DNA of 64,000 nucleotides from contig NZ_CP065383.1 of the NCBI RefSeq assembly GCF_015775515.1, forward strand, positions 1,674,001-1,738,000, written 5' to 3'. How positions within the stretch are numbered: the stretch's first letter is position 1; each line of letters begins with the position of its first letter. Shown piece after piece: positions 1 through 64,000 of the stretch. The stretch comes from Atribacter laminatus (lineage in GTDB: Bacteria > Atribacterota > Atribacteria > Atribacterales > Atribacteraceae). Position numbers and translations under genes: made by a program. The notes below the pieces were generated by a model, which was not told where the DNA came from, did no database searches, and was given only the letters and a program-made list of their open reading frames with translations.

Positions 1-78
1 TTGGGTCGAAAAGAATTTCTTAACCCAACAAGGAATTACCAGTCAATTTTTGAAGATGAAAAACATGGGTTTGAGTAA
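1..78 (+). CDS. C-terminal end of an upstream protein (partial)
   Basis: Frame 1 is open from the first base to a TAA at 76-78 and encodes 25 residues ending in DEKHGFE. A strong hairpin terminator follows 16 bases later, as expected at the end of a transcription unit. Too little of the protein is present to assign a family. It could be a chance open frame, but the stop-plus-terminator arrangement argues for a real gene end. Confidence 0.5.
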   Translation: MGRKEFLNPTRNYQSIFEDEKHGFE

Positions 79-94
79 AAAGCAGGTCCTTCCT

Positions 95-129
95 ACGGGG
101 AGATAGGAATCTCCCCGTAATTATTTTTT
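95..129 (+). terminator. Intrinsic terminator
   Basis: A perfect 10-bp stem (95-104 with 109-118, arm ACGGGGAGAT) with a 4-base loop is followed by a T-rich run at 121-129. It ends the partial gene on the left. Because the next gene converges from the right, it may also stop transcripts from the minus strand. Confidence 0.85.
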
Positions 130-130
130 C

Positions 131-580
131 TTAATGAAGAGCAGATAGGCACTTAATAACTGTAACTGGAATACAGGTCCTTTTAATAACATCAACCGTA
201 ACACTTCCTAAGAATATACTGGCGAGTCCAGTTCTTCCATGAGTTCCCATAATAATCATGTCAACCTGGCTTTCTTCAGCAAACTTTACAATCTCTTCGG
301 CAGGTTCTCCAACAAGAACTTCTAAAATTGGTTTTTTTCCCAGCTGGCATCCAGATGAGTTTTTATTGTATTCTTGCTGCATATCGTTTTGGATGGCTTG
401 GATAACATTTTCCCAGGGATTTCCAGGTTCTGAAGTGAGTGCATTCACTTCACCCAAAGTCAGAATATGAGCTAAAGTAAGTTGGGCATCGAAAACCTTA
501 CAAAAGAAAGCCGCATTTTGAATTGCCAGATCAGAAAATGGAGAAAAATCAGTTGGTACCAAAATGTGAGAGATTTTCAA
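131..580 (-). CDS. Universal stress protein (UspA family)
   Basis: The 149-residue product is a single UspA domain, the usual length for the family. It starts KISHILVPTDFS, typical of the first strand and its Asp, and ends with the nucleotide-binding motif GTHGRTGLASIFLGS (G-x2-G-x9-G-S), so it is probably an ATP-binding rather than a non-binding type. The start chosen is TTG at 580, preceded by the strong ribosome site GAGGGAGGG. A longer in-frame reading to 685 adds 35 residues with no family match and has no ribosome site. USPs are cytoplasmic dimers linked to starvation and stress survival; the specific role here is unknown. It is divergent from the zinc-ribbon/pur unit. Confidence 0.92.
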   Translation of the reverse strand: MKISHILVPTDFSPFSDLAIQNAAFFCKVFDAQLTLAHILTLGEVNALTSEPGNPWENVIQAIQNDMQQEYNKNSSGCQLGKKPILEVLVGEPAEEIVKFAEESQVDMIIMGTHGRTGLASIFLGSVTVDVIKRTCIPVTVIKCLSALH

Positions 581-667
581 ATAATGTTCCCTCCCTCTTT
601 TTTTCAACAGATTAACCTTTACCCAGAGAAAAAGCAAGATATTTCTCCTGGGAAGTGGATAAAAATA

Positions 668-676
668 TGCTAAAAT
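668..676 (+). promoter_or_regulatory. Possible extended -10 promoter for the pur unit
   Basis: TGCTAAAAT matches an extended -10 (TGn then TAAAAT at 671-676). No convincing -35 box is visible. It would start transcription near 683, about 40 bases before the TTG start of the zinc-ribbon gene. No purine riboswitch or recognisable PurR site was seen in the 581-722 gap. Confidence 0.3.
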
Positions 677-722
677 GACAAGCAAAATAGAGCCGGTGAT
701 AATGGTACTGGAGGGAGAGGTA

Positions 723-1043
723 TTGAAAAACTATTGGAATATCTTTCGACTTAAAATGCATCTTCGCTCCCTTATTGGAGAAAAAGATCAGGGATTTCTA
801 AGTCTTGGAAAAAAAGCGTTCCAACTGATACATGACAAGGAATTGGAAAGAGAAGATTTAAAAGAAAATGTACAGGAGATTCTTTCCATTGAAGATGAAA
901 TCGATCAGGTTCGGGAAGCACTCCACCGGGAAATGGGACAACCACCTCGCAAGCAATGCCAGTCCTGTGGGAAATATATCGATACCTATGCACGATATTG
1001 TCCCCATTGTGGAAATATTCAAGAAAGGAGTAAGTCAGAATGA
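723..1043 (+). CDS. Zinc-ribbon protein preceding purB
   Basis: The 106-residue protein has a charged, probably helical or coiled-coil body (residues 10-75) and a C-terminal zinc ribbon with two CxxC pairs, CQSCGKYIDTYARYCPHCG. TTG at 723 is preferred because GGAGGGAGAGG lies just upstream. An in-frame ATG at 675 would add 16 residues but has no ribosome site. Its last four bases overlap the purB start (ATGA), so the two are very probably co-transcribed and translationally coupled. I do not recognise a named family. Such small ribbons often bind nucleic acid or act as assembly factors; the function is unknown. Confidence 0.75.
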   Translation: MKNYWNIFRLKMHLRSLIGEKDQGFLSLGKKAFQLIHDKELEREDLKENVQEILSIEDEIDQVREALHREMGQPPRKQCQSCGKYIDTYARYCPHCGNIQERSKSE

Positions 1044-2353
1044 TAGAACGTTACAGTCGACATCAAATGAGTAAAATTTGGGACGAAGAACACCGGGTTC
1101 AAGTTTGGTTAAAAGTTGAAATGTTGGCTTTGGAAGCTTGGGTTAAACTGGGATTATTGACCAAGGATGAATATAAAAAGATTACCGATCAGGTTACTCT
1201 TTCTCTTGATCGTATGAAAGCGATTGAAAGTATCACCCGCCACGATGTCATTGCTTTTCTTAGCAGTTTAACCGAAAAATGCGGCTTAGAATCCCGTTTT
1301 ATTCATTTTGGCATGACGTCATCCGATATGTTGGATACTGCTCAGGCATTTCTTATGAAAGAAGCAGCTGATTTACTTCTTGAAGACTGCCGAAAAGCTC
1401 TCCAATCCATCAAACAAAAAGCCATAAAGTATCGAAGCACGCTTATGGTGGGTCGAACTCATGGAATTCATGCCGAACCAACCACCTTTGGGCTAAAAAT
1501 GGCCATGTGGTATGCCGAAATGCGAAGGAATTACCATCGATTAATCGAAGCTCGCGAAAATATAAGAGTTGGAAAAATTTCTGGAGCAGTAGGGAACTAT
1601 GCGAATATCCCTCCCCTTGTAGAACAATATGTTTGTGAAAAATTGGGTTTAAAACCGGCAGAAGTATCTACCCAGATTATCCAAAGAGACCGTTATGCCG
1701 AATTTGTTTGGGCAATGGCAATGATTGGAACATCCCTAGAAAAGTTTGCTTTGGAGCTGAGAAGCTTGCAAAGAACCGAAATACGAGAGGTTGAAGAAGG
1801 TTTTTCTTCCGGTCAAAAAGGGTCGTCGGCCATGCCTCATAAAAAAAATCCTATCACCGGAGAACAAATATGTGGACTAAGTAGGGTTTTAAGAGGCAAT
1901 CTGGTGGTTGCCATGGAGAACATTCCGCTTTGGCATGAACGGGATATTTCTCATTCTTCAGCTGAACGTATTATTATTCCTGATTGTTGTATACTTTGTG
2001 ATTATTTACTTATTACCTTTTGTCGATTAATGGATAATTTACGAATTTTTCCTGAGAATATGCAAAAGAATTTAGAATCCAATCGTGGCTTAGTTTTTTC
2101 AGAACGAATTCTCCTTGAATTAATTAAGAGAGGTTTAAGTCGGGAAGATGCCTATAAAATTGTTCAAAGCTCGGCGTTGACCACTTGGGAAGATCCCAAT
2201 ACCTCATTTCAGGATGTTTTACTTCAGGATGATGAGCTGAAGAAGTATCTTTCCAAAGAAGAAATCAAAAAGCTTTTTGACTACCAGCATTTTCTTCACT
2301 CAGTCGATTATATTTTTGAAAATACTGGTTTAAATGAGGAGGATCAAGGGTGA
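1040..2353 (+). CDS. purB: Adenylosuccinate lyase
   Basis: This fumarase/aspartase-superfamily enzyme makes two cuts in purine synthesis: SAICAR to AICAR plus fumarate, and adenylosuccinate to AMP plus fumarate. The 437-residue length is normal for the bacterial type. Visible motifs are GRTHGIHAEPTTFG (catalytic His region), FIHFGMTSSD, and the signature loop SSAMPHKKNP containing the catalytic Ser. It is the first pur gene of a tightly packed run: the start overlaps the zinc-ribbon stop, and the next gene overlaps this stop (GTGA). Cytoplasmic homotetramer by family knowledge. Confidence 0.98.
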   Translation: MIERYSRHQMSKIWDEEHRVQVWLKVEMLALEAWVKLGLLTKDEYKKITDQVTLSLDRMKAIESITRHDVIAFLSSLTEKCGLESRFIHFGMTSSDMLDTAQAFLMKEAADLLLEDCRKALQSIKQKAIKYRSTLMVGRTHGIHAEPTTFGLKMAMWYAEMRRNYHRLIEARENIRVGKISGAVGNYANIPPLVEQYVCEKLGLKPAEVSTQIIQRDRYAEFVWAMAMIGTSLEKFALELRSLQRTEIREVEEGFSSGQKGSSAMPHKKNPITGEQICGLSRVLRGNLVVAMENIPLWHERDISHSSAERIIIPDCCILCDYLLITFCRLMDNLRIFPENMQKNLESNRGLVFSERILLELIKRGLSREDAYKIVQSSALTTWEDPNTSFQDVLLQDDELKKYLSKEEIKKLFDYQHFLHSVDYIFENTGLNEEDQG

Positions 2354-3378
2354 TAGAAGGATGGACTTATAAAAAAGCTGGTGTAAATGTTGATTTAGCC
2401 AATACGACAGTTGAAAAAATAAAAAATTTGGTGAAATCTACCCGAAGGTCTGAGGTAATTGCCGATATCGGCGGTTTTTCTGGTATTTTTTGTATGGGAG
2501 AAACAGGTAAAAACCGTCCTTGTTTGGTTGCCAGTACCGATGGTGTTGGGACCAAGCTAAAGATTGCTATTCATCTAGGGATACACGATTCGATCGGAAT
2601 CGATCTGGTTGCTATGTGTGTAAACGATATTCTTTGTACTGGTGCCGAACCTTGGTTTTTCCTCGATTATTTTGCTTGTGGAAAATTACGTTCTGAAATT
2701 CTGGAAAAAGTTATTTCGGGAGTTGTCAAGGGGTGTCAATTGGCTGGATGTGCATTATTGGGAGGAGAAACTGCTGAAATGCCAGGAATGTACCAGGATA
2801 ATGATTATGATTTAGCTGGTTTTGTAGTCGGGTCAGTTTTAGAAAAAAGAATTATCGACGGACGTAATATTCAAAAAGGTGATGGAGTTATTGCTTTGGC
2901 CTCATCAGGGCTTCATAGTAATGGATTTTCTTTGGTTAGGAAGGTTTTAGATTGGAACCATGTTCAATACGATCATGTGATTGGTGACCTTGACTTAGCC
3001 CAAGAATTATTAATGCCAACCCGAATTTATGTAAAGAGCATTTTGAAACTGCTTCAGGAAGTACCGGTCCGGGGAATTGCCCATATTACCGGGGGTGGAG
3101 TCGTGGAAAATGTTCCCCGTATTCTTCCTCAACACCATGGAATATTGCTCTTCAAGAATGAGATTCACATCCCTGAAATCTTTTCCTTTATACAGAAAAT
3201 TGGAAAAATACCAGAAACCGAAATGTGGCGAACCTTTAATATGGGTATAGGGATGATTATTATTGTTGAAAAATCTGAAGTTGACAAAACACTCAATTTA
3301 CTTACCAAAAATGGTGAAAATGCCTATCTGATTGGAGAAGTCGTCTCAGAACAAGAAGGGGTGAAATGGAGTGAATGA
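2350..3378 (+). CDS. purM: Phosphoribosylformylglycinamidine cyclo-ligase (AIR synthetase)
   Basis: PurM closes the imidazole ring: FGAM plus ATP gives AIR. The 342 residues match the family length. Motifs seen are VASTDGVGTKLKIA (substrate/ATP-binding strand), MCVNDILCTGAEPWFFLDY, GGETAEMPGMY and the glycine-rich HITGGGVVENVPR. Translation begins at GTG 2350, which overlaps the purB stop by four bases; the next gene, purN, overlaps by eight. The gene for the preceding step (purL) is not in the window. Confidence 0.98.
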   Translation: MIEGWTYKKAGVNVDLANTTVEKIKNLVKSTRRSEVIADIGGFSGIFCMGETGKNRPCLVASTDGVGTKLKIAIHLGIHDSIGIDLVAMCVNDILCTGAEPWFFLDYFACGKLRSEILEKVISGVVKGCQLAGCALLGGETAEMPGMYQDNDYDLAGFVVGSVLEKRIIDGRNIQKGDGVIALASSGLHSNGFSLVRKVLDWNHVQYDHVIGDLDLAQELLMPTRIYVKSILKLLQEVPVRGIAHITGGGVVENVPRILPQHHGILLFKNEIHIPEIFSFIQKIGKIPETEMWRTFNMGIGMIIIVEKSEVDKTLNLLTKNGENAYLIGEVVSEQEGVKWSE

Positions 3379-3991
3379 AAAAAATATTGTTGTTTTGGTT
3401 TCGGGAAGAGGAACCAATCTTCAAGCAATCATCGATGCGACTCAATCCGGTTATATTCCCGGAAAAATTTCTTTAGTGATCAGCGACTGTCCTGATGCCT
3501 TGGCTTTGATAAGGGCTCAAAAAGCGAATATTCCAACTTTAATTCTCGATTTTAAGAGTTTTTCTGGAAAAAAAGTTTATGAAGATGAACTTTTAAGAGT
3601 CCTAAAAAAGGAAAATCCATCAGTCATCTGTCTGGCTGGTTATATGCGAATCGTTGGGAAGACCGTTATTTCTCAATTTTATCATCGAATCCTTAATATC
3701 CATCCTTCTCTCTTACCAGCCTTTCCTGGTTTAGATGCTCAAAAACAAGCCCTAGAATATGGAGTGAAAGTGAGTGGATGTACAGTTCACTTTGTAGACG
3801 AAGGGATGGACACCGGCCCAATTATTCTCCAAGCTCCGGTTCTAGTCAAAGAAACTGACACGGTAGAAACGCTTTCTCAGTCAATTCTTGAGAAAGAACA
3901 TGAAATCTATTGTCAAGCGATTAAGATGCTATTGGAAGAGAAGCTCATGATACAGGGAAGAACGGTTAGGGTAAAGGGGGGAATTAAATGA
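3371..3991 (+). CDS. purN: Phosphoribosylglycinamide formyltransferase (folate-dependent)
   Basis: PurN transfers a formyl group from 10-formyl-tetrahydrofolate to GAR. It has the N-terminal SGRGTNLQAII phosphate loop, the catalytic NIHPSLLPAFPG segment with the conserved Asn and His, and the CTVHFVDEGMDTGPII segment with the catalytic Asp. The 206 residues are normal for the family. GTG at 3371 is the start; it lies inside the end of purM and the frame overlaps purD by four bases (ATGA), so it is part of the same operon. The formate-dependent alternative PurT is not seen here. Confidence 0.98.
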   Translation: MNEKNIVVLVSGRGTNLQAIIDATQSGYIPGKISLVISDCPDALALIRAQKANIPTLILDFKSFSGKKVYEDELLRVLKKENPSVICLAGYMRIVGKTVISQFYHRILNIHPSLLPAFPGLDAQKQALEYGVKVSGCTVHFVDEGMDTGPIILQAPVLVKETDTVETLSQSILEKEHEIYCQAIKMLLEEKLMIQGRTVRVKGGIK

Positions 3992-5271
3992 AAGTCATGT
4001 TAATTGGAAGTGGGGGAAGAGAACACTGCATTGTCTGGAAAATTAAACAAAATCAGGAAGTAAAGGAATTATATTGCATACCAGGAAATGGGGGCATAAG
4101 TTCTCTGGGAGTATGCAATACCTTGAATACTTTACAGGATATGGTTCAGTTTGCCAAAGAAAAGGAGATAAACCTTACCCTGGTTGGTCCCGAAGCTCCA
4201 CTGGCTAAAGGATTGGTTGACCTCTTTCAATCAGCGAAATTAGCAATTGTAGGTCCTAACCAGGATGCGGCACGACTTGAATCAAGTAAGGTGTATGCCA
4301 AGCAATTTATGAAAAAAAATAAAATTCCAACTGCTCAATTTGAAGTTTTTAATCGTTCTGATTCGGCTATTACCTACCTTAAATCTGGTTTAAATTTCCC
4401 TTTGGTCATTAAGGCTGATGGGTTAGCGGCCGGGAAAGGAGTTTTTATTGTTGAAGATGAAGAAGAAGCCGAAGACGTTGTTGTTGATTTGATGGTTAAT
4501 AAAATATTTGGGGATGCCGGGAACCAGATTATTGTAGAAGAATGTCTTGAAGGAGAAGAAGCGACAATTATGTTTCTTTTCGATGGAAAGTCCTATTGTA
4601 TCCTTCCTTCTTCCCAGGACCATAAAAGAATTGGAGACAGCGATGTAGGACCTAACACCGGGGGGATGGGTGCTTATTCTCCAGCACCACTGGTCACCGA
4701 TCAAATATTGAAAAAAATTGAAGTAAATATCATTCATCCTTTTATTGAAGGAATTCAGCAAGAAAAATTGGATTATCGGGGAGTTGTCTATCTGGGTTTG
4801 ATGATAACCCATCATTCGGATATTCATGTTTTGGAATTTAATGTTCGTTTGGGAGATCCAGAAACCCAAGTTGTTTTACCTCGGCTTAGAAACGATTGGT
4901 TAGATTTAAGTTTAGCTCTTTATCAGGGTTCACTTTCCAAGGTCAAGCTTGAAGTAGATGCTCAAAAACTTTTGGGAGTGGTATTAACCAGTCGCGGTTA
5001 TCCGGGGAATTATGAAATCGGGAAGAGAATTGATGGTTTAGAAGATTTTCCCAATGAACCGCAGGGAAAGGTTCTGGTTTTTCATGCCGGAACCCAGATA
5101 AAGGACAATCAAATTGTTACAACTGGGGGGAGAGTGTTAAATGTATGTGCTTTTGGCGATACTCTTAAAAAGGCAGCTTACAATGCTTATTTAGCAATTG
5201 GGAAAATCAGCTTCGAAAATATGTATTATCGTCGGGATATTGGATACCGTGCTTTTCATCGGGAGGGATAA
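3988..5271 (+). CDS. purD: Phosphoribosylamine-glycine ligase (GAR synthetase)
   Basis: PurD joins phosphoribosylamine to glycine using ATP. The 427-residue ATP-grasp protein begins MKVMLIGSGGREHCIVWKI, the standard N-terminal GGREHA-type phosphate loop. It contains the ATP-grasp segment PLVIKADGLAAGKGV and the metal/ATP motif LEFNVRLGDPETQVVLPR. The nonadjacent purine steps purM, purN and purD are grouped here. The start ATG overlaps purN and the stop is two bases before purE. Confidence 0.98.
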   Translation: MKVMLIGSGGREHCIVWKIKQNQEVKELYCIPGNGGISSLGVCNTLNTLQDMVQFAKEKEINLTLVGPEAPLAKGLVDLFQSAKLAIVGPNQDAARLESSKVYAKQFMKKNKIPTAQFEVFNRSDSAITYLKSGLNFPLVIKADGLAAGKGVFIVEDEEEAEDVVVDLMVNKIFGDAGNQIIVEECLEGEEATIMFLFDGKSYCILPSSQDHKRIGDSDVGPNTGGMGAYSPAPLVTDQILKKIEVNIIHPFIEGIQQEKLDYRGVVYLGLMITHHSDIHVLEFNVRLGDPETQVVLPRLRNDWLDLSLALYQGSLSKVKLEVDAQKLLGVVLTSRGYPGNYEIGKRIDGLEDFPNEPQGKVLVFHAGTQIKDNQIVTTGGRVLNVCAFGDTLKKAAYNAYLAIGKISFENMYYRRDIGYRAFHREG

Positions 5272-5273
5272 CT

Positions 5274-5759
5274 ATGTCGGTTTATGTGGTTATTGGAAGT
5301 AAACATGATTTCAGCTACGCCCTGAAATGTATTGAGCTTCTTGATAAGTTTGGAATTCAGCATCGACTTTTTATCGCTTCTGCCCATCGGACTCCAGAAA
5401 AAATTGATGAAATATTACATTTGGTAAAAGAGAACCATATTCAGGTTCTTATTGCCATGGCTGGATATGCGGCTCATCTTCCCGGGGTTTTGGCTGCCCG
5501 TGCACTATGTCCGGTTATTGGAGTCCCACTGGATTCTTCCTCGCTTTTAGGACTGGATGCTTTATTTTCCATCGTTCAAATGCCGGCTGGCATACCCTGT
5601 GCCTGTGTGGGAATCGGAGAAAGTGGAGCTAAGAATGCAGCTATCTTGGCAGCTGAGATTTTAGCCCTTCAAAATTCTCAATTACAAGAGAGAATAAAAG
5701 CTTATCGAGAAGAAATGAAAGAAGCGGTTATTCAGGCTAATCGGGAAATAGCCCCTTGA
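5274..5759 (+). CDS. purE: N5-carboxyaminoimidazole ribonucleotide mutase / AIR carboxylase
   Basis: The 161-residue protein is a PurE: phosphate-binding loop IGSKHD (usual form GSKSD), catalytic SAHRTP with the conserved His, and a class I-like AAHLPGVLAA loop. The residue before AAHLPG is Tyr in AGYAAHLPG, where Gly is common. Class I enzymes act on N5-CAIR made by PurK, while class II enzymes use CO2 directly. No purK is present in the window, so which reaction it carries out cannot be settled from context. It is the last gene of the pur run and is followed by a strong terminator. Confidence 0.95.
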   Translation: MSVYVVIGSKHDFSYALKCIELLDKFGIQHRLFIASAHRTPEKIDEILHLVKENHIQVLIAMAGYAAHLPGVLAARALCPVIGVPLDSSSLLGLDALFSIVQMPAGIPCACVGIGESGAKNAAILAAEILALQNSQLQERIKAYREEMKEAVIQANREIAP

Positions 5760-5775
5760 TTTCATGAAAAAACAA

Positions 5776-5815
5776 TAAAAAAAGCCTCCCCTTTCAAAGG
5801 GGAGGCTTTTTTTAT
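5776..5815. terminator. Bidirectional intrinsic terminator
   Basis: A perfect GC-rich stem AAAGCCTCCCC/GGGGAGGCTTT around 5781-5809 is flanked by A-rich sequence on the left and a T-run on the right. It can therefore stop the purE transcript on the plus strand and the radical SAM transcript coming from the right. Confidence 0.93.
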
Positions 5816-7264
5816 TTAGACTTTTGCTTTTTCTTTATGAGATTTTGGAGCTGGTGTTTCTTTTAGTTTTTCCAGGTACTCTTTTCTTTCAGTTTTATAA
5901 TCTTTGTAATAGATGGTTCCTTTGTAGTTTTCTTCCCAGTATGGGTCAGATAATTCTTTAAAAGCTTGAGAATACTTATCGATATCATCTTTCAGTTCTT
6001 TGATGAGACTGTCAGCACCTTCATGGCTGGGTCGTGCTCCGTATTTTTCTACAACATCTCGAAGGACTTGAGGAACATCGATCAACATGCAAGGACGCAT
6101 TAAATTATTGTCATACGGTTGATTTTCTTGAATCGCCCGGAAGAAGGGTGAAGAAAAGACCTCTTTCAAACTTTTATCCTTGATATTGTCAACAGTAAAG
6201 TGACAAAATACGCAAGGTTCAACATCGCCAGCATTGTTGATATGGAAATATCGTCGACCACCGGCTATACAACCCCCAACATATGGTCCGTCATTCCAAA
6301 AATCACCGATGAAAATTGGCTTGTCGTATCGTAGATGGTGAACTTGATTACGGATGTGAAGACGTTGCTCAGGTGTTGGCATGAGATTCATGTCTGGTTT
6401 TTTTCCAATCGGGACATAGGTAAAGTACCAGCCAAAACTCACCCCTTTGTTGATCAAGCCATCCATAAATTCGTCACTGCAAACCAATTCGGTATTGTTT
6501 CGGGTGGCAGTAATGGAAAATCCAAAGAGTGCTCCTTCGTCACGAAGAGCTTCCATGGCATTCATGATTTTCTTGTAAGTTCCTTTGCCGCGTCGAGCAT
6601 CGGTTTCAGCTTCATAACCCTCAACACTAATAGCTGGATAAACATTACCCATTTGAGCTAAACGCTTTGCCATGTCTCGATCAATAAGGGTTCCATTGGT
6701 GTAAACTTGGAAGGAGAGTTCGCTGTGTTTTTCCATTAGATCAATTTGTTCTTTACGGAGAAAAGGTTCTCCACCAGAAATGGTGAGGAAATTCATGCCC
6801 AATTCATTAGCCTCAGTAAAAATTCTGTCAAGGACTTCTATTGGCATATCGCTTTCTTTGCGATATTCGCCGGCATAACATCCATAACAGTTGAGGTTAC
6901 AACGCATGCTTGGGCTTACTACAAAAAACATGGGTACTTGACAGCCTAATTCCTTTTCAATTTTTTGTCTTTTAGGAACTCCTAAAAGAATGCTTTTGCA
7001 GATGAGATTTTCAATTAGCTTCCGTCTCACGTTAGGATGAATTTCTTGAAGCACTCGCCGTGCCAGCACTATCTGAGGTCTTTTTTCCTCAAACATCTGA
7101 CGAAGTCCACGAATCTGGTCACGATAAAACTCAATCGGTGTAAGTTTTTCGGCTAGATAGGTTAAACGGATAATAGATTCGTCGGAGGAGTTTCGTAAAG
7201 AACCGACCATTGCTTTGACAACCTGTTCTGCAGTAAAAGCTTTTATGGAATCAAAATAACCCAT
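5816..7264 (-). CDS. Radical SAM protein with SPASM-like C-terminal region
   Basis: The 482-residue protein has the radical SAM cluster motif CNLNCYGC at residues 122-129, followed by the SAM-binding TISGGEPFL segment. Downstream are further cysteines (CIAGG, EPCVFCHF, RPCML) typical of extra Fe-S clusters in SPASM/twitch proteins. About 110 residues precede the radical SAM core and a Lys/Glu-rich tail follows it. ATG at 7264 is chosen because AAGGAGG lies eight bases upstream; the longer frame to 7282 has no such site. It stands alone between terminator and promoter, so the substrate cannot be guessed from neighbours. Families with this layout include peptide maturases and haem/cofactor enzymes. 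Confidence 0.88.
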   Translation of the reverse strand: MGYFDSIKAFTAEQVVKAMVGSLRNSSDESIIRLTYLAEKLTPIEFYRDQIRGLRQMFEEKRPQIVLARRVLQEIHPNVRRKLIENLICKSILLGVPKRQKIEKELGCQVPMFFVVSPSMRCNLNCYGCYAGEYRKESDMPIEVLDRIFTEANELGMNFLTISGGEPFLRKEQIDLMEKHSELSFQVYTNGTLIDRDMAKRLAQMGNVYPAISVEGYEAETDARRGKGTYKKIMNAMEALRDEGALFGFSITATRNNTELVCSDEFMDGLINKGVSFGWYFTYVPIGKKPDMNLMPTPEQRLHIRNQVHHLRYDKPIFIGDFWNDGPYVGGCIAGGRRYFHINNAGDVEPCVFCHFTVDNIKDKSLKEVFSSPFFRAIQENQPYDNNLMRPCMLIDVPQVLRDVVEKYGARPSHEGADSLIKELKDDIDKYSQAFKELSDPYWEENYKGTIYYKDYKTERKEYLEKLKETPAPKSHKEKAKV

Positions 7265-7351
7265 ATTATGAACCTCCTTCATACGACGTGTTTATTCTAT
7301 AGAACATATAAAACCACCCCTTATGGAGTATAGTAAGTAACCGATATAACA

Positions 7352-7381
7352 AGTATACTCTTCAGAACCTATCGTTTTCAA
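7352..7381 (-). promoter_or_regulatory. Probable promoter of the radical SAM gene
   Basis: On the minus strand a -35 TTGAAA (7376-7381) and a -10 TATACT (7352-7357) are separated by 18 bases. The sequence AAGAGTATAC of the -10 region recurs 57 bases further upstream (7410-7419), which could be a second start or a regulator site. Confidence 0.5.
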
Positions 7382-7547
7382 AATCGTTCTTATCATTTCA
7401 TGCGTTCCCGTATACTCTTTTTACGTAATTTCGGATAGGAAAGTTTTAAGTTACGAGTTTCATAGGTACTTAAAAGCATAATTATAAAATAAATTAAAGA
7501 AAAACTAAATACTTTACACTTCTATATTATAGCAAAAAAATTAAATT

Positions 7548-8159
7548 TCAACCTTGGATGCTATGACGAATTAAATCATAATTCCTTTTGACTTCTTTAA
7601 TATCTTCCCAGGTAAGGTAACGGGGAGAACCCCTAGAACGATCGTTATAACGGAGGAGAAAACTGGGATGAAACATGGGAAATATTTTTTTGCCACCTCT
7701 CCATTCCTGCCAGACGCCGCGAATTTTGCTAATCGGATTTTTGGTATTGAGAAGGTAGCTGGTTGGAACACTGCCTAAGGTGATGATAAAAGTCGGGTTG
7801 ATAATAGCTATTTGTGCTTCCAAATAAGGGAAGCAGGCATCTATTTCCTGAGATTCTGGATTTCGATTTCCTGGTGGACGGCATTTTACCATGTTAGCAA
7901 TAAATACCTCTTCCCGAGTAATTTTAACCGATTGTAAAATTTGGGTCAGGAGCTTCCCGGCTCTTCCAACAAAGGGACTTCCCGTTCGATCCTCTTCTTC
8001 TCCAGGACCTTCACCAATAAACATGATAATTGCATCAGGATTTCCTTCACCAAATACAGTATGGTTTCGGTTATTAGCTAAGGGGCATAAATGACAACTA
8101 TTAACTTCCTGGCGAATTTCATCTAAAAGCTGTTCTTTTTTTGATTTTTGGTATGACAT
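7548..8159 (-). CDS. Uracil-DNA glycosylase, family 4 (Fe-S type)
   Basis: Family 4 UDGs remove uracil from DNA and carry a [4Fe-4S] cluster. The 203-residue protein shows motif A GEGPGEEEDRTG, the N-terminal cluster pair C22-x2-C25 (CHLCPL), the third cluster region KCRPPGNRNP, and the C-terminal motif MFHPSFLLR. The family is common in thermophiles and anaerobes, where cytosine deamination is a threat. It starts at ATG 8159. The gap of 111 bases to the next upstream gene leaves room for its own promoter. Confidence 0.95.
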   Translation of the reverse strand: MSYQKSKKEQLLDEIRQEVNSCHLCPLANNRNHTVFGEGNPDAIIMFIGEGPGEEEDRTGSPFVGRAGKLLTQILQSVKITREEVFIANMVKCRPPGNRNPESQEIDACFPYLEAQIAIINPTFIITLGSVPTSYLLNTKNPISKIRGVWQEWRGGKKIFPMFHPSFLLRYNDRSRGSPRYLTWEDIKEVKRNYDLIRHSIQG

Positions 8160-8270
8160 CTTTCACTATCCTACGGCATAGATTAAAAAAACCTCTCAAA
8201 GATCATCAGATGATTTTTGAAAAAATTTCTAAGAACTTATCTTAGTTATAGTATATTGATACGGTTTTTT

Positions 8271-9146
8271 TTACAAATTTGCTTTGGAAAAAAAGAAATT
8301 TTGTGGTTTCTTTCGAATTATTTTGTGATGAGACCGGCTAGGTATGAAGCAAGCTGCCTTCCGTAGGGCTTCAGCATTAAAGAGAAACCATAAGTAAAGG
8401 TCTGCAAAAGTTCGTTCTTTAAATTTGTCCATAATTCCACTTTTTTTGATTTTTTCAATAGCTGGAGAATAACAATTCTGATACCATTGTTGAACGGCAA
8501 CTTCCCAAGGTATTTTATTTTGGCATTGATCTCGAGTAATTTGGTTGTTTGGACAGTCAGAACATTGAAAACATTGAATTAATTTGAGTATTTCTCGGTA
8601 CCCTCCGGGAAGAGTAATTTGGATATTTTGCAAACCGGTTTTCTCCCGAAACATTTTTTCTTCTAACTTTAAAAAATAATTATCAGGGGATGACGAATTA
8701 AAGTGAACATTTGGGATGTTGATTTCTATGACTTCAGCATCGATATAAAGTTGTCCGGCATTTTTGGCTACTGAAACCCGATTATGGCCGTCTCGGATAA
8801 AATAATAATCACCGATTTTATAGAGAGAGATAACCGGTAGGGATTCATGTTGTTCATAATAGGAACGAATATTCGTCCACTTTCTCCGGTTGAACTTGTT
8901 TAGTGGCAAAAACGCTCGGTCAAAGTCTTCAAAACGGTTTTCACTCCCGATTATCTTATCGATCTCAACAGTTTTCACACCCAGATGATGTTCTTCACCA
9001 GTTCCTATGATTTCTTTAATTTGGTTTAAAGGAAGTAAACGATTTTTGTGATTTTTTAAGGATCCAAGAATTTTTTTAAAGAACCCTTTTCGATAGAGAT
9101 GATCAAATTCTCGATTCGATTCCGCTGATCGAAAAATCTCTGGCAT
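8271..9146 (-). CDS. ParB-like domain protein of unknown function
   Basis: The 291-residue protein has a ParB/Srx-fold signature in the middle: VKTVEIDKIIGSENRFEDFD, then SLYKIGDYYFIRDG and HNRVSVAKNAG (about residues 60-135). The last portion is unrelated to ParB and contains a Cys cluster (CFQCSDCP) and a Trp/aromatic-rich segment. There is no parA partner and no helix-turn-helix that I recognise, so it is not an ordinary chromosome-partition ParB. Similar ParB-like proteins occur in Chloroflexi and Actinobacteria with no settled role. ATG 9146 is preferred because GGAAGGGG precedes it. The start lies inside the metallophosphoesterase gene. Confidence 0.75.
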   Translation of the reverse strand: MPEIFRSAESNREFDHLYRKGFFKKILGSLKNHKNRLLPLNQIKEIIGTGEEHHLGVKTVEIDKIIGSENRFEDFDRAFLPLNKFNRRKWTNIRSYYEQHESLPVISLYKIGDYYFIRDGHNRVSVAKNAGQLYIDAEVIEINIPNVHFNSSSPDNYFLKLEEKMFREKTGLQNIQITLPGGYREILKLIQCFQCSDCPNNQITRDQCQNKIPWEVAVQQWYQNCYSPAIEKIKKSGIMDKFKERTFADLYLWFLFNAEALRKAACFIPSRSHHKIIRKKPQNFFFSKANL

Positions 9147-9759
9147 CTTTACCCCTTCCAAAATCTATAATACGATAATTATAACAATTTATTACTATAG
9201 TTTGATAAAGAGGATCTTGATAGCTTTGATTCCGGTCATATAAATGAGTATGTCCATGAAGGTGGTATCTTGGGTGAAATTTTTTAATCATATGATTAAA
9301 TACCTTAAAACCTTTATGAACCGGATCATCACTTTCATGAATTCCACTGGGAGGAGAATGAGTGACCAAAATGTCAAGATAATGGTGATAACGCATTTTT
9401 GCCCAATACAACTGAGGTAGTAGAGAAAGGTATTTATGATACATGTCTCTTTGGGTATATTGGTGAATATTCCCATTATACCATAGGGATCCTTCCAAGC
9501 CGGCGAGAAGGATCCCTTGAAAATTTATAACTTTTCCATCTAAATTATAACCACCTGCCAAGCTTTTTTTCCCGGCAGAAGGATCATGGTTTCCATGAAC
9601 AAAGAATAAAGGGACATTGAGATTGCTGACTATGAAATCCAGATAATGCTCGGGAAGATCTCCACAGGAGATAATGCAACTCACATTATGAAAACGCTCC
9701 CGACAGAGGTTACTATAGATTCGTGGGTCAATATGGTCGCTCACGGCTAAGATTTTCAT
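9103..9759 (-). CDS. Metallophosphoesterase
   Basis: The 218-residue protein is a compact calcineurin-like phosphoesterase: the first metal motif MKILAVSDHID (Asp and His), IISCGDLPEHYLDF (GD motif), FVHGNHD (GNH[DE]), THSPPSGIH and HGHTHLYD (GHxH). All metal ligands appear present. Substrate unknown; related small enzymes hydrolyse cyclic nucleotides or nucleotide diesters. ATG 9759 begins at the conserved motif, although its ribosome site is weak. A longer frame to 9885 has no homology. Its 3' end overlaps the ParB-like gene by 44 bases, so the two are translationally linked. Confidence 0.88.
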   Translation of the reverse strand: MKILAVSDHIDPRIYSNLCRERFHNVSCIISCGDLPEHYLDFIVSNLNVPLFFVHGNHDPSAGKKSLAGGYNLDGKVINFQGILLAGLEGSLWYNGNIHQYTQRDMYHKYLSLLPQLYWAKMRYHHYLDILVTHSPPSGIHESDDPVHKGFKVFNHMIKKFHPRYHLHGHTHLYDRNQSYQDPLYQTIVINCYNYRIIDFGRGKDARDFSISGIESRI

Positions 9760-9968
9760 CCCGTTAATTATACCTAAAGGATTTATTTTTGATAAGTAAT
9801 ATTGGTTTTTAAACAACTCAGTATGAATTTTATTCCTAAATATTAGTTGCTTGCCAAGAGAGAAGATAATAAAAAAAAGAACCAACTTTCCTTGAAGGTT
9901 TCTAGATCTTTAATTTGTTTTAAATGAAAAAAATGAAAAAATATCATAAGAGGGAATGATATCCTTAA

Positions 9969-9977
9969 TGATATAAT
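9969..9977 (+). promoter_or_regulatory. Extended -10 promoter for the AAA/tmk operon
   Basis: TGATATAAT is a perfect extended -10 (TATAAT at 9972-9977). The -35 region is poor, as often seen with extended -10 promoters. It would start transcription near 9984, just upstream of the R3H/AAA gene, and it is divergent from the metallophosphoesterase pair. Confidence 0.5.
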
Positions 9978-10016
9978 GCTGATTGAAATCTTGTGGGAAG
10001 GAACTGTGAAGTTCGA

Positions 10017-11573
10017 ATGGACGAAAAACATCATTATGGGGTAGTTGACAATCTTGATAAACTGTTTTTAGTTTTACCAGAACATATTCTGAAGGCCCTT
10101 GAGGAAAAGGAAAACTCTGACGAATTGATAGAAATCGTTATGGACTTAGGCCGTTCTCCTGAAGCACGGTTTACCAATGGTTTCAGTATTCTTATTGAAA
10201 GTCCTGTTGAAAGAAGTGATATTGAATTTACTTTAGGCAGAGTTGGCATGTTTACCCGTGATAACCGAGCTGGAATCGAGAGGACTCTTCACCGAATATC
10301 ATGTATCCGAAATCGGGTAGGAAATGTAGTCGGTCTTACCATGCGGGTGGGGCGAGCTGTATATGGTACTATTGATATTGTTCGAGACATAATTGTATCA
10401 GGGAAAAATATCTTATTTTTAGGTCCTCCAGGGGTTGGCAAGACCACCAAACTTCGAGAGGTGGCTCGGGTGTTGAGCGATGAATTTCAAAAAAGAGTCA
10501 TCGTTGTTGACACCTCAAATGAGATAGCTGGTGACGGTGATATTCCTCATCCAGCTATTGGACGGGCACGGCGGATGCAAGTACCGTCGCCAGAAAGACA
10601 ACATGATGTCATGATTGAAGCGGTGGAAAACCACATGCCGGAGGTTATTATAGTTGATGAAATCGGACGGGAAGAAGAAGCTCGGGCATGTCGAACCATT
10701 GCTGAAAGAGGAGTCCAATTGATTGCAACCGCTCACGGTAATTCCTTACGAAACCTTTTGTTAAACCCGACGCTTACCGACTTGGTGGGTGGTATTCAAT
10801 CGGTTATTCTCAGTGATGAGGAATCGAGAAGGCGTGGAACCCAAAAAGCCGTATTAGAGCGGAAGGCAATCCCGACATTTGATATTGTTGTTGAACTCAG
10901 GGATCGGGATACTTTAGGAATCTATCGAAACACTGCCGAAGCAGTAGATGTCATTTTAAGAAACTATGACCCTCGTCCAGAAGTAAGGAAAAAAACCAAA
11001 GATGGTTCAATCGAAGTTCTTAAAGAAATCGAGGAATTCGAAACCGTCGAGGAAGTATACAGCTTATCCGATTGGAATCAGCCGAAATATCCAGAAGGTA
11101 AAATGCTACGAGTATTTCTATTTGCTGTGAGTCGAAACTACATGGAAAGAGCTATTACCCAGCTTAAGGCAACTCTTGAAGTTGTTGAAGATATAAATGA
11201 TGCCGATATCGTTTTAACCCTGAAAAGTCGTTATCGTAAAAAAACCAATCGGCTTCGAGAAGCTGAAAATCGAGGCATGCCGGTTCATGTTATTCGTAGC
11301 AATACCTATAGTCAGGTGCTCCGTTTTGTTAAAGATTTATTTGGTTTGTCCGATAGCTATGAAAAATCAGGAGAAACCGGTTTGATAGAAGCTGAGAAGG
11401 CCGCAAGGCAAGTCCTGAGAGAAAGTGAACCAATAGAACTTACTCCTCGGAATGCTTTTGTCCGAAGACTTCAACATAAAATCGCCGAAAGATATAATTT
11501 GTTTTCGCAGAGCATTGGTGAGGAACCTTTTCGCAGGGTAACCATCTATCCAAGAAATCTGGATGATACTTGA
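10017..11573 (+). CDS. AAA ATPase with C-terminal R3H domain (SpoIIIAA/Ycf45-like)
   Basis: The 518-residue protein has a RecA/secretion-ATPase-like core: Walker A GPPGVGKTTK, Walker B EVIIVDEIGREEEA, and a sensor region around GVQLIATAHGNSL. The N-terminal part resembles SpoIIIAA-type proteins. The C-terminal part ends in an R3H nucleic-acid-binding motif (RLQHKIAERYNL followed by EPFRRVTIYP). Close relatives are the plastid Ycf45 group and bacterial R3H single-strand nucleic-acid-binding ATPases; the cell role is not established. The start is uncertain: ATG 10017 has GGAAGGA rather far upstream, while GTG 9993 has no site. The stop overlaps the tmk start. Confidence 0.85.
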   Translation: MDEKHHYGVVDNLDKLFLVLPEHILKALEEKENSDELIEIVMDLGRSPEARFTNGFSILIESPVERSDIEFTLGRVGMFTRDNRAGIERTLHRISCIRNRVGNVVGLTMRVGRAVYGTIDIVRDIIVSGKNILFLGPPGVGKTTKLREVARVLSDEFQKRVIVVDTSNEIAGDGDIPHPAIGRARRMQVPSPERQHDVMIEAVENHMPEVIIVDEIGREEEARACRTIAERGVQLIATAHGNSLRNLLLNPTLTDLVGGIQSVILSDEESRRRGTQKAVLERKAIPTFDIVVELRDRDTLGIYRNTAEAVDVILRNYDPRPEVRKKTKDGSIEVLKEIEEFETVEEVYSLSDWNQPKYPEGKMLRVFLFAVSRNYMERAITQLKATLEVVEDINDADIVLTLKSRYRKKTNRLREAENRGMPVHVIRSNTYSQVLRFVKDLFGLSDSYEKSGETGLIEAEKAARQVLRESEPIELTPRNAFVRRLQHKIAERYNLFSQSIGEEPFRRVTIYPRNLDDT

Positions 11574-12241
11574 TGAGACAATTTCCGGGATTGTTTATAA
11601 CCTTTGAAGGAATCGAAGGAACAGGAAAGTCAACCCATGCTAAGCGCCTCTTTGCCTATTTAGAAGAAAAGGAGTATCGAGTTCTGTTCACTGCTGAACC
11701 AGGTGGAACAGATGTTGGTGATCAAATTCGATCAATCCTTCTTCACCCTCAAACTGGAGAAGTTGATCCCGTAACCGAGCTTTTTCTTTTTGAAGCCTCG
11801 CGTCGGGAACACGTCTTACAGGTTATTCAGCCAGCATTACAAACCGGAAGAATTGTTCTCTGTGTACGGTTTTGTGATTCAACCATTGCCTACCAAGGAT
11901 ATGGGAGAGGTTTGTCGGTTGAGATGATTCAATATCTCAACCGTTTAGCTACCAATGGTCTGGCGCCTGATTTAACCCTTCTCCTTGATATTGACCCCGA
12001 GGAAGGGCTAAGACGATCTTTTCATCATACCTCTCCGCAAGAGCTGCGATTTGAAGAGGAATTCATTAAGAAAAAGGATATTTTAGATTCCATTCGGAAA
12101 GGTTTTTTTAAAATTGCCAAGGAGGAACCAAATCGATTTCAGATGATATCTACTGTTGAATCAAAAGACGTTGTCTTTGAGAAGATAAAAAATTGTGTGT
12201 TAGCAGCTATTCAAGACAAAAAAAGGAGGAATGAGCTATGA
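11573..12241 (+). CDS. tmk: Thymidylate kinase
   Basis: Tmk phosphorylates dTMP to dTDP. The 222-residue protein has P-loop FEGIEGTGKSTHAKRL, the TAEPGGTDVGDQIR substrate segment and the STIAYQGYGRGL motif. An oddity is the usual 'DR' of the DRx motif: here the sequence is VLCVRFCDST, with Val (codon GTA) where Asp is expected. The lid segment is of moderate length. ATG 11573 shares a base with the preceding stop. The order tmk-darA-holB-ricT matches the Bacillus tmk-yaaQ-(yaaR)-holB-yaaT neighbourhood. Confidence 0.95.
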   Translation: MRQFPGLFITFEGIEGTGKSTHAKRLFAYLEEKEYRVLFTAEPGGTDVGDQIRSILLHPQTGEVDPVTELFLFEASRREHVLQVIQPALQTGRIVLCVRFCDSTIAYQGYGRGLSVEMIQYLNRLATNGLAPDLTLLLDIDPEEGLRRSFHHTSPQELRFEEEFIKKKDILDSIRKGFFKIAKEEPNRFQMISTVESKDVVFEKIKNCVLAAIQDKKRRNEL

Positions 12242-12576
12242 GGCCAACCTCTTTGTTGATATGTGTTGTTCGGGATCAAGATGCTTTGAAGCTGGTCGAT
12301 ATCCTAAGAGAAAAGCAAATATCTTTCACCAAGCTGGCTTCTACTGGTGGATTTTTGCGAGAAGGAAACACAACACTCTTGATAGGTATCCACGAAGCAA
12401 AAAAAAATGAGGTTATTGAATTGATTCGCAGTCAGTGCGAACGCAGGGAAGAATATGTTGAATCTGCCATTCCGGTTAATGAACCAATTGGACCTTATGT
12501 ACCACAACAGGTAAAAGTTATTCGAGGAGGAGGAGTATTGTTCGAAGTTCCCATCGAACGTTACGAAAGGTTTTAA
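12238..12576 (+). CDS. darA: Cyclic-di-AMP receptor (PII-like, DarA/PstA/YaaQ)
   Basis: The 112-residue protein is a PII-like trimeric receptor of the YaaQ/DarA family: MRPTSLLICVVRDQDA at the start, the conserved loop KLASTGGFLREGNTTLLIG, and the C-terminal strand QVKVIRGGGVLFEVPIERYERF. The family binds c-di-AMP; its downstream partners are largely unknown. It overlaps tmk by four bases. The window also has a PgpH-type c-di-AMP phosphodiesterase (59.3 kb), so c-di-AMP signalling in this organism is likely. A diadenylate cyclase is not present here. Confidence 0.92.
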   Translation: MRPTSLLICVVRDQDALKLVDILREKQISFTKLASTGGFLREGNTTLLIGIHEAKKNEVIELIRSQCERREEYVESAIPVNEPIGPYVPQQVKVIRGGGVLFEVPIERYERF

Positions 12577-12580
12577 TGCG

Positions 12581-13594
12581 ATGAGTTGGTCAGAGATCTG
12601 TGGGCACTCATTACAAAAGCAATTTTTTCAGCGAGTTTATCAGAATCAATCCCAAAGCCATTCATACCTCTTTTCTGGACCGGAGGGAATTGGAAAAAAG
12701 ACTTTTGCTTTTGAAATTGCCCGGTTGTTTAACTGTGAGCATCCATCAATTGATGGATCCTGTGGAATATGCCAGAATTGCCGTTTAATCAATGCTGGAA
12801 CCCATCCCGATGTAATTTTGCTTTCTCCTCGGGAAAGTAAAATTTTAGTGGAGGATGTGCGAGATTTTATTTTTCGTTTGGGATTGCAAAGAGTCTATGG
12901 GAAATTCCGGATTGGAATTGTTGAGTCAACTGAATTATTTAGTAAAGAAGAAATACAAAATTGTCTTTTAAAAACAGTCGAAGAACCTCCAGAGAATAGT
13001 ATAATAATTCTTCTTACTTCCCAGGTTCAAGTTTTATTACCAACTCTCCTATCTCGATGTCAAAGGATCCATTTTCAGTTATTAGATCAAGAAATTATAA
13101 AAGAGTTTATCCAGAAAAAATATAATCTTACCGACCAAAAAGCTGATTCTATTGCTGAGCAATCAATGGGTCGTCTTCGGAATGCATTTGATTTATTAGA
13201 AGGGAACCAATCCCTCACAGAGAAATCATTTTTTTTGTGGGATTGGATTACTGGTGAAAATGAAATTTTTTCTCTTGGTTCCTGGTTTGTTGAGAACAAA
13301 GATAAAACGATCGAAATCTTTTCGCAATTAGAGTGGTATTTAAGAGATATTATGATTTTTCAATTCATGGGAAGAGATAGCGAGCGAATCCTCAGCTATT
13401 CTGGTTATAAAAAGCGGATTCTTGACGATTCAAATCGGTTATCACCAAAAATTATTTCTGGTTTTATCCTTGCAATTGAACAATTAGAGAAGGATCTGAA
13501 GAGCAATCTCAATTATGATACCACATTGTTGCATTTTCTTTTAATGGTAAGGGAGGAATTGAATAGTGCCCCGTGTTGTCGGAATCAAATTTGA
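12581..13594 (+). CDS. holB: DNA polymerase III subunit delta'
   Basis: HolB is the delta' subunit of the clamp loader that places the sliding clamp on DNA. The 337-residue protein begins with HSYLFSGPEGIGKKTF, has the zinc-binding cysteine set (C at about 51, then CGICQNC), the LLKTVEEPP segment, and the SRC motif in LLSRCQRIHF. These are shared by DnaX and HolB; the short length and neighbourhood (tmk, darA, ricT) identify HolB. The 3' end overlaps ricT by 29 bases. Confidence 0.93.
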   Translation: MSWSEICGHSLQKQFFQRVYQNQSQSHSYLFSGPEGIGKKTFAFEIARLFNCEHPSIDGSCGICQNCRLINAGTHPDVILLSPRESKILVEDVRDFIFRLGLQRVYGKFRIGIVESTELFSKEEIQNCLLKTVEEPPENSIIILLTSQVQVLLPTLLSRCQRIHFQLLDQEIIKEFIQKKYNLTDQKADSIAEQSMGRLRNAFDLLEGNQSLTEKSFFLWDWITGENEIFSLGSWFVENKDKTIEIFSQLEWYLRDIMIFQFMGRDSERILSYSGYKKRILDDSNRLSPKIISGFILAIEQLEKDLKSNLNYDTTLLHFLLMVREELNSAPCCRNQI

Positions 13595-14363
13595 ACATAA
13601 TTTAAAAATGTATTTTTTTGAAGCAAGAAATCTTGATTTACACTATAGCCAGAAGTGTGTAGTTGAGACGGTTTTAGGTTTGGAAATGGGTGAAGTGGTA
13701 AAAAGACCATTTATTTGTGAAAATATAAAAAATAACCTCAAACCAGTTATTCGGCCAGCTCAGGATATTGATATTTTGCAGCTGAAAAGTAACCGAGAAA
13801 AGGAAAAAATTGCCTTTGAAATAGCGAATCAAAAAATCAAAGAACACCAGCTTTCTATGAAATTGTTAAGAGCCCATTATACCCTGGATAGGGGAAGATT
13901 AACTTTTTATTTTGGATCTGAGGAACGAATTGATTTCCGCAATTTAGTCAAAGATTTAGCGGCCATTTTCCGAACTCGAATTGAACTTCGTCAGATGGGA
14001 GTTCGAGATGAAGCCGGGATGATTGGAGGATGTGGAATGTGTGGTCGTGAATTATGCTGCAGTACATTTCTTATCAATTTTGAACCCATATCGATTAAAA
14101 TGGCTAAAGAGCAGAATTTAGCTCTCAATTCGGCAAAAATTTCCGGAGTTTGTGGTCGGTTAATGTGTTGCTTGTCTTTTGAGTATTCTCAATATAAAAA
14201 ATTGATTTACCAACTTCCCAAAAAAGGGAGTAAAATTTTAACTTCCCAAGGATTAGCTAAGATTCTTGAAATAGATATTTTTAAGGATATGATTCGCTTG
14301 GAACTTGAAAACGGGAAAGAGATATGTATTAATGAAGAAGAATACAATCGTTTTTTCCTTTAG
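13566..14363 (+). CDS. ricT: Regulatory iron-sulfur-containing protein RicT (PSP1 domain)
   Basis: The 265-residue protein is a PSP1-domain protein of the YaaT/RicT family. It shows the RTRIELRQMGVRDEAG segment, then cysteine pairs GGCGMCGRELCC and SGVCGRLMCCLSFE that are strongly conserved in the family. In Bacillus, RicT is part of the RicAFT complex that guides RNase Y and affects competence, sporulation and biofilm. RicA and RicF are not adjacent here. The start is GTG 13566 with GGGAGG upstream, inside the end of holB. Position directly after holB is the conserved arrangement. Confidence 0.93.
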   Translation: MPRVVGIKFEHNLKMYFFEARNLDLHYSQKCVVETVLGLEMGEVVKRPFICENIKNNLKPVIRPAQDIDILQLKSNREKEKIAFEIANQKIKEHQLSMKLLRAHYTLDRGRLTFYFGSEERIDFRNLVKDLAAIFRTRIELRQMGVRDEAGMIGGCGMCGRELCCSTFLINFEPISIKMAKEQNLALNSAKISGVCGRLMCCLSFEYSQYKKLIYQLPKKGSKILTSQGLAKILEIDIFKDMIRLELENGKEICINEEEYNRFFL

Positions 14364-14409
14364 TTTTTTTCTGGTCGGGGTTTGAAGGATAAAAGGTGGT
14401 GGGAAAACC

Positions 14410-15018
14410 GTGGGAGAAGCGCAGGTTCAAAAAGCAGCTTGGTATCAAGGTTTAACAGTGGAGCAAGAAAAAATCTGGTTTGAAGAACAAATACGACAAT
14501 GCGAAAAAGACATTACTCGATTTGCCTGTCATATTACAGGTAATATGGAAAAGGCCAAGGATATAATACAAGAAGCTTTTCTAAGAGCTTATAAGTATCG
14601 TCATAGTTATAACGACAAGTATCCCTTTCGAAATTGGCTTTATGCCATCCTTTTAAATATTCACCGACATAATTGTAAAAAAGAAAAGCTTATTAAGACT
14701 ATTATTCCTTGGAAAAATTCCGATGATGAAGAGCAGGATACCTGGGATTTTATTGAAAGTGAAGAAGAAGGTCCTGAAGCGAGAACCTTAAAAAAGCAAC
14801 TGGTAGTTGATATTGAAAAAGCTATTCAAAAACTTCCCTTGAAAATGAGAGAAGTAATCGTTTTGTGTGACATGGTTGGATATTCTTATGAAGAAGCCAG
14901 TGAAGTTGTTCATTGTCCATTGGGGACAATTCGGTCGAGACTCCATCGAGCCCGTCGTCAAGTTCAAAAGGAACTGGAAATTAAGTATGGGGAAGATTTA
15001 CTCACTTCTTGGAGCTGA
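14410..15018 (+). CDS. ECF-type RNA polymerase sigma factor (envelope-stress type)
   Basis: The 202-residue protein has sigma region 2 (ITGNMEKAKDIIQEAFLRAY, then FRNWLYAILLNI) and region 4 (LPLKMREVIVLCDMVGYSYE, then LGTIRSRLHRAR), separated by an acidic linker (about residues 95-125), and lacks region 3, so it is an ECF/group 4 sigma. The genes that follow are a zinc-finger anti-sigma, an RseB-like protein and DegP, the same set as the RpoE regulon of diderm bacteria. The start is GTG 14410 with AAAGGTGG upstream. It probably directs its own operon and other envelope genes. Confidence 0.93.
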   Translation: MGEAQVQKAAWYQGLTVEQEKIWFEEQIRQCEKDITRFACHITGNMEKAKDIIQEAFLRAYKYRHSYNDKYPFRNWLYAILLNIHRHNCKKEKLIKTIIPWKNSDDEEQDTWDFIESEEEGPEARTLKKQLVVDIEKAIQKLPLKMREVIVLCDMVGYSYEEASEVVHCPLGTIRSRLHRARRQVQKELEIKYGEDLLTSWS

Positions 15019-15023
15019 GAATT

Positions 15024-15476
15024 ATGGAATGTGAACGGATAAGAAAATTACTTTCAGCTTATCTTGATGGTGAGCTGTCCAAAGAAGAACGCAGAGAAGT
15101 GCGAAAGCACCTTTTTGTCTGTTCTCAGTGTGAATTGGAATTCAAAAAAATGCGAAATATGAAAGGATTGATTATCCAATTTGGGCAATCTTTTGAACCG
15201 AAAGTCGACTATGAGATTCATTATGATACCCTTCAATCTCAAGCCAATGGACGCCGATTGAAAGAGGTTCTCCTTTTTTCAGTTTTGGCTTGTATTATTT
15301 TCCTCCTTTTTGTTTTTTTCCTCCCTATTTATAAAAACATTATGCCAGGATCAAACGCTGATGCATCGATTGGGGAGATACATCGTAATCTTACTGGTGA
15401 CAGCTATGACGTACCTAAGAATTCAGGGAGAGTCGTGGTTAATTTTCTAAAACAAGTTTCGAATGACTGGGAATGA
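15024..15476 (+). CDS. Membrane-bound anti-sigma factor (zinc-finger type)
   Basis: The 150-residue protein has an N-terminal anti-sigma zinc-finger domain (C near residue 3, SAYLDGEL, then HLFVCSQC giving the H-x3-C-x2-C set). One membrane helix follows (about residues 85-108, VLLFSVLACIIFLLFVFFLP) and then a short outside tail. This is the topology of RseA-like anti-sigmas that are cut in a protease cascade. ATG 15024 with GGAG upstream is chosen over TTG 15009. It lies directly behind the sigma gene, and the next gene overlaps by four bases. Confidence 0.9.
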   Translation: MECERIRKLLSAYLDGELSKEERREVRKHLFVCSQCELEFKKMRNMKGLIIQFGQSFEPKVDYEIHYDTLQSQANGRRLKEVLLFSVLACIIFLLFVFFLPIYKNIMPGSNADASIGEIHRNLTGDSYDVPKNSGRVVVNFLKQVSNDWE

Positions 15477-16438
15477 AAAGATCAACTCTATTTCTTGTGT
15501 TTAATGTTCTTCTTCTCGTTTCTTTTTTGGCTACCTATACCTCTCAAGCTCGTATTTTGAGTCCTGAAGAAGGCCGACTTTTTTTAAAGCGTATTATCCA
15601 GAATAGTACTGCCCATAGTTATTGGGGAATTTGGAAACTTTCCGATTATACCGATGAAAATGAGAGTATCTTCTATGAGGTGGCTTACATTCCCCGTTTT
15701 GGCTTTGGTTGGATAAATCTTGATAATCCTCATCATTATATAATTGGTGATGGCACTTATCGCTTTATTTACGATGAAGAAAAACAAATAATTACAGCTG
15801 TGTATCCCGGCTTTGATCTTCCTTTCCTTCCTCTGGGAGAAGATAATATTGATATATTGGTTTCAAATTATTTGATCAACGTTGACGAAAATGTCGTGAT
15901 GATCATTTCTCGTGAAAATAAACAGGTGGTGAAATCTTTTCTTTTAGACGAAAGACAAGCGCTTATCAGCCAAACGTATTATTCTAAAGATGGACAGGTG
16001 ATAAAACGTGGAGAATATGTTTATCGCATTGACCATCCCAATGATGATCGAATATGGAAAATATTCCAAATAATGGATCAAGTCGTTCAAAAGAAAAATA
16101 ATTTCCCAGAGGTTCTTTTTAATCGGGAACGAATGTTGATTCCTCGTTTATTGCCTCCTGGTTATTCTTTGCGCCGATCCTATCTTGTGGAAGGTGATCA
16201 GGGAAAGATGTACCAAATGGTATATAGCGATGGAATAAATTTTTTTTCTCTCTTTCAAACTCTTTTATCTCCCCATTCAAAGTTCTCTAGCCGAATTCGA
16301 AAATTCACTATTAAGAAAGATGGAGAACTTACTACTCTAATCGGAGAAATAATGGGAAGACAAGTTTTTTTAGTTGGAAACTTGAGTCATGAAATTTTAA
16401 GTGAGATATTTGATTCAATTGCTGATGAAGGGAGATAA
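15473..16438 (+). CDS. MucB/RseB-like periplasmic regulator
   Basis: The 321-residue protein has a signal peptide (residues 1-26, cleaved near SQA) and looks like MucB/RseB. An N-terminal LolA-like beta domain reads out MIISRENKQVV...ISQTYYSKDGQVI, followed by a C-terminal domain with the typical phrase LLPPGYSLRRSYLVEG. RseB binds RseA and guards it from cleavage until it senses lipoprotein or LPS signals. Sequence likeness is distant, so identification rests largely on order: sigma, anti-sigma, this gene, degP. It overlaps the anti-sigma gene by four bases. Confidence 0.8.
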   Translation: MKRSTLFLVFNVLLLVSFLATYTSQARILSPEEGRLFLKRIIQNSTAHSYWGIWKLSDYTDENESIFYEVAYIPRFGFGWINLDNPHHYIIGDGTYRFIYDEEKQIITAVYPGFDLPFLPLGEDNIDILVSNYLINVDENVVMIISRENKQVVKSFLLDERQALISQTYYSKDGQVIKRGEYVYRIDHPNDDRIWKIFQIMDQVVQKKNNFPEVLFNRERMLIPRLLPPGYSLRRSYLVEGDQGKMYQMVYSDGINFFSLFQTLLSPHSKFSSRIRKFTIKKDGELTTLIGEIMGRQVFLVGNLSHEILSEIFDSIADEGR

Positions 16439-16442
16439 TGAT

Positions 16443-17870
16443 ATGAATAAAAAAATGAAGTTAATATTTTTGTTATCCTTTAGCGTTTTTATCCTTTTTT
16501 CATTAACTAGCTGGGCTCAAGCTGTCAATTCAATCATGCCTGAAGAAACCAACCTGGTAGCTGATATAGTAGAAAAAGTCGGAGCCTCAGTGGTTTATGT
16601 TGATACGTTATCTTTTAAGACCTATCGGAATCCTTTTGCACCCTTTTTTAATGACCCCTTTTTTCGAGATTTTTTTGATTTTTTCCCACAGCAAGAAGAA
16701 AGGAGAATTCCTCAAAAAGGTTTAGGCTCAGGTTTTATCTTCCGATCCGATGGATATATTCTCACCAATGAACATGTTATTCAAGGGGCCGAACAAATCA
16801 AGGTTACCCTTAAGGACGGCCGGAAATATGATGGAAAGATAATAGGTTCTGATCCATTAACCGATATTGCTATTATAAAAGTGGATGCAACCGATCTTCC
16901 AGCCCTTCCTTTGGGTGATTCAGATCGAGCTCGAGTAGGAGAGTGGGTGATCGCTATTGGAAATCCTTATGGATTGTCGCATACAGTTACGGTAGGCGTT
17001 TTGAGTGCAAAAGGGAGACCAGTATACTCTGGAGACTCGGGAAGAGAATATGAGAATTTTTTACAAACAGATGCTGCCATTAACCCTGGAAATAGTGGAG
17101 GACCACTATTGAATATCAAAGGGGAAGTCATCGGGATCAATACCGCTATTCTTCCTTATGCCCAGGGGGTTGGATTCGCTATTCCTATTAATATGGCAAA
17201 AAATTTATTGGATCCTTTAATTGAAACCGGTAAAATCGTTCGTTCTTGGACTGGGATTTATCTGCAGGATATCACTTCTGATATGATTCAACAATTCGGT
17301 TTAAATGAACCAAAGGGTGCGTTAATTGCCGATGTTGTTCCAAATAGTCCAGCTTCGAAAGCAGGAATTCAACGTGGAGATGTTATTTTAAAAGTTGATG
17401 ATCGAGAAATTATTGATGCTGCGGCATTTCATACCAAAATTCGAGATAAAAAACCTGGCACTCAAATAATGTTATCTGTTTGGAGAGACAACCGAAGCAA
17501 AGTAATTTCGTTAATCTTGGAAGAGTTGGTCACCGAAGGAGGAGCTGTCTCGACTACATCTTCTAACCTTGAGTTCGGTTTTGACGTTGAAGAAATTACT
17601 CCAGAATTAATTAGGAAATATAATTTAAAAACAAGATCTGGAGTGGTGATCACTCAAATAGACTCGCAAGAAATTATCGAAACCGGTTATTTACAAGAAG
17701 GAGATGTCATTCTTCAAATCGATCGTCAGACTATCAGAAACCTTCAGGATTGGAATGCTATTTTGCCAATGATAGAACCTGGTGATAACGTAATTCTTTT
17801 GGTAAGTCGAAGAGGACGAACTTTTTTTGTACCCGTAGAAGTAAAAAGTTCGAGCTTATTTATCCCATGA
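16443..17870 (+). CDS. degP: Periplasmic serine protease of the DegP/HtrA family
   Basis: The 475-residue protein has a signal peptide (to about SWAQA, residue 27), a trypsin-like domain with triad H111 (TNEHVIQ), D141 (LTDIAIIK) and S218 (NPGNSGGPL), and two PDZ domains (about 260-350 and 375-470). DegP degrades and refolds misfolded envelope proteins. ATG 16443 follows the AAGGGAG site; an upstream in-frame extension to 16401 lies inside the RseB-like gene and is rejected. It is the effector gene of the envelope-stress operon and overlaps rsmI by four bases. Confidence 0.95.
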   Translation: MNKKMKLIFLLSFSVFILFSLTSWAQAVNSIMPEETNLVADIVEKVGASVVYVDTLSFKTYRNPFAPFFNDPFFRDFFDFFPQQEERRIPQKGLGSGFIFRSDGYILTNEHVIQGAEQIKVTLKDGRKYDGKIIGSDPLTDIAIIKVDATDLPALPLGDSDRARVGEWVIAIGNPYGLSHTVTVGVLSAKGRPVYSGDSGREYENFLQTDAAINPGNSGGPLLNIKGEVIGINTAILPYAQGVGFAIPINMAKNLLDPLIETGKIVRSWTGIYLQDITSDMIQQFGLNEPKGALIADVVPNSPASKAGIQRGDVILKVDDREIIDAAAFHTKIRDKKPGTQIMLSVWRDNRSKVISLILEELVTEGGAVSTTSSNLEFGFDVEEITPELIRKYNLKTRSGVVITQIDSQEIIETGYLQEGDVILQIDRQTIRNLQDWNAILPMIEPGDNVILLVSRRGRTFFVPVEVKSSSLFIP

Positions 17871-18748
17871 AGGAAATTTCAGAGTGGGGCAAATTCTTTA
17901 TTTGCCCCACTCCCATTGGAAACTTAGGAGACATTACCTATCGTACCGTTTCGATATTCCATCAGGTAGATCTTATTGCCTGTGAGGATACAAGGGTATC
18001 TAGAAAGCTTTTACAACGCTATTCAATTCAAAAACCTTTGTTTTCCTATCATGCCCATAATTACCAATCTGCAATTCAAAAGATCCTTACCCACCTTAAA
18101 AGAAGGGAAAACGTCGCTTTGATTACCGATGCAGGAATGCCAGGAATTCAAGATCCAGGAATGGAAATTGTGAATCAACTGATTCACAATCATATTAACT
18201 TTGAAGTGTTGCCTGGCGCATCGGCAGTCTTACCAGCAGTAGTTTACTCAGGGTTTTCATTCAATGGTTATCTTTTTTTAGGTTTTCTTCCCAAGTCAGG
18301 GATTGAAAGAAAAAAAAGGCTGGAGCAGCTGCTTTTTTCTCCTCAAGCCGTTGTTTTATATGAGTCACCCAAAAGAATCCTGACTACACTTCAAGAAATT
18401 CAAAATCTGGTTGGAGAGGAAAGAAAAGCAGTTTTCTGCCGTGAATTAACAAAAATTCATCAAGAAATTATAAGAGGTACTCTAAAAGAAATAATTGATA
18501 CATTAATTCAGAGAAAAACCGTTAAAGGTGAAATAGTATTGGTGTTGGAAGGGGTATCAATTGGCGAAGAAAGAGTTTTACCTTTGGTTCAGAACTGTTT
18601 AAAACAACTCTTATTTACTGGTCATTCTGAAAAAGATGCTGTAGAATTGACCAGTGCTATTTTTGGGCTCAAGAAAAATAGATTAAAACTCGAAATCAAA
18701 CACCAAAAAAATCTTTTTGGTGAAAAGAAAGAGAAAAGCATTTTTTAA
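17867..18748 (+). CDS. rsmI: 16S rRNA 2'-O-ribose C1402 methyltransferase
   Basis: RsmI methylates C1402 of 16S rRNA. The 293-residue protein is a tetrapyrrole-methylase-fold enzyme with the opening CPTPIGNLGDITYRT, the IACEDTR motif, ALITDAGMPGIQDPG, and GFLPKSG. It is present in the Bacillus tmk-holB-yaaT-...-yabC neighbourhood, and here it follows the inserted sigma-E-like genes. A perfect 12-bp inverted repeat lies in codons 6-16 (see separate entry), immediately downstream of the start that overlaps degP. Confidence 0.95.
   Translation: MKEISEWGKFFICPTPIGNLGDITYRTVSIFHQVDLIACEDTRVSRKLLQRYSIQKPLFSYHAHNYQSAIQKILTHLKRRENVALITDAGMPGIQDPGMEIVNQLIHNHINFEVLPGASAVLPAVVYSGFSFNGYLFLGFLPKSGIERKKRLEQLLFSPQAVVLYESPKRILTTLQEIQNLVGEERKAVFCRELTKIHQEIIRGTLKEIIDTLIQRKTVKGEIVLVLEGVSIGEERVLPLVQNCLKQLLFTGHSEKDAVELTSAIFGLKKNRLKLEIKHQKNLFGEKKEKSIF
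17882..17912. repeat. Perfect 12-bp hairpin inside the start of rsmI
   Basis: GAGTGGGGCAAA (17882-17893) is followed, after a 7-base loop, by its exact reverse complement at 17901-17912. The stem is strongly GC-rich and begins 15 bases into the coding sequence. There is no T-run after it, so it is not a standard terminator. It could slow translation initiation or stabilise/process the mRNA between degP and rsmI. The conserved protein motif limits the right arm only partly. Confidence 0.85.
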
Positions 18749-18784
18749 GATTAAAATTCAAAATATTGATTGAAAAGGCATACC

Positions 18785-18814
18785 TTGGAGCGAACTTTAA
18801 TACCTCTTTATAAA
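18785..18814 (+). promoter_or_regulatory. Candidate promoter of the pst genes
   Basis: TTGGAG (18785-18790) and TATAAA (18809-18814) are spaced by 18 bases in the 100-base gap between rsmI and pstC. Transcription would start near 18821. No clear Pho-box repeat was recognised. Confidence 0.4.
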
Positions 18815-18851
18815 CATTACAGAATTGATTTTATTCTCAAAAATTGGTTTA

Positions 18852-19751
18852 ATGAATTCGGTACAGGAGGTGTTTCCAATTAAAGCGCACCGCGAATCTG
18901 CCGGAATTATTCTGTTTTTGGTCGCCCTTTCTTCCCTTTTATTTTTAATTGGCATTATCGTTGTACTCTTTATTGAAGGATTACCCACCTTTCGTGAAGT
19001 TTCGCTATCGCAATTTCTTTTTGGAAACCGATGGTACCCAACATCAGAGCCCCCTCGCTTAGGAATTCTTCCCTTAATTCTTGGGTCTCTTTGGGTAACA
19101 ATTGGAGCGTTAATTTTTGCAATTCCTTTAGGTCTTTTTTCAGCAATATTTCTTGCCGAACTTTGTCCAAAAAAGCTGAGAGAAATCTTAAAACCAATTA
19201 TTGAAATGTTAGCAGGTATTCCTTCGGTAGTTTATGGTTTTTTTGGAATGGTTATTCTCAGTCCACTTTTAAAAGATCTTTTTTCTCTTCCTACTGGTCT
19301 GACTGCTTTTACTGCCTCGATCATTTTAGGGATAATGGCTATTCCCTCTATTGTAAGTACTGCTGAAGATGCAATCAGCATGGTCCCTAAGAGTTATCGT
19401 GAAGCTTCATTTTCAGTTGGGGCGACTCATTGGGAAACCATAAGGAAAGTTGTTATACCCGCTTCTTATTCAGGTTTAGGAGCGGCAGTGATTCTCGGTG
19501 CCGGACGAATTATTGGTGAAACCATGACAGTATTAATGATTGCCGGTGGAGCAGCAGTTATACCAACCAGTTTTTTCCAACCAGTCCGTACCATGACAGC
19601 AACTATTGCAGCCGAGATGGGAGAAGCGCCAGTAGGTAGTATTCACTACCATTCTTTGTTTGCTATTGCCATTATTTTGTTTCTCATCACTTTTCTTTTG
19701 AATATTTTTGTTGATCGTTTAGCTCAAAAATACCATACCCAGGTGAGATAG
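18852..19751 (+). CDS. pstC: Phosphate ABC transporter permease PstC
   Basis: PstC is one of the two membrane subunits of the high-affinity phosphate importer. The protein has about six membrane helices and the permease EAA-loop region SYREASFSVGATHWETIRKVV. The family-typical IPSVVYGFFGMVIL and GAGRIIGETMTVLMIAGG are clear. The start is uncertain: ATG 18852 (299 residues) has no ribosome site, whereas a strong AGGAGGTG at 18865-18872 lies eight bases upstream of an in-frame ATT at 18879. It is followed at once by pstA and pstB; no pstS or phoU is in the cluster. Confidence 0.93.
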   Translation: MNSVQEVFPIKAHRESAGIILFLVALSSLLFLIGIIVVLFIEGLPTFREVSLSQFLFGNRWYPTSEPPRLGILPLILGSLWVTIGALIFAIPLGLFSAIFLAELCPKKLREILKPIIEMLAGIPSVVYGFFGMVILSPLLKDLFSLPTGLTAFTASIILGIMAIPSIVSTAEDAISMVPKSYREASFSVGATHWETIRKVVIPASYSGLGAAVILGAGRIIGETMTVLMIAGGAAVIPTSFFQPVRTMTATIAAEMGEAPVGSIHYHSLFAIAIILFLITFLLNIFVDRLAQKYHTQVR

Positions 19752-19752
19752 A

Positions 19753-20619
19753 GTGGATATTCGCTTGAAAATGAAGTATATATCACAAAAGATCTGGTTC
19801 TTTGTCTTCTTCCTTTCCATAATTATTATTTGTTTTGCCTTGGGTTTTATCATTTATTTTTTAGTAGCTCGAGGGTATAAAGTTATTAATTGGGAATTTC
19901 TCACCGCTTTACCTTCTCGAGGAATGACCGAAGGAGGAATTCTTCCGGCAATAGTTGGGACACTTTATCTCATAATTGGTAGCATCCTTGTTTCTCTTCC
20001 CCTTGGAGTTTTTTCAGCGGTGTATTTAGGAGAATATGCTAAACCGTCGACAACAGTTACTTTGCTTCGGTTAGCGATTCATTGTTTAGCCGGTGTTCCT
20101 TCGGTAGTTTTTGGTTTATTTGGTTTGGGAATATTTGTTAAATTTTTTGGATTTGGGGTTTCTCTTCTTTCCGGATCACTTACCTTGGGAATAATGGCTC
20201 TACCGATTGTCATTACTTCGGTCGAAGAGGCGTTAAAGACTGTCCCTCTTTCCTTTCGTGAGGCTTCCCTCGCTCTTGGTGCAACCAAATGGGTGACAAT
20301 CCGGAGAGTTGTTCTTCCAGCTGCACTTCCCGGTATTTTAACCGGTTTAATTCTCTCAGTTGGAAGGGTCGCTGGCGAAACCGCCCCAATATTATTTACA
20401 GCTGCAGCTTTTTATGCCCGAGGCCTTCCTCGATCAATTTTTGATCGGGTTTTAGCTCTTCCCTATCATATTTACGGTTTAATGACCGAAGGTACTCGCC
20501 CAGAAAAACAGATACCGATTGCCTATGGCACTGCCTTAGTCCTTCTCATAATGGTTCTCTTGGTTAACTTTATTGCCATCTATCTCAGGCGGCGATCAAG
20601 ATCAGCTCGAAAGTGGTGA
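19753..20619 (+). CDS. pstA: Phosphate ABC transporter permease PstA
   Basis: PstA pairs with PstC in the phosphate importer. The 288-residue protein has about six hydrophobic helices, the family phrase [13 protein letters not shown] and the EAA loop [21 protein letters not shown], close in pattern to that of PstC. GTG 19753 is used; it lies two bases after the pstC stop. The end is just before pstB. Inner membrane. Confidence 0.95.
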
Positions 20620-20623
20620 AAAC

Positions 20624-21388
20624 ATGGAAAGGGATGAAAGCAAATTAAAAGTTTTAAATTTTAATTCTCATTTCGGGGAGAAGCAAATACTATATGATAT
20701 CAGCCTTGGAATACCAGATAATCGAGTAACGGCGATAATTGGTCCCTCGGGATGTGGTAAATCAACTTTATTGCGCAGCATTAACCGTATGAACGACTTT
20801 ATAGAAAATTTTTCAATATCTGGTGAAATTATTTTTGAGAATCAGAATATATATGGAGAAGAAGTTGATCCGGTTGAACTCCGACAGAAAATTGGAATGG
20901 TTTTTCAAAGACCGAACCCTTTCCCGAAAAGCATTTTTGAAAACATTGCTTATGGGCTTCGAGTTCAAGGTTGGAAAGACCGCCATGCCATTGCTGAACA
21001 GGTGGAAAAAAGTTTACGGGCAGCCGCTCTATGGGATGAAGTGAAAGACCGTTTAAATTCATTGGCATTTGATCTTTCGGGAGGACAACAACAGCGGCTT
21101 TGCATCGCAAGAGCTATTGCGGTTGAACCAGAAATACTACTCATGGACGAACCGGCTTCAGCTTTGGATCCAATTGCGACAGCTCGAATTGAAGAGCTCA
21201 TTAAAGATCTCAAGGAGAAATATACTATTGTGATTGTTACTCATAATATGCAAGAAGCTGCTCGTACCTCGGATTATACTGCTTTTCTCTTGTTGGGACG
21301 ATTGATTGAATATGGGTTGACTGATCAAATTTTTACCAACCCCCAAAAGAAAGAAACCGAAGAATATCTGACTGGTCGATTCGGTTGA
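20624..21388 (+). CDS. pstB: Phosphate ABC transporter ATPase PstB
   Basis: PstB powers phosphate import. The 254-residue ATPase has Walker [10 protein letters not shown], the Q-loop [15 protein letters not shown] typical of PstB, signature [14 protein letters not shown], Walker [14 protein letters not shown] and the switch His in [13 protein letters not shown] 20624 begins four bases after the pstA stop; a longer frame from 20573 lies within pstA and is not used. Confidence 0.97.
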
Positions 21389-21404
21389 TAATGAGGTGAA
21401 TTAT

Positions 21405-24400
21405 ATGAAGTTCCGATTCTTTTCCTGGTTGTTGGGAATATCTCTGGTTTTTTCTCTGGGAATTTTTTCTGTATACGCCCAAGAAGCGACAAGTATAGCC
21501 ATTTTTCCCTTTTCAATGAGAGATGAGGTCGATGGATATTTCGGTTATTATCTTCGAGACCTCATTAAAGATGCTTTTGATGGTATCGAACAGGTTGAAG
21601 TCATCGATAACATCATGATTGATGAAATCTTGCGGGAAGCGAAAATTCCACGAGATGTAATCCTCGTTCAATCTATGGCTCAAGTTTTAGGAAAAAGAAT
21701 CGGGGGAGATTATATACTGAGTGGAGCATATCGGATTCGTCAACTGGGAGATAAAGAACGTTTGGTTGTGAGTGTACGGCTTTTTGATTTGAGAAAAGAA
21801 GCCATGATTGATTTAAAAAGTAATGTTTTTGAAGTGAATAATCCCGATGAGTTTCGACAGCTCATTGTCCCTGAAGTCTTAAAATCGCTTAATATTGATT
21901 TTGCTGAGCCTGTTGAATCGTTTCTTTATGACCCCCAATTGATTTTTCCTCTCTATCGTGCAGTTGATAAAATGGATGAGGCTCTTCGGACGTACGGAAG
22001 TGCCCAATTTCCTGATAAACCACTCTGGAAAGAGGCTTTTGCCGAAGCGCAGGAAACCATTGATACCGTTCCGAATTACTTGGAGAGTTACTATTATCTC
22101 GCCTATATGTATCAAAAAACGGGATGGTTGGCGAAAGAAGTCGAGACCATGATGAAGTATGTTGAACTCCTTGAAGGTTCAGGAAGGGAAAAAAATTCAA
22201 TACAAAGAGCGACTCGAGCTTATTTAAGACTGGCTAATTCTTACCTTTCTCAAAAGAAATATGAGATGGCCGAGGAGAGCATTAACCAGGCTTTACAAAT
22301 AAACCCAGAAATCGCTGAAGCTTATTTTCTTTTAGGCAAAATTGCTTATGACCAAGGAAAATCTGCTCAGGCACAAGAATATTGGAATAAAGCCTACTTC
22401 TTGGATCCATCTCTTAAGGAAGCCCAATATTTTGCTGGAGAAGCTGGGAAAGCAGCAGTTTATGGGAAGGATGCCTATGAATCCTACCGAACTGGTTATA
22501 CCTATTATGCCAATGGTGATCTTAAAACGGCGGAAGGATACTTTCGGAACGCTGCTCAACTAAATCCGAATATGAAGGAAGCCCAATATTGGTTGGGAAG
22601 AACCCTTTACGATTTGGGTAAATTAGCCGACGCTGAAGTGACTTGGAGGAAGGTTATTGAAATTGATCCCTTTGACAGCCAGGCAAAACGCTTCTTAGAA
22701 AGAACGATTCAAGAAAAACAATATGGGAGGAATGCCCTGAGCCAATTCCGTCAAGGCTTTGACCTCTATCAAGAAGCGAAATACGCTGAAGCAATTCCCT
22801 GCTTTGAAAAAGCCGTTCAGGAAAGTCCTCGTTTCCCCGAAGCTCATGAATATTTAGCTCGATCTTATTATCTGTTGGGGCAAAAAGATAAATACTTAAG
22901 AGAAAGAGAAAAAAGTCTGAATCTCATTGAACAACCGACTGATAAAGCCTGGCAATATTATTTGGTTGGGTATGAGCTTTTCTCTTGGAATGAAAAAGAA
23001 AAGGCGATTGATTACTTGCAAAAAGCGGTTGAAGTGGATACCAGTTTATCGGAAGCCCATCTTTTATTGGGCGAGATATATGGGAGTATGAATCAATGGA
23101 AACAAGCTGCTTTTCATTATGGCCAAGCTAGTTCTATCCCTGAAAAGAATACTGAAGAGGATCAATCCTCGGTATTGTGGGGAGCAAGTGTCTCATATAT
23201 TCAATTGGGTGAGTGGGCCAAAGCGTATGAATACCTAAATGAACTGGTGAAGAAATACCCTTATGCCGATTTTATTGAAGAAGCAGAGTCATTACGGATT
23301 GAAGCGATGGTGAAAATGGGTCAATATCGCGATGCCCGAGTCGGTGTGCAACAATTTCAGTTGCGTTTTCCATCAGGGCGCTTTCGAGAAAGAGTGCAAT
23401 TTTATAATGCATTTAGCTTTTATCAAGAGAAACAGTGGAAAGAAGCTGCTCAAGCTTTAGAATCATTCCATAAAAATTATCCTCAGAGTCAATATCGGAA
23501 AGAAGCCTTAGAGGCTCTGGGTTATTCTTATCGAAACTTGGGACAAGAAGAAAAGGCTCGGAGTTATTTTTCTCAAATCGAAGGACAGGAAAACACCTTT
23601 TTGGTAGCTGATACCTTTTATCGAGAAAAAAAATGGCAGCAAGCTCTATCGTCCTTTTTAGAATACCTTAAGACCACTCCTCAAGGTCAGTATGTTCAGG
23701 AAGCAAGATTAAAAGTGGCATCATGTTACTTAGAAACCAACCAGGTTGAATTGGCCGAGAAATTAGTAGATGAGATAACCAGTTCGTTAGATGCTAAGTT
23801 TCAACTGGACTACCTCCGGCTTACCATAAAGTTGGCTTATAAAAAAGGGAATTGGCAGAAGGTGGTCGAAGGAGTTGATCAACTAGAAAAGCAGTCTGGG
23901 TCTCTCGATGAGGAATATTTATACCTATTAGCTTGGTCTCAGGTAAAATTAGGAAAGGAATCTGAAGCTAGACAGCTTTTGGAAATAGCCGGTTTGAATC
24001 CCGATGAGATTCTTTCCGATTCGGAAATTGAAAAAATAAGCGATATTATGGACGTTCTCCGATCAGGTGATTATCCTTCGGCGATATCACAACTGAAAGA
24101 ACTCTTGACCGAAGGTGTGAACAGTGAGAATAGTGCTGCCGTTCACTTTTTGTATGGAAAAGCTTTGTATCTCAATGGAGATTTTAATGAAGCCACCCAA
24201 TACTTAAAAGAAGCGGTTGCTATAGAAAGCAAGGACTATAGGGAAGAAGCTTGCTTTTATTTAGGTGATATCGCCTATAAGAACGAGAATTGGTTGGAGG
24301 CTGCTCAATGGTATCAAAAGTTAAACATCCAGGATAATCTTGACCTTCTCTGGCGATTGGCAACTTCACTAGATAAATCGGGGGAAAAGGATCAAGCTCT

Positions 24401-25031
24401 TGATATTTATAAAAAACTGAAAGGTGATAATGCGTATTCTGAACGAGCTGGTATTATAGTTTTGGACACTTTATACGATCAAAAAAAATATCAGGATTTT
24501 TTAAAGGAAGCTACAGAATATTTAAGGGATCATCCTAGTTCGGTCCAAAACGAAGAAATAATATATATGACCGCGTGGTCGGCTTATTATTTAGGGAATG
24601 TCCCTGAAGCTTTGGAACGGATCTCTCTTTATCAGGATAAATACCCTCAAGGGGGATATTTCGATGAATTAGAGTCGTTGGCAGTCGATCTCATGATCGT
24701 ACAAAAAAATTATCAAGATGTTCTAAACAAGTTATTTAGCTTAGAAAACAAACTCAAGGGAGAAAAATTGGAGTATACTTGGTATCGGATTGGAAGCGTC
24801 TATTTGAAATTAGAAGAATATGACCGGGCAGCTTTCTATTTTGAAAAATTATTAGGAAATGTGAATGGGAATTACTATACCCGTGGTGGATATTTGATGG
24901 GTGTTTGTCTTGAGTATTTAGAACAACCCGAGACCGCCTTGACGTTTTATCACCAGGTTGTTAATAGCGGATTAGAAGACGAATGGGTTGAAAATTCACA
25001 GAAACGAATCAGTCTATTGACTGAGGATTAA
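21405..25031 (+). CDS. Large secreted TPR-repeat protein with TolB/CsgG-like N-terminal domain
   Basis: The 1208-residue protein has a signal peptide (MKFRFFSWLLGISLVFSLGI... to about YAQEA). The next 150 residues (TSIAIFPFSMRDEVDGYF onward, with GGDYILSGAYR) resemble the TolB/FlgO/CsgG nucleotide-like fold found before TPR arrays. The rest is a long run of TPR units (for instance PEIAEAYFLLGKIAYDQGKS and PNMKEAQYWLGRTLYDLGK), changing to tetratricopeptide/outer-membrane-assembly-like repeats further on. ATG 21405 with GAGGTG upstream is the start. It immediately precedes exbB-exbD-tonB-like genes, suggesting a periplasmic scaffold working with that energy-transducing complex. Confidence 0.85.
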   Translation: MKFRFFSWLLGISLVFSLGIFSVYAQEATSIAIFPFSMRDEVDGYFGYYLRDLIKDAFDGIEQVEVIDNIMIDEILREAKIPRDVILVQSMAQVLGKRIGGDYILSGAYRIRQLGDKERLVVSVRLFDLRKEAMIDLKSNVFEVNNPDEFRQLIVPEVLKSLNIDFAEPVESFLYDPQLIFPLYRAVDKMDEALRTYGSAQFPDKPLWKEAFAEAQETIDTVPNYLESYYYLAYMYQKTGWLAKEVETMMKYVELLEGSGREKNSIQRATRAYLRLANSYLSQKKYEMAEESINQALQINPEIAEAYFLLGKIAYDQGKSAQAQEYWNKAYFLDPSLKEAQYFAGEAGKAAVYGKDAYESYRTGYTYYANGDLKTAEGYFRNAAQLNPNMKEAQYWLGRTLYDLGKLADAEVTWRKVIEIDPFDSQAKRFLERTIQEKQYGRNALSQFRQGFDLYQEAKYAEAIPCFEKAVQESPRFPEAHEYLARSYYLLGQKDKYLREREKSLNLIEQPTDKAWQYYLVGYELFSWNEKEKAIDYLQKAVEVDTSLSEAHLLLGEIYGSMNQWKQAAFHYGQASSIPEKNTEEDQSSVLWGASVSYIQLGEWAKAYEYLNELVKKYPYADFIEEAESLRIEAMVKMGQYRDARVGVQQFQLRFPSGRFRERVQFYNAFSFYQEKQWKEAAQALESFHKNYPQSQYRKEALEALGYSYRNLGQEEKARSYFSQIEGQENTFLVADTFYREKKWQQALSSFLEYLKTTPQGQYVQEARLKVASCYLETNQVELAEKLVDEITSSLDAKFQLDYLRLTIKLAYKKGNWQKVVEGVDQLEKQSGSLDEEYLYLLAWSQVKLGKESEARQLLEIAGLNPDEILSDSEIEKISDIMDVLRSGDYPSAISQLKELLTEGVNSENSAAVHFLYGKALYLNGDFNEATQYLKEAVAIESKDYREEACFYLGDIAYKNENWLEAAQWYQKLNIQDNLDLLWRLATSLDKSGEKDQALDIYKKLKGDNAYSERAGIIVLDTLYDQKKYQDFLKEATEYLRDHPSSVQNEEIIYMTAWSAYYLGNVPEALERISLYQDKYPQGGYFDELESLAVDLMIVQKNYQDVLNKLFSLENKLKGEKLEYTWYRIGSVYLKLEEYDRAAFYFEKLLGNVNGNYYTRGGYLMGVCLEYLEQPETALTFYHQVVNSGLEDEWVENSQKRISLLTED

Positions 25032-25084
25032 ACTGGGGATACACTTATGCTGATTCTTTCTCTACAATGCAGGAGGTTTCATTG

Positions 25085-25801
25085 ATGCAGATATTTACTG
25101 TGATTGGCAAGGGCGGATTAATCATGTATCCGATCGTGGCCTCATCGATTATTTTCTTAGCGGTGTTTATCGAGAGGTGGTATGTTTTACGACATTCAAA
25201 AGAGAGAGTAAAAAGATATTTGCGGTCATTGAGAAAAGCTATTAATCAGAGAGACTTGCGGACCGTTATCGACATTAGTCAGAAAAATCCTGGTCCAGCA
25301 TCACGGATAATCATGGCAGGTATAAAAAAATATCTAAATGGTGTTCCACGGGAAGCAAAAGAAGCAATGGAAACTGTGGCAATGCAAGAGTTTCCTTATT
25401 TTGAAAAGCGTTTAGGAGTGTTATCGACTATTGCGAGCATTGCCCCGTTGTTAGGGTTACTTGGAACGGTTACTGGAATGATTCGAACTTTTAATGTTAT
25501 AGCCTCGATTGGGGTAGGAAAACCGACGGAAATGGCTGGAGGTATTTCTGAAGCATTGATAACCACCGCTGCTGGATTGTCAATCGCTATTCCGACAGTC
25601 ATTGGTCACTATTACCTTTCCCAGATTGCCGAAAACATTATGAACGATATTGAAAAAGCCAGTTCAGAAGTTCTAGATATTATTGAGGAACTGAGAATCA
25701 ATAATGGAAACGAAGGAGTAGAATTCGAAAAAGCCAAGAACCCAGAAGGAGTTGAGGAGAATGTTCCGATTTCGACAAAAGAAACAGAGGCGCCAGCCTG
25801 A
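25085..25801 (+). CDS. exbB: Proton channel subunit ExbB/TolQ/MotA family
   Basis: The 238-residue inner-membrane protein has an N-terminal helix (GGLIMYPIVASSIIFLAVFI), a cytoplasmic loop, and two paired helices with the family motif (STIASIAPLLGLLGTVTGMI; SEALITTAAGLSIAIPTVIG). With ExbD it uses proton flow to drive a TonB-like partner. ATG 25085 follows AGGAGG by eight bases, so it is chosen over ATG 25067. It overlaps exbD by 41 bases. The C-terminal tail is acidic and longer than usual. Confidence 0.95.
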   Translation: MQIFTVIGKGGLIMYPIVASSIIFLAVFIERWYVLRHSKERVKRYLRSLRKAINQRDLRTVIDISQKNPGPASRIIMAGIKKYLNGVPREAKEAMETVAMQEFPYFEKRLGVLSTIASIAPLLGLLGTVTGMIRTFNVIASIGVGKPTEMAGGISEALITTAAGLSIAIPTVIGHYYLSQIAENIMNDIEKASSEVLDIIEELRINNGNEGVEFEKAKNPEGVEENVPISTKETEAPA

Positions 25802-26177
25802 GATTAACCTCACTCCAATGATCGATGTGGTGCTCCAATTAATAATATTTTTTATCGTAACCACCACGTTTATCAGTATTGAAAGTGGGGCCAAAGTGAA
25901 TCTTCCCTCGGCAGATTTTTCCAAAATTGAGGAAGCCAAGACCATCACCGTAACTATAACTGAAAACAATATGCTTTATGTCAATGGTGCTCTGGTTGAT
26001 GCCAAAGAGCTTCCTTCGTCGGTCGTAGTGGCTTTACGTAATGAGCCAGAGGCAACGGTTATCGTTGAGGCAGATAAGCAAGTTTTGCATGGTAAAGTTG
26101 TGTCAGTCATGGATGTTCTTAAAAAAGCCGGAGCCGAGAAAATAGCCATTGCCACTCAACCGACCAAAGAAGAGTAG
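25761..26177 (+). CDS. exbD: Biopolymer transport protein ExbD/TolR
   Basis: The 138-residue protein has a short basic cytoplasmic N-terminus, one membrane helix with the essential Asp in NLTPMIDVVLQLIIFFIVTT (D22), and a periplasmic domain ending in a TolR-like KKAGAEKIAIAT. ATG 25761 has AAGGAG nine bases upstream. It overlaps the exbB end and is followed two bases later by the TonB-like fusion gene. Confidence 0.95.
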   Translation: MFRFRQKKQRRQPEINLTPMIDVVLQLIIFFIVTTTFISIESGAKVNLPSADFSKIEEAKTITVTITENNMLYVNGALVDAKELPSSVVVALRNEPEATVIVEADKQVLHGKVVSVMDVLKKAGAEKIAIATQPTKEE

Positions 26178-26179
26178 TC

Positions 26180-27640
26180 ATGAATAAATTTTTCATTAAT
26201 GAAAAAAAGGTTTGGACTTTTTCTCTTACCTTATCAGTAATTATTAATCTGGTAATATTGGCTGCAATATCTATCTATTGGTTATCGATAAAATACGAAC
26301 CCCCTCTTCAAGACGAACCTATGGTGATTCAGGTTTTAGAAATACCGTCCTCTCGTAAGCCTGTAACAGTTGCTCCTGCTGAAGAAGCCAATATAGCTGA
26401 ATTAAATCCTTTGAAGGACATTCAAAATCAAGATGTTAACAGTGAACCTCAGATACAAAGTGAAATAGCAACTGATGTTCAGCAAAAAAAGGAACAGGTT
26501 ACCATTCCAAAACCACCTGTTGACCTCCCTGATTCAGAAATGATTTCCGAATCAGGATCACCTTCAGGAGCAAAATTGGTGAATCCAGGAGAAAATATCG
26601 ATGTGCCAGAGGATTTAAAGTGGCAGGGGGTTGAAGCTGAAAATACACTGAAAGCCCAATTCGAAAGATCTGGCCAATCAACCCGTTTAGCTCGTTTAGC
26701 AGAAGAGGGGGTAGAAAGGATAGAAAGTACAGTTGGTGAAACACTGGCTACCGGTGAATTAGCTGTGCCAACTGGTCAGGTTGACAAAAAATCTCCCTTT
26801 TCTAAACGGCCGATTTCGGTCATCATTGAAAATGCACCCGCAGCACGTCCCCAAGCAGGACTTAGTAAAGCTGATGTTGTCTATGAAATTATGGCCGAAG
26901 GTGGAATTACCCGATTCTTAGCTATTTATAACGAAGGCGTAGCGGATAATGTTGGTCCAGTTAGAAGTGCACGTCCTTATTTTGTGATGAAAGCGGCTGA
27001 ACACAATGCCATATTTGCTCATGCCGGTGGGAGTGTTGAAGCGTATGTCTATATGAAGGAAATGAACATTGATACCATCGATGAGTTTAAATTCTTTCAG
27101 GCTTTCTGGAGAAGTAAAGATCGGAAAGCTCCACATAATCTCTACACTTCTATAGCCAATCTCAGAAATCAAGCTCAGCGGTTAGGTTACAATAAACCGG
27201 TAAAAGGAGGAGGGGGATTTCAAGTCCGGACACCCCAAGAAGCTTTAGGAACCGAGGATGCTCCCCAAGTAGAAATCTTGTATGCTGGAGATTATCGAGT
27301 GAAATATACTTGGGATGCTTCTCAAAAAGTGTATCGAAGGTTTATCAATGGAAATCCCCACGTCGACTCTCTGAACGGTCAGCAAATTATAACTCCCAAT
27401 ATTATCATTCAAATTACTGAACAGAAAGTGAAAGATGAGGAAGGTCGAATAGAAATTACTTTTGTTGGGAGAGGAACTGGATGGATTTTATTAGATGGGA
27501 AAGCGGCTGCAATAAGTTGGGAAAAGAATTCTCTGGGAGAAAAAACCAACTTTTTTTATGCTGACGGAAGAGAGTTAAAAATTAATCCCGGAGCCCTTTG
27601 GATAGAAGTGGTCAGTACCCAGAATAAGGTGGCGATGTAA
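26180..27640 (+). CDS. TonB-like N-terminus fused to a DUF3048 (YerB-like) domain
   Basis: The 486-residue protein has a basic start, one membrane helix (about 12-36, SLTLSVIINLVILAAISIYW), a TonB-like strand EPMVIQVLEIP and a long Pro/Glu/Gln-rich spacer (about 45-200). The C-terminal half (about 205-480) is not the TonB C-terminal fold but matches DUF3048: SVIIENAPAARPQAGLSKAD, EIMAEGGITRFLAIYN, VGPVRSARPYFV, WILLDGKAAAISWEKNS. DUF3048 is known from YerB-type lipoproteins of Firmicutes, whose role is unclear (possible peptidoglycan link). The operon position after exbB-exbD strongly suggests it is energised by them. It overlaps lgt by one base. Confidence 0.85.
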   Translation: MNKFFINEKKVWTFSLTLSVIINLVILAAISIYWLSIKYEPPLQDEPMVIQVLEIPSSRKPVTVAPAEEANIAELNPLKDIQNQDVNSEPQIQSEIATDVQQKKEQVTIPKPPVDLPDSEMISESGSPSGAKLVNPGENIDVPEDLKWQGVEAENTLKAQFERSGQSTRLARLAEEGVERIESTVGETLATGELAVPTGQVDKKSPFSKRPISVIIENAPAARPQAGLSKADVVYEIMAEGGITRFLAIYNEGVADNVGPVRSARPYFVMKAAEHNAIFAHAGGSVEAYVYMKEMNIDTIDEFKFFQAFWRSKDRKAPHNLYTSIANLRNQAQRLGYNKPVKGGGGFQVRTPQEALGTEDAPQVEILYAGDYRVKYTWDASQKVYRRFINGNPHVDSLNGQQIITPNIIIQITEQKVKDEEGRIEITFVGRGTGWILLDGKAAAISWEKNSLGEKTNFFYADGRELKINPGALWIEVVSTQNKVAM

Positions 27641-28407
27641 TGCACAGTGTATTATTTCGAATTGGTCAATTTCCAGTTTATGCTTATGGCTTTTTTTTGG
27701 GGGTAGCTTTTTTAGTGGGCATTTATTATGCCTCGCGACGAGCTCCTGGTTATGGAGTTTCTCCCGATTCAGTTGTTGAAGTCAGTGTACTCTGTATTTT
27801 TGGAGCTATCTTTGGATCCCGTTTAGTTTTTGTTTTACTCAACTGGGATATTTATCGCGATAACCTCATTCATATCTTTTTAATCCGTGAAGGTGGTCTG
27901 ACCTTCTACGGTGGTATTTTTGGAGCAATATTTTTAGCAATCCCATATATTATACATAAAAAATATTCTTTACCGGCTTTATTTGATATTTGTACTCCGG
28001 CTATCGCTCTGGGTTATTCCATTGCGCGGATTGGTTGTTTTCTTAATGGTTGTTGTTATGGTCGGGTTTGTTCCTACACCAGCTTTCCCCTTGGAGTTCA
28101 TTTCCCTGCTTTGGAAGGGTGGAGGTATCCAACTCAACTCTATTCAGCTGGATACTCTCTCCTAATCCTCTATTTTTTACTCAAACTGGAGAAGAAAAAG
28201 GTTTTTCGCGGAGAGCTCTTTTTTGATTATCTTTGGATGTATGGGATCGCTCGTTTTTTAATCGAATATTTACGTGATGAACCCTTTTCGGTTTGGGGAG
28301 TTATGACAGCAGCTCAATTTGCCTGTTTGTTGATAATTATAATTGCTCTTATTCTGCGAGAGATATTGAGAAAGCATGCTACCCAACGATCTCAGGAACG
28401 TTCTTGA
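27640..28407 (+). CDS. lgt: Prolipoprotein diacylglyceryl transferase
   Basis: Lgt attaches diacylglycerol to the lipobox Cys of prolipoproteins at the inner membrane. The 255-residue, roughly seven-helix protein has the family motif REGGLTFYGGIFGA, the key segment SIARIGCFLNGCCYG with the catalytic-region Arg, and RFLIEYLRDEP at the end. ATG 27640 overlaps the preceding stop. Downstream it overlaps the Xer gene by 32 bases. Confidence 0.96.
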   Translation: MHSVLFRIGQFPVYAYGFFLGVAFLVGIYYASRRAPGYGVSPDSVVEVSVLCIFGAIFGSRLVFVLLNWDIYRDNLIHIFLIREGGLTFYGGIFGAIFLAIPYIIHKKYSLPALFDICTPAIALGYSIARIGCFLNGCCYGRVCSYTSFPLGVHFPALEGWRYPTQLYSAGYSLLILYFLLKLEKKKVFRGELFFDYLWMYGIARFLIEYLRDEPFSVWGVMTAAQFACLLIIIIALILREILRKHATQRSQERS

Positions 28408-29278
28408 AGCGTATCTCCAGTTTTTGTATTGGGAAAAAAGACTTTCTGATAATACTATTCAATCCTATGAACAGGATTTGGAGCAGTTAGTTGGTTTTTT
28501 GGAAAAAAAAGACATAGTATCTTTTTCTCAACTTGATCAAGATATGGTTGAAAAATTCCTACGATATGAAGCCAAACGCGAAATAGCTCCAGCTTCTCTT
28601 GCTAGGAAAATTTCTGCCCTTCGTACCTTTTTTCAATATTTGATCCGTGAGAAAATTATGCCTGAAAATTGTGCTAAACTCATCGATTCTCCTCGTTTTC
28701 AAAGAAAAATACCCGATATTTTAGACGAAAGTGAGATCGAATCCTTATTAAATGCTCCAGATTTGGCCAAGCCAATTGGAATTCGGGACCGAGCAATTTT
28801 GGAGTTATTGTACGCAAGCGGATTGAGGGTAAGTGAATTAACCGCTCTAGAATTTTCACATTTGGATTTGGAAAATTTTATGTTACGGCTTTGGGGAAAA
28901 GGGTTTAAAGAGAGGATGGTGCCTTTTGGCGAGGAAGCCGGTGAAGCGTTAAATCGATATTTTCAGCAAGCAAGAGAACAAATATTAAAGGGAAAACGGA
29001 GTCGGTCGGTTTTTGTCGGAGCTTCCGGTAAACCTTTAACCCGACAAAACATTTGGGTAATGATAAAGAAATACGCACGAAAAGCTGGAATTGAAAAAAC
29101 CATAACTCCTCATACTCTTCGGCACACCTTTGCAACCCATTTGTTGGAAAACGGAGCTGATTTGAGAGTTGTACAGGAGTTTTTGGGACATTCTGACATC
29201 GTGACGACTCAAATATATACCCATATTAGTAAAAAAATTCTTCGAGAAGCATATGCCCGTTCATTTCCAAGAAAATAA
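28376..29278 (+). CDS. Tyrosine recombinase of the XerC/XerD type
   Basis: The 300-residue protein has the N-terminal SAM-like domain (LYWEKRLSDNTIQSYEQDLE) and the catalytic domain with Arg (YASGLRVSEL), Lys (LWGKGFKERMVP), H-x-x-R (HTLRHTFATHLL), the second His (FLGHSDI) and nucleophile Tyr (TTQIYTHIS). This is the standard dimer-resolution enzyme layout; whether it is XerC or XerD cannot be decided from one copy. No mobile element is adjacent. It is the last gene of the tpr-exbB-exbD-lgt run. Confidence 0.93.
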   Translation: MLPNDLRNVLEAYLQFLYWEKRLSDNTIQSYEQDLEQLVGFLEKKDIVSFSQLDQDMVEKFLRYEAKREIAPASLARKISALRTFFQYLIREKIMPENCAKLIDSPRFQRKIPDILDESEIESLLNAPDLAKPIGIRDRAILELLYASGLRVSELTALEFSHLDLENFMLRLWGKGFKERMVPFGEEAGEALNRYFQQAREQILKGKRSRSVFVGASGKPLTRQNIWVMIKKYARKAGIEKTITPHTLRHTFATHLLENGADLRVVQEFLGHSDIVTTQIYTHISKKILREAYARSFPRK

Positions 29279-29364
29279 TAAACAAATTGTTTTTTAAAAA
29301 AATGATTACTATAGGGTTTGCTTTTTACCAATTCGGACAATTATAATTTTGAAGGGGTGTTTTT

Positions 29365-30195
29365 ATGGAGAATTTACGTTTAAAAATTGAAGAAAGTGCT
29401 CGTTTCATTCAAGAAAGAATTGATTTTTCACCTGGAATAGGCATTATCTTAGGTACTGGTTTAGGAGCTCTTGCTGATGACATTGAAATTGATCGAGTTG
29501 TACCCTATGATGAAATTCCCTGGTTTCCAGTTTCCACAGTTGAAAGTCATCATGGGAATTTTATTATCGGTGAATTAGCGGGAAAAAAGATCGTTGCCAT
29601 GCAGGGAAGATTTCATTATTATGAAGGATATTCGATGAAACAAATTACTTTCCCGGTTCGGGTTATGCAAGAACTGGGAATTCAGATATTAATTGTCAGC
29701 AATGCCGCTGGTGGAATGAATCGAAACATGAAACGCAGCGATTTAATGATTATTTGTGATCATATTAACCTTTTAGGCGACAATCCACTTCGTGGCGAAA
29801 ATGATCCGGAGTTGGGACCACGATTTTTGGATATGTCAAATACTTATGACCCTGAACTCATTCAATTGGCTCAACAAATCGCCCTTGAGAAAGGGATATA
29901 TGTTATGAAAGGCGTCTATGCTGCTCTTGCTGGGCCAAATTTCGAAACTCCTGCTGAATATCGTTTTTTGATCTCGATTGGTGCTGATGCGGTTGGGATG
30001 TCAACAGTACCCGAAGTCCTGGTAGCTCGTCATGCTGGAATGAAAGTTTTTGGAGTATCTTGTATAACCGATCTGGCGATTGATGGGGTTATAGAACCGG
30101 TATCCCACGAAGTGGTCATCCAGGCAGCCAACGAAGCTCAACCAAAGCTTAAGCTTCTCATTCGAGAATTAGTGGGCAGAATAGACTTAGTATGA
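29365..30195 (+). CDS. punA: Purine nucleoside phosphorylase (trimeric PNP family I/II)
   Basis: The 276-residue protein shows the trimeric PNP motifs: IGIILGTGLGALAD, the phosphate-site ESHHGNF, MQGRFHYYEGYS, the SNAAGGMN loop, and YAALAGPNFETPAEYRFL with AVGMSTVPEVLVARHAGM. It cleaves inosine/guanosine to base plus ribose-1-phosphate for salvage. The active site has a conserved Asn-like element (CITDLAIDG); I cannot say if it is MTA-specific. A different type, MTAP, would be an alternative, since mtnA lies downstream. The next gene overlaps by four bases. Confidence 0.93.
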   Translation: MENLRLKIEESARFIQERIDFSPGIGIILGTGLGALADDIEIDRVVPYDEIPWFPVSTVESHHGNFIIGELAGKKIVAMQGRFHYYEGYSMKQITFPVRVMQELGIQILIVSNAAGGMNRNMKRSDLMIICDHINLLGDNPLRGENDPELGPRFLDMSNTYDPELIQLAQQIALEKGIYVMKGVYAALAGPNFETPAEYRFLISIGADAVGMSTVPEVLVARHAGMKVFGVSCITDLAIDGVIEPVSHEVVIQAANEAQPKLKLLIRELVGRIDLV

Positions 30196-30653
30196 ATTCG
30201 CAGTTATGGATTGCTCTTTTGAGCTTTTCACCCATTTCAGAAATTAGAGGGTCTTTGCTTTATTGGGTATCTAATCCGGTGATTCCATTCTGGCAAGCTC
30301 TTCTTATTTCAATTTTATTCAATCTTCTTCCATTTTTTTTGGTCATGTTTTTTCTTAATGCTATCTTATCAGTATTTTTACGTTTTCAATGGTTTCAATC
30401 CCTTTGGAATAGATTGGTGATCAGTACTCGAAAGAAATTTCAAAAATATGAAAAATGGGAACAGATCGGTTTGACTTTATTTATCGGAGTTCCACTTCCT
30501 ATTACCGGAGTATGGACGGGTTCTTTAATTTGTTTTTTAATGGGCTGGCCAATAAAAAAATCCCTTCCCTTTGTTTTGTTGGGTTTAGGAATTGCTTCTA
30601 CTATCGTGAGTGTGATTGTGCTTTCGGGTAGGAGTCTGTTCACTCTTTTTTAA
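30192..30653 (+). CDS. Small multidrug-export-like membrane protein (COG2426 type)
   Basis: The 153-residue protein is strongly hydrophobic with about four membrane helices and the signature of the small multidrug-export family: ALLSFSPISEIRGSLLYW near the start (a PxxExRG-like motif) and IGVPLPITGVWTGSLI in the second half. The substrate is unknown. ATG 30192 overlaps the PNP stop, so the two are co-translated. Confidence 0.85.
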   Translation: MNSQLWIALLSFSPISEIRGSLLYWVSNPVIPFWQALLISILFNLLPFFLVMFFLNAILSVFLRFQWFQSLWNRLVISTRKKFQKYEKWEQIGLTLFIGVPLPITGVWTGSLICFLMGWPIKKSLPFVLLGLGIASTIVSVIVLSGRSLFTLF

Positions 30654-30705
30654 TTATTTCTACTCATGGTTTATGGAGAAATCACAGAGTATGAGGATAT
30701 ATTCA

Positions 30706-30751
30706 GGAAACACATCTAAGGATTTGATAAATCAAACCCTTACAAAAGATA
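30706..30751. repeat. Short interspersed repeat R3, copy 1
   Basis: In the 187-base gap before mtnA, the 15-mer TGATAAATCAAACCC (30725-30739) is identical to bases 32447-32461. Similar sequence extends on both sides (AAACAC...AAGG before; CAAAAGA after). The core TTTGATAAATCAAA can fold into a 6-bp hairpin. Nothing else of note is visible in this gap. Confidence 0.6.
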
Positions 30752-30840
30752 TTAAAACATATGGAAAAAATTGTTTGTGTCTGGTTAATAAAACGGTATG
30801 TAATAAATGAAAAAGAATCAATAACCTATGGAGATGAAAA

Positions 30841-31890
30841 ATGTTCAAAACTATTGAGTGGAAGAATAACCAAGTTGTATTTCTTGATCAAAGGCAGCTC
30901 CCCTTAGAAGAAAATCTCATCGAAACCAATGATTTTCGTGTTATTGCTGATGCTATTTCGGCTCTTGGTTTGAGAGGAGCCCCTTTGATTGGAGTAGGAG
31001 CAGCCTATGGTATTGCTTTGGGGGCTCAGGAGGCTTTGAGCGGCCATAGGGATCAATATTTTTCCTTTTTAGAATCTGTTGACCAAACCTTACGATCCAC
31101 TCGACCAACCGCTGTAAACTTATTCTGGGCTTTGGATCGAATGAAAAAGATTTGGAAGGATGCAGAAATGCAAGGAATATCACCTCATGATTGTACTGAA
31201 AAACTTCTTGAAGAAGCTATTAAAATACATAATGAAGATATTCAAACCAATCAAAGTATTGCACAAAAAGGATCTTCTCTCATTCAGGATAAAGATGCCA
31301 TATTAACCCATTGTAATGCTGGAGCGTTAGCCTGCAGTGCCTGGGGAACAGCGTTAGGAATAGTATACTGGGCAGCTCTTCAAGAAGGGAAAAAGCTGAC
31401 AGTATATGCCGATGAAACCCGACCACTTCTTCAGGGAGCGCGCCTTACCACTTTTGAACTTTTGAAAAATCATATTCCGGTCACGCTTATTACTGATAAT
31501 ATGGCTGGTTATCTTATGGCTCGGGGACAGATTCATAAAATTATCGTGGGAGCCGATCGTATAGCGGTCAATGGAGATACAGCCAATAAAATCGGAACCT
31601 ATTCATTAGCGGTTTTAGCATCTTATCACAATATTCCTTTTTATGTTGCCGCTCCATTATCAACGATTGATATCCACATTACCTCTGGAGAGGTCATACC
31701 TATTGAAGAGAGAAAACCAGATGAGGTTTTTTATTTTGGAGAAAAACGAATAGCACCCCAAGGTATTGAAGTATGGAACCCGGCTTTTGATGTGACGCCA
31801 CACCAACTGATTCGGGCTATTATTACCGAGAAGGGGATTCTTTATCCTCCTTTTGTTGAAAAACTCACCCTTTTGAAACAAGATGAGTAG
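30841..31890 (+). CDS. mtnA: S-methyl-5-thioribose-1-phosphate isomerase
   Basis: MtnA isomerises methylthioribose-1-phosphate to methylthioribulose-1-phosphate in methionine salvage. The 349-residue protein has the eIF2B-like fold motifs RGAPLIGVGAAYG, the catalytic Cys loop LTHCNAGALACSAWGTALG, and DRIAVNGDTANKIGTYSLAV with the catalytic Asp. The homologous ribose-1,5-bisphosphate isomerase of archaea is the nearest alternative; length and motifs favour MtnA. No other mtn gene is adjacent. The repeat island begins ten bases after its stop. Confidence 0.95.
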   Translation: MFKTIEWKNNQVVFLDQRQLPLEENLIETNDFRVIADAISALGLRGAPLIGVGAAYGIALGAQEALSGHRDQYFSFLESVDQTLRSTRPTAVNLFWALDRMKKIWKDAEMQGISPHDCTEKLLEEAIKIHNEDIQTNQSIAQKGSSLIQDKDAILTHCNAGALACSAWGTALGIVYWAALQEGKKLTVYADETRPLLQGARLTTFELLKNHIPVTLITDNMAGYLMARGQIHKIIVGADRIAVNGDTANKIGTYSLAVLASYHNIPFYVAAPLSTIDIHITSGEVIPIEERKPDEVFYFGEKRIAPQGIEVWNPAFDVTPHQLIRAIITEKGILYPPFVEKLTLLKQDE

Positions 31891-31900
31891 AAATGATATG

Positions 31901-32206
31901 TATCTATCCTGGAAATACCATCTTATAAATTCCCCCATTGAGGGGGGATAAAGGGGGGTGTGCCTTTAATCGGTCATCCTGAGCCCTCGCTTTTTGAGGG
32001 CGTGAGGATCTCATCTTTTAAGTTTTTTCTTCATAAATACTTTAAATGATGAGATTCTTACGTCGTCCGGCAAAAACACCGGACTCCTCAAAATGACTAA
32101 GTGGATGGTAGAGATTGCCACCTCGCTGCGTTCCCCGCAATGACGGATTTAGATAGGTATTTTCATCCTCATCTGGTGCTACTAAGAAGCATGAAGGTCT
32201 ATCCTG
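31901..32206. repeat. Intergenic repeat R1, copy A
   Basis: About 300 bases that recur in reverse orientation at 41716-42012. The first 66 bases of the core (31918-31983) are identical to the reverse complement of 41919-41984. A hairpin follows: ATCCT, then arm GCCCTC (31983-31988) and GAGGGC (31996-32001), then AGGAT. A second hairpin GTCCGG/CCGGAC lies at about 32064-32083. The end contains a CTCGC...GCAATGACG segment of a kind common in intergenic palindromic repeats. No coding sequence was supported. Confidence 0.85.
32158..32206 (+). repeat. 49-bp direct repeat, copy 1
   Basis: This 49-base block is identical to 32385-32433. It begins TATTTTCATCCTCATCTGG and ends GGTCTATCCTG. Degenerate forms occur at about 32545-32590 and 34996-35025, and a reverse-orientation form at 41716-41745. 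It forms the end of repeat R1. Confidence 0.9.
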
Positions 32207-32280
32207 AAAATACCAGAACGTTTTTTAAGGTAATTCTTTTAGAGCAACTCACCAGGATTTCACTCTGTTCTGGGCTTTCA

Positions 32281-32377
32281 CCCTCATCCTCACCTTCTCC
32301 CATCAAGGGAGAAGGAACTCTGAATTCTTTTGTTCTTTTTTCCCTCGCCCCTTGGTGGGAGAGGGCCAGGGTGAGGG
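32281..32377. repeat. Repeat R2, imperfect inverted element
   Basis: The ends CCCTCATCCTCACC... (32281-32301) and ...GGGTGAGGG (32357-32377) are inverted copies with 17 of 21 matching positions. Inside is a perfect 9-bp hairpin CCTTCTCCC/GGGAGAAGG (32293-32315, 5-base loop). A related segment is at 34832-34870. It has no coding capacity that looks real. Confidence 0.7.
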
Positions 32378-32384
32378 GGCAACT

Positions 32385-32433
32385 TATTTTCATCCTCATC
32401 TGGTGCTACTAAGAAGCATGAAGGTCTATCCTG
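32385..32433 (+). repeat. 49-bp direct repeat, copy 2
   Basis: Identical to 32158-32206, with the R2 element between the two copies. The sequence after it (AAACACAAGG...) leads into R3 copy 2, so three repeat types lie end to end here. Confidence 0.9.
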
Positions 32434-32437
32434 TAAA

Positions 32438-32475
32438 CACAAGGTATGATAAATCAAACCCCTGCAAAAGAATGT
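32438..32475. repeat. Short interspersed repeat R3, copy 2
   Basis: Shares the exact 15-mer TGATAAATCAAACCC (32447-32461) and flanks with the copy at 30706-30751. It is followed by TGCAAAAGAATG. Confidence 0.6.
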
Positions 32476-32680
32476 TTTTGCCTAAGGGTGTAACTTATTG
32501 CACTGGATTAATCGTGACCTGCCAAGGCATGTTGAATCTTGTCCTTCATATCCATCTGGTGCCACGAAAGTTGCATGAGTTTCTATTCCGTCAAAACTTT
32601 ATCTTCATAATGAAAAAGTAAGTTTTTCCAGTGAATTATTCTCAAAAGGAATAAAAAAGATATTCATTTGTTTTGTTATC
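32476..32680. other. Intergenic stretch without a supported gene
   Basis: Between the repeat island and the helicase promoter I see only a decayed copy of the 49-bp repeat (about 32545-32590, CATCTGGTGCCACGAAAGTTG). Short open frames on both strands lack ribosome sites and protein-like composition. Confidence 0.5.
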
Positions 32681-32689
32681 TGTTATAAT
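32681..32689 (+). promoter_or_regulatory. Extended -10 promoter of the helicase gene
   Basis: TGTTATAAT is a perfect extended -10 (TATAAT at 32684-32689). The -35 is weak. It would give an mRNA with a leader of about 260 bases before the helicase start at 32959, unusually long for this window. Confidence 0.5.
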
Positions 32690-32788
32690 GTTCCCTCGAG
32701 AATCATAAAGATTTTGATGAAGTAACCGGTTTTCAACTTCCAGTTCTTCTGTCAAGTCCCCTTTTTTGAGTCTCAAAAAAAAGAACGA

Positions 32789-32914
32789 ATGGATCGTCAT
32801 TTCAAACATAGTGATAATTACATATTGGGAATGTATGGTGGCATTGAATGTCCAATGGGTGTACCTCCTCAAATCGATGGATCGGATCTCATCGGAAAAA
32901 ATGTCAATGGGTGA
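32789..32914 (+). CDS. Possible small leader ORF (41 residues)
   Basis: ATG 32789 to TGA 32914 encodes a 41-residue peptide starting MDRHFKHSDNYILGMYGG and ending LIGKNVNG. Its composition is less skewed than the random frames nearby and it lies in the helicase leader. There is no strong ribosome site and I recognise no family. It may be a leader peptide, a remnant, or chance. Confidence 0.25.
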   Translation: MDRHFKHSDNYILGMYGGIECPMGVPPQIDGSDLIGKNVNG

Positions 32915-32958
32915 TTTTGATCGCGATCTTTTCGATTTAAAAAAAGGAGGTCAATCTA

Positions 32959-34650
32959 TTGACCGAAAAAATAACTTTTAAACAATTTCCACTTCGTCAG
33001 GAAATTCTCTGTGCTTTGAAGAAGAAAAAATTTGATAATCCGAGTCCGGTTCAGATACAAGTGATGAATGAAACCAATATTATGGATGAAGATCTCATCG
33101 TCCAAGCCAAAACCGGATCAGGAAAAACCTTGGCTTTTGGAATTCCACTCCTCAATACCATTGAACAGATTCCAACCCAGCCGGTGATTCTAATTCTCTC
33201 TCCAACTCGGGAATTAGCCATTCAAACAGCTCAGGAGCTGAAATGGTTAGGGAGTGAGATGACTATAAAGGTAGCAACTTTGGTTGGTGGAATGGATATC
33301 GAAAATCAACGCCGAGAATTATTAAATGGACCTGCCTTGGTAGTTGGAACTCCCGGACGAGTATTGGATCATATTCGAAGAGGTCACTATCGTACTGAAG
33401 AAATTCAGACCATTGTTCTTGATGAAGGCGATCACATGTTAGATTTGGGATTTCGTGAAGAGTTGGAAGCAATTTTTGAATCACATGAAAATGTTGACCG
33501 AATCTGGTTATTCTCTGCAACCATGCCAAAACAGGTTCGTGAACTCTCAAAAAATTATCTGACTCATCCCAAGTGGATTTCATTAGACCAAGACCTTACC
33601 GCTCACCAGGATATTAAGCATCGGGTTTATTTAGTTCCATATCAACATCGCTTAGAAAGTTTGGTTAATGTGTTACTTTGGGAAGGACCAGAAAAAGCGC
33701 TGATCTTTTGTTCAACCCGCCAAGAAACCATAGAATGTGCTACTTTTTTAACTGAAGCTGGGTTTTCAGCTAAAGCACTCCATGGTGATATGACCCAAAG
33801 AGAAAGAAATTCTTCTCTCAATTCATTTCGAGTGGGAATAACGACCTGTTTAGTGGCAACCGACGTTGCTGCCAGAGGTTTGGATATCGATATGGTAAGT
33901 CATGTTATTCAGCTGGGACTCCCCGGAGACTTGAATAATTATGTTCATCGAAGTGGACGGACTGGGAGAGCGGGTCATTCGGGATTAAGCATCGCTTTGC
34001 TTTCTAATCGCGAAGCATCCCATTTTCGTAATATGTTTTCAAGAAGCTCACTTAAAGTAGAATGGAAGCCGCTTCCCGATCAAGCAGAGATCCAACTGAA
34101 AAATCAGCAACGGATTGAGTACAAACTCACCGATAGCAATATGGCGGTAGAACCTCACATTCAGCAATGGGCAGAGAAACTGATAGCTAAAGAAGACCCG
34201 GTTGATTTGGTGGCAAAGCTTTTACAGTGGAATAGCAAGGGAAATAATCTGGGCTATTCTTTAAAATTGTTTCTTGATGAAGATAAACGAATCGAGCGAG
34301 AAAGAAAGTCTCGGTTCCTTCAAGATGGAAAAAACCATCAGAAAAAAAACCGGGAAAAGAAAGGCTATTCAGCTTTTGCGAAGGGAGGTACTATTCGTCT
34401 ATCGACCGGTACGACCAACGGTTGGGAAGTAGGTAAACTGCTGGGAACCCTTTGTCGAATTTTAGGAATAAGCCGTCAAGAGATTGGGAATATTCGATTA
34501 CGAGAAGACTATGCCAATGTCGAGCTTTCCCAGAAAGCTTTACAACTATTTCAGGAAAAGAAACCAAAATTCGTCGAAGAATATCTGATTAATCATATGA
34601 GTTCTACCAAACGTTCCTCGCCAATGAGAAGCTCAATTATTTCAAATTAG
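32959..34650 (+). CDS. DEAD-box RNA helicase with DbpA-type RNA-binding domain
   Basis: The 563-residue protein has the full helicase set: Q motif (FDNPSPVQIQ), motif I AKTGSGKT, PTRELAIQ, SAT (LFSATMP), and motif VI HRSGRTGRAG. Motif II reads DEGD (VLDEGDHMLD) where DEAD is expected. The C-terminal domain (about 465-540, TIRLSTGTTNGWEVGKLLGT) is a DbpA RNA-binding domain, which in E. coli DbpA targets 23S rRNA hairpin 92, so a ribosome-assembly role is likely. The start is TTG 32959 with AAAGGAGGT eight bases upstream. A palindrome GGTCAAT-CT-ATTGACC (32949-32964) covers the end of that site and the start codon. Confidence 0.93.
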   Translation: MTEKITFKQFPLRQEILCALKKKKFDNPSPVQIQVMNETNIMDEDLIVQAKTGSGKTLAFGIPLLNTIEQIPTQPVILILSPTRELAIQTAQELKWLGSEMTIKVATLVGGMDIENQRRELLNGPALVVGTPGRVLDHIRRGHYRTEEIQTIVLDEGDHMLDLGFREELEAIFESHENVDRIWLFSATMPKQVRELSKNYLTHPKWISLDQDLTAHQDIKHRVYLVPYQHRLESLVNVLLWEGPEKALIFCSTRQETIECATFLTEAGFSAKALHGDMTQRERNSSLNSFRVGITTCLVATDVAARGLDIDMVSHVIQLGLPGDLNNYVHRSGRTGRAGHSGLSIALLSNREASHFRNMFSRSSLKVEWKPLPDQAEIQLKNQQRIEYKLTDSNMAVEPHIQQWAEKLIAKEDPVDLVAKLLQWNSKGNNLGYSLKLFLDEDKRIERERKSRFLQDGKNHQKKNREKKGYSAFAKGGTIRLSTGTTNGWEVGKLLGTLCRILGISRQEIGNIRLREDYANVELSQKALQLFQEKKPKFVEEYLINHMSSTKRSSPMRSSIISN

Positions 34651-34689
34651 CCATTTCAATAATGGGTAATGAATGAAAAATGGTGTTAT

Positions 34690-35030
34690 CCGGTGTGGGA
34701 GATTTTCCCGCGGGTGGATTTCATCTGAAACCGAAAGCGCCACCCTCACGGTTTCGAAAAGCGAAACCGTGAGGGTTTCATCTTTTAATTCTTTTTCAAA
34801 AATGCTTCCTGAATGAAATCGACACATTTTTTCCCTCTCCCCTGGTGGGAGCAAATTAAGGTAAGGGAAACCTACAAATCTTTCTCAAGATCGTTTTAAA
34901 ACACCAAACCTGGATCTGAATCTTAGGTTTCACCCGTATCTTGAATATTTCACCTCAAGGGAGAAAAAACTCTGATTCCATTCAATGACGGTATTCGATA
35001 GGTATTTTCATTTTCACCTGGTACTTTGAC
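34690..35030. repeat. Intergenic repeat, degenerate R1/R2 copy C
   Basis: The 408-base gap between the helicase and the small membrane gene holds no supported gene. It contains a hairpin followed by TTTCATCTTTTAATTCTTTTTC (split: TTTCATCTTTTAATT then CTTTTTC) that parallels R1, an R2-like CCCTCTCCCCTGGTGGGAG segment at 34832-34850, and a decayed 49-bp-repeat end at 34996-35025. The order hairpin, R2, 49-bp end matches the island at 31.9-32.4 kb. Confidence 0.65.
34743..34775. terminator. Strong hairpin after the helicase gene (repeat copy C)
   Basis: A perfect 14-bp stem: CCCTCACGGTTTCG (34743-34756), loop AAAAG, CGAAACCGTGAGGG (34762-34775), then T-rich sequence. It sits where a terminator between convergent genes is expected, but it is also the R1-type hairpin, so the repeat may have been recruited as the terminator. 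Confidence 0.6.
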
Positions 35031-35058
35031 ATTTTGTAAGAGTCTAACCAGTTTAGGA

Positions 35059-35313
35059 CTATTTCCCTTTAAATTGTTTTAAATCGTTCAAAAACATTTT
35101 TTTATTGGTTATAAGATGAATCATTCCTAAAATAAACATAATAATCCCAAGAGTGGGATGGATGCGGGAAGCAAAGCTCCACAACCCTGGATTGTTCATG
35201 ATTCCAAGCATGGCTAACCATAATATAATACCGCTAATCACCATAATAAAAATGAGAATAAGCATGCCCAATGCCACTAAACCTCGAATTTGCATAGTTA
35301 ATTTGTTCACCAT
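35059..35313 (-). CDS. Small membrane protein, cytochrome b-like (DUF4405-like)
   Basis: The 84-residue protein has two membrane helices (about 10-37 and 50-68). The His residues IHPTLGIIMFILGMIHLI in the second helix are spaced like those of small haem-binding DUF4405-type proteins, so haem binding is plausible but not shown. ATG 35313 has AAAGGAGG just upstream. It is alone on the minus strand, convergent with the helicase and divergent from fucK. Confidence 0.7.
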   Translation of the reverse strand: MVNKLTMQIRGLVALGMLILIFIMVISGIILWLAMLGIMNNPGLWSFASRIHPTLGIIMFILGMIHLITNKKMFLNDLKQFKGK

Positions 35314-35405
35314 TTTCCTCCTTTATCTCCTGCGGGTTTGGGAAAAAGAGAATGATGCTTTTTAATAAAAAATGAAAAGTTTTATAAAGCGCTAAATTCT
35401 TTTCT

Positions 35406-35424
35406 TTCATTATAATATAATGAA
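35406..35424. promoter_or_regulatory. Palindrome over possible -10 elements in a divergent region
   Basis: TTCATTATA-A-TATAATGAA is a perfect palindrome with 9-bp arms. It contains TATAAT twice on the plus strand (35411-35416, 35416-35421) and once on the minus strand (35409-35414), between the small membrane gene and fucK. The symmetry suggests a repressor site over a promoter; -35 boxes are weak. A second imperfect inverted repeat (GGACAATTCTTTA...TAAAGAACGAATGTCC) lies at about 35438-35476. Confidence 0.45.
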
Positions 35425-35557
35425 GAGAAAGAACCGGGACAATTCTTTAGATCTTTTTTTTAAAGAACGAATGTCCTAGGTGATAAGGAGAATTCTCAAT
35501 CAGGATAAAATAATTTTCTCAACAAACATAACTCTTAATTGAATCGGAGGGATAACG

Positions 35558-37060
35558 GTGAATCAATATATTTTAGTGCTTGATTGTGGTGCAACAACGC
35601 TCCGGGCAGTAGCTGTTGGGATGAAAGGAGAAATACTGGCCATCTCGGCTCTACCCAACGTTCCCCGATTACAAAGTGGATGTGAAGAATGCCTTATCTG
35701 GGATATAGATGAAATTTGGAATAAGTTTTTACAGGTTATTCCAAAGGTCAGGTCTCAAGTTGATGGAAAGATAGAAGCAGTCACTGTTACCACCTTCGGA
35801 GCTGATGGAACCACGGTAAAAAAGGATGGCACCTTAACTTATCCGGTCATATCCTGGCAATGTTCACGAACATCCGGATGGGCAAAAAGGATAGCAAGCT
35901 TAATATCCCCTCGAGAAATTTTCCGACTCACCGGCTATCAAATTATTCCCTTCAATACTATTATTAAGTTATTGTGGATGAGAGAAAACGTTCCAGAAGC
36001 ACTCGACCAGGCTGATTCCTACATGATGATGCCTGGTTTGTTAAGTTATAAACTTTGTGGTGAAATGTCTTTTGATTATCCCTCAGCATCGACAACTATG
36101 ATGATTGATATTCGAACTAAAAAATGGTCGGATCGTTTGTTGTCTTTGGTTGGCTTGGATGAAACATTTTTTCCACCTTTTACTCCAAGTGGAGGTGTAA
36201 TCGGTCAAGTAACAGAAAAAGTTCATTCTGAAACCGGGATTCCCAAGGGAACACCAGTGATAGCTGCTGGTCATGATACTCAATTTGCTTTGATTGGATC
36301 AATGGCTGACCAAAGTGAGATGGTTTTGAGTTCTGGAACCTGGGAAATTGCAGCCATACGGATTCCAGAATATCATGACTCAGAAAGAGCCTTTGAAACT
36401 GGTATTATGACCGAATTTGATGCTATTGATGATCTTTGGAATCCTCAAATGCTGATGATGGCAGGTGGTGTGGTAGAGTGGGTGCGACGAAATTTTTATG
36501 CGGACATCAAAGATCGATCGGACATCTATTCATTGATGATTGATAGCGGGAGGGAAGTTGAACCCGGAAGTGGAAGAGTAATAGTGATTCCTTCCTTTAT
36601 GCCCTCTGGTCCGAATAAGCCTTATGAAACCCAAGGAACGATTTTAGGGTTAGGATTAACTACTGATCGTTCGCAAGTGTATCGCGCCGCCTTGGAAGGA
36701 TTATCCTTTCAACTAAAGCAAGCAGTAAAGGCATTTTTTGAGACCTTTGGATTTGAGCCAACAGCCCTAAGAGTAGTTGGAGGAGGCTCAAAAAACCACC
36801 TTTGGAATCAGATACGAGCAGATGTCTTAGGGATACCGGTTATTACGATTTCCTGTGAAGAGGGAACGGTTTTAGGAGCAGCCCTTTTTGCTATGGTTGG
36901 TTCCGATGCAGCTCGATCCATAGAAGAAGCCAAAAATATGGTTGAAATAACGACTCGGGTTTGGGAACCTTCGGAAAATTGGCCACGATATCAAAAGTTA
37001 TATGAAGAGTATGAAAAGCTTCCTCTTTTCTTAGCTTCTCATTACCGAAATAAGATTTGA
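35558..37060 (+). CDS. fucK: FGGY-family sugar kinase, probably L-fuculokinase
   Basis: The 500-residue FGGY kinase matches the FucK pattern along its length: ILVLDCGATTLRAVAV, VTTFGADGTTV, YPVISWQCSRT, AAGHDTQFALIGSMA, LSSGTWEIAAIR, GGVVEWVRRNF, and the second FGGY motif VVGGGSKNHLWNQIRADVLG. FucK phosphorylates L-fuculose; rhamnulokinase or xylulokinase are less likely. Other fucose genes (fucI, fucA) are not adjacent, so the substrate is inferred from sequence only. The start is GTG 35558 with GGAGGG upstream. The palindrome 135 bases upstream may control it. Confidence 0.85.
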   Translation: MNQYILVLDCGATTLRAVAVGMKGEILAISALPNVPRLQSGCEECLIWDIDEIWNKFLQVIPKVRSQVDGKIEAVTVTTFGADGTTVKKDGTLTYPVISWQCSRTSGWAKRIASLISPREIFRLTGYQIIPFNTIIKLLWMRENVPEALDQADSYMMMPGLLSYKLCGEMSFDYPSASTTMMIDIRTKKWSDRLLSLVGLDETFFPPFTPSGGVIGQVTEKVHSETGIPKGTPVIAAGHDTQFALIGSMADQSEMVLSSGTWEIAAIRIPEYHDSERAFETGIMTEFDAIDDLWNPQMLMMAGGVVEWVRRNFYADIKDRSDIYSLMIDSGREVEPGSGRVIVIPSFMPSGPNKPYETQGTILGLGLTTDRSQVYRAALEGLSFQLKQAVKAFFETFGFEPTALRVVGGGSKNHLWNQIRADVLGIPVITISCEEGTVLGAALFAMVGSDAARSIEEAKNMVEITTRVWEPSENWPRYQKLYEEYEKLPLFLASHYRNKI

Positions 37061-37065
37061 ATCTC

Positions 37066-37093
37066 TTGACAATTAACAATATCAAGTTAGAAT
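37066..37093 (+). promoter_or_regulatory. Promoter of the FMN riboswitch/ribU unit
   Basis: TTGACA (37066-37071) and TAGAAT (37088-37093) are 16 bases apart. Transcription would start near 37100, just before the riboswitch. Confidence 0.7.
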
Positions 37094-37110
37094 AAATCAT
37101 TGAGAAAATA

Positions 37111-37246
37111 CTTCTTCAGGGTAGGGTAAGGGAGAAATTCCCAATTCCTAACCGGCGGTGATGGTTAATCCTAAGCCCGCGAACCCTTTTTGGGTTGATC
37201 CGGTGAAAATCCGGAGCCGACGGTATAGTCCGGATGGGAGAAGAAG
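37111..37246 (+). promoter_or_regulatory. FMN riboswitch (RFN element)
   Basis: The conserved core is clear: AGGGTAAGGGAGAAATTCCC, ACCGGCGGTGATGG, AGCCCGCGA, GATCCGGTGAAAATCCGG, AGCCGACGGTATAGTCCGG and ATGGGAGAAG. The closing stem P1 is CTTCTTC (37111-37117) with GAAGAAG (37240-37246). It lies between its promoter and the riboflavin transporter ribU, so FMN should switch off transporter expression. Confidence 0.97.
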
Positions 37247-37260
37247 CCTATAGTGAGCCC

Positions 37261-37300
37261 ATAAGCCCTGAAGGCGCAATGCTTTCAGGGCTTATTAATT
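37261..37300 (+). terminator. Expression-platform hairpin of the FMN riboswitch
   Basis: ATAAGCCCTGAAGGC (37261-37275) pairs with GCTTTCAGGGCTTAT (37281-37295), a 15-bp stem with one G-U pair, followed by TAATTTCT. The T-run is short, so termination may be partial. This is the expected control hairpin between aptamer and ribU. Confidence 0.75.
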
Positions 37301-37334
37301 TCTGGAGAAAGATAAATCGAGGAGGTTTCTTGGT

Positions 37335-37901
37335 ATGAAGTGTCGTAATTTGGTTTATACTGGAGCATTTTCTGCTCTTTCCATTGTTTTGAGCTATTTA
37401 ATCCACTTTCCCCTCATTCCTTCGGCACCCTTTTTACTGTATGACCCTGGTGATGTACCCATATTGATTATGGGCCTTAAATTCAGTCCTGGGATTGGAG
37501 TAATTATGACTGCAATTGTTTCAGTTCTATTTGCGGTTTTAACCGGCCAAGGAGGCCCCTGGGGGGTTCTCATGCATTTTATTGCGACTGGTGTATATGT
37601 ATTGGTTGCTAGTTTGATTTACCGAAGGCATAGAAATCTTTCTTCAGCGGTAAAAGGTTTGATTATTGCTCCTTTGGTGATGACCGGGGTTATGGTGATA
37701 GCCAATCTTTTCGTTACGCCTCTGTACTTAGGAGTAACCAGAGAAATGGTTGTTGGCATGCTGCTTCCTGCTATTATACCCTTTAACCTTCTCAAGGGTG
37801 CTATTAACGGAATCATAACTTTCTTACTCTATAAAAAAGTCAGTAACTTTCTTGAAGTCGGTAATCAGTGTGTTTCAAAACCCAATGCTGTCGGGCAATA
37901 A
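37335..37901 (+). CDS. ribU: Riboflavin ECF transporter S component
   Basis: RibU is the substrate-binding membrane subunit of an energy-coupling-factor vitamin transporter. The 188-residue protein has about five or six membrane helices and family motifs: GAFSALSIVLSYLIHFPLIP, LYDPGDVPILIMGLKFSPG, and FNLLKGAINGIITFLLYKKV. The FMN riboswitch directly upstream confirms riboflavin. The shared ATPase/T components are not in the window. AGGAGG precedes ATG 37335. Confidence 0.95.
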   Translation: MKCRNLVYTGAFSALSIVLSYLIHFPLIPSAPFLLYDPGDVPILIMGLKFSPGIGVIMTAIVSVLFAVLTGQGGPWGVLMHFIATGVYVLVASLIYRRHRNLSSAVKGLIIAPLVMTGVMVIANLFVTPLYLGVTREMVVGMLLPAIIPFNLLKGAINGIITFLLYKKVSNFLEVGNQCVSKPNAVGQ

Positions 37902-37909
37902 TTTTGTTT

Positions 37910-38434
37910 TTATAAATGAATATTTTCGAGGGTCAGTAAACGTAATTTCCAATTCAGCCCGTAACCGAATCCTCCTAAAGAGTTTTTGGCGATAACCCGG
38001 TGACAGGGGATAATCAGAGGAATTGGATTGCGGTGTAGCGCTTGTCCAACTGCCCGATAAGCTCGTTTCTGCGATGAAAGTTGTGCAACTTGTTGATAAG
38101 TCTTTACTTCACCCCAAGGAATATTTTTGGTGATATCCAATATCTGGCGTGTGTAATTAGGAAATTGGTTGATAATAATCGGCTCGGAAAACGCAACTTT
38201 TTCACCGGAAAAATAAGCATTAACCTTATCGGAAAGATCAAGCCAAGGCAATTTAGTTTCAAGTATGAATGAATCGTGGTGAGGGAGATGGTAGGACTGA
38301 AGATATTGGAAAGCTTCTTCAAGGGTTGGTTGAGGAAGAACAAATGCAGCCAGCAGGTCGTTTTGCCAGCCAATAATTGCCGTTCCCAATGGTGTGGATA
38401 GAAAGGAATAAAAAAAGGAATTTGATTTTCTCAT
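37910..38434 (-). CDS. ogt: Methylated-DNA-protein-cysteine methyltransferase
   Basis: Ogt removes the alkyl group from O6-alkylguanine by transfer to its own Cys. The 174-residue protein ends with the AGT domain: IPWGEVKTYQQVAQL, YRAVGQALHRNPIPLIIPCH and the active-site PCHRV, followed by GGFGYGLNWKLRLLTLE. The N-terminal domain is divergent. ATG 38434 has AAAGGTG upstream. It converges on ribU; the eight-base gap holds no obvious terminator. Confidence 0.95.
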   Translation of the reverse strand: MRKSNSFFYSFLSTPLGTAIIGWQNDLLAAFVLPQPTLEEAFQYLQSYHLPHHDSFILETKLPWLDLSDKVNAYFSGEKVAFSEPIIINQFPNYTRQILDITKNIPWGEVKTYQQVAQLSSQKRAYRAVGQALHRNPIPLIIPCHRVIAKNSLGGFGYGLNWKLRLLTLENIHL

Positions 38435-38522
38435 AAAGTTACACCTTTCCTATTTTCTTTTCAAATTAGTCTTCGGACGGGGAAGTTTTATGGTTTATTT
38501 TGAAAAAAGTGCCGTTTGCCTC

Positions 38523-38550
38523 TTTACAAGATTGAAAATTGCCGTATAAT
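38523..38550 (+). promoter_or_regulatory. Promoter of the T-box/trpXYZ unit
   Basis: TTTACA (38523-38528) and TATAAT (38545-38550) are 16 bases apart. Transcription would start near 38557, upstream of the T-box. Confidence 0.7.
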
Positions 38551-38581
38551 TTTGTGATATATCATTAATATATCGTAAAAA

Positions 38582-38822
38582 TCCGAAGAAGGGAACAAGT
38601 AGTTTCTTTTTACAAACTAAAGAGAGCCGGGAGAAGGGCTGGAATCCTGGTGTTTGTGATGAGATGAATGGAACCTGGAGGAGTGAAGCTGGTCGAAGAA
38701 TGAGATTAAAGCTTCATCGCGTGCTGCGTTAAAGGTTTAAAGCTGGAGCCTCTTGCTCAATGAGGGTGGTACCGCGGGTCATATATCCCTCCCGTCCCTG
38801 TGTCGGGAGGGATTTTTTTTTA
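38582..38822 (+). promoter_or_regulatory. T-box riboswitch leader, specifier UGG (Trp)
   Basis: All T-box parts are visible: AGTA (38598-38601) facing GAA-TGG (38666-38671) in the specifier loop; the AGAGAG at 38620-38626 with apical stem CCGGGA/TCCTGG; the antiterminator T-box GGGTGGTACCGCG (38764-38776); and a terminator stem ATCCCTCCCG/CGGGAGGGAT (38785-38813) with a T-run. The helix ACAAAC/GTTTGT places TGG (38669-38671) as the specifier, so uncharged tRNA-Trp should turn on the transporter. The tRNA 3'-end pairing bulge is UGGU, which would match a discriminator A rather than the G usual in tRNA-Trp. Confidence 0.93.
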
Positions 38823-38836
38823 AAAGGAGGTACGAT

Positions 38837-39844
38837 ATGAGAAAGATTCTTTTTTTATCCTTGTTAGTTTTGTTGTCAATTGGTTTGGTTCTCCCAGCAA
38901 CAGCTGCTGAACCAGTAAAAATTGGGATCATGCAGATTGTTGACCATCCGGCTTTAAATGCAACCCGAGATGGTGTAAGAGATGCTCTTCAAGAAGTCTA
39001 TGGATACGTTCCCGATCAAGATATCATCTATGATATGCAATCGGCTCAAGGCGATGTCGCAACTGCAAACACCATAGCGCGCAAATTTGTTTCCGATCGG
39101 GTTGATGTTATTGTTTCAATTGCCACCCCCACTTCACAGGCTGCAGCCAATGCATCGAAAGAAATCCCAATTGTTTTTTCTGCTGTAACTGATCCAGTCA
39201 GTGCTGGTTTGGTTAAGGACCTACAACAGCCAGGCGGAAATGTCACCGGTGTATCGGATATGACACCGGTTGATAGGCAAGTCGAAATGTTAAAATATTT
39301 ATTTCCTGATGCCAAAAATTTAGGAACCGTTTATAATGCTGGTGAGGTTAATTCGGTAGTAACCAATGATTTAGCAAAAATTGCCTGTGAAAAAAATGAA
39401 ATGTCACTCATCGAGGCAACAGTTTCAACATCGGCTGATGTGGCTATTGCCACCCAATCATTAGTTGGCAAAGTCGATGCGATTTATGTTTCTACCGACA
39501 ATACGGTGGTTAGTGCCTTAGAAACGGTTATTAAAGTTTGTGAGGATAAAAAAATACCGTTAATCTTGGCTGACCCAACTACTTTAGAAAAGGGAGCTAC
39601 TTTGGCCTTAGGTTTTGATTATTATCTGCACGGTCGTCAAACCGGTGATATGGTAGCTCGAATTCTTAAGGGAGAAAAACCATCGGATATACCAGTAGAG
39701 TTTGCCAATAAACTGGTTTTAATGGTAAATAGTAAAAATTTGGAAATACTTGGTATTCAGGTTGATGATTTTAAGGCTCTTTTAGAAAAATATGTTGAAG
39801 ACATGAGATCTCAAAATGTAGAAGTCACTTTGGAAGTCAAATAA
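38837..39844 (+). CDS. trpX: ABC transporter substrate-binding protein (TrpX family)
   Basis: The 335-residue protein has a signal peptide (MRKILFLSLLVLLSIGLVLP... to TAA) and a periplasmic-binding fold of the COG2984 type: VKIGIMQIVDHPALNATRDG, IVSIATPTSQAAANASKEIP, IVFSAVTDPVSAGLV, and VDAIYVSTDNTVV. ATG 38837 has AAGGAGG upstream; the longer frame from 38753 runs through the T-box terminator and is rejected. With the Trp T-box and two following genes it forms a predicted tryptophan importer. Confidence 0.9.
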   Translation: MRKILFLSLLVLLSIGLVLPATAAEPVKIGIMQIVDHPALNATRDGVRDALQEVYGYVPDQDIIYDMQSAQGDVATANTIARKFVSDRVDVIVSIATPTSQAAANASKEIPIVFSAVTDPVSAGLVKDLQQPGGNVTGVSDMTPVDRQVEMLKYLFPDAKNLGTVYNAGEVNSVVTNDLAKIACEKNEMSLIEATVSTSADVAIATQSLVGKVDAIYVSTDNTVVSALETVIKVCEDKKIPLILADPTTLEKGATLALGFDYYLHGRQTGDMVARILKGEKPSDIPVEFANKLVLMVNSKNLEILGIQVDDFKALLEKYVEDMRSQNVEVTLEVK

Positions 39845-39860
39845 AATAAACGAATTCAAT

Positions 39861-39894
39861 TATAGCCCCATGATTATTATATCACGGGGCTATA
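39861..39894 (+). other. Intercistronic hairpin between trpX and trpY
   Basis: TATAGCCCC (39861-39869) pairs perfectly with GGGGCTATA (39886-39894), with an inner TGAT/ATCA helix. No T-run follows directly, so it is more like an mRNA-stabilising or partial-termination hairpin that favours the binding-protein gene over the membrane subunits. Confidence 0.7.
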
Positions 39895-39946
39895 GTTACC
39901 ATTTTTTTAGATGCAATCTTGAATGAATGAAAAGCGGGTGAAGTGA

Positions 39947-40846
39947 TTGTACGACTATTTTGTTTTTAGTGTGCAGGAAGGATTGTTATACGGTATTCTT
40001 GCCTTAGGTGTGTATATAACTTTTCGTTGCTTGAACTTTCCTGATCTAACGGTAGATGGGAGTTTTCCATTAGGAGCGGCAGTATTTGCTTCATTGGTTT
40101 ATCGAGGATTTGGCCCGATAGAAAGCATGATCGCCGCTTTTATTGCCGGAGCCTTAGCCGGTTTGTTCACTGGGGTGTTACATACTTTTTCGAAAATTCC
40201 AGCTCTTTTATCGGGAATTCTTACCATGACCTGTTTATATTCTATTAATTTAAGGATTATGGGACGTCCTAATATATCACTTTCTGAAAACCTAGGACAT
40301 CGAACGGTTTTTACTATGCTGAGAGATTCTTTCAATGGTATACCAGAAAGCTATCTTCGGCTCTTTTTTTTAATTGGACTCATTGTTCTTATAAAAATAT
40401 TATTAGATCTTTTTTTGCAAACCGAAATTGGTTTAGCTATCCGGGCTACTGGCGATAATGAAACTCTGGTTGAGGCTCAAGGGGTCAATCCCGACCGTAT
40501 CAAGTTGGTAGGAATTTCTCTATCCAATGCTCTAGTGGCATTTGCTGGTGCTATGTTTGCCCAGTATCAAGGTTTTGTCGATATCAATATGGGAATCGGT
40601 ATGGTGGTTTTGGGTCTGGCTTCGGTAATCGTTGGAGAAGTTCTTCTAAGAGGAAGAATTATTTTAGTAATTACTCTTCAGGTTATTATTGGAGCGGTTG
40701 TTTATCGATTAGCTACCGCAATTGCTTTGAACTATGGGTACAATATTGGTTTTAAACCCTATGATTTGAAGCTTTTTACCGGTCTTTTAGTTATTATTAT
40801 TCTCTCTTTTCCGGTAATAAAAGAGAAGTTTAGGAGAGTGAAATAG
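39947..40846 (+). CDS. trpY: ABC transporter permease (TrpY family)
   Basis: The 299-residue protein has eight to nine membrane helices and the features of the COG4120 family: EGLLYGILALGVYITFRCLN, FPDLTVDGSFPLGAAV, GIGMVVLGLASVIVGEVLL. This is the membrane partner of TrpX-type binding proteins. The start is TTG 39947 with GGGTGA upstream, about 100 bases after trpX. The stop overlaps trpZ by one base. Confidence 0.9.
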   Translation: MYDYFVFSVQEGLLYGILALGVYITFRCLNFPDLTVDGSFPLGAAVFASLVYRGFGPIESMIAAFIAGALAGLFTGVLHTFSKIPALLSGILTMTCLYSINLRIMGRPNISLSENLGHRTVFTMLRDSFNGIPESYLRLFFLIGLIVLIKILLDLFLQTEIGLAIRATGDNETLVEAQGVNPDRIKLVGISLSNALVAFAGAMFAQYQGFVDINMGIGMVVLGLASVIVGEVLLRGRIILVITLQVIIGAVVYRLATAIALNYGYNIGFKPYDLKLFTGLLVIIILSFPVIKEKFRRVK

Positions 40847-41658
40847 TGTTACAACTGGATCATATAGATAAAGTGTTTTTTAGAAATACTCCTGATGAAA
40901 GATGGGCTTTGAGAAACCTTTCCTGTACTGTACAACCTGATGAGTTTGTCACTATTGTAGGGAGTAATGGTGCTGGAAAAACCACCTTATTAAACATTAT
41001 CAGCGGTAACCACTTTCCCGACCGGGGAAAGGTGGTTGTTGAAAGCCAAGATGTAACCTCCCTTCCGGCTTTTCGTCGGGCTCGTTTTATCGGTAGAGTC
41101 TTCCAAAATACCACTCAGGGGACAGCGGCATCATTGACCATTGAAGAGAATTTTGCTATTGCCTACGCCAAAGGAAGAACCAGAGGGCTCCGTTTAGCAA
41201 TTTCAGAACATTTGAGAAAAAAAATTCGAGAGAAATTAGCTGAGGTTGGTTTAGGATTGGAAAACCGCCTTCGAGATCGAGTGGGACTTTTATCAGGTGG
41301 TCAACGGCAAGCTCTGGCACTGCTTATGGCGACTATTGGGAATCCAAAAATTTTACTTTTAGATGAGCATACCGCCAACCTTGATCCAAAAACTGCTGGG
41401 AAAATCATGAATCTAACCAACCTTCTTATTCGAGATGATCATCTGACGGCGTTTATGATTACCCATGACTTAGGAGATGCTCTGAACTTTGGGACTCGAA
41501 CCCTTCTTATGGATGATGGCGAAATTGTTTTAGACATCTCAGGAGAAGAAAGAAAGAAGATGACCATCGAAGAACTTTTAGAGCGATTTAGTGAACGCCG
41601 CCGTAAAAAATTCGCTAACGATCGCGTGTTACTTTCAACCGAAACCAAGGAAAGTTAA
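40846..41658 (+). CDS. trpZ: ABC transporter ATPase (TrpZ family)
   Basis: The 270-residue ATPase has Walker A VGSNGAGKTTLLN, Q-loop GRVFQNTTQGTAASL, signature LLSGGQRQALALLMA, Walker B KILLLDEHTANLDPKTA and the switch His MITHDLGDAL. 'DEHTANLDP' instead of 'DEPTxxLDP' is typical of the COG1101 group that pairs with COG2984/COG4120. GTG 40846 is the start. Downstream is the repeat R1 copy B. Confidence 0.93.
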   Translation: MLQLDHIDKVFFRNTPDERWALRNLSCTVQPDEFVTIVGSNGAGKTTLLNIISGNHFPDRGKVVVESQDVTSLPAFRRARFIGRVFQNTTQGTAASLTIEENFAIAYAKGRTRGLRLAISEHLRKKIREKLAEVGLGLENRLRDRVGLLSGGQRQALALLMATIGNPKILLLDEHTANLDPKTAGKIMNLTNLLIRDDHLTAFMITHDLGDALNFGTRTLLMDDGEIVLDISGEERKKMTIEELLERFSERRRKKFANDRVLLSTETKES

Positions 41659-41715
41659 AGTTAGAATGAACAATAGATTACCAATGGTGTAGATAAACTC
41701 TCCGGCCATTTTTAT

Positions 41716-42012
41716 AGCACCAGATAAGGATAAAAGTAGCTATCGAAATTCGTCATTGCGAGGAGTTCAAACGTTTTTTGGTTGAACGACGTGGCAATCT
41801 CATTTAGCAATTCTTCCATTCTGAGGAGCGAATTTTGCGACGTGAGAATTCCATTTTTTAAATAGTTATGAAGAAAGAACCTAAAAGATGAGATCCTCAC
41901 GGCTTCGAAAAGCGAAGCCTCAGGATGACCGATTAAAGGCACACCCCCCTTTATCCCCCCTCAATGGGGGAATTTATAAGATGGTTTTTTCGGGATAGAA
42001 AGATAGACATGG
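41716..42012. repeat. Intergenic repeat R1, copy B (inverted)
   Basis: In the 532-base gap after trpZ, this block is the reverse of the R1 copy at 31901-32206. The perfect 66-base core is 41919-41984. Its hairpin has arms GGCTTCG (41901-41907) and CGAAGCC (41913-41919) inside ATCCT...AGGAT, differing from copy A yet still fully paired. A second hairpin is GTTCAA/TTGAAC (about 41766-41788 on the plus strand). The remainder to 42190 is an AT-rich leader of trpB2 with no supported gene. Confidence 0.85.
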
Positions 42013-42190
42013 CAAGAGGTGTTTTATAAAAAAGATCAGTATTGAATAAAATTGGTAGATGTAAAAATTGCAGTTCGAGAATTTGTTCTCAACACAAGAT
42101 ATTGAAAAGAGAGTTTATAAAAAATATAAAACGAAATTAAGGATATTGGTTTTAGAAAAAGCCAATAAAAAAACACCGGAGGTGATTACC

Positions 42191-43513
42191 ATGGAAGAGG
42201 CAAACCGAATATACCTGAGCGATAAGGAGATGCCGACCATCTGGTATAATATCATTCCAGATTTACCGCGGCCTCTTGATCCACCGTTGCATCCAGGTAC
42301 CAAAGAACCGGTTACTCTTCAAGATTTGGAACCAATTTTTCCACCGAGCCTCATACAACAAGAAGTCAGCAACCAGCGTTTTATTGATATCCCTGGTGAA
42401 GTGCTGGATATCTATCGCCTCTGGCGTCCCTCACCCTTGTATCGTGCTCGACGATTGGAAAAAGCTTTACAAACACCGGCTCGTATCTATTATAAATATG
42501 AAGGTGATAGCCCGGTTGGGAGTCACAAGCCAAATACTGCAGTTGCGCAGGCGTATTATAACAAAAAAGATGGGACCAAACGTTTGACAACTGAAACTGG
42601 TGCTGGACAGTGGGGTTCAGCTCTTTCTATGGCTTGCCATTATTTTAATATGGAATGCACGGTTTATATGGTAAAGGTGAGCTACCAACAGAAACCTTAC
42701 CGACGGGTTTTAATGCAAACCTGGGGTGCCAATGTTTTTGCCAGCCCCAGTGACAATACCAAAGCTGGGAAAAACATTTTAGAGAAATCACCTGATTCGT
42801 TGGGAAGTTTGGGGATTGCCATTAGTGAAGCAATAGAAGATGCGGTAACGACCCCCCATTCCAAATATAGTCTGGGAAGTGTACTCAATCACGTGCTTTT
42901 ACATCAAACTATAATTGGAGAAGAGGCGAAACTTCAACTGGAGAAGGTTGGAGAAAAATATCCAGATATTATTATTGGATGCGTAGGAGGAGGGAGTAAT
43001 TTTGGCGGACTCCTTTTCCCTTTTATGCGGGATAAAATCAGTGGAGAGAAAAATTTCCGAGCAATAGCTGTCGAACCAAAATCGTGCTCATCCTTTCTAA
43101 AAGGAAAATATGAATACGACTTGGGTGATGTAGCTGGAATGACTCCCTATTTAAAAATGTACACCCTTGGTCATGATTTCATTCCACCGGGAATTCATGC
43201 CGGTGGATTACGATATCATGGGATGGCCCCCTTGTTGAGCTTATTATATAATTCCGGTTTAATCGAAGCTCAATCGTATAAGCAAACTGATATTTTTGAT
43301 GCTTCTATGGTATTCATGCAATCGGAAGCAATTTTACCAGCTCCGGAAAGTGCACATGCAATAAAATCAGCCATAGAAGAAGCGAAGAAATGCAAAGAAA
43401 CTGGAGAAGAGAAGGTTATCCTCTTTAATCTCAGTGGAAACGGGTATCTTGATTTAGGAGCCTATGATGTTTATATTAATGAGGGTCTCCCCGAGGTAAA
43501 TCATGATTCGTAA
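42191..43513 (+). CDS. trpB2: Tryptophan synthase beta chain, TrpB2 type
   Basis: The 440-residue PLP enzyme has the TrpB2 start ([20 protein letters not shown]), the PLP-lysine segment [13 protein letters not shown], the [11 protein letters not shown] loop, and the PLP-phosphate loop [11 protein letters not shown]. TrpB2 makes tryptophan from indole and serine and does not need TrpA; no trpA is present. ATG 42191 is chosen because GGAGGTGAT precedes it and homology begins there. A 41-residue upstream extension from TTG 42068 has no ribosome site and no homology. Indole salvage beside a Trp importer is a likely theme. Confidence 0.94.
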
Positions 43514-43528
43514 GAAGTAATGAATCAA

Positions 43529-43568
43529 ATGCCTCTAGTGGTCAAACCACTGGAGGCATTTTTTTTCA
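43529..43568 (+). terminator. Intrinsic terminator after trpB2
   Basis: AATGCCTCTAGTGGT pairs with ACCACTGGAGGCATT around CAA (a 3-base loop), followed by a run of eight T's. Confidence 0.93.
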
Positions 43569-43592
43569 ATTGCTGTAAATTGGAGCAATACA

Positions 43593-44942
43593 ATGAATAA
43601 AAACATCCTTTTAGTCAATCCTTGGATTTATGATTTTACCGCTTATGACCTATGGATGAAACCATTGGGATTGCTTTATCTGGCATCCCATTTGAAGAAC
43701 TCTGGTTATAGGGTGTCCCTCCTTGATTGTATGGATCGTTATCATCCTTTCATGCCTCCACCTGACCATCCAGGACCGAAGCGGCTCAGGAGCATGGGTT
43801 GTGGTGGATATTATCGGGAAAATATTCCTAAACCAATTCAATTTTTTTCGATTCCTCGTTATTGGTCACGGTTTGGAATCCCTTGGGAAAGAGTTAAGCA
43901 ACAGCTCAAGGAAATGAAACCCCCAGAATGGGTTTTTATCACTGGTACCATGACCTATTGGTATCCCGGACAAATTGCTTTTTTAAAGTGTGTTCGTCAA
44001 ATATGGAATAATACTCGAGTTATTATTGGTGGTTGGTATCCTACCCTCTGCTTGGAACATGCTCGTCAATGGGGATTCGACCGGATTGTTGAAGGTGTCG
44101 ATCCATTGCAGGTTATCAAACAACTTTGCTCAGATTTTAAGGAATTATCTTCAATTGAAAATTATCAGCATTTTTTTTCGGTGAAGCCAGCTTTTGATCT
44201 TTATAAAAAACTGAATTATACGATTGTTTTGACTTCTATCGGTTGTCCATTTCGCTGCACCTATTGTGCTTCAGGGAGGTACTTTCCAGAATTTTGGCGG
44301 CGACCCTGGAAGCAGGTCCTCGATGAAATTATTTACGATTACCAGAATTATGGGGTTCAAGACCTAGCTTTTTATGATGATGCATTGCTTTATCGAGCCG
44401 AAGAAAGCTTTCTACCCCTTCTTCGAGCATTGCAGAAAGAACGACTTCCCCTTCGTTTTCATCTCCCCAATTCCATCCATGCCCGGTATGTAACTCCTGA
44501 AATTGCTAAACTCATGAGAAAATGTAATTTTAAAACCATTCGAATCAGCCTTGAATTTTCCGATGCCAGCAGCCAAAAAAACACTGGAAATAAGGTAGAT
44601 AACTCCATTTTTGAGAAAGCCATTCAATCTTTTATTCAAGCCGGTTATGCTCCTGAAGAACTGGAAGTCTATCTTCTTTTTGGACTCCCTGGGTTGAAGG
44701 AGAAGGACTATGAGTTTTCGATTGAATATGTTACTGATTTAGGTTTAAGACCTCGTCTGTCCCTATTCTCACCACTTCCTGGTACACCCGATTTCGAGCG
44801 GGTAAATACGCTTCAAATCAAAGATGAACCGTTGTTACAAAATAAAATAGCCTATCTTTATCTATCTGAACAAAATGAATTGTATGAGGCGTTGCAAAGG
44901 AAAATATCTAAATATACTTTTTTCCATAAATGTGACAAATAA
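43593..44942 (+). CDS. B12-binding-domain-type radical SAM protein
   Basis: The 449-residue protein has an N-terminal flavodoxin-like cobalamin-type domain (MNKNILLVNPWIYDFTAYDL, about 1-185) and a radical SAM core with C218-x3-C222-x2-C225 (CPFRCTYC). A long C-terminal domain continues the TIM-barrel (LLFGLPGLKEKDYEFS, FSPLPGTPDF). The classic DxHxxG cobalamin motif is not visible in the N-terminal domain, so cobalamin may bind without the lower His or not at all. Such proteins often perform methylations or ring changes. GGAG precedes ATG 43593. The next gene is a separate MBL protein. Confidence 0.85.
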   Translation: MNKNILLVNPWIYDFTAYDLWMKPLGLLYLASHLKNSGYRVSLLDCMDRYHPFMPPPDHPGPKRLRSMGCGGYYRENIPKPIQFFSIPRYWSRFGIPWERVKQQLKEMKPPEWVFITGTMTYWYPGQIAFLKCVRQIWNNTRVIIGGWYPTLCLEHARQWGFDRIVEGVDPLQVIKQLCSDFKELSSIENYQHFFSVKPAFDLYKKLNYTIVLTSIGCPFRCTYCASGRYFPEFWRRPWKQVLDEIIYDYQNYGVQDLAFYDDALLYRAEESFLPLLRALQKERLPLRFHLPNSIHARYVTPEIAKLMRKCNFKTIRISLEFSDASSQKNTGNKVDNSIFEKAIQSFIQAGYAPEELEVYLLFGLPGLKEKDYEFSIEYVTDLGLRPRLSLFSPLPGTPDFERVNTLQIKDEPLLQNKIAYLYLSEQNELYEALQRKISKYTFFHKCDK

Positions 44943-45060
44943 ACCAACGAATAATATTAATAATTTAATTAATTAGATAAAATAACTTTCTTAAATTCAA
45001 GGAATGAGATTCTGTTCTCATGGGTTTGATAAAAAGGGAAGAAATGTTGGAGGTGTAAGT

Positions 45061-45702
45061 ATGAAAATTCAATGGTTTGGTCATTCTTTTTTTATGGTCA
45101 CATCCCAAGGTGGGCAAAAAATAGTGTTTGACCCTTTTGATCAAAGTGTTGGTTACCCACTTCCTCAGGTATCGGCAAATACCGTTTGTGTCAGCCACTC
45201 CCATTATGATCACAATAATGTTCAAATTATTGGAGGTAATCCAGAAATTATTCAAAAAGCGGGTATATACGTTCGTGATGGTTTTAAAATACAAGGCTTT
45301 CAAACCTATCATGATCATAAAAAGGGGAAAGAGAGAGGCGAAAACGTTGTATATCGGCTGGAAATAGATGGTTTATCATTAATACATGCTGGTGACATGG
45401 GCATGTTGCCGAGTTTGGAGGTTGTTGAATCGTGGAAACCACTGGATATTCTCTTGGTTCCAGTTGGAGGAATCTACACGATTAATGGACATGAAGCTCA
45501 AACCCTGGTAGAAAATTTAAAACCAAGAGTGGTTATTCCCATGCATTATCGGACCCCTTTGCTCAAATTCGAACTGCAACCGGTTGAAAATTTTACCTAT
45601 CGTTTTTTTGAAGTAAAAACACTTTTGAAAACCCAGATCGAAATTAATCGAGAAAGTCTTCCTGAACCAACTGAGATTTGGATATTTCCAATACCAAAAT
45701 AA
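45061..45702 (+). CDS. Metallo-beta-lactamase-fold hydrolase (UlaG-like)
   Basis: The 213-residue protein has the MBL metal motif HSHYDH, further ligands in HAGDMG and GGIYTINGHEA, and a final MHYRTPLLKFE. The start MKIQWFGHSFFMVTSQGG is typical of the small L-ascorbate lactone hydrolase-like (UlaG) group, whose members have varied and mostly unknown substrates. ATG 45061 follows GGAGGTG; the longer frame to 45004 is rejected. Confidence 0.88.
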   Translation: MKIQWFGHSFFMVTSQGGQKIVFDPFDQSVGYPLPQVSANTVCVSHSHYDHNNVQIIGGNPEIIQKAGIYVRDGFKIQGFQTYHDHKKGKERGENVVYRLEIDGLSLIHAGDMGMLPSLEVVESWKPLDILLVPVGGIYTINGHEAQTLVENLKPRVVIPMHYRTPLLKFELQPVENFTYRFFEVKTLLKTQIEINRESLPEPTEIWIFPIPK

Positions 45703-45744
45703 AGAAGGGAATTTCCAAAATTAAATAAAAGTAAAAAGAAATTG

Positions 45745-45753
45745 TGTTATAAT
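45745..45753 (+). promoter_or_regulatory. Extended -10 promoter of the hydrogenase locus
   Basis: TGTTATAAT (TATAAT at 45748-45753) is a perfect extended -10 with a weak -35, giving a start near 45760 and a leader of about 120 bases before the small ferredoxin gene. Confidence 0.55.
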
Positions 45754-45780
45754 GATAGGCTTGTTTGGAAAGCATTGATA

Positions 45781-45819
45781 CTCTTTTTTATAATAAGAAT
45801 TTCTTAAAGGAAAAAAGAG
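45781..45819. promoter_or_regulatory. Nested inverted repeats in the hydrogenase leader
   Basis: CTCTTTTTT (45781-45789) pairs with AAAAAAGAG (45811-45819), and inside it TAAGAA-T-TTCTTA (45794-45806) is a perfect palindrome. It lies in the mRNA leader and could be an operator or an RNA hairpin. It does not look like a Rex site. Confidence 0.4.
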
Positions 45820-45882
45820 CTTTGATCTTTAAAAACGTTATTTCACAAGAACTTAAAAGAAAGAATAAATAGGAGTATATAA

Positions 45883-46140
45883 ATGGTAACAATTGCTATA
45901 TGTGTAGGAAGTTCGTGCCATTTAAAGGGAGCTTATGATATTATTCACCAATGTGAAGAAACCATAAGCAAACTTGGTTTACGGGATCAGGTTGAGTTAA
46001 AGGGCACGTTTTGTTTAGGGAAATGCAGTCAAGAGGGGGTAACCATAGTCATAGACGATGAAATTGAAACCGGTGTTACTCCCGACAATTTTCAACGTAT
46101 TTTTAAAGAAAAGGTCATGGTAAAGGTTAAGGAGGATTAG
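45883..46140 (+). CDS. Thioredoxin-like [2Fe-2S] ferredoxin, hydrogenase-associated
   Basis: The 85-residue protein has the four-Cys set of NuoE-like ferredoxins: CVGSSC (C7, C12) and CLGKC (C44, C48). It is clearly similar to the last 80 residues of HydA at the far end of the locus: IAICVGSSCHLKGAY versus IAVCVGTSCYLKGSY, and GTFCLGKC versus ATFCLEKC. It is likely an electron-transfer partner of the sensory hydrogenase that follows. AGGAG precedes ATG 45883, and the next gene starts four bases after its stop. Confidence 0.88.
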   Translation: MVTIAICVGSSCHLKGAYDIIHQCEETISKLGLRDQVELKGTFCLGKCSQEGVTIVIDDEIETGVTPDNFQRIFKEKVMVKVKED

Positions 46141-46144
46141 TTGG

Positions 46145-47860
46145 TTGAATATACTTTCAACAATTAAAACCAGTTGCCGAGACTGTTATAAATGTGTGCG
46201 TCATTGTCCCGTTAAAGCTATTCGCTTTAGTATGGGGCACGCCGAAATTATTGACGAACGTTGCATCAAGGATGGTCGGTGTGTTTTAGTTTGTCCCCAG
46301 CATGCCAAGGTTATAAGAAATGATGTAGAAGTAGTCAAAAATTACTTTGAGAATAAAGAATTTGTTATTGCCAGCTTAGCGCCTTCTTTTGTGCCAACTT
46401 TTCCAGATATTATGCCTGGTCAGCTATTTAATGCTTTAAAAGCTTTAGGATTTACTGTTGTTCGTGAAACAGCGGAAGCTGCGGAATTGGTTGCTTTGGA
46501 ACATGCTCGATTAGTAAAAGAAGGAAACAAAGCAATTATTACCAGTTCCTGCCCAGCGATAAACGCTCTCATATATAAGTATTATCCTCAGCACATTTCT
46601 TACTTAGCTCCAATAGTTTCTCCAATGGTTGCCCATGCTCGACTTCTTAAAAAAGAATTTGAAGGTCAACACCCTCGGGTGGTTTTTATTGGACCTTGTA
46701 TTGCTAAAAAAGCCGAGAGAGAGGAAAGCGAAATAATCGATGAAGTTGATGTCGCTTTAACTTTTGATGAATTGAAAGAGTGGCTCATTCAGGAGAATAT
46801 CGATATCAATCAATTTCCCATAGAGAGCGAGGACCTCTCTTCGGTTCAATGGGCAAGGGCTTTCCCGGTTGAAGGAGGTTTGCTCAAAACCGGAGAATTT
46901 GATACCGGAATTCTGTCTCAGGAATCAGTTGTTATCACCGGAATCGAAAGATGTCAACGGTTTTTGGATGACTTTGAAAAAGAAAAAGAAGGTTTAAAAA
47001 TGGTTGAAATGATGAGCTGTGAAGGGGGATGTATCGATGGACCTCTTCTCAAATCACCCCTTTCTCTTTATCAAAGAAGAAAAAAAATTATTGAGTTTTC
47101 CCAACAAGGTACAAATTCGGGTAAGGCAAAAAAAACACTCGAAATCCCATCACTCAGGCGCGAATTTAATCCCCATCCCATTCTTCAACCACAACCAACG
47201 GAAGAAGAACTGAGAAAGATATTAACCTTGACCGGTAAATTTACCCCTCAAGATGAGCTCAATTGTGGAGCGTGTGGTTACGATACCTGTCGAGAAAAGG
47301 CGGTTGCTGTTTATCAAGGCTTAGCCGAAGCTGAAATGTGTATTCCCTATATGAGAGCTCGTGCTGAATCTTTTTCGAGTTTTTTAATTGCGGTGACACC
47401 AAATGGAATCATTTTAGTTGATGAAAACCTGAGAATTGTTGACATGAATCCTGCCCTACGTCAGATCTTCGACCTTAAAGGACGTTTAATGGTTGGAAAG
47501 ACGCTAGATGAGTTTATTGATCCTTCGTTTTTTGTTGAGGTCCTCAGAACTAAAAAAGCAATTAGTCAAGAAATCCATTATCCACAACATAATAATGTTT
47601 ATGTAAAGCTTTCGGTTTTTTACCTGGAAAAGTCAGGACTTCTTATGGGGGTGTTTGTAGATTTAACCAAACAAAAAGACCAAGAACAAATGATGGAAGA
47701 AATCCGTGGAAAAACCTTAGAAAAAGCTCAACAGGTTATTACTAATCAGATGTTGGTTGCTCAAGAAATTGCTAGTCTTTTAGGTGAGACAACCGCTGAA
47801 ACTAAATCCTTGCTCAGCAAGCTCATGAAAATTCTTCGAGGAGAAAATGTCGAGGAATGA
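46145..47860 (+). CDS. hydS: Sensory-type [FeFe] hydrogenase with PAS domain (HydS-like, group C)
   Basis: The 571-residue protein has two [4Fe-4S] sets (CRDCYKCVRHCP; CIKDGRCVLVCP), an H-cluster domain with L1 TSSCPAINALI, L2 GPCIAKKAE and L3 MMSCEGGCIDG, an extra Fe-S motif CGACGYDTC (about residue 377), and a PAS domain (about 415-520). The usual L1 TSCCP is TSSCP: the proton-transfer Cys is Ser, as expected for a low-activity sensor. A PAS domain and the adjacent phosphatase also point to H2 or redox sensing. The start is TTG 46145 with AAGGAGG nine bases upstream; ATGA couples it to the phosphatase. Confidence 0.9.
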   Translation: MNILSTIKTSCRDCYKCVRHCPVKAIRFSMGHAEIIDERCIKDGRCVLVCPQHAKVIRNDVEVVKNYFENKEFVIASLAPSFVPTFPDIMPGQLFNALKALGFTVVRETAEAAELVALEHARLVKEGNKAIITSSCPAINALIYKYYPQHISYLAPIVSPMVAHARLLKKEFEGQHPRVVFIGPCIAKKAEREESEIIDEVDVALTFDELKEWLIQENIDINQFPIESEDLSSVQWARAFPVEGGLLKTGEFDTGILSQESVVITGIERCQRFLDDFEKEKEGLKMVEMMSCEGGCIDGPLLKSPLSLYQRRKKIIEFSQQGTNSGKAKKTLEIPSLRREFNPHPILQPQPTEEELRKILTLTGKFTPQDELNCGACGYDTCREKAVAVYQGLAEAEMCIPYMRARAESFSSFLIAVTPNGIILVDENLRIVDMNPALRQIFDLKGRLMVGKTLDEFIDPSFFVEVLRTKKAISQEIHYPQHNNVYVKLSVFYLEKSGLLMGVFVDLTKQKDQEQMMEEIRGKTLEKAQQVITNQMLVAQEIASLLGETTAETKSLLSKLMKILRGENVEE

Positions 47861-49011
47861 ACGAGATATTTGTTGAAGTCGCTCAAGCTCAGATATCAAA
47901 ATGGGGCGAAGAATTATGTGGGGATAGTGTTCGCATCGAGAAAGACGATCTTTCCACTATTGTTTCCCTCTCTGATGGGTTAGGGAGCGGAGTTAAAGCT
48001 AGCATTCTATCGACACTGACTACACGAATTATTGTTTCCATGCTTCAACGGAATTCACCCTTAGACGAAGTAGTGGAAACATTAGCCGAAACTTTACCGG
48101 TGTGCAAGGTGAGAAAAATTGCTTATTCTACTTTTTCAGTCATCCAGGTTTTTCAAAACGGCGAAGCCTATATCGCTGAATTTGATAGCCCACCAATCTT
48201 CTGGATTCGAAGCGGGCGAGTGATGCATATCGAACGGAAGGAAAGAAAAATTGGGAATCGGGTTATTCACGAATCAAACATGAAACTTCAAAAAAATGAC
48301 TGGTTAGTGGTGGTTAGCGACGGAGTAGTGCACGCCGGTATCGGTGGGATCTGGAACTTAGGCTGGAGATGGGATAAAATTGCCTCTTTTCTTGAAAGCA
48401 GTGTGAACGAACACATCGATGCCGATTCTTTGTCAAGAAAAGTGATCGAAACGACAGAGAGTCTCTATAAAGGAATGCCCGGAGACGATGCGACCTGTGT
48501 AGTAGCAAAAATTCGTCTCCCCAGAAAAATAATTTTATGGGCAGGCCCTCCAGAAGATCCAAAAACTGACCAGCTGATTACCCAAAAATTTCTTTCCTTT
48601 CCCGGGAAAAAAGTACTTTCTGGCGGAACAACCGGAAATATCGTCTCCCGTTATTTAGGGAAGCCAATAGATGTGGATTTAAATTCCATGAAAGAAGATA
48701 TCCCTCCAGTAGGCATATTAGAAGGAGTAGACCTCCTCACCGAGGGAATTTTAACTTTAGCCAGCGTTCGCCGCCATCTTAAACAAGGTGCAAGGGATAT
48801 CGATGTTCTCTATAAACAGGACGGCGCCAGCCGATTATTGCATTTATTATTAGAATCAGATGAGATTCTTATCTATACTGGAATGGCTATTAATCCAGCT
48901 CATCAGAATCCAAAGCTATCAGGAGAGCTGTCATTAAAAGCTCGAATTTTAGAAGAGATAACTGAGGAGTTGGTAAAATTAGGAAAAGAGGTTAATTTGG
49001 AGTATTTTTAA
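47857..49011 (+). CDS. SpoIIE/PP2C-family protein phosphatase
   Basis: The 384-residue protein has a PP2C-type Ser/Thr phosphatase domain: LSDGLGSGVKAS (metal Asp), LVVVSDGVVHAG and MPGDDATCVVAKI. The last 150 residues (ILWAGPPEDPKTDQL, LSGGTTGNIVSRYLG, KEDIPPVGILEGVDLLTEG) form an extra domain found with hydrogenase-linked phosphatases. It is very probably the output arm of the sensory hydrogenase. No Ser/Thr kinase or anti-anti-sigma partner is in the locus. Overlaps hydS by four bases. Confidence 0.92.
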   Translation: MNEIFVEVAQAQISKWGEELCGDSVRIEKDDLSTIVSLSDGLGSGVKASILSTLTTRIIVSMLQRNSPLDEVVETLAETLPVCKVRKIAYSTFSVIQVFQNGEAYIAEFDSPPIFWIRSGRVMHIERKERKIGNRVIHESNMKLQKNDWLVVVSDGVVHAGIGGIWNLGWRWDKIASFLESSVNEHIDADSLSRKVIETTESLYKGMPGDDATCVVAKIRLPRKIILWAGPPEDPKTDQLITQKFLSFPGKKVLSGGTTGNIVSRYLGKPIDVDLNSMKEDIPPVGILEGVDLLTEGILTLASVRRHLKQGARDIDVLYKQDGASRLLHLLLESDEILIYTGMAINPAHQNPKLSGELSLKARILEEITEELVKLGKEVNLEYF

Positions 49012-49086
49012 ATTTAGATTGATATATAAACGAAGAAGATTATTTCGTAACTCGGTGGGTTACGATGACCGTATATCCGGAGGTGA

Positions 49087-49620
49087 ATGTCATTGGAAAT
49101 GGAGAATCAAGAATTGACCTTAAGTCGTCAGTTCGAAAAAGTAAATGCTATTCTAGAAAAACACGATAGAAATGAATCACATTTAATTTCTATCCTTCAG
49201 GAAATTCAAGCCGATTATCGGTATCTTCCTGAAGAAATATTGACTTATGTAGCAACTGCCCTGGGAGTGTCTCCAGCTTATGTATACGGAGTTGCTACCT
49301 TCTATGCTCAATTTTCTTTAAAACCGAAAGGGAAGCATATGATACGGGTATGTGATGGGACTGCATGCCATGTAAAAGGATCAATCAATGTTTTAAAAAC
49401 TGTCAAAGAACAATTAGGATTAAAAGAAAACGAAGAAACAACTCCCGACCTTCTTTTTACAGTTGAAACCGTCGCCTGTATCGGAGCTTGTGCTCTCGCA
49501 CCGGCTATGATGATCGATGAAGAGGTTTACGGGATGTTAAACGAAGAAAAGACTCGCGAAATTATTGAAGGATTGATCGAAGAAAACAAGGGAGGAATGG
49601 TCCATGCCATTCAAGACTAA
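49087..49620 (+). CDS. hydC: Electron-bifurcating hydrogenase subunit HydC (NuoE-like)
   Basis: The 177-residue protein has a helical N-terminal part (ISILQEIQADYRYLPEEIL) and a thioredoxin-like [2Fe-2S] domain with CDGTACHVKG and VACIGACALAPA. It is the smallest subunit of the HydABC trimer. The start is not certain: ATG 49087 is close to GGAGGTG, while TTG 49093 has better spacing. A small structured gap (CGTAAC/GTTACG at 49046-49064) separates it from the phosphatase. Overlaps hydB by 17 bases. Confidence 0.95.
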   Translation: MSLEMENQELTLSRQFEKVNAILEKHDRNESHLISILQEIQADYRYLPEEILTYVATALGVSPAYVYGVATFYAQFSLKPKGKHMIRVCDGTACHVKGSINVLKTVKEQLGLKENEETTPDLLFTVETVACIGACALAPAMMIDEEVYGMLNEEKTREIIEGLIEENKGGMVHAIQD

Positions 49621-51505
49621 AGAAGAACTGGAAAATCACATTCAAGAATTAAAAAGGGAACCAGTTACCGCCCAGATTTTAGTCTGCGGTGGATTAGGAT
49701 GCTTAGCCAAAGGAGCAGATGCGGTTTATAAAAGGTTTCAAGAATTGATTGAAAAAAACCAGCTCTCGGCTACAGTGAAAAAAACCGCTGATAATCACCA
49801 ACCATCGCTTAAAGAGACCGGATGTATGGGATTGTGTGAAGCTGGCCCCTTGGTAAGGATTGAACCGAAGGGAATACTTTATCTGAGAGTAAAACCAGAA
49901 GATGTTGATCGAATAGTTGAGGAAACTTTGAAGAACAACCAAGTAGTTGATGACCTGGTATATCAGGAAGAAACCAACCAGGAAATCCGGAAATGGCCAT
50001 TGATGAAAGACGTTCCCTTCTACCGGAAACAAATGAAAATTGTCCTCCGTAATTGTGGTTCAATCGATCCTGAAGAGCTTGATGATTATTTGGTTCATGA
50101 CGGTTACTTGGCGTTAGCAAAAGTCGTTACGACCATGAGCCCCGACGATGTCATTGGAGAGATTTTAAAATCCGGGCTGCGGGGACGGGGAGGCGGAGGT
50201 TTCCCGACTGGGCGGAAATGGCAGTTTGCTCGTTTATCTAAGGCTGATCGGAAATTTATCGTGTGCAATGGTGATGAAGGAGATCCCGGTGCTTTTATGG
50301 ACCGCAGTGTTATGGAAGGCGATCCTCATACCGTTATCGAAGGAATGGCTATTGCCGGTTACGCTTTTGGAGCTCAAGAAGGATATATTTATGTTCGGGC
50401 GGAGTATCCCTTAGCGGTAAAAAGATTGAAAAAAGCCATAGCCGATGCTCGAGAAGCTGGATTAATAGGGAAAAATCTTTTTGGGACTTCCTTTTCCTTT
50501 GACCTTATTATTAAAGAAGGTGCCGGTGCTTTTGTCTGTGGCGAAGAAACCGCTTTATTGGCTTCTATTGAAGGAAAACGGGGCATGCCCAACCCGAGGC
50601 CGCCTTTTCCTGCCAATAAAGGTCTTTGGGGATATCCTACTGTTATTAATAATGTTGAAACCTTGGCTAATGTTCCCATTATCATTTTAAAAGGAGCCGA
50701 TTGGTTCCGTTCTTTTGGAACAGTCACCAGCCCTGGAACGAAAACTTTTGCCCTTTCCGGAAAAATCCGAAATACTGGATTAGCAGAAGTACCTATGGGT
50801 ATCAGCCTCCGCGAGCTCATTTTTGATGTTGGAGGAGGCGTACAAGACAATGGAAAATTTAAAGCGGTTCAAATCGGAGGACCCTCAGGTGGATGTCTGA
50901 CTGAGCAACATTTAGACCTCACTGTGGATTATGATTCGCTCTGTTCTGCCGGTGCCATTATGGGTTCTGGTGGGTTGGTCACCATGGATGAAAATACCTG
51001 TATTGTTGAGTTAGCACGTTATTTCCTTCATTTTACTCAAAATGAATCCTGTGGAAAGTGTGTTCCCTGTCGAGAAGGGACCAAGCATATGTTAAATATA
51101 CTTCAGAAAATAGTTGAAGCTCGTGCCAAGGGTGAAGATCTGGATTTACTGATTGAAACAGCTGAAGTCGTGCGCGATGCGTCACTCTGTGGCTTGGGAA
51201 AGACTGCTCCTAATCCGGTCCTGACCACTCTCCGCTATTTTAAAGACGAATATCTCGATCATGTGTATAATCATGTTTGCGTTGCCCATGTTTGCAATGC
51301 TATGAAAGAATACCGGATCGATCCGGAAAAATGCCGGGCATGTGGAAAATGTGCCCGAGTATGTCCGGTCAAGTGTATTTCCGGACGACCGAAAGTCCCG
51401 TATATAATCGATCAAGAAGCCTGTATTAAGTGCGGTTCATGCTTCGAAGCTTGCCCCTTTGATGCGGTATTGGTTGAATGGAGGTCAAAGAACCATGAGT
51501 CATGA
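49604..51505 (+). CDS. hydB: Electron-bifurcating hydrogenase subunit HydB (NuoF-like, NADH/FMN)
   Basis: The 633-residue protein has an N-terminal [2Fe-2S] thioredoxin-like domain (VCGGLGCLAKG...CMGLCEAGP), the NuoF core with FMN/NADH loop GRGGGGFPTGRKW and CNGDEGDPGAFMDR, the SLBB region, the [4Fe-4S] motif ESCGKCVPCREGT, and two C-terminal clusters (CRACGKCARVCP; CIKCGSCFEACP). It carries FMN and binds NAD(H). Overlaps hydC by 17 and hydA by 11 bases. Confidence 0.97.
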   Translation: MPFKTKEELENHIQELKREPVTAQILVCGGLGCLAKGADAVYKRFQELIEKNQLSATVKKTADNHQPSLKETGCMGLCEAGPLVRIEPKGILYLRVKPEDVDRIVEETLKNNQVVDDLVYQEETNQEIRKWPLMKDVPFYRKQMKIVLRNCGSIDPEELDDYLVHDGYLALAKVVTTMSPDDVIGEILKSGLRGRGGGGFPTGRKWQFARLSKADRKFIVCNGDEGDPGAFMDRSVMEGDPHTVIEGMAIAGYAFGAQEGYIYVRAEYPLAVKRLKKAIADAREAGLIGKNLFGTSFSFDLIIKEGAGAFVCGEETALLASIEGKRGMPNPRPPFPANKGLWGYPTVINNVETLANVPIIILKGADWFRSFGTVTSPGTKTFALSGKIRNTGLAEVPMGISLRELIFDVGGGVQDNGKFKAVQIGGPSGGCLTEQHLDLTVDYDSLCSAGAIMGSGGLVTMDENTCIVELARYFLHFTQNESCGKCVPCREGTKHMLNILQKIVEARAKGEDLDLLIETAEVVRDASLCGLGKTAPNPVLTTLRYFKDEYLDHVYNHVCVAHVCNAMKEYRIDPEKCRACGKCARVCPVKCISGRPKVPYIIDQEACIKCGSCFEACPFDAVLVEWRSKNHES

Positions 51506-53519
51506 AAATCTTAAAAAATCAGTGATAATTGATGGTCAAGAAATTGAATTAAGTGGCGAGAAAAACATTCTCGAGGTAGCTCGCAAAGCAGATATCGATA
51601 TTCCAACCTTTTGCTATTTATCTGATTTAAGTGTTTATGGTGCTTGCCGGATGTGCTTGGTTGAGGTTGAAGGACGAGGGATTATGCCATCTTGCTCGAC
51701 TCCGCCTGAACCAGGAATGGTAATTAAAACCAATACCCAAAGAATTCTCAAAGCTCGTAAAATGGTTTTAGAACTCCTTTTAGCCAATCATAAACGTGAT
51801 TGTACCACCTGTGAACGAAATCTAAACTGCCGACTACAGGAGCTCTCCGCTCGTTTGGATATAACCGAGGTCCCCTTTGGCGAAAGGACCGATGACCTTC
51901 CGTTGGATACCTCTTCCTTCTCTTTGGTTCGTGACCCGAATAAATGCATTCTTTGTGGTGATTGTGTTCGAACCTGTAAAGAAATTGAAGGGATTGGAAT
52001 CTACGATTTTACCCAGCGAGGTTCAAGGTCGCTGGTGGAGCCGGCCTTTGGAAAAAATCTCAATGAAGTAGAGTGTGTTTATTGTGGTCAGTGTTCCGTT
52101 CGTTGTCCAACCGCGGCTTTAATTGTAAAGTCTGAAGTTAATAAAGCCTGGGAAGCAGTTTTGGATCCAGAGAAATTTGTTGTAGCTCAGATTGCTCCAG
52201 CAGTTCGAGTGGCAGTTGGAGAAGCTTTTGGACTGGAACCGGGGGAGATCAGTACTGGGAAAATTGCTGCTGCCTTGAAAAAAATTGGATTTGATCGAGT
52301 ATTTGATACAGCATTCAGTGCCGATTTGACCACCGTTGAAGAAGCAGAGGAATTCTTCAAACGTTTGACCAAAGGTGGCCCATTTCCTCATTTCACCTCG
52401 TGTTGCCCCTCCTGGGTGGTTTATGCAGAAAGGAATTACCCTTTCTATTTAAATAACTTATCCAGTGCCAGATCTCCACAACAGATGTTTGGAGCAGTGA
52501 TCAAGAATTTTGTAGCCAAAGTTGAAAACAAAACCTTGGATGAAATCGTTTCTGTTTCCATTATGCCTTGCACAGCGAAGAAATTTGAGGCTCGTCGACC
52601 TGAGTTTCAAACCGAGGGAAAACCGGACGTTGATATTGTCATGACCGCTCAGGAAATCATCAAAATGATCAAGTCGGCCAACATTGATTTCAAAGAGCTG
52701 GATCCGGTTCCATTTGATGTTCCACTGGGTTTGGGTACTGGTGCGGGTGTCATCTTTGGAGTGACTGGAGGAGTTTCCGAAGCGGTACTCCGTTATGCTT
52801 ACGAAAGATTAACCGGAAAAGAACTCAAAAATGTTGAATTTAATGGAGTTCGAGGATTCGATAGTTTGCGTGAAGTCGAAGTTGACTTTGACGGTCGGAC
52901 GGTAAAGGTAGCTGTGGTTCATGGTTTAGCGAATTTGCAACGATTAGTAAAAGAGATACGAGAAGGAAAGCGCTATTACGATCTGGTTGAAGTTATGAAT
53001 TGCCCGGGAGGATGTATTGGTGGTGGTGGTATGCCATTAGCACACCCCAACCGCGAACTGACGCTTCGTAAAAGAGCCCAGGGTCTCTATAATGCTGACC
53101 GGATGAGTACGATTCGTAAAGCTCAGGATAATCCATCGTTGAAATATCTTTATGAAAAATGGTTAGAAAAACCCAATAGTGAGGAGGCCGAAAAAGTCCT
53201 CCACACCAGTTATCATTCACGTCGAAGAATCAGCCAAGAGTTTATTCGAATTCAAGAAGCCAAAGAATCCCAGAAAATTGACATTGCTGTGTGCGTTGGA
53301 ACAAGTTGCTACTTGAAAGGCTCCTATAACCTTCTCCAGCGGTTGCTTGAATTAGCTAAGGAGCATGACCTCCAAGACCGAGTGAGTATAGGTGCTACTT
53401 TCTGTTTGGAAAAATGTTCTCTTGGTCCCAATATTCGGATTAACGATGAAGTTATTTCAGGAGTAACCGAACAAAACGTAAAAGAAATATTTGAAAACCA
53501 TGTACTAGCTAAAATTTAA
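51495..53519 (+). CDS. hydA: Electron-bifurcating [FeFe] hydrogenase catalytic subunit HydA
   Basis: The 674-residue protein has an N-terminal plant-type [2Fe-2S] domain, the His-Cys cluster region (LLANHKRDCTTCERNLNC), two [4Fe-4S] sets (CILCGDCVRTCK; CVYCGQCSVRCP), the H-cluster domain with L1 FTSCCPSWV, L2 MPCTAKKFEA and L3 MNCPGGCIGGGG, the small-subunit-like tail, and a C-terminal [2Fe-2S] thioredoxin-like domain. It makes H2 from NADH plus reduced ferredoxin, or the reverse. The TSCCP proton Cys is intact, unlike in HydS. ATG 51495 follows GGAGG; the 51459 start lies in hydB and is rejected. Confidence 0.97.
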   Translation: MSHENLKKSVIIDGQEIELSGEKNILEVARKADIDIPTFCYLSDLSVYGACRMCLVEVEGRGIMPSCSTPPEPGMVIKTNTQRILKARKMVLELLLANHKRDCTTCERNLNCRLQELSARLDITEVPFGERTDDLPLDTSSFSLVRDPNKCILCGDCVRTCKEIEGIGIYDFTQRGSRSLVEPAFGKNLNEVECVYCGQCSVRCPTAALIVKSEVNKAWEAVLDPEKFVVAQIAPAVRVAVGEAFGLEPGEISTGKIAAALKKIGFDRVFDTAFSADLTTVEEAEEFFKRLTKGGPFPHFTSCCPSWVVYAERNYPFYLNNLSSARSPQQMFGAVIKNFVAKVENKTLDEIVSVSIMPCTAKKFEARRPEFQTEGKPDVDIVMTAQEIIKMIKSANIDFKELDPVPFDVPLGLGTGAGVIFGVTGGVSEAVLRYAYERLTGKELKNVEFNGVRGFDSLREVEVDFDGRTVKVAVVHGLANLQRLVKEIREGKRYYDLVEVMNCPGGCIGGGGMPLAHPNRELTLRKRAQGLYNADRMSTIRKAQDNPSLKYLYEKWLEKPNSEEAEKVLHTSYHSRRRISQEFIRIQEAKESQKIDIAVCVGTSCYLKGSYNLLQRLLELAKEHDLQDRVSIGATFCLEKCSLGPNIRINDEVISGVTEQNVKEIFENHVLAKI

Positions 53520-53538
53520 GCTTTTTTTGGCGAATCCG

Positions 53539-53567
53539 TTGACTGATGAATGGGATTCTCCTATAAT
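53539..53567 (+). promoter_or_regulatory. Strong promoter of the tRNA-Ala gene
   Basis: TTGACT (53539-53544), 17-base spacer, and TATAAT (53562-53567) make a near-consensus promoter. Transcription would start about 17 bases before the tRNA. Confidence 0.85.
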
Positions 53568-53590
53568 AAAGGTCGTCTTCGAAGAAGTTT

Positions 53591-53666
53591 GGGGCTGTAG
53601 CTCAGTTGGGAGAGCGCCTCCTTGGCGTGGAGGAGGCCAGGGGTTCAACTCCCCTCAGCTCCACCA
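53591..53666 (+). tRNA. tRNA-Ala (anticodon GGC)
   Basis: The 76-base gene folds into a full cloverleaf: acceptor GGGGCTG/CAGCTCC, D-stem GCTC/GAGC, anticodon stem CCTCC/GGAGG with loop TTGGCGT (anticodon GGC), T-stem AGGGG/CCCCT with loop TTCAACT, discriminator A, and an encoded CCA tail. The G-U pair at acceptor position 3 fits the alanine identity element. Confidence 0.98.
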
Positions 53667-53673
53667 GCATATT

Positions 53674-53704
53674 AAAGCTCGTCCCTTCGGGACGGGCTTT
53701 TTTC
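53674..53704 (+). terminator. Intrinsic terminator after the tRNA
   Basis: AAAGCTCGTCCC-TTCG-GGGACGGGCTTT, a 12-bp stem with a stable TTCG loop and one T-G wobble, followed by a T-run. It separates the tRNA from leuS. Confidence 0.93.
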
Positions 53705-53723
53705 CATATAGGGGGTAAGCAGT

Positions 53724-56195
53724 TTGCGAGAGAATTATGATTTTGACGCAATTGAGCTAGAATGGCAAAAAAAATGGTCAGATAATCACCTCTTTCAGGT
53801 TGAAACCAACCCCGATCGAAAAAAATACTATGTTTTAGAAATGTTTCCTTATCCTTCTGGTGACCCTCATATGGGTCACGTTAAGAATTATGTTATTGGA
53901 GATGTCGTAGCACGGTATTTTACTCGTCAAGGTTTTAATGTTCTCCACCCAATGGGTTATGACTCATTTGGTTTGCCAGCGGAAAATGCTGCTATTAAAA
54001 ACAACATTCATCCATCAATTTGGACCCATGATAAAATCGATAAAATGCGTAAAGTTTTAAAGCGAATTGGTATCAGTTATGATTGGAGAAGAGAAGTCAT
54101 AACCTGTGAACCAGAATACTATAAATTTACTCAGTGGTTTTTCCTGCAATTTTATAAAAATCATTTAGCATATAAAAAAGCCGGTCAAGTGAACTGGTGT
54201 CCATCTTGTTCTACGGTTCTTGCCAACGAACAGGTCGTGGAAGGAAACTGTGAACGTTGTGGAACTCCGGTTATTCGGAAAATGCTGAGTCAATGGTATT
54301 TAAAAATCACCAAATATGCCGAGGCTTTACTGAATGATATCGACACTCTAGGAGAATGGCCGGAACGAGTCCTCACCATGCAGAGGAATTGGATTGGTCG
54401 AAGCGAAGGGGCCTATATAGATTTTTCTATTTCGGGTTTAAACAAGCCAATAAGAGTATTTACCACACGACCTGATACCATCTTTGGTGTGACCTTTTTT
54501 GTCTTAGCTCCAGAACATCCTTTGGTTGACGAACTGGTTGCCGGAACTTCCTATCAGGATAAAGTCAAGAAATTTCGGGAAAAAATTTCTCGAAAAAGCG
54601 ATATTAACCGTATGTCGGAAACCTTAGACAAAGAAGGGATATATATTGGAAAGGAAATTCTGAATCCCCTCAATGGAGAGGAAATTCCGATTTGGATTGC
54701 CGACTATGTACTCCTTGAGTATGGTACAGGTGCAGTTATGGCAGTTCCTGCTCATGATGAGAGGGATTATCAGTTTGCCGTAAAATACAATTTACCTATT
54801 CGCCAAGTGATCCAACCACTTCAATCAGATAGCAACGAGAAATGTTATGCTGGTTCTGGATTAATGGTTAATTCAGGAGATTTCAGTGGTTTGCCTTCCG
54901 AAGATGGAAAAAGAAAAATAATTTCCTATATAGAAAAGGAAGGAATTGGCAAGGGGGCGGTTTCCTATCGGTTAAGAGACTGGTTAATTTCTCGACAGAG
55001 ATATTGGGGAGCTCCTATTCCTATTGTCTACTGTGATCGTTGTGGTGAAGTCCCGGTTCCAGAAAAAGACCTTCCTGTACTTCTTCCTCAAAACGTTGAC
55101 TTCCAGCCGGGTGGTCCTTCTCCATTAGCGAGGTGTGCCGAGTTTGTCAATACTGTATGTCCTATTTGTGGTGAGCCGGCGAAAAGAGAAACTGATACCA
55201 TGGATACCTTCATGTGTTCTTCATGGTATTTTCTCCGCTATTGTTCTCCTTGGACTGACCAAGAACCTTTTAAAAGAAAAGATGTTGATTATTGGATGCC
55301 AGTCAATCAGTATATTGGCGGGGTAGAACATGCCATTCTTCATCTTCTTTATTCCCGTTTTTTTATAAAGGTATTAAAAGACCTGAAGATTATCAATTTT
55401 TCCGAGCCTTTTATCAATTTATTTGCCCAGGGAATGGTTACCAAGGGCGGAGTTAAAATGTCAAAATCCAAGGGAAATGTGGTGAGTCCCCGGGAAATTA
55501 TTCAAAAATATGGAGCGGATACCATTCGGGTCTTTATCCTTTTTGCTGGGCCTCCGGAACTGGATATGGAATGGTCAGATCGTGGTGTTGAAGGAGCCCA
55601 TCGTTTTCTCAACCGAGTATGGAGAACGGTAACTGAAGTTATTCGGTGTGAAGAAGACCAACAGGTAGAACCTAATCAGGAGAGAATGAAAGCTTTGGAA
55701 CGAATGATTCACCGGACGATTTTAAAAGTGGACACCGATATTCGTGAACGTTTCCACTTTAATACGGCGATCAGTTCATTAATGGAATTGATGAATGAAA
55801 TTATCGATTCTCAGCGTATCTTTTCTGAAAAAGGGATTCATCCTCAAGAAAAGGAAATTTTATTTGAAGCGGCTAAAACTCTGGTATCACTGCTTAATCC
55901 CTTTGTTCCTCACTTAACCGAAGAACTCTGGAGAGCCTTAGGAGAAAGTTCCTTTTTGTCAGTTTCAGAATGGATGACACACGATGAAGAGAAACTGGTC
56001 GAAAATCAGGTTGAAATTGTTATTCAGATCAACGGAAAAGTAAGAAGTAAAGTTACCGTACCTGCTGGGACTGATGAAAAAGATGTTTTACAATTCGCCC
56101 TGAAAGATGAAAGAGTTCAGACTTGGATGGATCAAAAAGCTCTGGTTAAGCATATTTTTGTTCCAGATAAGTTATTGAATCTGGTGGTTCGATAA
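53724..56195 (+). CDS. leuS: Leucyl-tRNA synthetase
   Basis: The 823-residue class I synthetase has the HIGH-type motif PSGDPHMGHVKNYVIGD, zinc-knuckle cysteines (CPSC...CERC), the CP1 editing domain with TTRPDTIFGVTF, and the KMSKSKGN loop. The start is TTG 53724, with GGGGG eight bases upstream. No tRNA-Leu T-box was seen ahead of it; the tRNA-Ala terminator precedes it. Confidence 0.97.
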   Translation: MRENYDFDAIELEWQKKWSDNHLFQVETNPDRKKYYVLEMFPYPSGDPHMGHVKNYVIGDVVARYFTRQGFNVLHPMGYDSFGLPAENAAIKNNIHPSIWTHDKIDKMRKVLKRIGISYDWRREVITCEPEYYKFTQWFFLQFYKNHLAYKKAGQVNWCPSCSTVLANEQVVEGNCERCGTPVIRKMLSQWYLKITKYAEALLNDIDTLGEWPERVLTMQRNWIGRSEGAYIDFSISGLNKPIRVFTTRPDTIFGVTFFVLAPEHPLVDELVAGTSYQDKVKKFREKISRKSDINRMSETLDKEGIYIGKEILNPLNGEEIPIWIADYVLLEYGTGAVMAVPAHDERDYQFAVKYNLPIRQVIQPLQSDSNEKCYAGSGLMVNSGDFSGLPSEDGKRKIISYIEKEGIGKGAVSYRLRDWLISRQRYWGAPIPIVYCDRCGEVPVPEKDLPVLLPQNVDFQPGGPSPLARCAEFVNTVCPICGEPAKRETDTMDTFMCSSWYFLRYCSPWTDQEPFKRKDVDYWMPVNQYIGGVEHAILHLLYSRFFIKVLKDLKIINFSEPFINLFAQGMVTKGGVKMSKSKGNVVSPREIIQKYGADTIRVFILFAGPPELDMEWSDRGVEGAHRFLNRVWRTVTEVIRCEEDQQVEPNQERMKALERMIHRTILKVDTDIRERFHFNTAISSLMELMNEIIDSQRIFSEKGIHPQEKEILFEAAKTLVSLLNPFVPHLTEELWRALGESSFLSVSEWMTHDEEKLVENQVEIVIQINGKVRSKVTVPAGTDEKDVLQFALKDERVQTWMDQKALVKHIFVPDKLLNLVVR

Positions 56196-56365
56196 AGCGT
56201 TTCTCTTGAATAGAATCCTATTTCCATTTTTAAATAATTGATTATAATATTAATTATTGTATGTATGGTGAACTAAATATTTAATATAGAATAAAGTTAA
56301 AACAATTATTTAAATAAAGGGATAAGATCTAGAGTCTCAAATTTATTGCAATCAAAAAAAGAACA

Positions 56366-56953
56366 ATGTTATTCTCTCGTCAAGAAAGAATCGTTTTTGT
56401 AGTTCTATCGTTAATATTGGTGTTTAGTATCAGTTTTTTATTTTATAAAACCCGGGTTGTTTCGGCAACGGGTGCGGATTCGAGCGATAAGAGACCAGAG
56501 AGCTATATTGTCCAAATCGCCGGCGAAGTACTCAAACCGGGAGTATATCAAGTAGAAGAGGGTACCCGACTTTACCAGCTCATTGAGCTTTCTGGCGGGG
56601 TCACTCCTCAAGCTGATATTTCAAGTTTAAATTTAGCAGCACCGGTTCATGATGGACTCCGTATTAATATACCAGCTCAGAATTCCATTCAAGGTGACCT
56701 TGATAGGTTTCAATTTTCTTTTTCTGAACAAATTCCATTGTCTGAAGAAACTGATAGTGATTTGGTTGTTCAGATCAACACTGCCTCCCTTGAGGAACTC
56801 AAAAGGCTTCCCGGAATTGGTGATGTAATTGCCCAGAGAATAATTGAATATCGAAAAACCTATGGTCCCTTTCGATCGGTTGATGACCTTATAAATGTGA
56901 AAGGGATTGGCGCCAAGAAACTTCAAGATATAAAAAATTCGATTCGCAATTAA
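56366..56953 (+). CDS. comEA: ComEA-like DNA-binding protein (SLBB plus helix-hairpin-helix)
   Basis: The 195-residue protein has one N-terminal membrane helix, an SLBB domain (IVQIAGEVLKPGVYQVEEGT, then LNLAAPVHDGLRI), and two helix-hairpin-helix motifs (LKRLPGIGDVIAQRIIEYR; LINVKGIGAKKLQDI). ComEA binds DNA at the cell surface for uptake. The comEC channel gene is not here. The 170-base gap before it is AT-rich, with no clear site other than TTGATTATAATATT. It may also serve a plain DNA-binding role. Confidence 0.92.
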   Translation: MLFSRQERIVFVVLSLILVFSISFLFYKTRVVSATGADSSDKRPESYIVQIAGEVLKPGVYQVEEGTRLYQLIELSGGVTPQADISSLNLAAPVHDGLRINIPAQNSIQGDLDRFQFSFSEQIPLSEETDSDLVVQINTASLEELKRLPGIGDVIAQRIIEYRKTYGPFRSVDDLINVKGIGAKKLQDIKNSIRN

Positions 56954-56999
56954 TAACTTCCAGCCAAGGATTGTGATACAAACCTATAAATAGTACTTT

Positions 57000-57416
57000 T
57001 TACGCCGGAGCTTCGTCCTTTTCTTTGTAAGAAACCTCTCGGATATTGACATCAACTTTGTTGACGGTCATTCCGGTTTTGTTTTCTATAACTTTTTTCA
57101 CTTCTCGTTGCACATTTTTTGCTACATCGATGAGGACGGTATCAATATCAATAACTACGGAAATTTCTAAGCTAACGGTTTTTTCTTTGATGTCTACCTT
57201 TACCCCTTTGTTAATTTCTCTTTTTCCCATTATGGTACTCAAAGAAGCCGATGGAATACCTGCCATGCCGGTAATACCGGCAATTTTCATTGTAGTTATG
57301 CCGGCAAGGGTTGCAATAATGTCCGGTGCAATATTAATTTCGCCAATAGCCTCCGTTCCGGTGGGAATCGGTTGTTGTGGAGAATTATCCATGAGTTGAT
57401 TTTTTTCTTCGTTCAT
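57000..57416 (-). CDS. Asp23/Gls24-family protein
   Basis: The 138-residue protein has the Asp23 family pattern: GEINIAPDIIATLAGITTMKIAGITGMAG, KGVKVDIKEKTVSLEISVVIDI (split as two segments), and VNIREVSY. Such proteins sit near the cytoplasmic membrane or in stress operons (alkaline shock in staphylococci); their role is uncertain. ATG 57416 with GGGGG upstream is preferred over the longer frame to 57431. Divergent from the rpsU unit. Confidence 0.9.
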   Translation of the reverse strand: MNEEKNQLMDNSPQQPIPTGTEAIGEINIAPDIIATLAGITTMKIAGITGMAGIPSASLSTIMGKREINKGVKVDIKEKTVSLEISVVIDIDTVLIDVAKNVQREVKKVIENKTGMTVNKVDVNIREVSYKEKDEAPA

Positions 57417-57650
57417 GGTTGAAACCCCCAATCTGATATAATGTCATTATTATAATATCATTACCTTCCTATTTTTAGGAAGCAAATAAGATTTATCATC
57501 ATTGTAAGGTTATATTAAACCAACGGTTTTGTTGTTTAAATTAAAAATTATAAAATGTGGGTTTATTAAGAACTCGAATTTTTATATACTCAGTTTTAAA
57601 TAATCATTTAGACTAAAAATCGGGTGGAAGCCTTCTTTTCTGAGGTTTCA

Positions 57651-57679
57651 TTGACACTCCATAGTGAATATCCTATAAT
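57651..57679 (+). promoter_or_regulatory. Consensus promoter of the rpsU operon
   Basis: TTGACA (57651-57656), a 17-base spacer and TATAAT (57674-57679): a full consensus sigma-70-type promoter, giving a start near 57686. Confidence 0.93.
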
Positions 57680-57713
57680 TTTTTTACTTTGGATTTTAAA
57701 GGGAGGAATTTTG

Positions 57714-57893
57714 GTGACAGAAATAAAAGTAAGTCAGAACGAAAGCATTGATGAAGCATTAAGACGTTTTAAAAGAAAATGTCAAAGAAATGGGATAATT
57801 TCTGAGATAAAAAAACGAGAGCATTATGAGAAGCCCAGTGAAAAGAAAAGAAAAAAAGCCCAGGCTGCGGCTCGGAGGAAAAAAAGAAGATGA
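57714..57893 (+). CDS. rpsU: Ribosomal protein S21
   Basis: The 59-residue, highly basic protein has the S21 pattern: [40 protein letters not shown], and a Lys/Arg-rich tail. GTG 57714 with GGGAGG seven bases upstream is the start; the longer frame from 57624 runs through the promoter and is not used. First gene of the rpsU-yqeY-phoH operon; overlaps yqeY by four bases. Confidence 0.95.
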
Positions 57894-58330
57894 TCAAAGA
57901 ACAGCTGGTTGAGGATATGAAAAAAGCAATGAAAGAAAAAGACTTCACCCGGCTTGATACAATTCGTCTGGTCTTGGCCGAAATAAAAAACGAAGAAATT
58001 GAAAAACGCGAGCCTTTAAATGAAGATGAATTGGTTCGGGTACTTAAAAAAGGCGTAAAAAAACTAGAGGATTCTATAGGTTATTTTGAAAAAGGAAATC
58101 GGCCGGAACTGATACAAAAAGCAAAATTAGAAATGTCTATCCTCCAGGAATTTATACCACCTCAATTAACCGTCGAGGAGATTGAATCTTTGGTTGATGA
58201 GGTAATGGTGGCTTTGTCAGATAAGAAATCCTTTGGCTTAATTATGAAAGAGGTTATGTCCAGGGCAGCCAATCGAGCAGATGGCTCCCAGGTATCGGCT
58301 ATTGTTAAACAAAAGTTGAATGAGGGATGA
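57890..58330 (+). CDS. yqeY: GatB/YqeY domain protein
   Basis: The 146-residue helical protein is the YqeY family: [38 protein letters not shown], and [20 protein letters not shown]. It resembles the tail domain of the GatB amidotransferase subunit, which binds tRNA. Role uncertain, possibly in tRNA or ribosome quality. Conserved directly after rpsU. Confidence 0.93.
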
Positions 58331-58339
58331 TAAGCTCAT

Positions 58340-59347
58340 TTGTCTATAAATGCGAAGCACAAACAAATTGAATATCGTCTTGATTGTTTTGAGATTTCAG
58401 ATATAAAGAAACTTTTTGGATATTTAGATAAAAATCTTCGGTTAATCGAAGATATATTTCAGGTCAATATCGATCTGACACCAGAATCCCTAATAGTTGG
58501 GGAGAAGAAAGATGATACTAGTTTGACTCAGGTGAAAACCTTTCTTGATGAGCTGGCAACTTTTTTAAAGGAAGGACATGATTTGACGGGCGATGATATA
58601 CAAAAAATGGGAGCTACCATTAAGGAAGGTAGAGAAATGTGGTGGAAGAAAGATTATAGTCAGGGAATTATTACCACCGCTTACCATAAAATCATTCATC
58701 CCCGAACCGCTGGGCAAGTGAATTATGTCCGAGCAGTGAAAGAAAAGGAACTCATTTTTTGTATTGGACCAGCGGGAACAGGTAAAACTTATTTAGCCAT
58801 GGCAATGGCTTGCGCTGCTCTTCAAAAAAAAGAAGTGAGCCGGATTGTTTTAGTGCGGCCGGCGGTTGAAGCTGGTGAAAGTCTAGGATATCTCCCCGGG
58901 GACCTCCGAGAAAAAATCGAACCTTATCTTCGTCCGCTTTATGATGCTTTATATGAAATGCTCTCTCCCGAGCGTTTTCAAAAATATATTGAAAAAGATG
59001 TTATAGAAGTAGCTCCATTAGCCTATATGAGAGGGAGAACTTTAAATGATTCTTTTATTGTGCTTGATGAAGCTCAAAATACTACTCCAGAACAAATGAA
59101 AATGTTTTTAACTCGTATGGGTTTTGGTTCCAAAGTGGTTGTTACTGGGGATATAACTCAAGTGGACCTCCCATCTGGAAAAAATTCTGGTCTTATGGTA
59201 ATACAGAAAATCCTCGCCGATGTTTCTGGTGTCGAGTTTATCTATTTAACCGAAAAGGATGTGATACGGCATCAACTCGTCCAGAAGATCATCCAAGCCT
59301 ATGAAAAATTCGAAAAGAACCTTCCAACTCAAGAAGAAAGTACTTGA
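58340..59347 (+). CDS. phoH: PhoH-family ATPase
   Basis: The 335-residue protein has Walker A IGPAGTGKTYLAMA, the YMRGRTLNDSFIVLDEAQNT segment with Walker B, and VVTGDITQVDLP. An N-terminal KH-like/OB part precedes it. PhoH is an RNA-related ATPase linked to YbeY and ribosome maturation. The start is TTG 58340, though its ribosome site is weak. It overlaps pgpH by 47 bases. Confidence 0.93.
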   Translation: MSINAKHKQIEYRLDCFEISDIKKLFGYLDKNLRLIEDIFQVNIDLTPESLIVGEKKDDTSLTQVKTFLDELATFLKEGHDLTGDDIQKMGATIKEGREMWWKKDYSQGIITTAYHKIIHPRTAGQVNYVRAVKEKELIFCIGPAGTGKTYLAMAMACAALQKKEVSRIVLVRPAVEAGESLGYLPGDLREKIEPYLRPLYDALYEMLSPERFQKYIEKDVIEVAPLAYMRGRTLNDSFIVLDEAQNTTPEQMKMFLTRMGFGSKVVVTGDITQVDLPSGKNSGLMVIQKILADVSGVEFIYLTEKDVIRHQLVQKIIQAYEKFEKNLPTQEEST

Positions 59348-61412
59348 TTTTTTTTCTCCCGTTTTTATTCGTCTCCAAGCAATTCTGACTTTCCAATTTT
59401 GGAATTATCCCTTGTATGGACTGGGTTTGTTTTTCGTCCTCTGGATCTCTTATTCAATGGGGGGTGTAGTACTCAGCGAAGGCCAAATTGCACCAAGAGA
59501 TATCTTTGCCAGAAAAACCATTGAAATTGTTGACGTCAAAGCGACTGAAGAACAAAAAGACACTTTACTGGCCGATTTAGTGCCAATTTTTCGAATTGAT
59601 GAGGGCATTACCCAAGACCTAAAAAAAGAATACACAACCTTTTTTAAAGAATTGGAAGTCATTCGCGACACCGTTTCTACTCAGTCACTTTCTTTTGAAA
59701 TGAAGGAGGAATTTTTTCGAAAGTGGAAAATTACTCCTGGAGTTTTCGAGTGGTTTGTTGCAACGCCTCGAGAAAAGTATGACAAGATAAAAGAGGTTTT
59801 TTTATTAAATATGGAGAAAAACCTCGGTCAACCCATACGTGAAGGAGAAGTTGAACAAAAAATATTAGAGAGTTATTCAGCCTATGAAAGAATGGATTTA
59901 GAAATCGATGAAATTCGAGTCTTGAATTTATTAACCTCCCGTTTTTTGAAACCAAATGCAAGAATAGATATAGCTGAAACCGAGAAACAGCGAGAACAAG
60001 CTATAAAAAAAGTCGAACCAGTCAAACGGTATATCCAAAAAGGTCAAATTTTAGTCAAAAAAGGAACCGCTGTTACTCATGCAGACTTAGAGGGCCTGCG
60101 TGCTTTGGGATTAGTTAGCGAGCAATATGAATCTTACTTATTAGTAGCTCTAGGAATTCTGATTATTTTTACTTTAGTTTTTGAATATTCTTTTATTAAG
60201 AAATTTGCAACTGAAATCATCCAGAGGAATTCACTTCTATTAATTCGAATCCTAACAGCAATCGGAGTTATCGCTCTCAATGCTTTATCTCTCCGCTTTT
60301 CCTGGTATTTGATATTATTGGCTGCAGTTCCATTTATTCTCTATACTTTGATGGGGAGGAACCTGGCTTTATGCGAGTCGCTCATTCTTTTCCCCCTTTT
60401 AATGTGGGGTGAACGGGCTGATTTTATGAGGAGCTTCTATATCTTTATGAATCTCTTCTTACCGCTGTTTTTATTGGATAAAACTATTAAACGTCGCGAT
60501 TTGGTAAAAACCGGTTTTTGGATAGCCCTGGCAAACATACTGATGGTAATAATATTTGGTTTACAAGAGGGAAATACTCCTACAGAGTTTCTCGTTAATT
60601 CTGTTTATGGATTTGGGGGAGCCATCATAGCCTCGACTGCAGCGTTAGGTGGGATATCTTTGTTTGAGACCACCTTCCATGTTGCCACGGATTTTCGTCT
60701 TTTGGAATTAGTTAACCCCACTCATCCATTGCTTAAGCGCTTGATGATGGAGGCCCCTGGTACTTATAGTCACAGCCTTATGATGGCTAATCTTGCTGAA
60801 GCTGCTGCCGATGCTATTGGAGCCAACCCACTATTGGCTCGAGCTGGAGCATATTACCATGATATTGGTAAAATTAAGCGACCCTATTTTTTTATCGAAA
60901 ATCAGATGAATGAAAATATCCATAACCGCCTTTCCCCCCATCTGAGTACGTTGGTTATTCAAAACCACCTTAAAGATGGATTGGAAATAGCTCGGAAATA
61001 CCATTTACCAGTTGAGATTCAAAATATTATTCAAAGCCACCATGGGAATACCGTAATGAGGTATTTTTATGATAAGGCAATCAAACAGAAGAAAGACGAC
61101 GTAACCGATACCGAGTTTCGTTATCCAGGACCCCTTCCAAAAGCCAAGGAAGAAGTCCTCATTTTTTTAGCTGATAGCGTTGAAGCTGCTATCCGGAGCG
61201 CAAATAATCTTAATTCCAGCCGCTTGGAAGCAATAGTAAACGGAATAATTCAAAATTATCTCAAAGATGGGCAATTGGATGATACACCGCTTACTATGAG
61301 GGATATTCATAAAATTTCTGATGCCTTTGTAATGATATTAAGCGGGATGTTTCATGCCAGGGTTCCTTATCCGGAAAATACCGTGAATGGAGAGGACAAA
61401 GGCAACAAATGA
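59301..61412 (+). CDS. pgpH: Cyclic-di-AMP phosphodiesterase PgpH (7TM-HD)
   Basis: The 703-residue protein has an N-terminal membrane helix, a large outside domain (about 60-280), seven membrane helices (about 285-480), and a cytoplasmic HD domain: HSLMMANLAEAAADAIG, GAYYHDIGKIKRPYFF, and HHGNTVMRYF. This 7TM-HD layout is the c-di-AMP phosphodiesterase PgpH. With DarA at 12.2 kb it indicates c-di-AMP control. It overlaps phoH and is followed by the ybeY-cdd fusion. Confidence 0.94.
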   Translation: MKNSKRTFQLKKKVLDFFSPVFIRLQAILTFQFWNYPLYGLGLFFVLWISYSMGGVVLSEGQIAPRDIFARKTIEIVDVKATEEQKDTLLADLVPIFRIDEGITQDLKKEYTTFFKELEVIRDTVSTQSLSFEMKEEFFRKWKITPGVFEWFVATPREKYDKIKEVFLLNMEKNLGQPIREGEVEQKILESYSAYERMDLEIDEIRVLNLLTSRFLKPNARIDIAETEKQREQAIKKVEPVKRYIQKGQILVKKGTAVTHADLEGLRALGLVSEQYESYLLVALGILIIFTLVFEYSFIKKFATEIIQRNSLLLIRILTAIGVIALNALSLRFSWYLILLAAVPFILYTLMGRNLALCESLILFPLLMWGERADFMRSFYIFMNLFLPLFLLDKTIKRRDLVKTGFWIALANILMVIIFGLQEGNTPTEFLVNSVYGFGGAIIASTAALGGISLFETTFHVATDFRLLELVNPTHPLLKRLMMEAPGTYSHSLMMANLAEAAADAIGANPLLARAGAYYHDIGKIKRPYFFIENQMNENIHNRLSPHLSTLVIQNHLKDGLEIARKYHLPVEIQNIIQSHHGNTVMRYFYDKAIKQKKDDVTDTEFRYPGPLPKAKEEVLIFLADSVEAAIRSANNLNSSRLEAIVNGIIQNYLKDGQLDDTPLTMRDIHKISDAFVMILSGMFHARVPYPENTVNGEDKGNK

Positions 61413-61472
61413 GATGGAAATAGAATGAGCAAAGGCATATCATATTTATCGATAAATTAAAAGGAGTCGATA

Positions 61473-62300
61473 ATGGCTACTGTTGTTGTGAGTCGTTCAA
61501 CAAAAGAAAGTACGCTATCCCGCTCAGTATTAGAAAAAATTGTCAACTATGTTTGTGCAGAAGAGAATCGGGAAATTCTCGGAAAATTGAGTATCGCCTT
61601 TATAAGTCTTGATGAAATACGGGCACTGAAAAAAGAATTTTTTCATCAAAATATCGATACTGATGTCATATCTTTTTTTTATGGAACGGAAGAACCCGAC
61701 GAAGTATGGGGAGAGATTATTATTTGTCCGGAAAAGGCAAGAGAATATGCTCATACCTATGGGACTAAATATGAAAATGAACAAAAGCTTCTCCTTATAC
61801 ACGGTCTTTTACATTTATTAGGTTACGATGACAGTGACGCGGATAAAAAACGAATCATGGAAACCAGACAAAATAATCTACTTGAACAATTTCTTATTAC
61901 TGAAAAACGTGAGCGGTTAGTAACATCAGCCCAAAAAGCACAACATTTTGCCTATGCTCCTTATTCGCTCTTCCCAGTCGGTGCGGCTTTGGAAACCTGT
62001 GATGGCAAGGTGATTCAGGGAGGAAACATCGAAAACGCTTCTCTGGGGTTGTCGGTTTGTGCAGAAAGAGTTGCTCTTTTTAAGGCAGTATCTATGGGAT
62101 ATGCTACCTTCACACGACTGGCAGTCGTTTCATCCGGCCAAGACTATTGCCTTCCTTGCGGTGCCTGTCGGCAAGTTTTGTATGAGTTTGCACCTTATCT
62201 TGAAATAGTGGCTGCCCGACATGACGGTGATTATCAAATTTACACCTTGGATGAACTCTTGCCCCACCCTTTTCAGTTTAAACCCGAAAAAGGGGAATAG
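61473..62300 (+). CDS. Fusion of rRNA maturation factor YbeY and cytidine deaminase
   Basis: The 275-residue protein has YbeY at residues 1-140 (IDTDVISFFYG, EIIICPEKAREYA, LIHGLLHLLGYDD) and cytidine deaminase at 150-265 (HFAYAPYSLFPVGAALE, GLSVCAERVALFKA, LPCGACRQVLYEF). In Firmicutes these are separate genes, ybeY-dgkA-cdd; here dgkA is absent and the two are joined without a stop. The metal motif of YbeY, H-x3-H-x5-H, has Asp instead of the third His (GYDDSDAD). The deaminase zinc Cys residues and catalytic Glu are intact. AAAGGAG precedes ATG 61473. Confidence 0.93.
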   Translation: MATVVVSRSTKESTLSRSVLEKIVNYVCAEENREILGKLSIAFISLDEIRALKKEFFHQNIDTDVISFFYGTEEPDEVWGEIIICPEKAREYAHTYGTKYENEQKLLLIHGLLHLLGYDDSDADKKRIMETRQNNLLEQFLITEKRERLVTSAQKAQHFAYAPYSLFPVGAALETCDGKVIQGGNIENASLGLSVCAERVALFKAVSMGYATFTRLAVVSSGQDYCLPCGACRQVLYEFAPYLEIVAARHDGDYQIYTLDELLPHPFQFKPEKGE

Positions 62301-62303
62301 GCC

Positions 62304-63200
62304 ATGGAAGATCAGATCGGTTTTCGTTCTGGCTTTGTAACCATTTGGGGAAGGCCAAATGTTGGAAAATCTACCCTTCTCAACAGCCTTTTAAAATATA
62401 AAATCACCATTGTCAGCGATAAGCCTCAAACCACACGTAAAAATATAAAGGGAATTTTAAATCGACCCGATTGCCAAATCGTTTTTATCGATACTCCAGG
62501 ATTTCATATCCCAGCTGACCCTCTTGGAGAATTTCTTTCCAATCAATGGAAAAGTTCGCTTCCCGATGCCGATTGTTTACTCTATATAACCACCCCCGGT
62601 GTTTCAATTGATACCGATAGAACCTATCTAAAAGAGATTCGAGATTTTCACCATCCAATTCTATTGGTCGTGAATAAAATTGATTTATTTAAGAAAGAAA
62701 CAATACAAAAAACCATTCAGGAATTTTCCCAGCATTTTTCATTTTACGATATTTTTGAGGTTTCAGCTTTAAAAGGTGTTGGGTTGGAGCAATTAATCCA
62801 AAAAGTCCTAAATCTCCTTCCTTTCGGACCACCCTATTTTGATAAGGAACAAATTTCTGATGTATATGAGAGAGATATTGTTGCAGAAATTATTCGTGAA
62901 AAAGTTTGGCATAATATTCACCAAGAAATCCCTTATGGAGTGGAAGTGCGAGTTGAGGAATTTAAAGAGAAAGAGGATTTGGTTTCCATTCGAGCTATAA
63001 TTTATGTTGAGAAGGATTCCCACCGAAAAATTATTATCGGGGGGAAGGGAAGTATGATTAAAAGAATTGGTTCCGAAGCTAGAAAGGACCTGGAGGAATT
63101 TTTTAGAAAAAAAGTGTTTTTGGATTTATGGGTTAAAACTCAGTTGAACTGGAGAAAAAAACCTGATGTTCTCAGAAGATGGGGTTATACATTCTTATGA
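62304..63200 (+). CDS. era: GTPase Era
   Basis: Era aids 30S ribosome assembly. The 298-residue protein has G1 GRPNVGKST, the Era-specific DKPQTTRKNIKG, G3 DTPG, G4 NKID and a C-terminal KH domain with IIIGGKGSMIKRIG. It follows the ybeY-cdd fusion by three bases and is overlapped by recO. Confidence 0.97.
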   Translation: MEDQIGFRSGFVTIWGRPNVGKSTLLNSLLKYKITIVSDKPQTTRKNIKGILNRPDCQIVFIDTPGFHIPADPLGEFLSNQWKSSLPDADCLLYITTPGVSIDTDRTYLKEIRDFHHPILLVVNKIDLFKKETIQKTIQEFSQHFSFYDIFEVSALKGVGLEQLIQKVLNLLPFGPPYFDKEQISDVYERDIVAEIIREKVWHNIHQEIPYGVEVRVEEFKEKEDLVSIRAIIYVEKDSHRKIIIGGKGSMIKRIGSEARKDLEEFFRKKVFLDLWVKTQLNWRKKPDVLRRWGYTFL

Positions 63201-63964
63201 TGAAAACTGGTCGTTACTGGAAAGATCAAGGAATTGTTTTAAAAAGTATAAATTATGGTGAATTAGATAGAATTGTTACCCTTTTTACTCGAAAAAAGGG
63301 GAAGATTAGCGCTATAGCCAAAGGAGCCAGGAAAGTAGGGAACCGATTTGGCCCGGCTCTTGACTGCCCAGCAATTTCGAATTTTATGTTTTATGATGGT
63401 CGGGGAATGCCGGTTCTTTCTCAGGCAGATATTGTGGATTGTTATCGAGGAATTGGCAAGAAAACCAATCAGTGGGTTTTTGCCAATTATCTTTTGTATG
63501 TCATTGACCGTTGTTATGAGCCTGAAGAATCCGATGAGAGGATTTTTGAAACCGTTCTATTTTATCTTGATTTATCGATGAAGTGCGAGAACTTTAATAT
63601 TTTCACTTTAAAATTTCGTATCGATTTGATTCGATATTTGGGATTTTTCCCTCGGATACGAGCTTGTGCAGTTTGCGGGAATCCTTTCAAGAAAATTCCT
63701 CCTGGATGGAGTTCAGCATCCGGCGGCGTGATTTGTGAAAAATGCTCGTCTTCGATACCTGATCTTCATTATTTACCCCCTGATATGATGGTTCTCTTGG
63801 GCAAGTTAATGACCTTTTCCTGTGCTTCGTGTCTATCGATTCAACTGAGAGAAAACCAGTTTGCCTATCTCGATCGACTGGTATCCGAGTATCTCACTTA
63901 CCATGTTGAAAAAAAAATTACCGAATGGAAAGTATTTCTCGAACGTTTTCAAGAAGTAAGTTGA
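63197..63964 (+). CDS. recO: DNA repair protein RecO
   Basis: The 255-residue protein has the RecO OB-fold start (KDQGIVLKSINYGELDRIVT, FTRKKGKISAIAKGARK) and the zinc-binding pair CAVCGN...CEKC. It works with RecF/RecR to load RecA. ATG 63197 overlaps the era stop; the longer start at 63179 adds six residues. Order era-recO is conserved in Firmicutes. Confidence 0.95.
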   Translation: MMKTGRYWKDQGIVLKSINYGELDRIVTLFTRKKGKISAIAKGARKVGNRFGPALDCPAISNFMFYDGRGMPVLSQADIVDCYRGIGKKTNQWVFANYLLYVIDRCYEPEESDERIFETVLFYLDLSMKCENFNIFTLKFRIDLIRYLGFFPRIRACAVCGNPFKKIPPGWSSASGGVICEKCSSSIPDLHYLPPDMMVLLGKLMTFSCASCLSIQLRENQFAYLDRLVSEYLTYHVEKKITEWKVFLERFQEVS

Positions 63965-63972
63965 CACCCATA

Positions 63973-64000
63973 ATGGCAACTGATATATTAATTCCTTGGT
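63973..64000 (+). CDS. Possible start of a following gene (cut by the window)
   Basis: ATG 63973 opens a frame reading MATDILIPW to the window end. It is nine codons long, with no clear ribosome site, so it may be the start of the next gene or chance. No family can be named. Confidence 0.25.

Follow-up and report, generated by a model that had tools for sequence, protein, structure and literature searches.

The window, by which the whole stretch of 64,000 nucleotides analysed is meant, derives from Atribacter laminatus, a Gram-negative bacterium with an unusual multilayer envelope (PMC7736352). It comprises a run of genes coding for a long exported TPR protein, two motor proteins of the ExbB/TolQ and ExbD/TolR types, and a protein in which a TonB-like anchor and a linker are joined to a DUF3048 domain (called here the fusion), followed downstream by genes for Lgt and a XerC/D-type recombinase, both recognised by Pfam (Table 1). 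The open reading frame of the fusion is the one described in the initial annotation.

Table 1. Genes of the locus and parts of the fusion protein (positions in the window)
Feature	Positions	Strand	Remarks
Exported TPR protein, about 1211 aa	21396..25031	+	Signal peptide, N-terminal domain of ~170 aa, many TPR repeats
ExbB/TolQ-type motor protein	25067..25801	+	PF01618, 2e-32
ExbD/TolR-type motor protein	25761..26177	+	PF02472, 9.6e-31
Fusion gene: TonB-like anchor, linker, DUF3048	26180..27640	+	ATG start, 486 aa; proposed force transducer
Transmembrane helix, fusion residues 8-38	26201..26293	+	AlphaFold model
S19-x3-N23	26234..26248	+	Counterpart of Ser-x3-His in the SHLS motif of TonB/TolA
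D-box (motor-box)-like segment MVIQVLE, residues 48-54, then I55-P56	26321..26341	+	
Linker, residues 57-197	26348..26770	+	Mostly disordered, some Pro; AlphaFold model
DUF3048 N-terminal domain	26771..27190	+	PF11258, 7.8e-50; YerB fold
DUF3048 C-terminal domain	27275..27604	+	PF17479, 4.5e-28
lgt	27640..28407	+	Pfam

The fusion directly follows exbB-exbD and precedes lgt, as had been noted initially: only 2 bp separate the end of the exbD stop codon from the fusion ATG, and the fusion TAA (27638-27640) shares one base with the lgt ATG. The exbD start at 25761 is likely, and that of exbB is probably the ATG at 25085, situated behind a strong Shine-Dalgarno sequence, caggagg, and preferred to the first in-frame start at 25067, which is probably unused. 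The ExbD helix, LTPMIDVVLQLIIFF, bears the conserved Asp. Judged by their scores against NCBIfam models, the motor proteins are nearer to TolQ/TolR than to ExbB/ExbD, the ExbB protein reaching 104 bits with the TolQ model vs 68 bits with the ExbB model, both values lying below the cut-off. The TPR protein begins with an apparent signal peptide and not with a TonB-type anchor. Its N-terminal domain has no match in Pfam, and a search of the PDB gave only insignificant hits to FlgO domains (E about 1.3); by eye, this domain (21396-22019 of the window) looks TolB_N/FlgO-like.

By both profile and fold, the fusion belongs to the DUF3048/YerB family. Pfam places PF11258 (DUF3048) at residues 198-337 with 169.3 bits and PF17479 (DUF3048_C) at residues 366-475 with 98.3 bits, the cut-off being 25 in both cases; these two families and no other are found in 30/30 aligned fusion proteins, a count which, like all those over Atribacterota given below, comes from related genomes, many of them metagenome bins, that are not independent samples. 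In an AlphaFold model built on 30 relatives, high confidence is limited to the helix and the head, with the confident domain starting at about residue 210, and confidence is low at residues 44-152 and 163-202; within the linker, a helical pair is predicted at residues 152-181. A Foldseek search with this model returned a single significant match, YerB of Bacillus subtilis (2psb, 8e-27), to which the DUF3048 N-domain alone aligned with a TM score of 0.88 (6e-16). Neither a TonB C-terminal domain, as PF03544 or as a fold, nor a vWA head was found in the fusion by Pfam scans and Foldseek, and Foldseek gave no fold of the TolA C-terminal domain for the head. The structural comparison thus bears out the initial annotation, which had called the C-terminus DUF3048/YerB-like and not of the TonB fold. 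The TonB-like N-terminus that it had proposed holds as far as the one helix and the linker are concerned; the linker is only moderately rich in Pro, with about 11 Pro per 95 residues. By the criterion of its head, the fusion is not a TonB, though it would work like TonB or TolA.

The anchor helix contains a Ser followed by three hydrophobic residues and then Asn or His in 32/32 fusions, with S19 invariant and position 23 occupied by Asn in 31 of the 32 and by His in the remaining one (L055). Outside Atribacterota, where the best 47 DUF3048 loci listed served for comparison, the same pattern occurs in one of the 47 proteins, in which it overlaps the lipobox, and none of these loci has the fusion architecture; among eight short secreted DUF3048 paralogues the pattern is likewise found once. 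In E. coli TonB and TolA, the Ser-x3-His pair touches ExbB or TolQ (PMC12215075), and His20 of E. coli TonB is fully replaceable by Asn, according to a title in the reference list of PMC8928145 (Swayne and Postle 2011). The Leu and the second Ser of the SHLS motif are not conserved in the fusions, positions +11 and +15 from S19 being I30 and W34 in the window protein, neither of them a conserved column; these two residues are less conserved in TonB, too (PMC12215075).

Past the helix lies a segment resembling the D-box as defined in PMC10907165 (the region as a peptide: EPMVIQVLEIPSS). It ends in a Glu located two residues before a Pro, and both residues, E54 and P56, are invariant in the fusions. 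The core of the motif, i.e., its last five positions (hydrophobic-polar-hydrophobic-hydrophobic-polar), is present in all 32 fusions, the relaxed pattern in 27 and the strict seven-residue pattern in 2. Since the relaxed pattern is found somewhere in 14% of shuffled 30-residue stretches, weight is placed on the position and conservation of the segment, not on the pattern alone. The segment begins 28-31 residues past the Ser (median 29 over the 32 fusions), the corresponding distance being 29 in E. coli TonB and 32 in TolA by the positions given in PMC12215075. The E. coli D-box has been measured against the ExbD periplasmic domain by calorimetry (PMC10907165).

DUF3048 is encoded in 46 of the 50 Atribacterota genomes, 43 of which have an open frame of 478-538 aa; the frame is broken in G014, and two incomplete bins, G033 and G038, contain a short copy only. 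The neighbourhood was searched for in the relatives and is conserved phylum-wide, with exbD directly upstream of the fusion in 32/32 relatives from seven families and a long TPR gene 5' of exbB in all 25 relatives whose contig is long enough, so that the gene order TPR-exbB-exbD-fusion is found in 25/25 assessable cases. On the 3' side, xerC is present in 31/32 relatives and lgt in only 13/32. The lgt neighbour, not being conserved, does not count as a regular part of the system, and the tie to the lipoprotein system considered possible in the initial annotation is not supported. In an unrooted tree of the heads, the fusions cluster together with an SH-aLRT of 96, apart from the proteins of Firmicutes and others and from the short paralogues, which is consistent with a single origin. 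In families f6 and f7, a further DUF3048 protein, short (about 315 aa) and secreted, is often encoded; these paralogues (L061-L068) have a signal peptide, are devoid of the TonB-like anchor and constitute a deep tree group of their own.

Two further observations concern the surroundings of the locus in the relatives. Direct repeats of 99-100% identity were found in three family-f2 metagenome bins. Two copies of the exbB-exbD pair flank the TPR gene in L045 (2660-3807 and 7408-8555) and in L058 (1397-2469 and 6089-7161); in L039 (1-124 and 4769-4893), the repeats on either side of the TPR gene comprise the end of the pair, at a contig edge. Recombination, gene conversion or an assembly effect may each be their source. 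In G026, G028, G029, G039, G041 and G044-G049 (f6, f7), the single LCP (LytR-CpsA-Psr) gene lies on the same contig as the fusion, at a distance of ~14 kb.

In the window's genome (3.10 Mb, single contig, about 98% complete), profile searches found a single PF01618 protein and a single PF02472 protein, each encoded at the fusion locus, as well as an Omp85 protein. They gave no match to TonB_C, TonB_2, the TonB-dependent receptor barrel or the OmpA/Pal domain PF00691; the absence of TolA/TonB relatives is profile-based, and diverged members may fall below detection. With one ExbB, one ExbD and none of these other potential partners or receptors, the fusion appears, from the gene content, as the sole visible partner of the ExbBD motor. 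Ten other Atribacterota genomes encode a TonB_C protein, which shares its contig with a receptor in 10/10 cases and with another ExbB in 9/10, and all six classical TonBs inspected in the phylum have Ser-x3-His. The DUF3048 cassette and that of the classical Ton system thus appear to be separate units, each motor having its own partner.

In the DUF3048 head, fourteen residues are invariant over 85 N-domains, including those of monoderm lipoproteins, and the fusions keep them; among them are E236, E240, R245, R262, R265 and H281 (numbering of the window protein). In Firmicutes and others (L112-L158), DUF3048 is encoded in a conserved block that we take, from recognition of the sequences, to be phoH-pgpH-ybeY-dgkA-[DUF3048]-cdd-era-recO; it is of a housekeeping character and not decisive for function. 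No function is assigned to DUF3048 in the literature searched, where YerB is mentioned in passing, as a lipoprotein and in sporulation gene lists. The order of the motifs TRFLAI...GPVRSAR...HxGGS in DUF3048 prompted a comparison with LCP proteins, which did not support such a kinship: hhalign against 30 Atribacterota LCP proteins gave a probability of 0.3% over 13 columns, and two Foldseek searches gave YerB only.

The six residues named above resemble a catalytic or ligand site, and the motor could, accordingly, drive or gate a reaction of a DUF3048 enzyme, such as a mechanically activated wall enzyme, and move no load. This is improbable in our view, as no DUF3048 activity is known (YerB is listed as not assignable in PMC13068155), Foldseek found no enzyme fold for the head and the LCP kinship is unsupported. 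The enzyme-like appearance of the conserved polar residues would also fit a DUF3048 protein that is simply a tethered envelope enzyme or sensor, with ExbBD serving the TPR protein or acting alone and the operon reflecting co-regulation; DUF3048 elsewhere is indeed a lipoprotein or a membrane-anchored protein, exposed on the outer face of the inner membrane and occurring without ExbBD. A simple anchor, however, would need neither an invariant Ser-x3-Asn/His nor an invariant E-x-P segment at the TonB spacing, and the TPR protein has an apparent signal peptide at its start in place of a TonB-type anchor, which makes this explanation improbable.

The reading preferred here, with a probability of roughly 0.78, is that the fusion acts as a proton-motive-force-driven periplasmic transducer of the TonB/TolA design with DUF3048 in place of the head, because of the domain architecture, the spacing of the motifs, the phylum-wide operon, the tree pointing to one origin and the lack of any other visible partner. 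The helix would dock outside the ExbB pentamer via Ser19 and Asn23, and the ExbD dimer would take up residues 48-54 as a beta strand; powered by the proton gradient, ExbBD would then shift the helix together with the D-box-like segment. The linker may span the periplasm and carry the force to the DUF3048 head, which would engage the load, the exported and syntenic TPR protein being possibly an adaptor. The core idea of the initial annotation, a TonB-like anchor with a DUF3048 head driven by an ExbBD motor, survives the fold, profile and neighbourhood tests. It gains strength from the conserved Ser-x3-Asn/His, from a D-box-like strand spaced as in TonB and from the absence of another partner; docking, force and load are what we infer.

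As to the load, our tentative choice, at somewhat less than even odds, is a component of the cell wall or a protein associated with it, in preference to a TonB-dependent receptor or Pal, because the conserved site of the head is shared with monoderm YerB proteins. Monoderm bacteria have no outer membrane, so a wall or membrane-surface component is the more likely ligand of the head. The tie to the cell wall suggested initially is plausible on these grounds. In its narrowest form, in which DUF3048 would grip peptidoglycan or a lipid-linked wall precursor, ExbBD would pull on the wall and the passive YerBs of monoderms would bind the same ligand motorless, the idea is rather unlikely. The transducer may also be correctly recognised and its DUF3048 head grip an outer-membrane protein or lipoprotein, the whole being a stand-in for the Tol-Pal or TonB-receptor system. 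A linker long enough in the AlphaFold model for crossing the periplasm, a genome with Omp85 and without Pal or a TonB-dependent receptor, the scores of the motor proteins and a periplasmic TPR partner reminiscent of CpoB all speak for such a load; yet the invariant head residues are common to anchored proteins of monoderms, so that the ligand is probably not a part of the outer membrane, and we regard this alternative as somewhat unlikely.

If the transducer reading is correct, DUF3048 would be one more head among the few domains that ExbBD or TolQR motors drive, and a widespread domain, function-less so far, would gain its first mechanistic context, namely a ligand worth pulling on. The occurrence of the domain in monoderms points to a load that is not an outer-membrane receptor, and a motor placed beside a DUF3048 rod suggests pulling on something besides the usual nutrient transporters. 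The system also draws attention in that the fusion is the sole visible partner of the motor in a genome assembled as one contig, and in that it is kept throughout a phylum whose envelope is unusual. Profile searches for C-terminal domains (PF06519, PF03544 and PF13103, as in PMC12204202) would miss DUF3048-headed systems.

Among known systems, the Ton system shares with the fusion the Ser-x3-His/Asn helix, the D-box-like strand 28-31 residues further on, a disordered linker containing Pro and the adjacent exbB-exbD genes; it differs in that the fusion has a DUF3048 head instead of the TonB C-terminal domain, mostly Asn in place of His, and no receptor in the genome. To Tol-Pal the window's system is linked by the motor scoring nearer to TolQ/TolR, by the same anchor motif and by the exported TPR protein in the operon, whereas the OmpA/Pal domain is absent from the genome and the TolA head from the fusion, and CpoB is far smaller than the TPR protein of about 1200 aa. 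A TPR protein, TtpD2, accompanies TonB2 of Vibrio as well (PMC6957404). The YerB lipoprotein (2psb) has the head fold and the invariant residues in common with the fusion (30% identity over the model), but the DUF3048 lipoproteins and simple membrane-anchored proteins of this type are mostly about 340-390 aa long and have no nearby motor genes, Ser-x3-Asn helix or long linker. With SjdR of Anabaena (PMC8262864), a TonB-like protein is already on record that acts on septal peptidoglycan and not in nutrient uptake; no relationship to the fusion is claimed, and SjdR is not known to contain DUF3048. Nearest in kind are the vWA force transducers, which comprise an SHLS helix, a motor box, a ~100-residue linker and a head unrelated to those of TonB and TolA, their genes being preceded by a TPR gene and then the motor genes (Williams-Jones et al. 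2025, PMC12204202). The fusion has the same three-part build, with anchor, motor box and linker, and the same TPR neighbour; it differs in its DUF3048 head and in having one ExbD, not a heterologous pair. Atribacterota are absent from the hosts of vWA transducers given in PMC12204202, and DUF3048 or YerB is not mentioned there. The initial annotation had regarded the role of a force-receiving head of this kind as not described, which holds for DUF3048 but not in general, as motor-driven heads other than TonB were published in 2025 with the vWA proteins (PMC12204202). Motor transducers with a non-TonB head are thus already known, and DUF3048 as the head is the new part.

Follow-up and report, generated by a model that had tools for sequence, protein, structure and literature searches.

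The leader upstream of a trpX-like importer operon in Atribacter laminatus, read from its sequence, is almost certainly a transcriptional Trp T-box riboswitch in which UGGU is a tolerated wobble and does not point to a tRNA other than tRNA-Trp. The leader lies in a window of 64,000 nucleotides, the whole stretch of DNA analysed. Its specifier is UGG and its bulge reads UGGU, and the only tRNA-Trp gene found in this genome carries G73. The pairing between the UGGN bulge and the discriminator of the cognate tRNA is therefore a U-G wobble instead of a Watson-Crick pair. Below, we set out the anatomy of the leader, the tRNAs that could read it, and the behaviour of the fourth bulge letter in related genomes.

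Anatomy of the leader and its operon

The earlier note had called for a covariance-model check of the leader, and this check confirmed the feature as real. Rfam model RF00230 matched 38577-38802 (+) over its full length (model positions 1-219 of 219) with 106.9 bits, above its gathering cut-off of 93 bits. The E value of 1.2e-22 leads us to dismiss a chance match. The features of the leader and operon are as follows.

38523-38550, + strand: sigma-70-like promoter TTTACA-16-TATAAT, 11 of 12 matches, from a consensus scan
38577-38822, + strand: Trp T-box leader, Stem I to terminator (RF00230 for 38577-38802; terminator and T-run from sequence)
38598-38601, + strand: AGTA, specifier loop (5' side), invariant in the alignment described below
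38621-38625, + strand: AGAGA bulge of Stem I, from sequence; AGAGA is what PMC8002221 gives for the conserved AG bulge
38666-38668, + strand: GAA, specifier loop (3' side), unchanged across all 20 trpX leaders aligned
38669-38671, + strand: specifier UGG (Trp), likewise invariant and unpaired in the consensus fold
38683-38717, + strand: Stem II (consensus fold columns 124-169)
38746-38758, + strand: Stem III, from sequence and consensus fold
38763-38799, + strand: antiterminator, helices A1 (38763-38766/38796-38799) and A2 (38774-38778/38791-38795)
38767-38773, + strand: antiterminator bulge UGGUACC, between A1 and A2
38767-38770, + strand: UGGU opposite the tRNA 3' end GCCA, with U38770 facing G73 (wobble), from sequence and the tRNA-Trp 3' end
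38785-38821, + strand: intrinsic terminator, a 10-bp stem (38785-38794/38804-38813) followed by a T-run
38825-38830, + strand: Shine-Dalgarno-like AGGAGG, from sequence
38837, + strand: start codon of the trpX-like gene, from sequence
38837-39844, + strand: trpX-like substrate-binding protein (PF04392, 311.8 bits)
39947-40846, + strand: ABC permease, trpY-like (PF02653)
40846-41658, + strand: ABC ATPase, trpZ-like (PF00005)
42068-43513, + strand: TrpB-like enzyme of the TrpB2 type (TIGR01415, 655.6 bits, above cut-off), starting 409 bp after the trpZ-like gene

The promoter scan returned 11 sites in the region against a shuffle mean of 9.5, and the one further support for the promoter-like site is its place just upstream of the leader. 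Elsewhere in the window, an ordinary FMN riboswitch (37108-37249; RF00050, 108.7 bits) precedes the S component of an ECF riboflavin-type transporter (37335-37901).

The claim that the downstream genes form a TrpXYZ-type importer operon held up, as a TrpX-like protein, a permease and an ATPase are all present. They probably encode an importer for tryptophan. The only NCBIfam match of the TrpX-like protein is NF041285 TrpX, at 288.2 bits against a cut-off of 390. Its relatives of known structure are, in score order, PDB 3lkv (uncharacterized), 6hni (named as a sugar-family protein) and 3lft, whose ligand is reported to be tryptophan (PMC9382623). We only infer tryptophan as the substrate, because the TrpX score falls below the cut-off and 3lkv and 6hni both outscore the tryptophan-bound 3lft.

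Conservation of the leader was followed in an alignment of the window leader and 19 further trpX leaders drawn from its order, among them members of its family and genus; the alignment takes 20 of 21 leaders, L064 being omitted as a near-copy of L063. In the consensus fold GAAUGGR is unpaired and faces AGTA, and GAAUGG is invariant. The UGG adjoins a single purine and then the closing helix. Immediately beneath the specifier loop, columns 33/114 pair in standard fashion in 15 of the 20 sequences but hold A-A in the window, which makes the window's specifier loop one base longer. The loop of Stem II reads AGTA in 11 of 15 trpX leaders outside the window's genus; none of the five leaders within the genus (L056-L060) keeps this sequence, which may change the S-turn of Stem II there.

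The antiterminator is nearly uniform in these leaders, with 99.4% of cells paired and most pairs invariant. Covariation is weak, with both-sided change at one pair, a level reached by 447 of 500 shuffles, because the pairs hardly vary. At the foot of helix A2 the pair is G-U in 18 of 20 leaders, a position described as a sensor of the aminoacyl group (PMC7583486). The terminator is 85% paired and shows both-sided changes at 5 of its 10 pairs. Its two outermost pairs form in just 4 and 9 of the 20 sequences, and further pair types, one of five measures, numbered 8 against 9.0 in shuffles, not above chance. Folded alone, the terminator region gave a z-score of -0.98, no energy signal beyond composition. 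For this predicted terminator the evidence is thus conserved pairing rather than folding energy. Antiterminator and terminator share CCCG at 38791-38794, as in the competition between a UGGN-bulge antiterminator and a terminator.

The probable cognate tRNA and its competitors

The puzzle raised by the earlier note was a UGGU bulge where UGGC was expected; it suggested that tRNA-Trp carries A73, that the pairing is weakened, or that another tRNA is read. The discriminator check it proposed was carried out on the window's genome. An RF00005 search gave 51 matches, with 150 of 255 first-look candidates scored. Among the tRNAs named by ARAGORN in the loci of all 51 matches there is one tRNA-Trp(CCA), which ends CCTGCCA and thus has G at position 73; no second tRNA with a CCA anticodon was named in this set, and given that scope an aberrant second tRNA-Trp keeps a slight chance. 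The three matches that ARAGORN left unnamed are fragments lacking a normal acceptor stem. Hence A73 does not describe the one tRNA-Trp(CCA) gene found, and U38770 faces G73 as a wobble. What survives of the three suggestions is weakened pairing, and of a mild kind, namely a U-G wobble. In 38 relatives' tRNA-Trp loci tried, all 36 discriminators that could be read are G73 (L129 reads to GCC only).

Several tRNA remnants accompanied this search. L049 191-260 (C1:1109490) is the 3' part of a tRNA-His with its CCA kept, 8.4 kb from the intact gene L021 (C1:1101050), and L047 249-316 (C1:2321248) is the 3' part of a tRNA-Gly(CCC), also with CCA kept, 10.8 kb from the intact L010 (C1:2310439). Both have the look of attachment sites duplicated by integrated elements. 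L050 204-268 (C1:912303) is a degenerate tRNA-like fragment that resembles tRNA-His and has extra anticodon-loop bases.

The UGG in its AGTA/GAA loop matches the host tRNA-Trp(CCA), and its invariance and unpaired state bear out the earlier reading of both the Trp specificity and the UGGU bulge. The genome holds other tRNAs that merit consideration. Every GAAUGG contains an AUG one base upstream of UGG (38668-38670 in the window), and the three CAU-anticodon tRNAs of this genome all have A73, which would pair perfectly with UGGU; the leader might then be a Met or a dual Trp/Met T-box. We give this a very slim chance. AAUGG arises automatically wherever the loop's GAA meets UGG, and GAAUGG plus a purine is equally common with both bulges among the trp T-boxes of relatives sampled below: 47 of 49 carry it, 25 of 26 with UGGC and 22 of 23 with UGGU (the two that do not are L112, which reads AAAUGGG, and L216). 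Where a T-box of this genome is of Met type, before a homocysteine biosynthesis gene (PF01837), it reads GAA-C-AUG-G, the AUG following the whole GAA, and in relatives' leaders L094, L095 and L151 the order is GAA-AUG-G, again free of overlap. The operons with GAAUGG in the window's genome are trpE, trpB and trpX.

A different AUG, at 38664-38666, had been named by the earlier note as the next candidate specifier. This triplet is present in the window and in L058, yet the consensus fold places its first two bases in a helix, and of four leaders compared from the same genus, L057, L059 and L060 lack it; the chance that it is the specifier is close to nil. A rule that counts back from the loop's 3' end, strictly applied, would read GGA (Gly) in the window, owing to the extra base of the A-A pair. 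The genome's three tRNA-Gly all carry T73, however, for which the bulge would have to be UGGA.

Assignment to tRNA-Trp is in keeping with the other T-boxes of the genome. Seven were found, six above the gathering score, and their specifiers are given as read here.

trpE operon: GAA-UGG, bulge UGGC, Trp
trpB operon: GAA-UGG, bulge UGGU, Trp
trpX operon: GAA-UGG, bulge UGGU, Trp
aminotransferase and SerA-like dehydrogenase: GAA-UCC, bulge UGGC, Ser, G73
ilvD operon: GAA-A-CUC, bulge UGGU, Leu, A73
homocysteine biosynthesis (PF01837): GAA-C-AUG, bulge UGGU, Met, A73
argC: GAA-CGA, bulge UGGC, Arg, G73, below the gathering score

With the specifiers as read, pairing at position 73 is Watson-Crick in all but the trpX and trpB leaders. 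A single tRNA-Trp appears to serve both kinds of Trp T-box in this genome, because trpE has UGGC, trpB and trpX have UGGU, and the sole tRNA-Trp found is G73. The TrpE protein scores below the curated cut-off of its family model, which is nevertheless its best match. The names SerA, ilvB, trpA and trpY/trpZ are used by analogy, rather than from a family scan. After the trpB operon under its Trp T-box lies another ABC importer (L089 2605-5981; Peripla_BP_4, ATPase and permease).

The fourth bulge letter among relatives

The fourth letter was counted in fetched loci with a fixed T-box pattern, among the matches listed in a 50-genome search of the phylum. Genes were assigned by tblastn with nine proteins of the window's genome, and the 16 of 122 T-boxes left unassigned were excluded. 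U occurs in 23 of 49 T-boxes of trp genes (C in the other 26), in one of 13 before serine-type aminotransferase genes, and in 44 of 44 before Met and Leu/Ile-type genes, where the discriminators of the Ser (G73) and of the Met and Leu tRNAs (A73) are those of the window's own genome. Fisher's test on the frequency of U, rough as the sequences are related, gave p = 0.011 when Trp was compared with Ser and p = 8e-10 when it was compared with the A73 group. From these counts, the fourth letter seems to be tightly matched to the discriminator in T-boxes for the other amino acids and loosely in those for Trp. In six genomes (G000, G002, G006, G007, G009 and G019), trp T-boxes of both kinds, UGGU and UGGC, occur beside a G73 tRNA-Trp. 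The one serine-type exception, L173 in G007, pairs a UCC specifier with UGGU and is possibly a second such wobble.

Could the letter be set for each operon? Each lineage might adjust how easily an operon switches on through the fourth letter, via its single G73 tRNA-Trp; in the window's genus the wobble would then be retained to raise the demand of the importer and trpB for uncharged tRNA above that of trpE with its UGGC. The sampled leaders of this genus do follow such a split (C in all 3 for trpE; U in all 5 for trpX and in all 5 for trpB). However, genus g10 shows the reverse (trpE U in 3 of 3, trpX C in 3 of 3), which also disposes of any general rule that importers carry the wobble. Leaders of one genus are moreover close relatives, and inheritance explains the pattern equally well. 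In line with this, U is clustered on a TrpX tree, needing 4 changes by parsimony against a shuffled mean of 6.5. Operon-specific tuning is on balance an unlikely account.

This 20-row tree is long-branched, with many poorly supported forks, and leaves out L060 because its longest open stretch is just 109 aa. At least two of the four changes are forced by well-supported branches, and a single inheritance of U on this tree is thus unsupported. A T-box is present in 21 of 22 closer TrpX loci (L056-L076 and L085), and L071 begins 58 bases from a contig end. A pattern scan of eight more distant TrpX loci of family f7 (L077-L084) found no T-box motif.

The tolerated wobble in the T-box family

A tolerated wobble has precedent. 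According to TBDB, U faces G73 in 46% of the Trp T-boxes it collects, which suggests a G:U wobble; TBDB calls this wobble 'previously noted', with Grundy, Rollins and Henkin 1994 as its reference, and accepts wobble pairs between UGGN and the discriminator (PMC7778990). The window leader shares with that class the UGG specifier, the UGGU bulge and G73, and as far as TBDB describes the class, no difference was found beyond host and sequence. Given this 46%, the wobble of the trpX leader is a known exception in a known RNA family. The earlier note read UGGU correctly, and its expectation of UGGC was too strict.

Two characterized systems resemble the window leader in part. The Streptococcus suis trpXYZ T-box, as reported, likewise has a UGG specifier, acts transcriptionally and precedes a TrpXYZ importer, and its reporter responds to tryptophan; it differs in having UGGC and a predicted length of 461 bp, against UGGU and about 246 here (PMC9382623). 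The Paenibacillus polymyxa serA T-box shares UGGU, there with a serine tRNA, and is described as working in cells, whereas its specifier is AGC (Ser) and not UGG (PMC8002221). A search of a collection of open papers for T-boxes in Atribacter returned nothing; within that collection, as distinct from other papers and databases, the leader may be undiscussed.

The standard T-box mechanism would apply here, because the antiterminator and terminator are conserved, share 38791-38794, and have G-U at the foot of A2. When tryptophan is short, the anticodon of uncharged tRNA-Trp(CCA) would pair with UGG at 38669-38671, and its free 3' end GCCA with UGGU at 38767-38770, through three Watson-Crick pairs and the U-G73 wobble. 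The docked end would hold the antiterminator (38763-38799) and block the terminator (38785-38813), so that the importer genes are transcribed. The end of a charged tRNA-Trp could not dock, and the terminator would form. That the leader regulates the importer genes, and in this direction, is what we presume.

The letter that seemed not to match the tRNA makes a wobble of which this T-box family already has recorded cases, and the tryptophan assignment stands. UGGU and UGGC leaders under one G73 tRNA-Trp form a clean natural pair for measuring the cost of that wobble.
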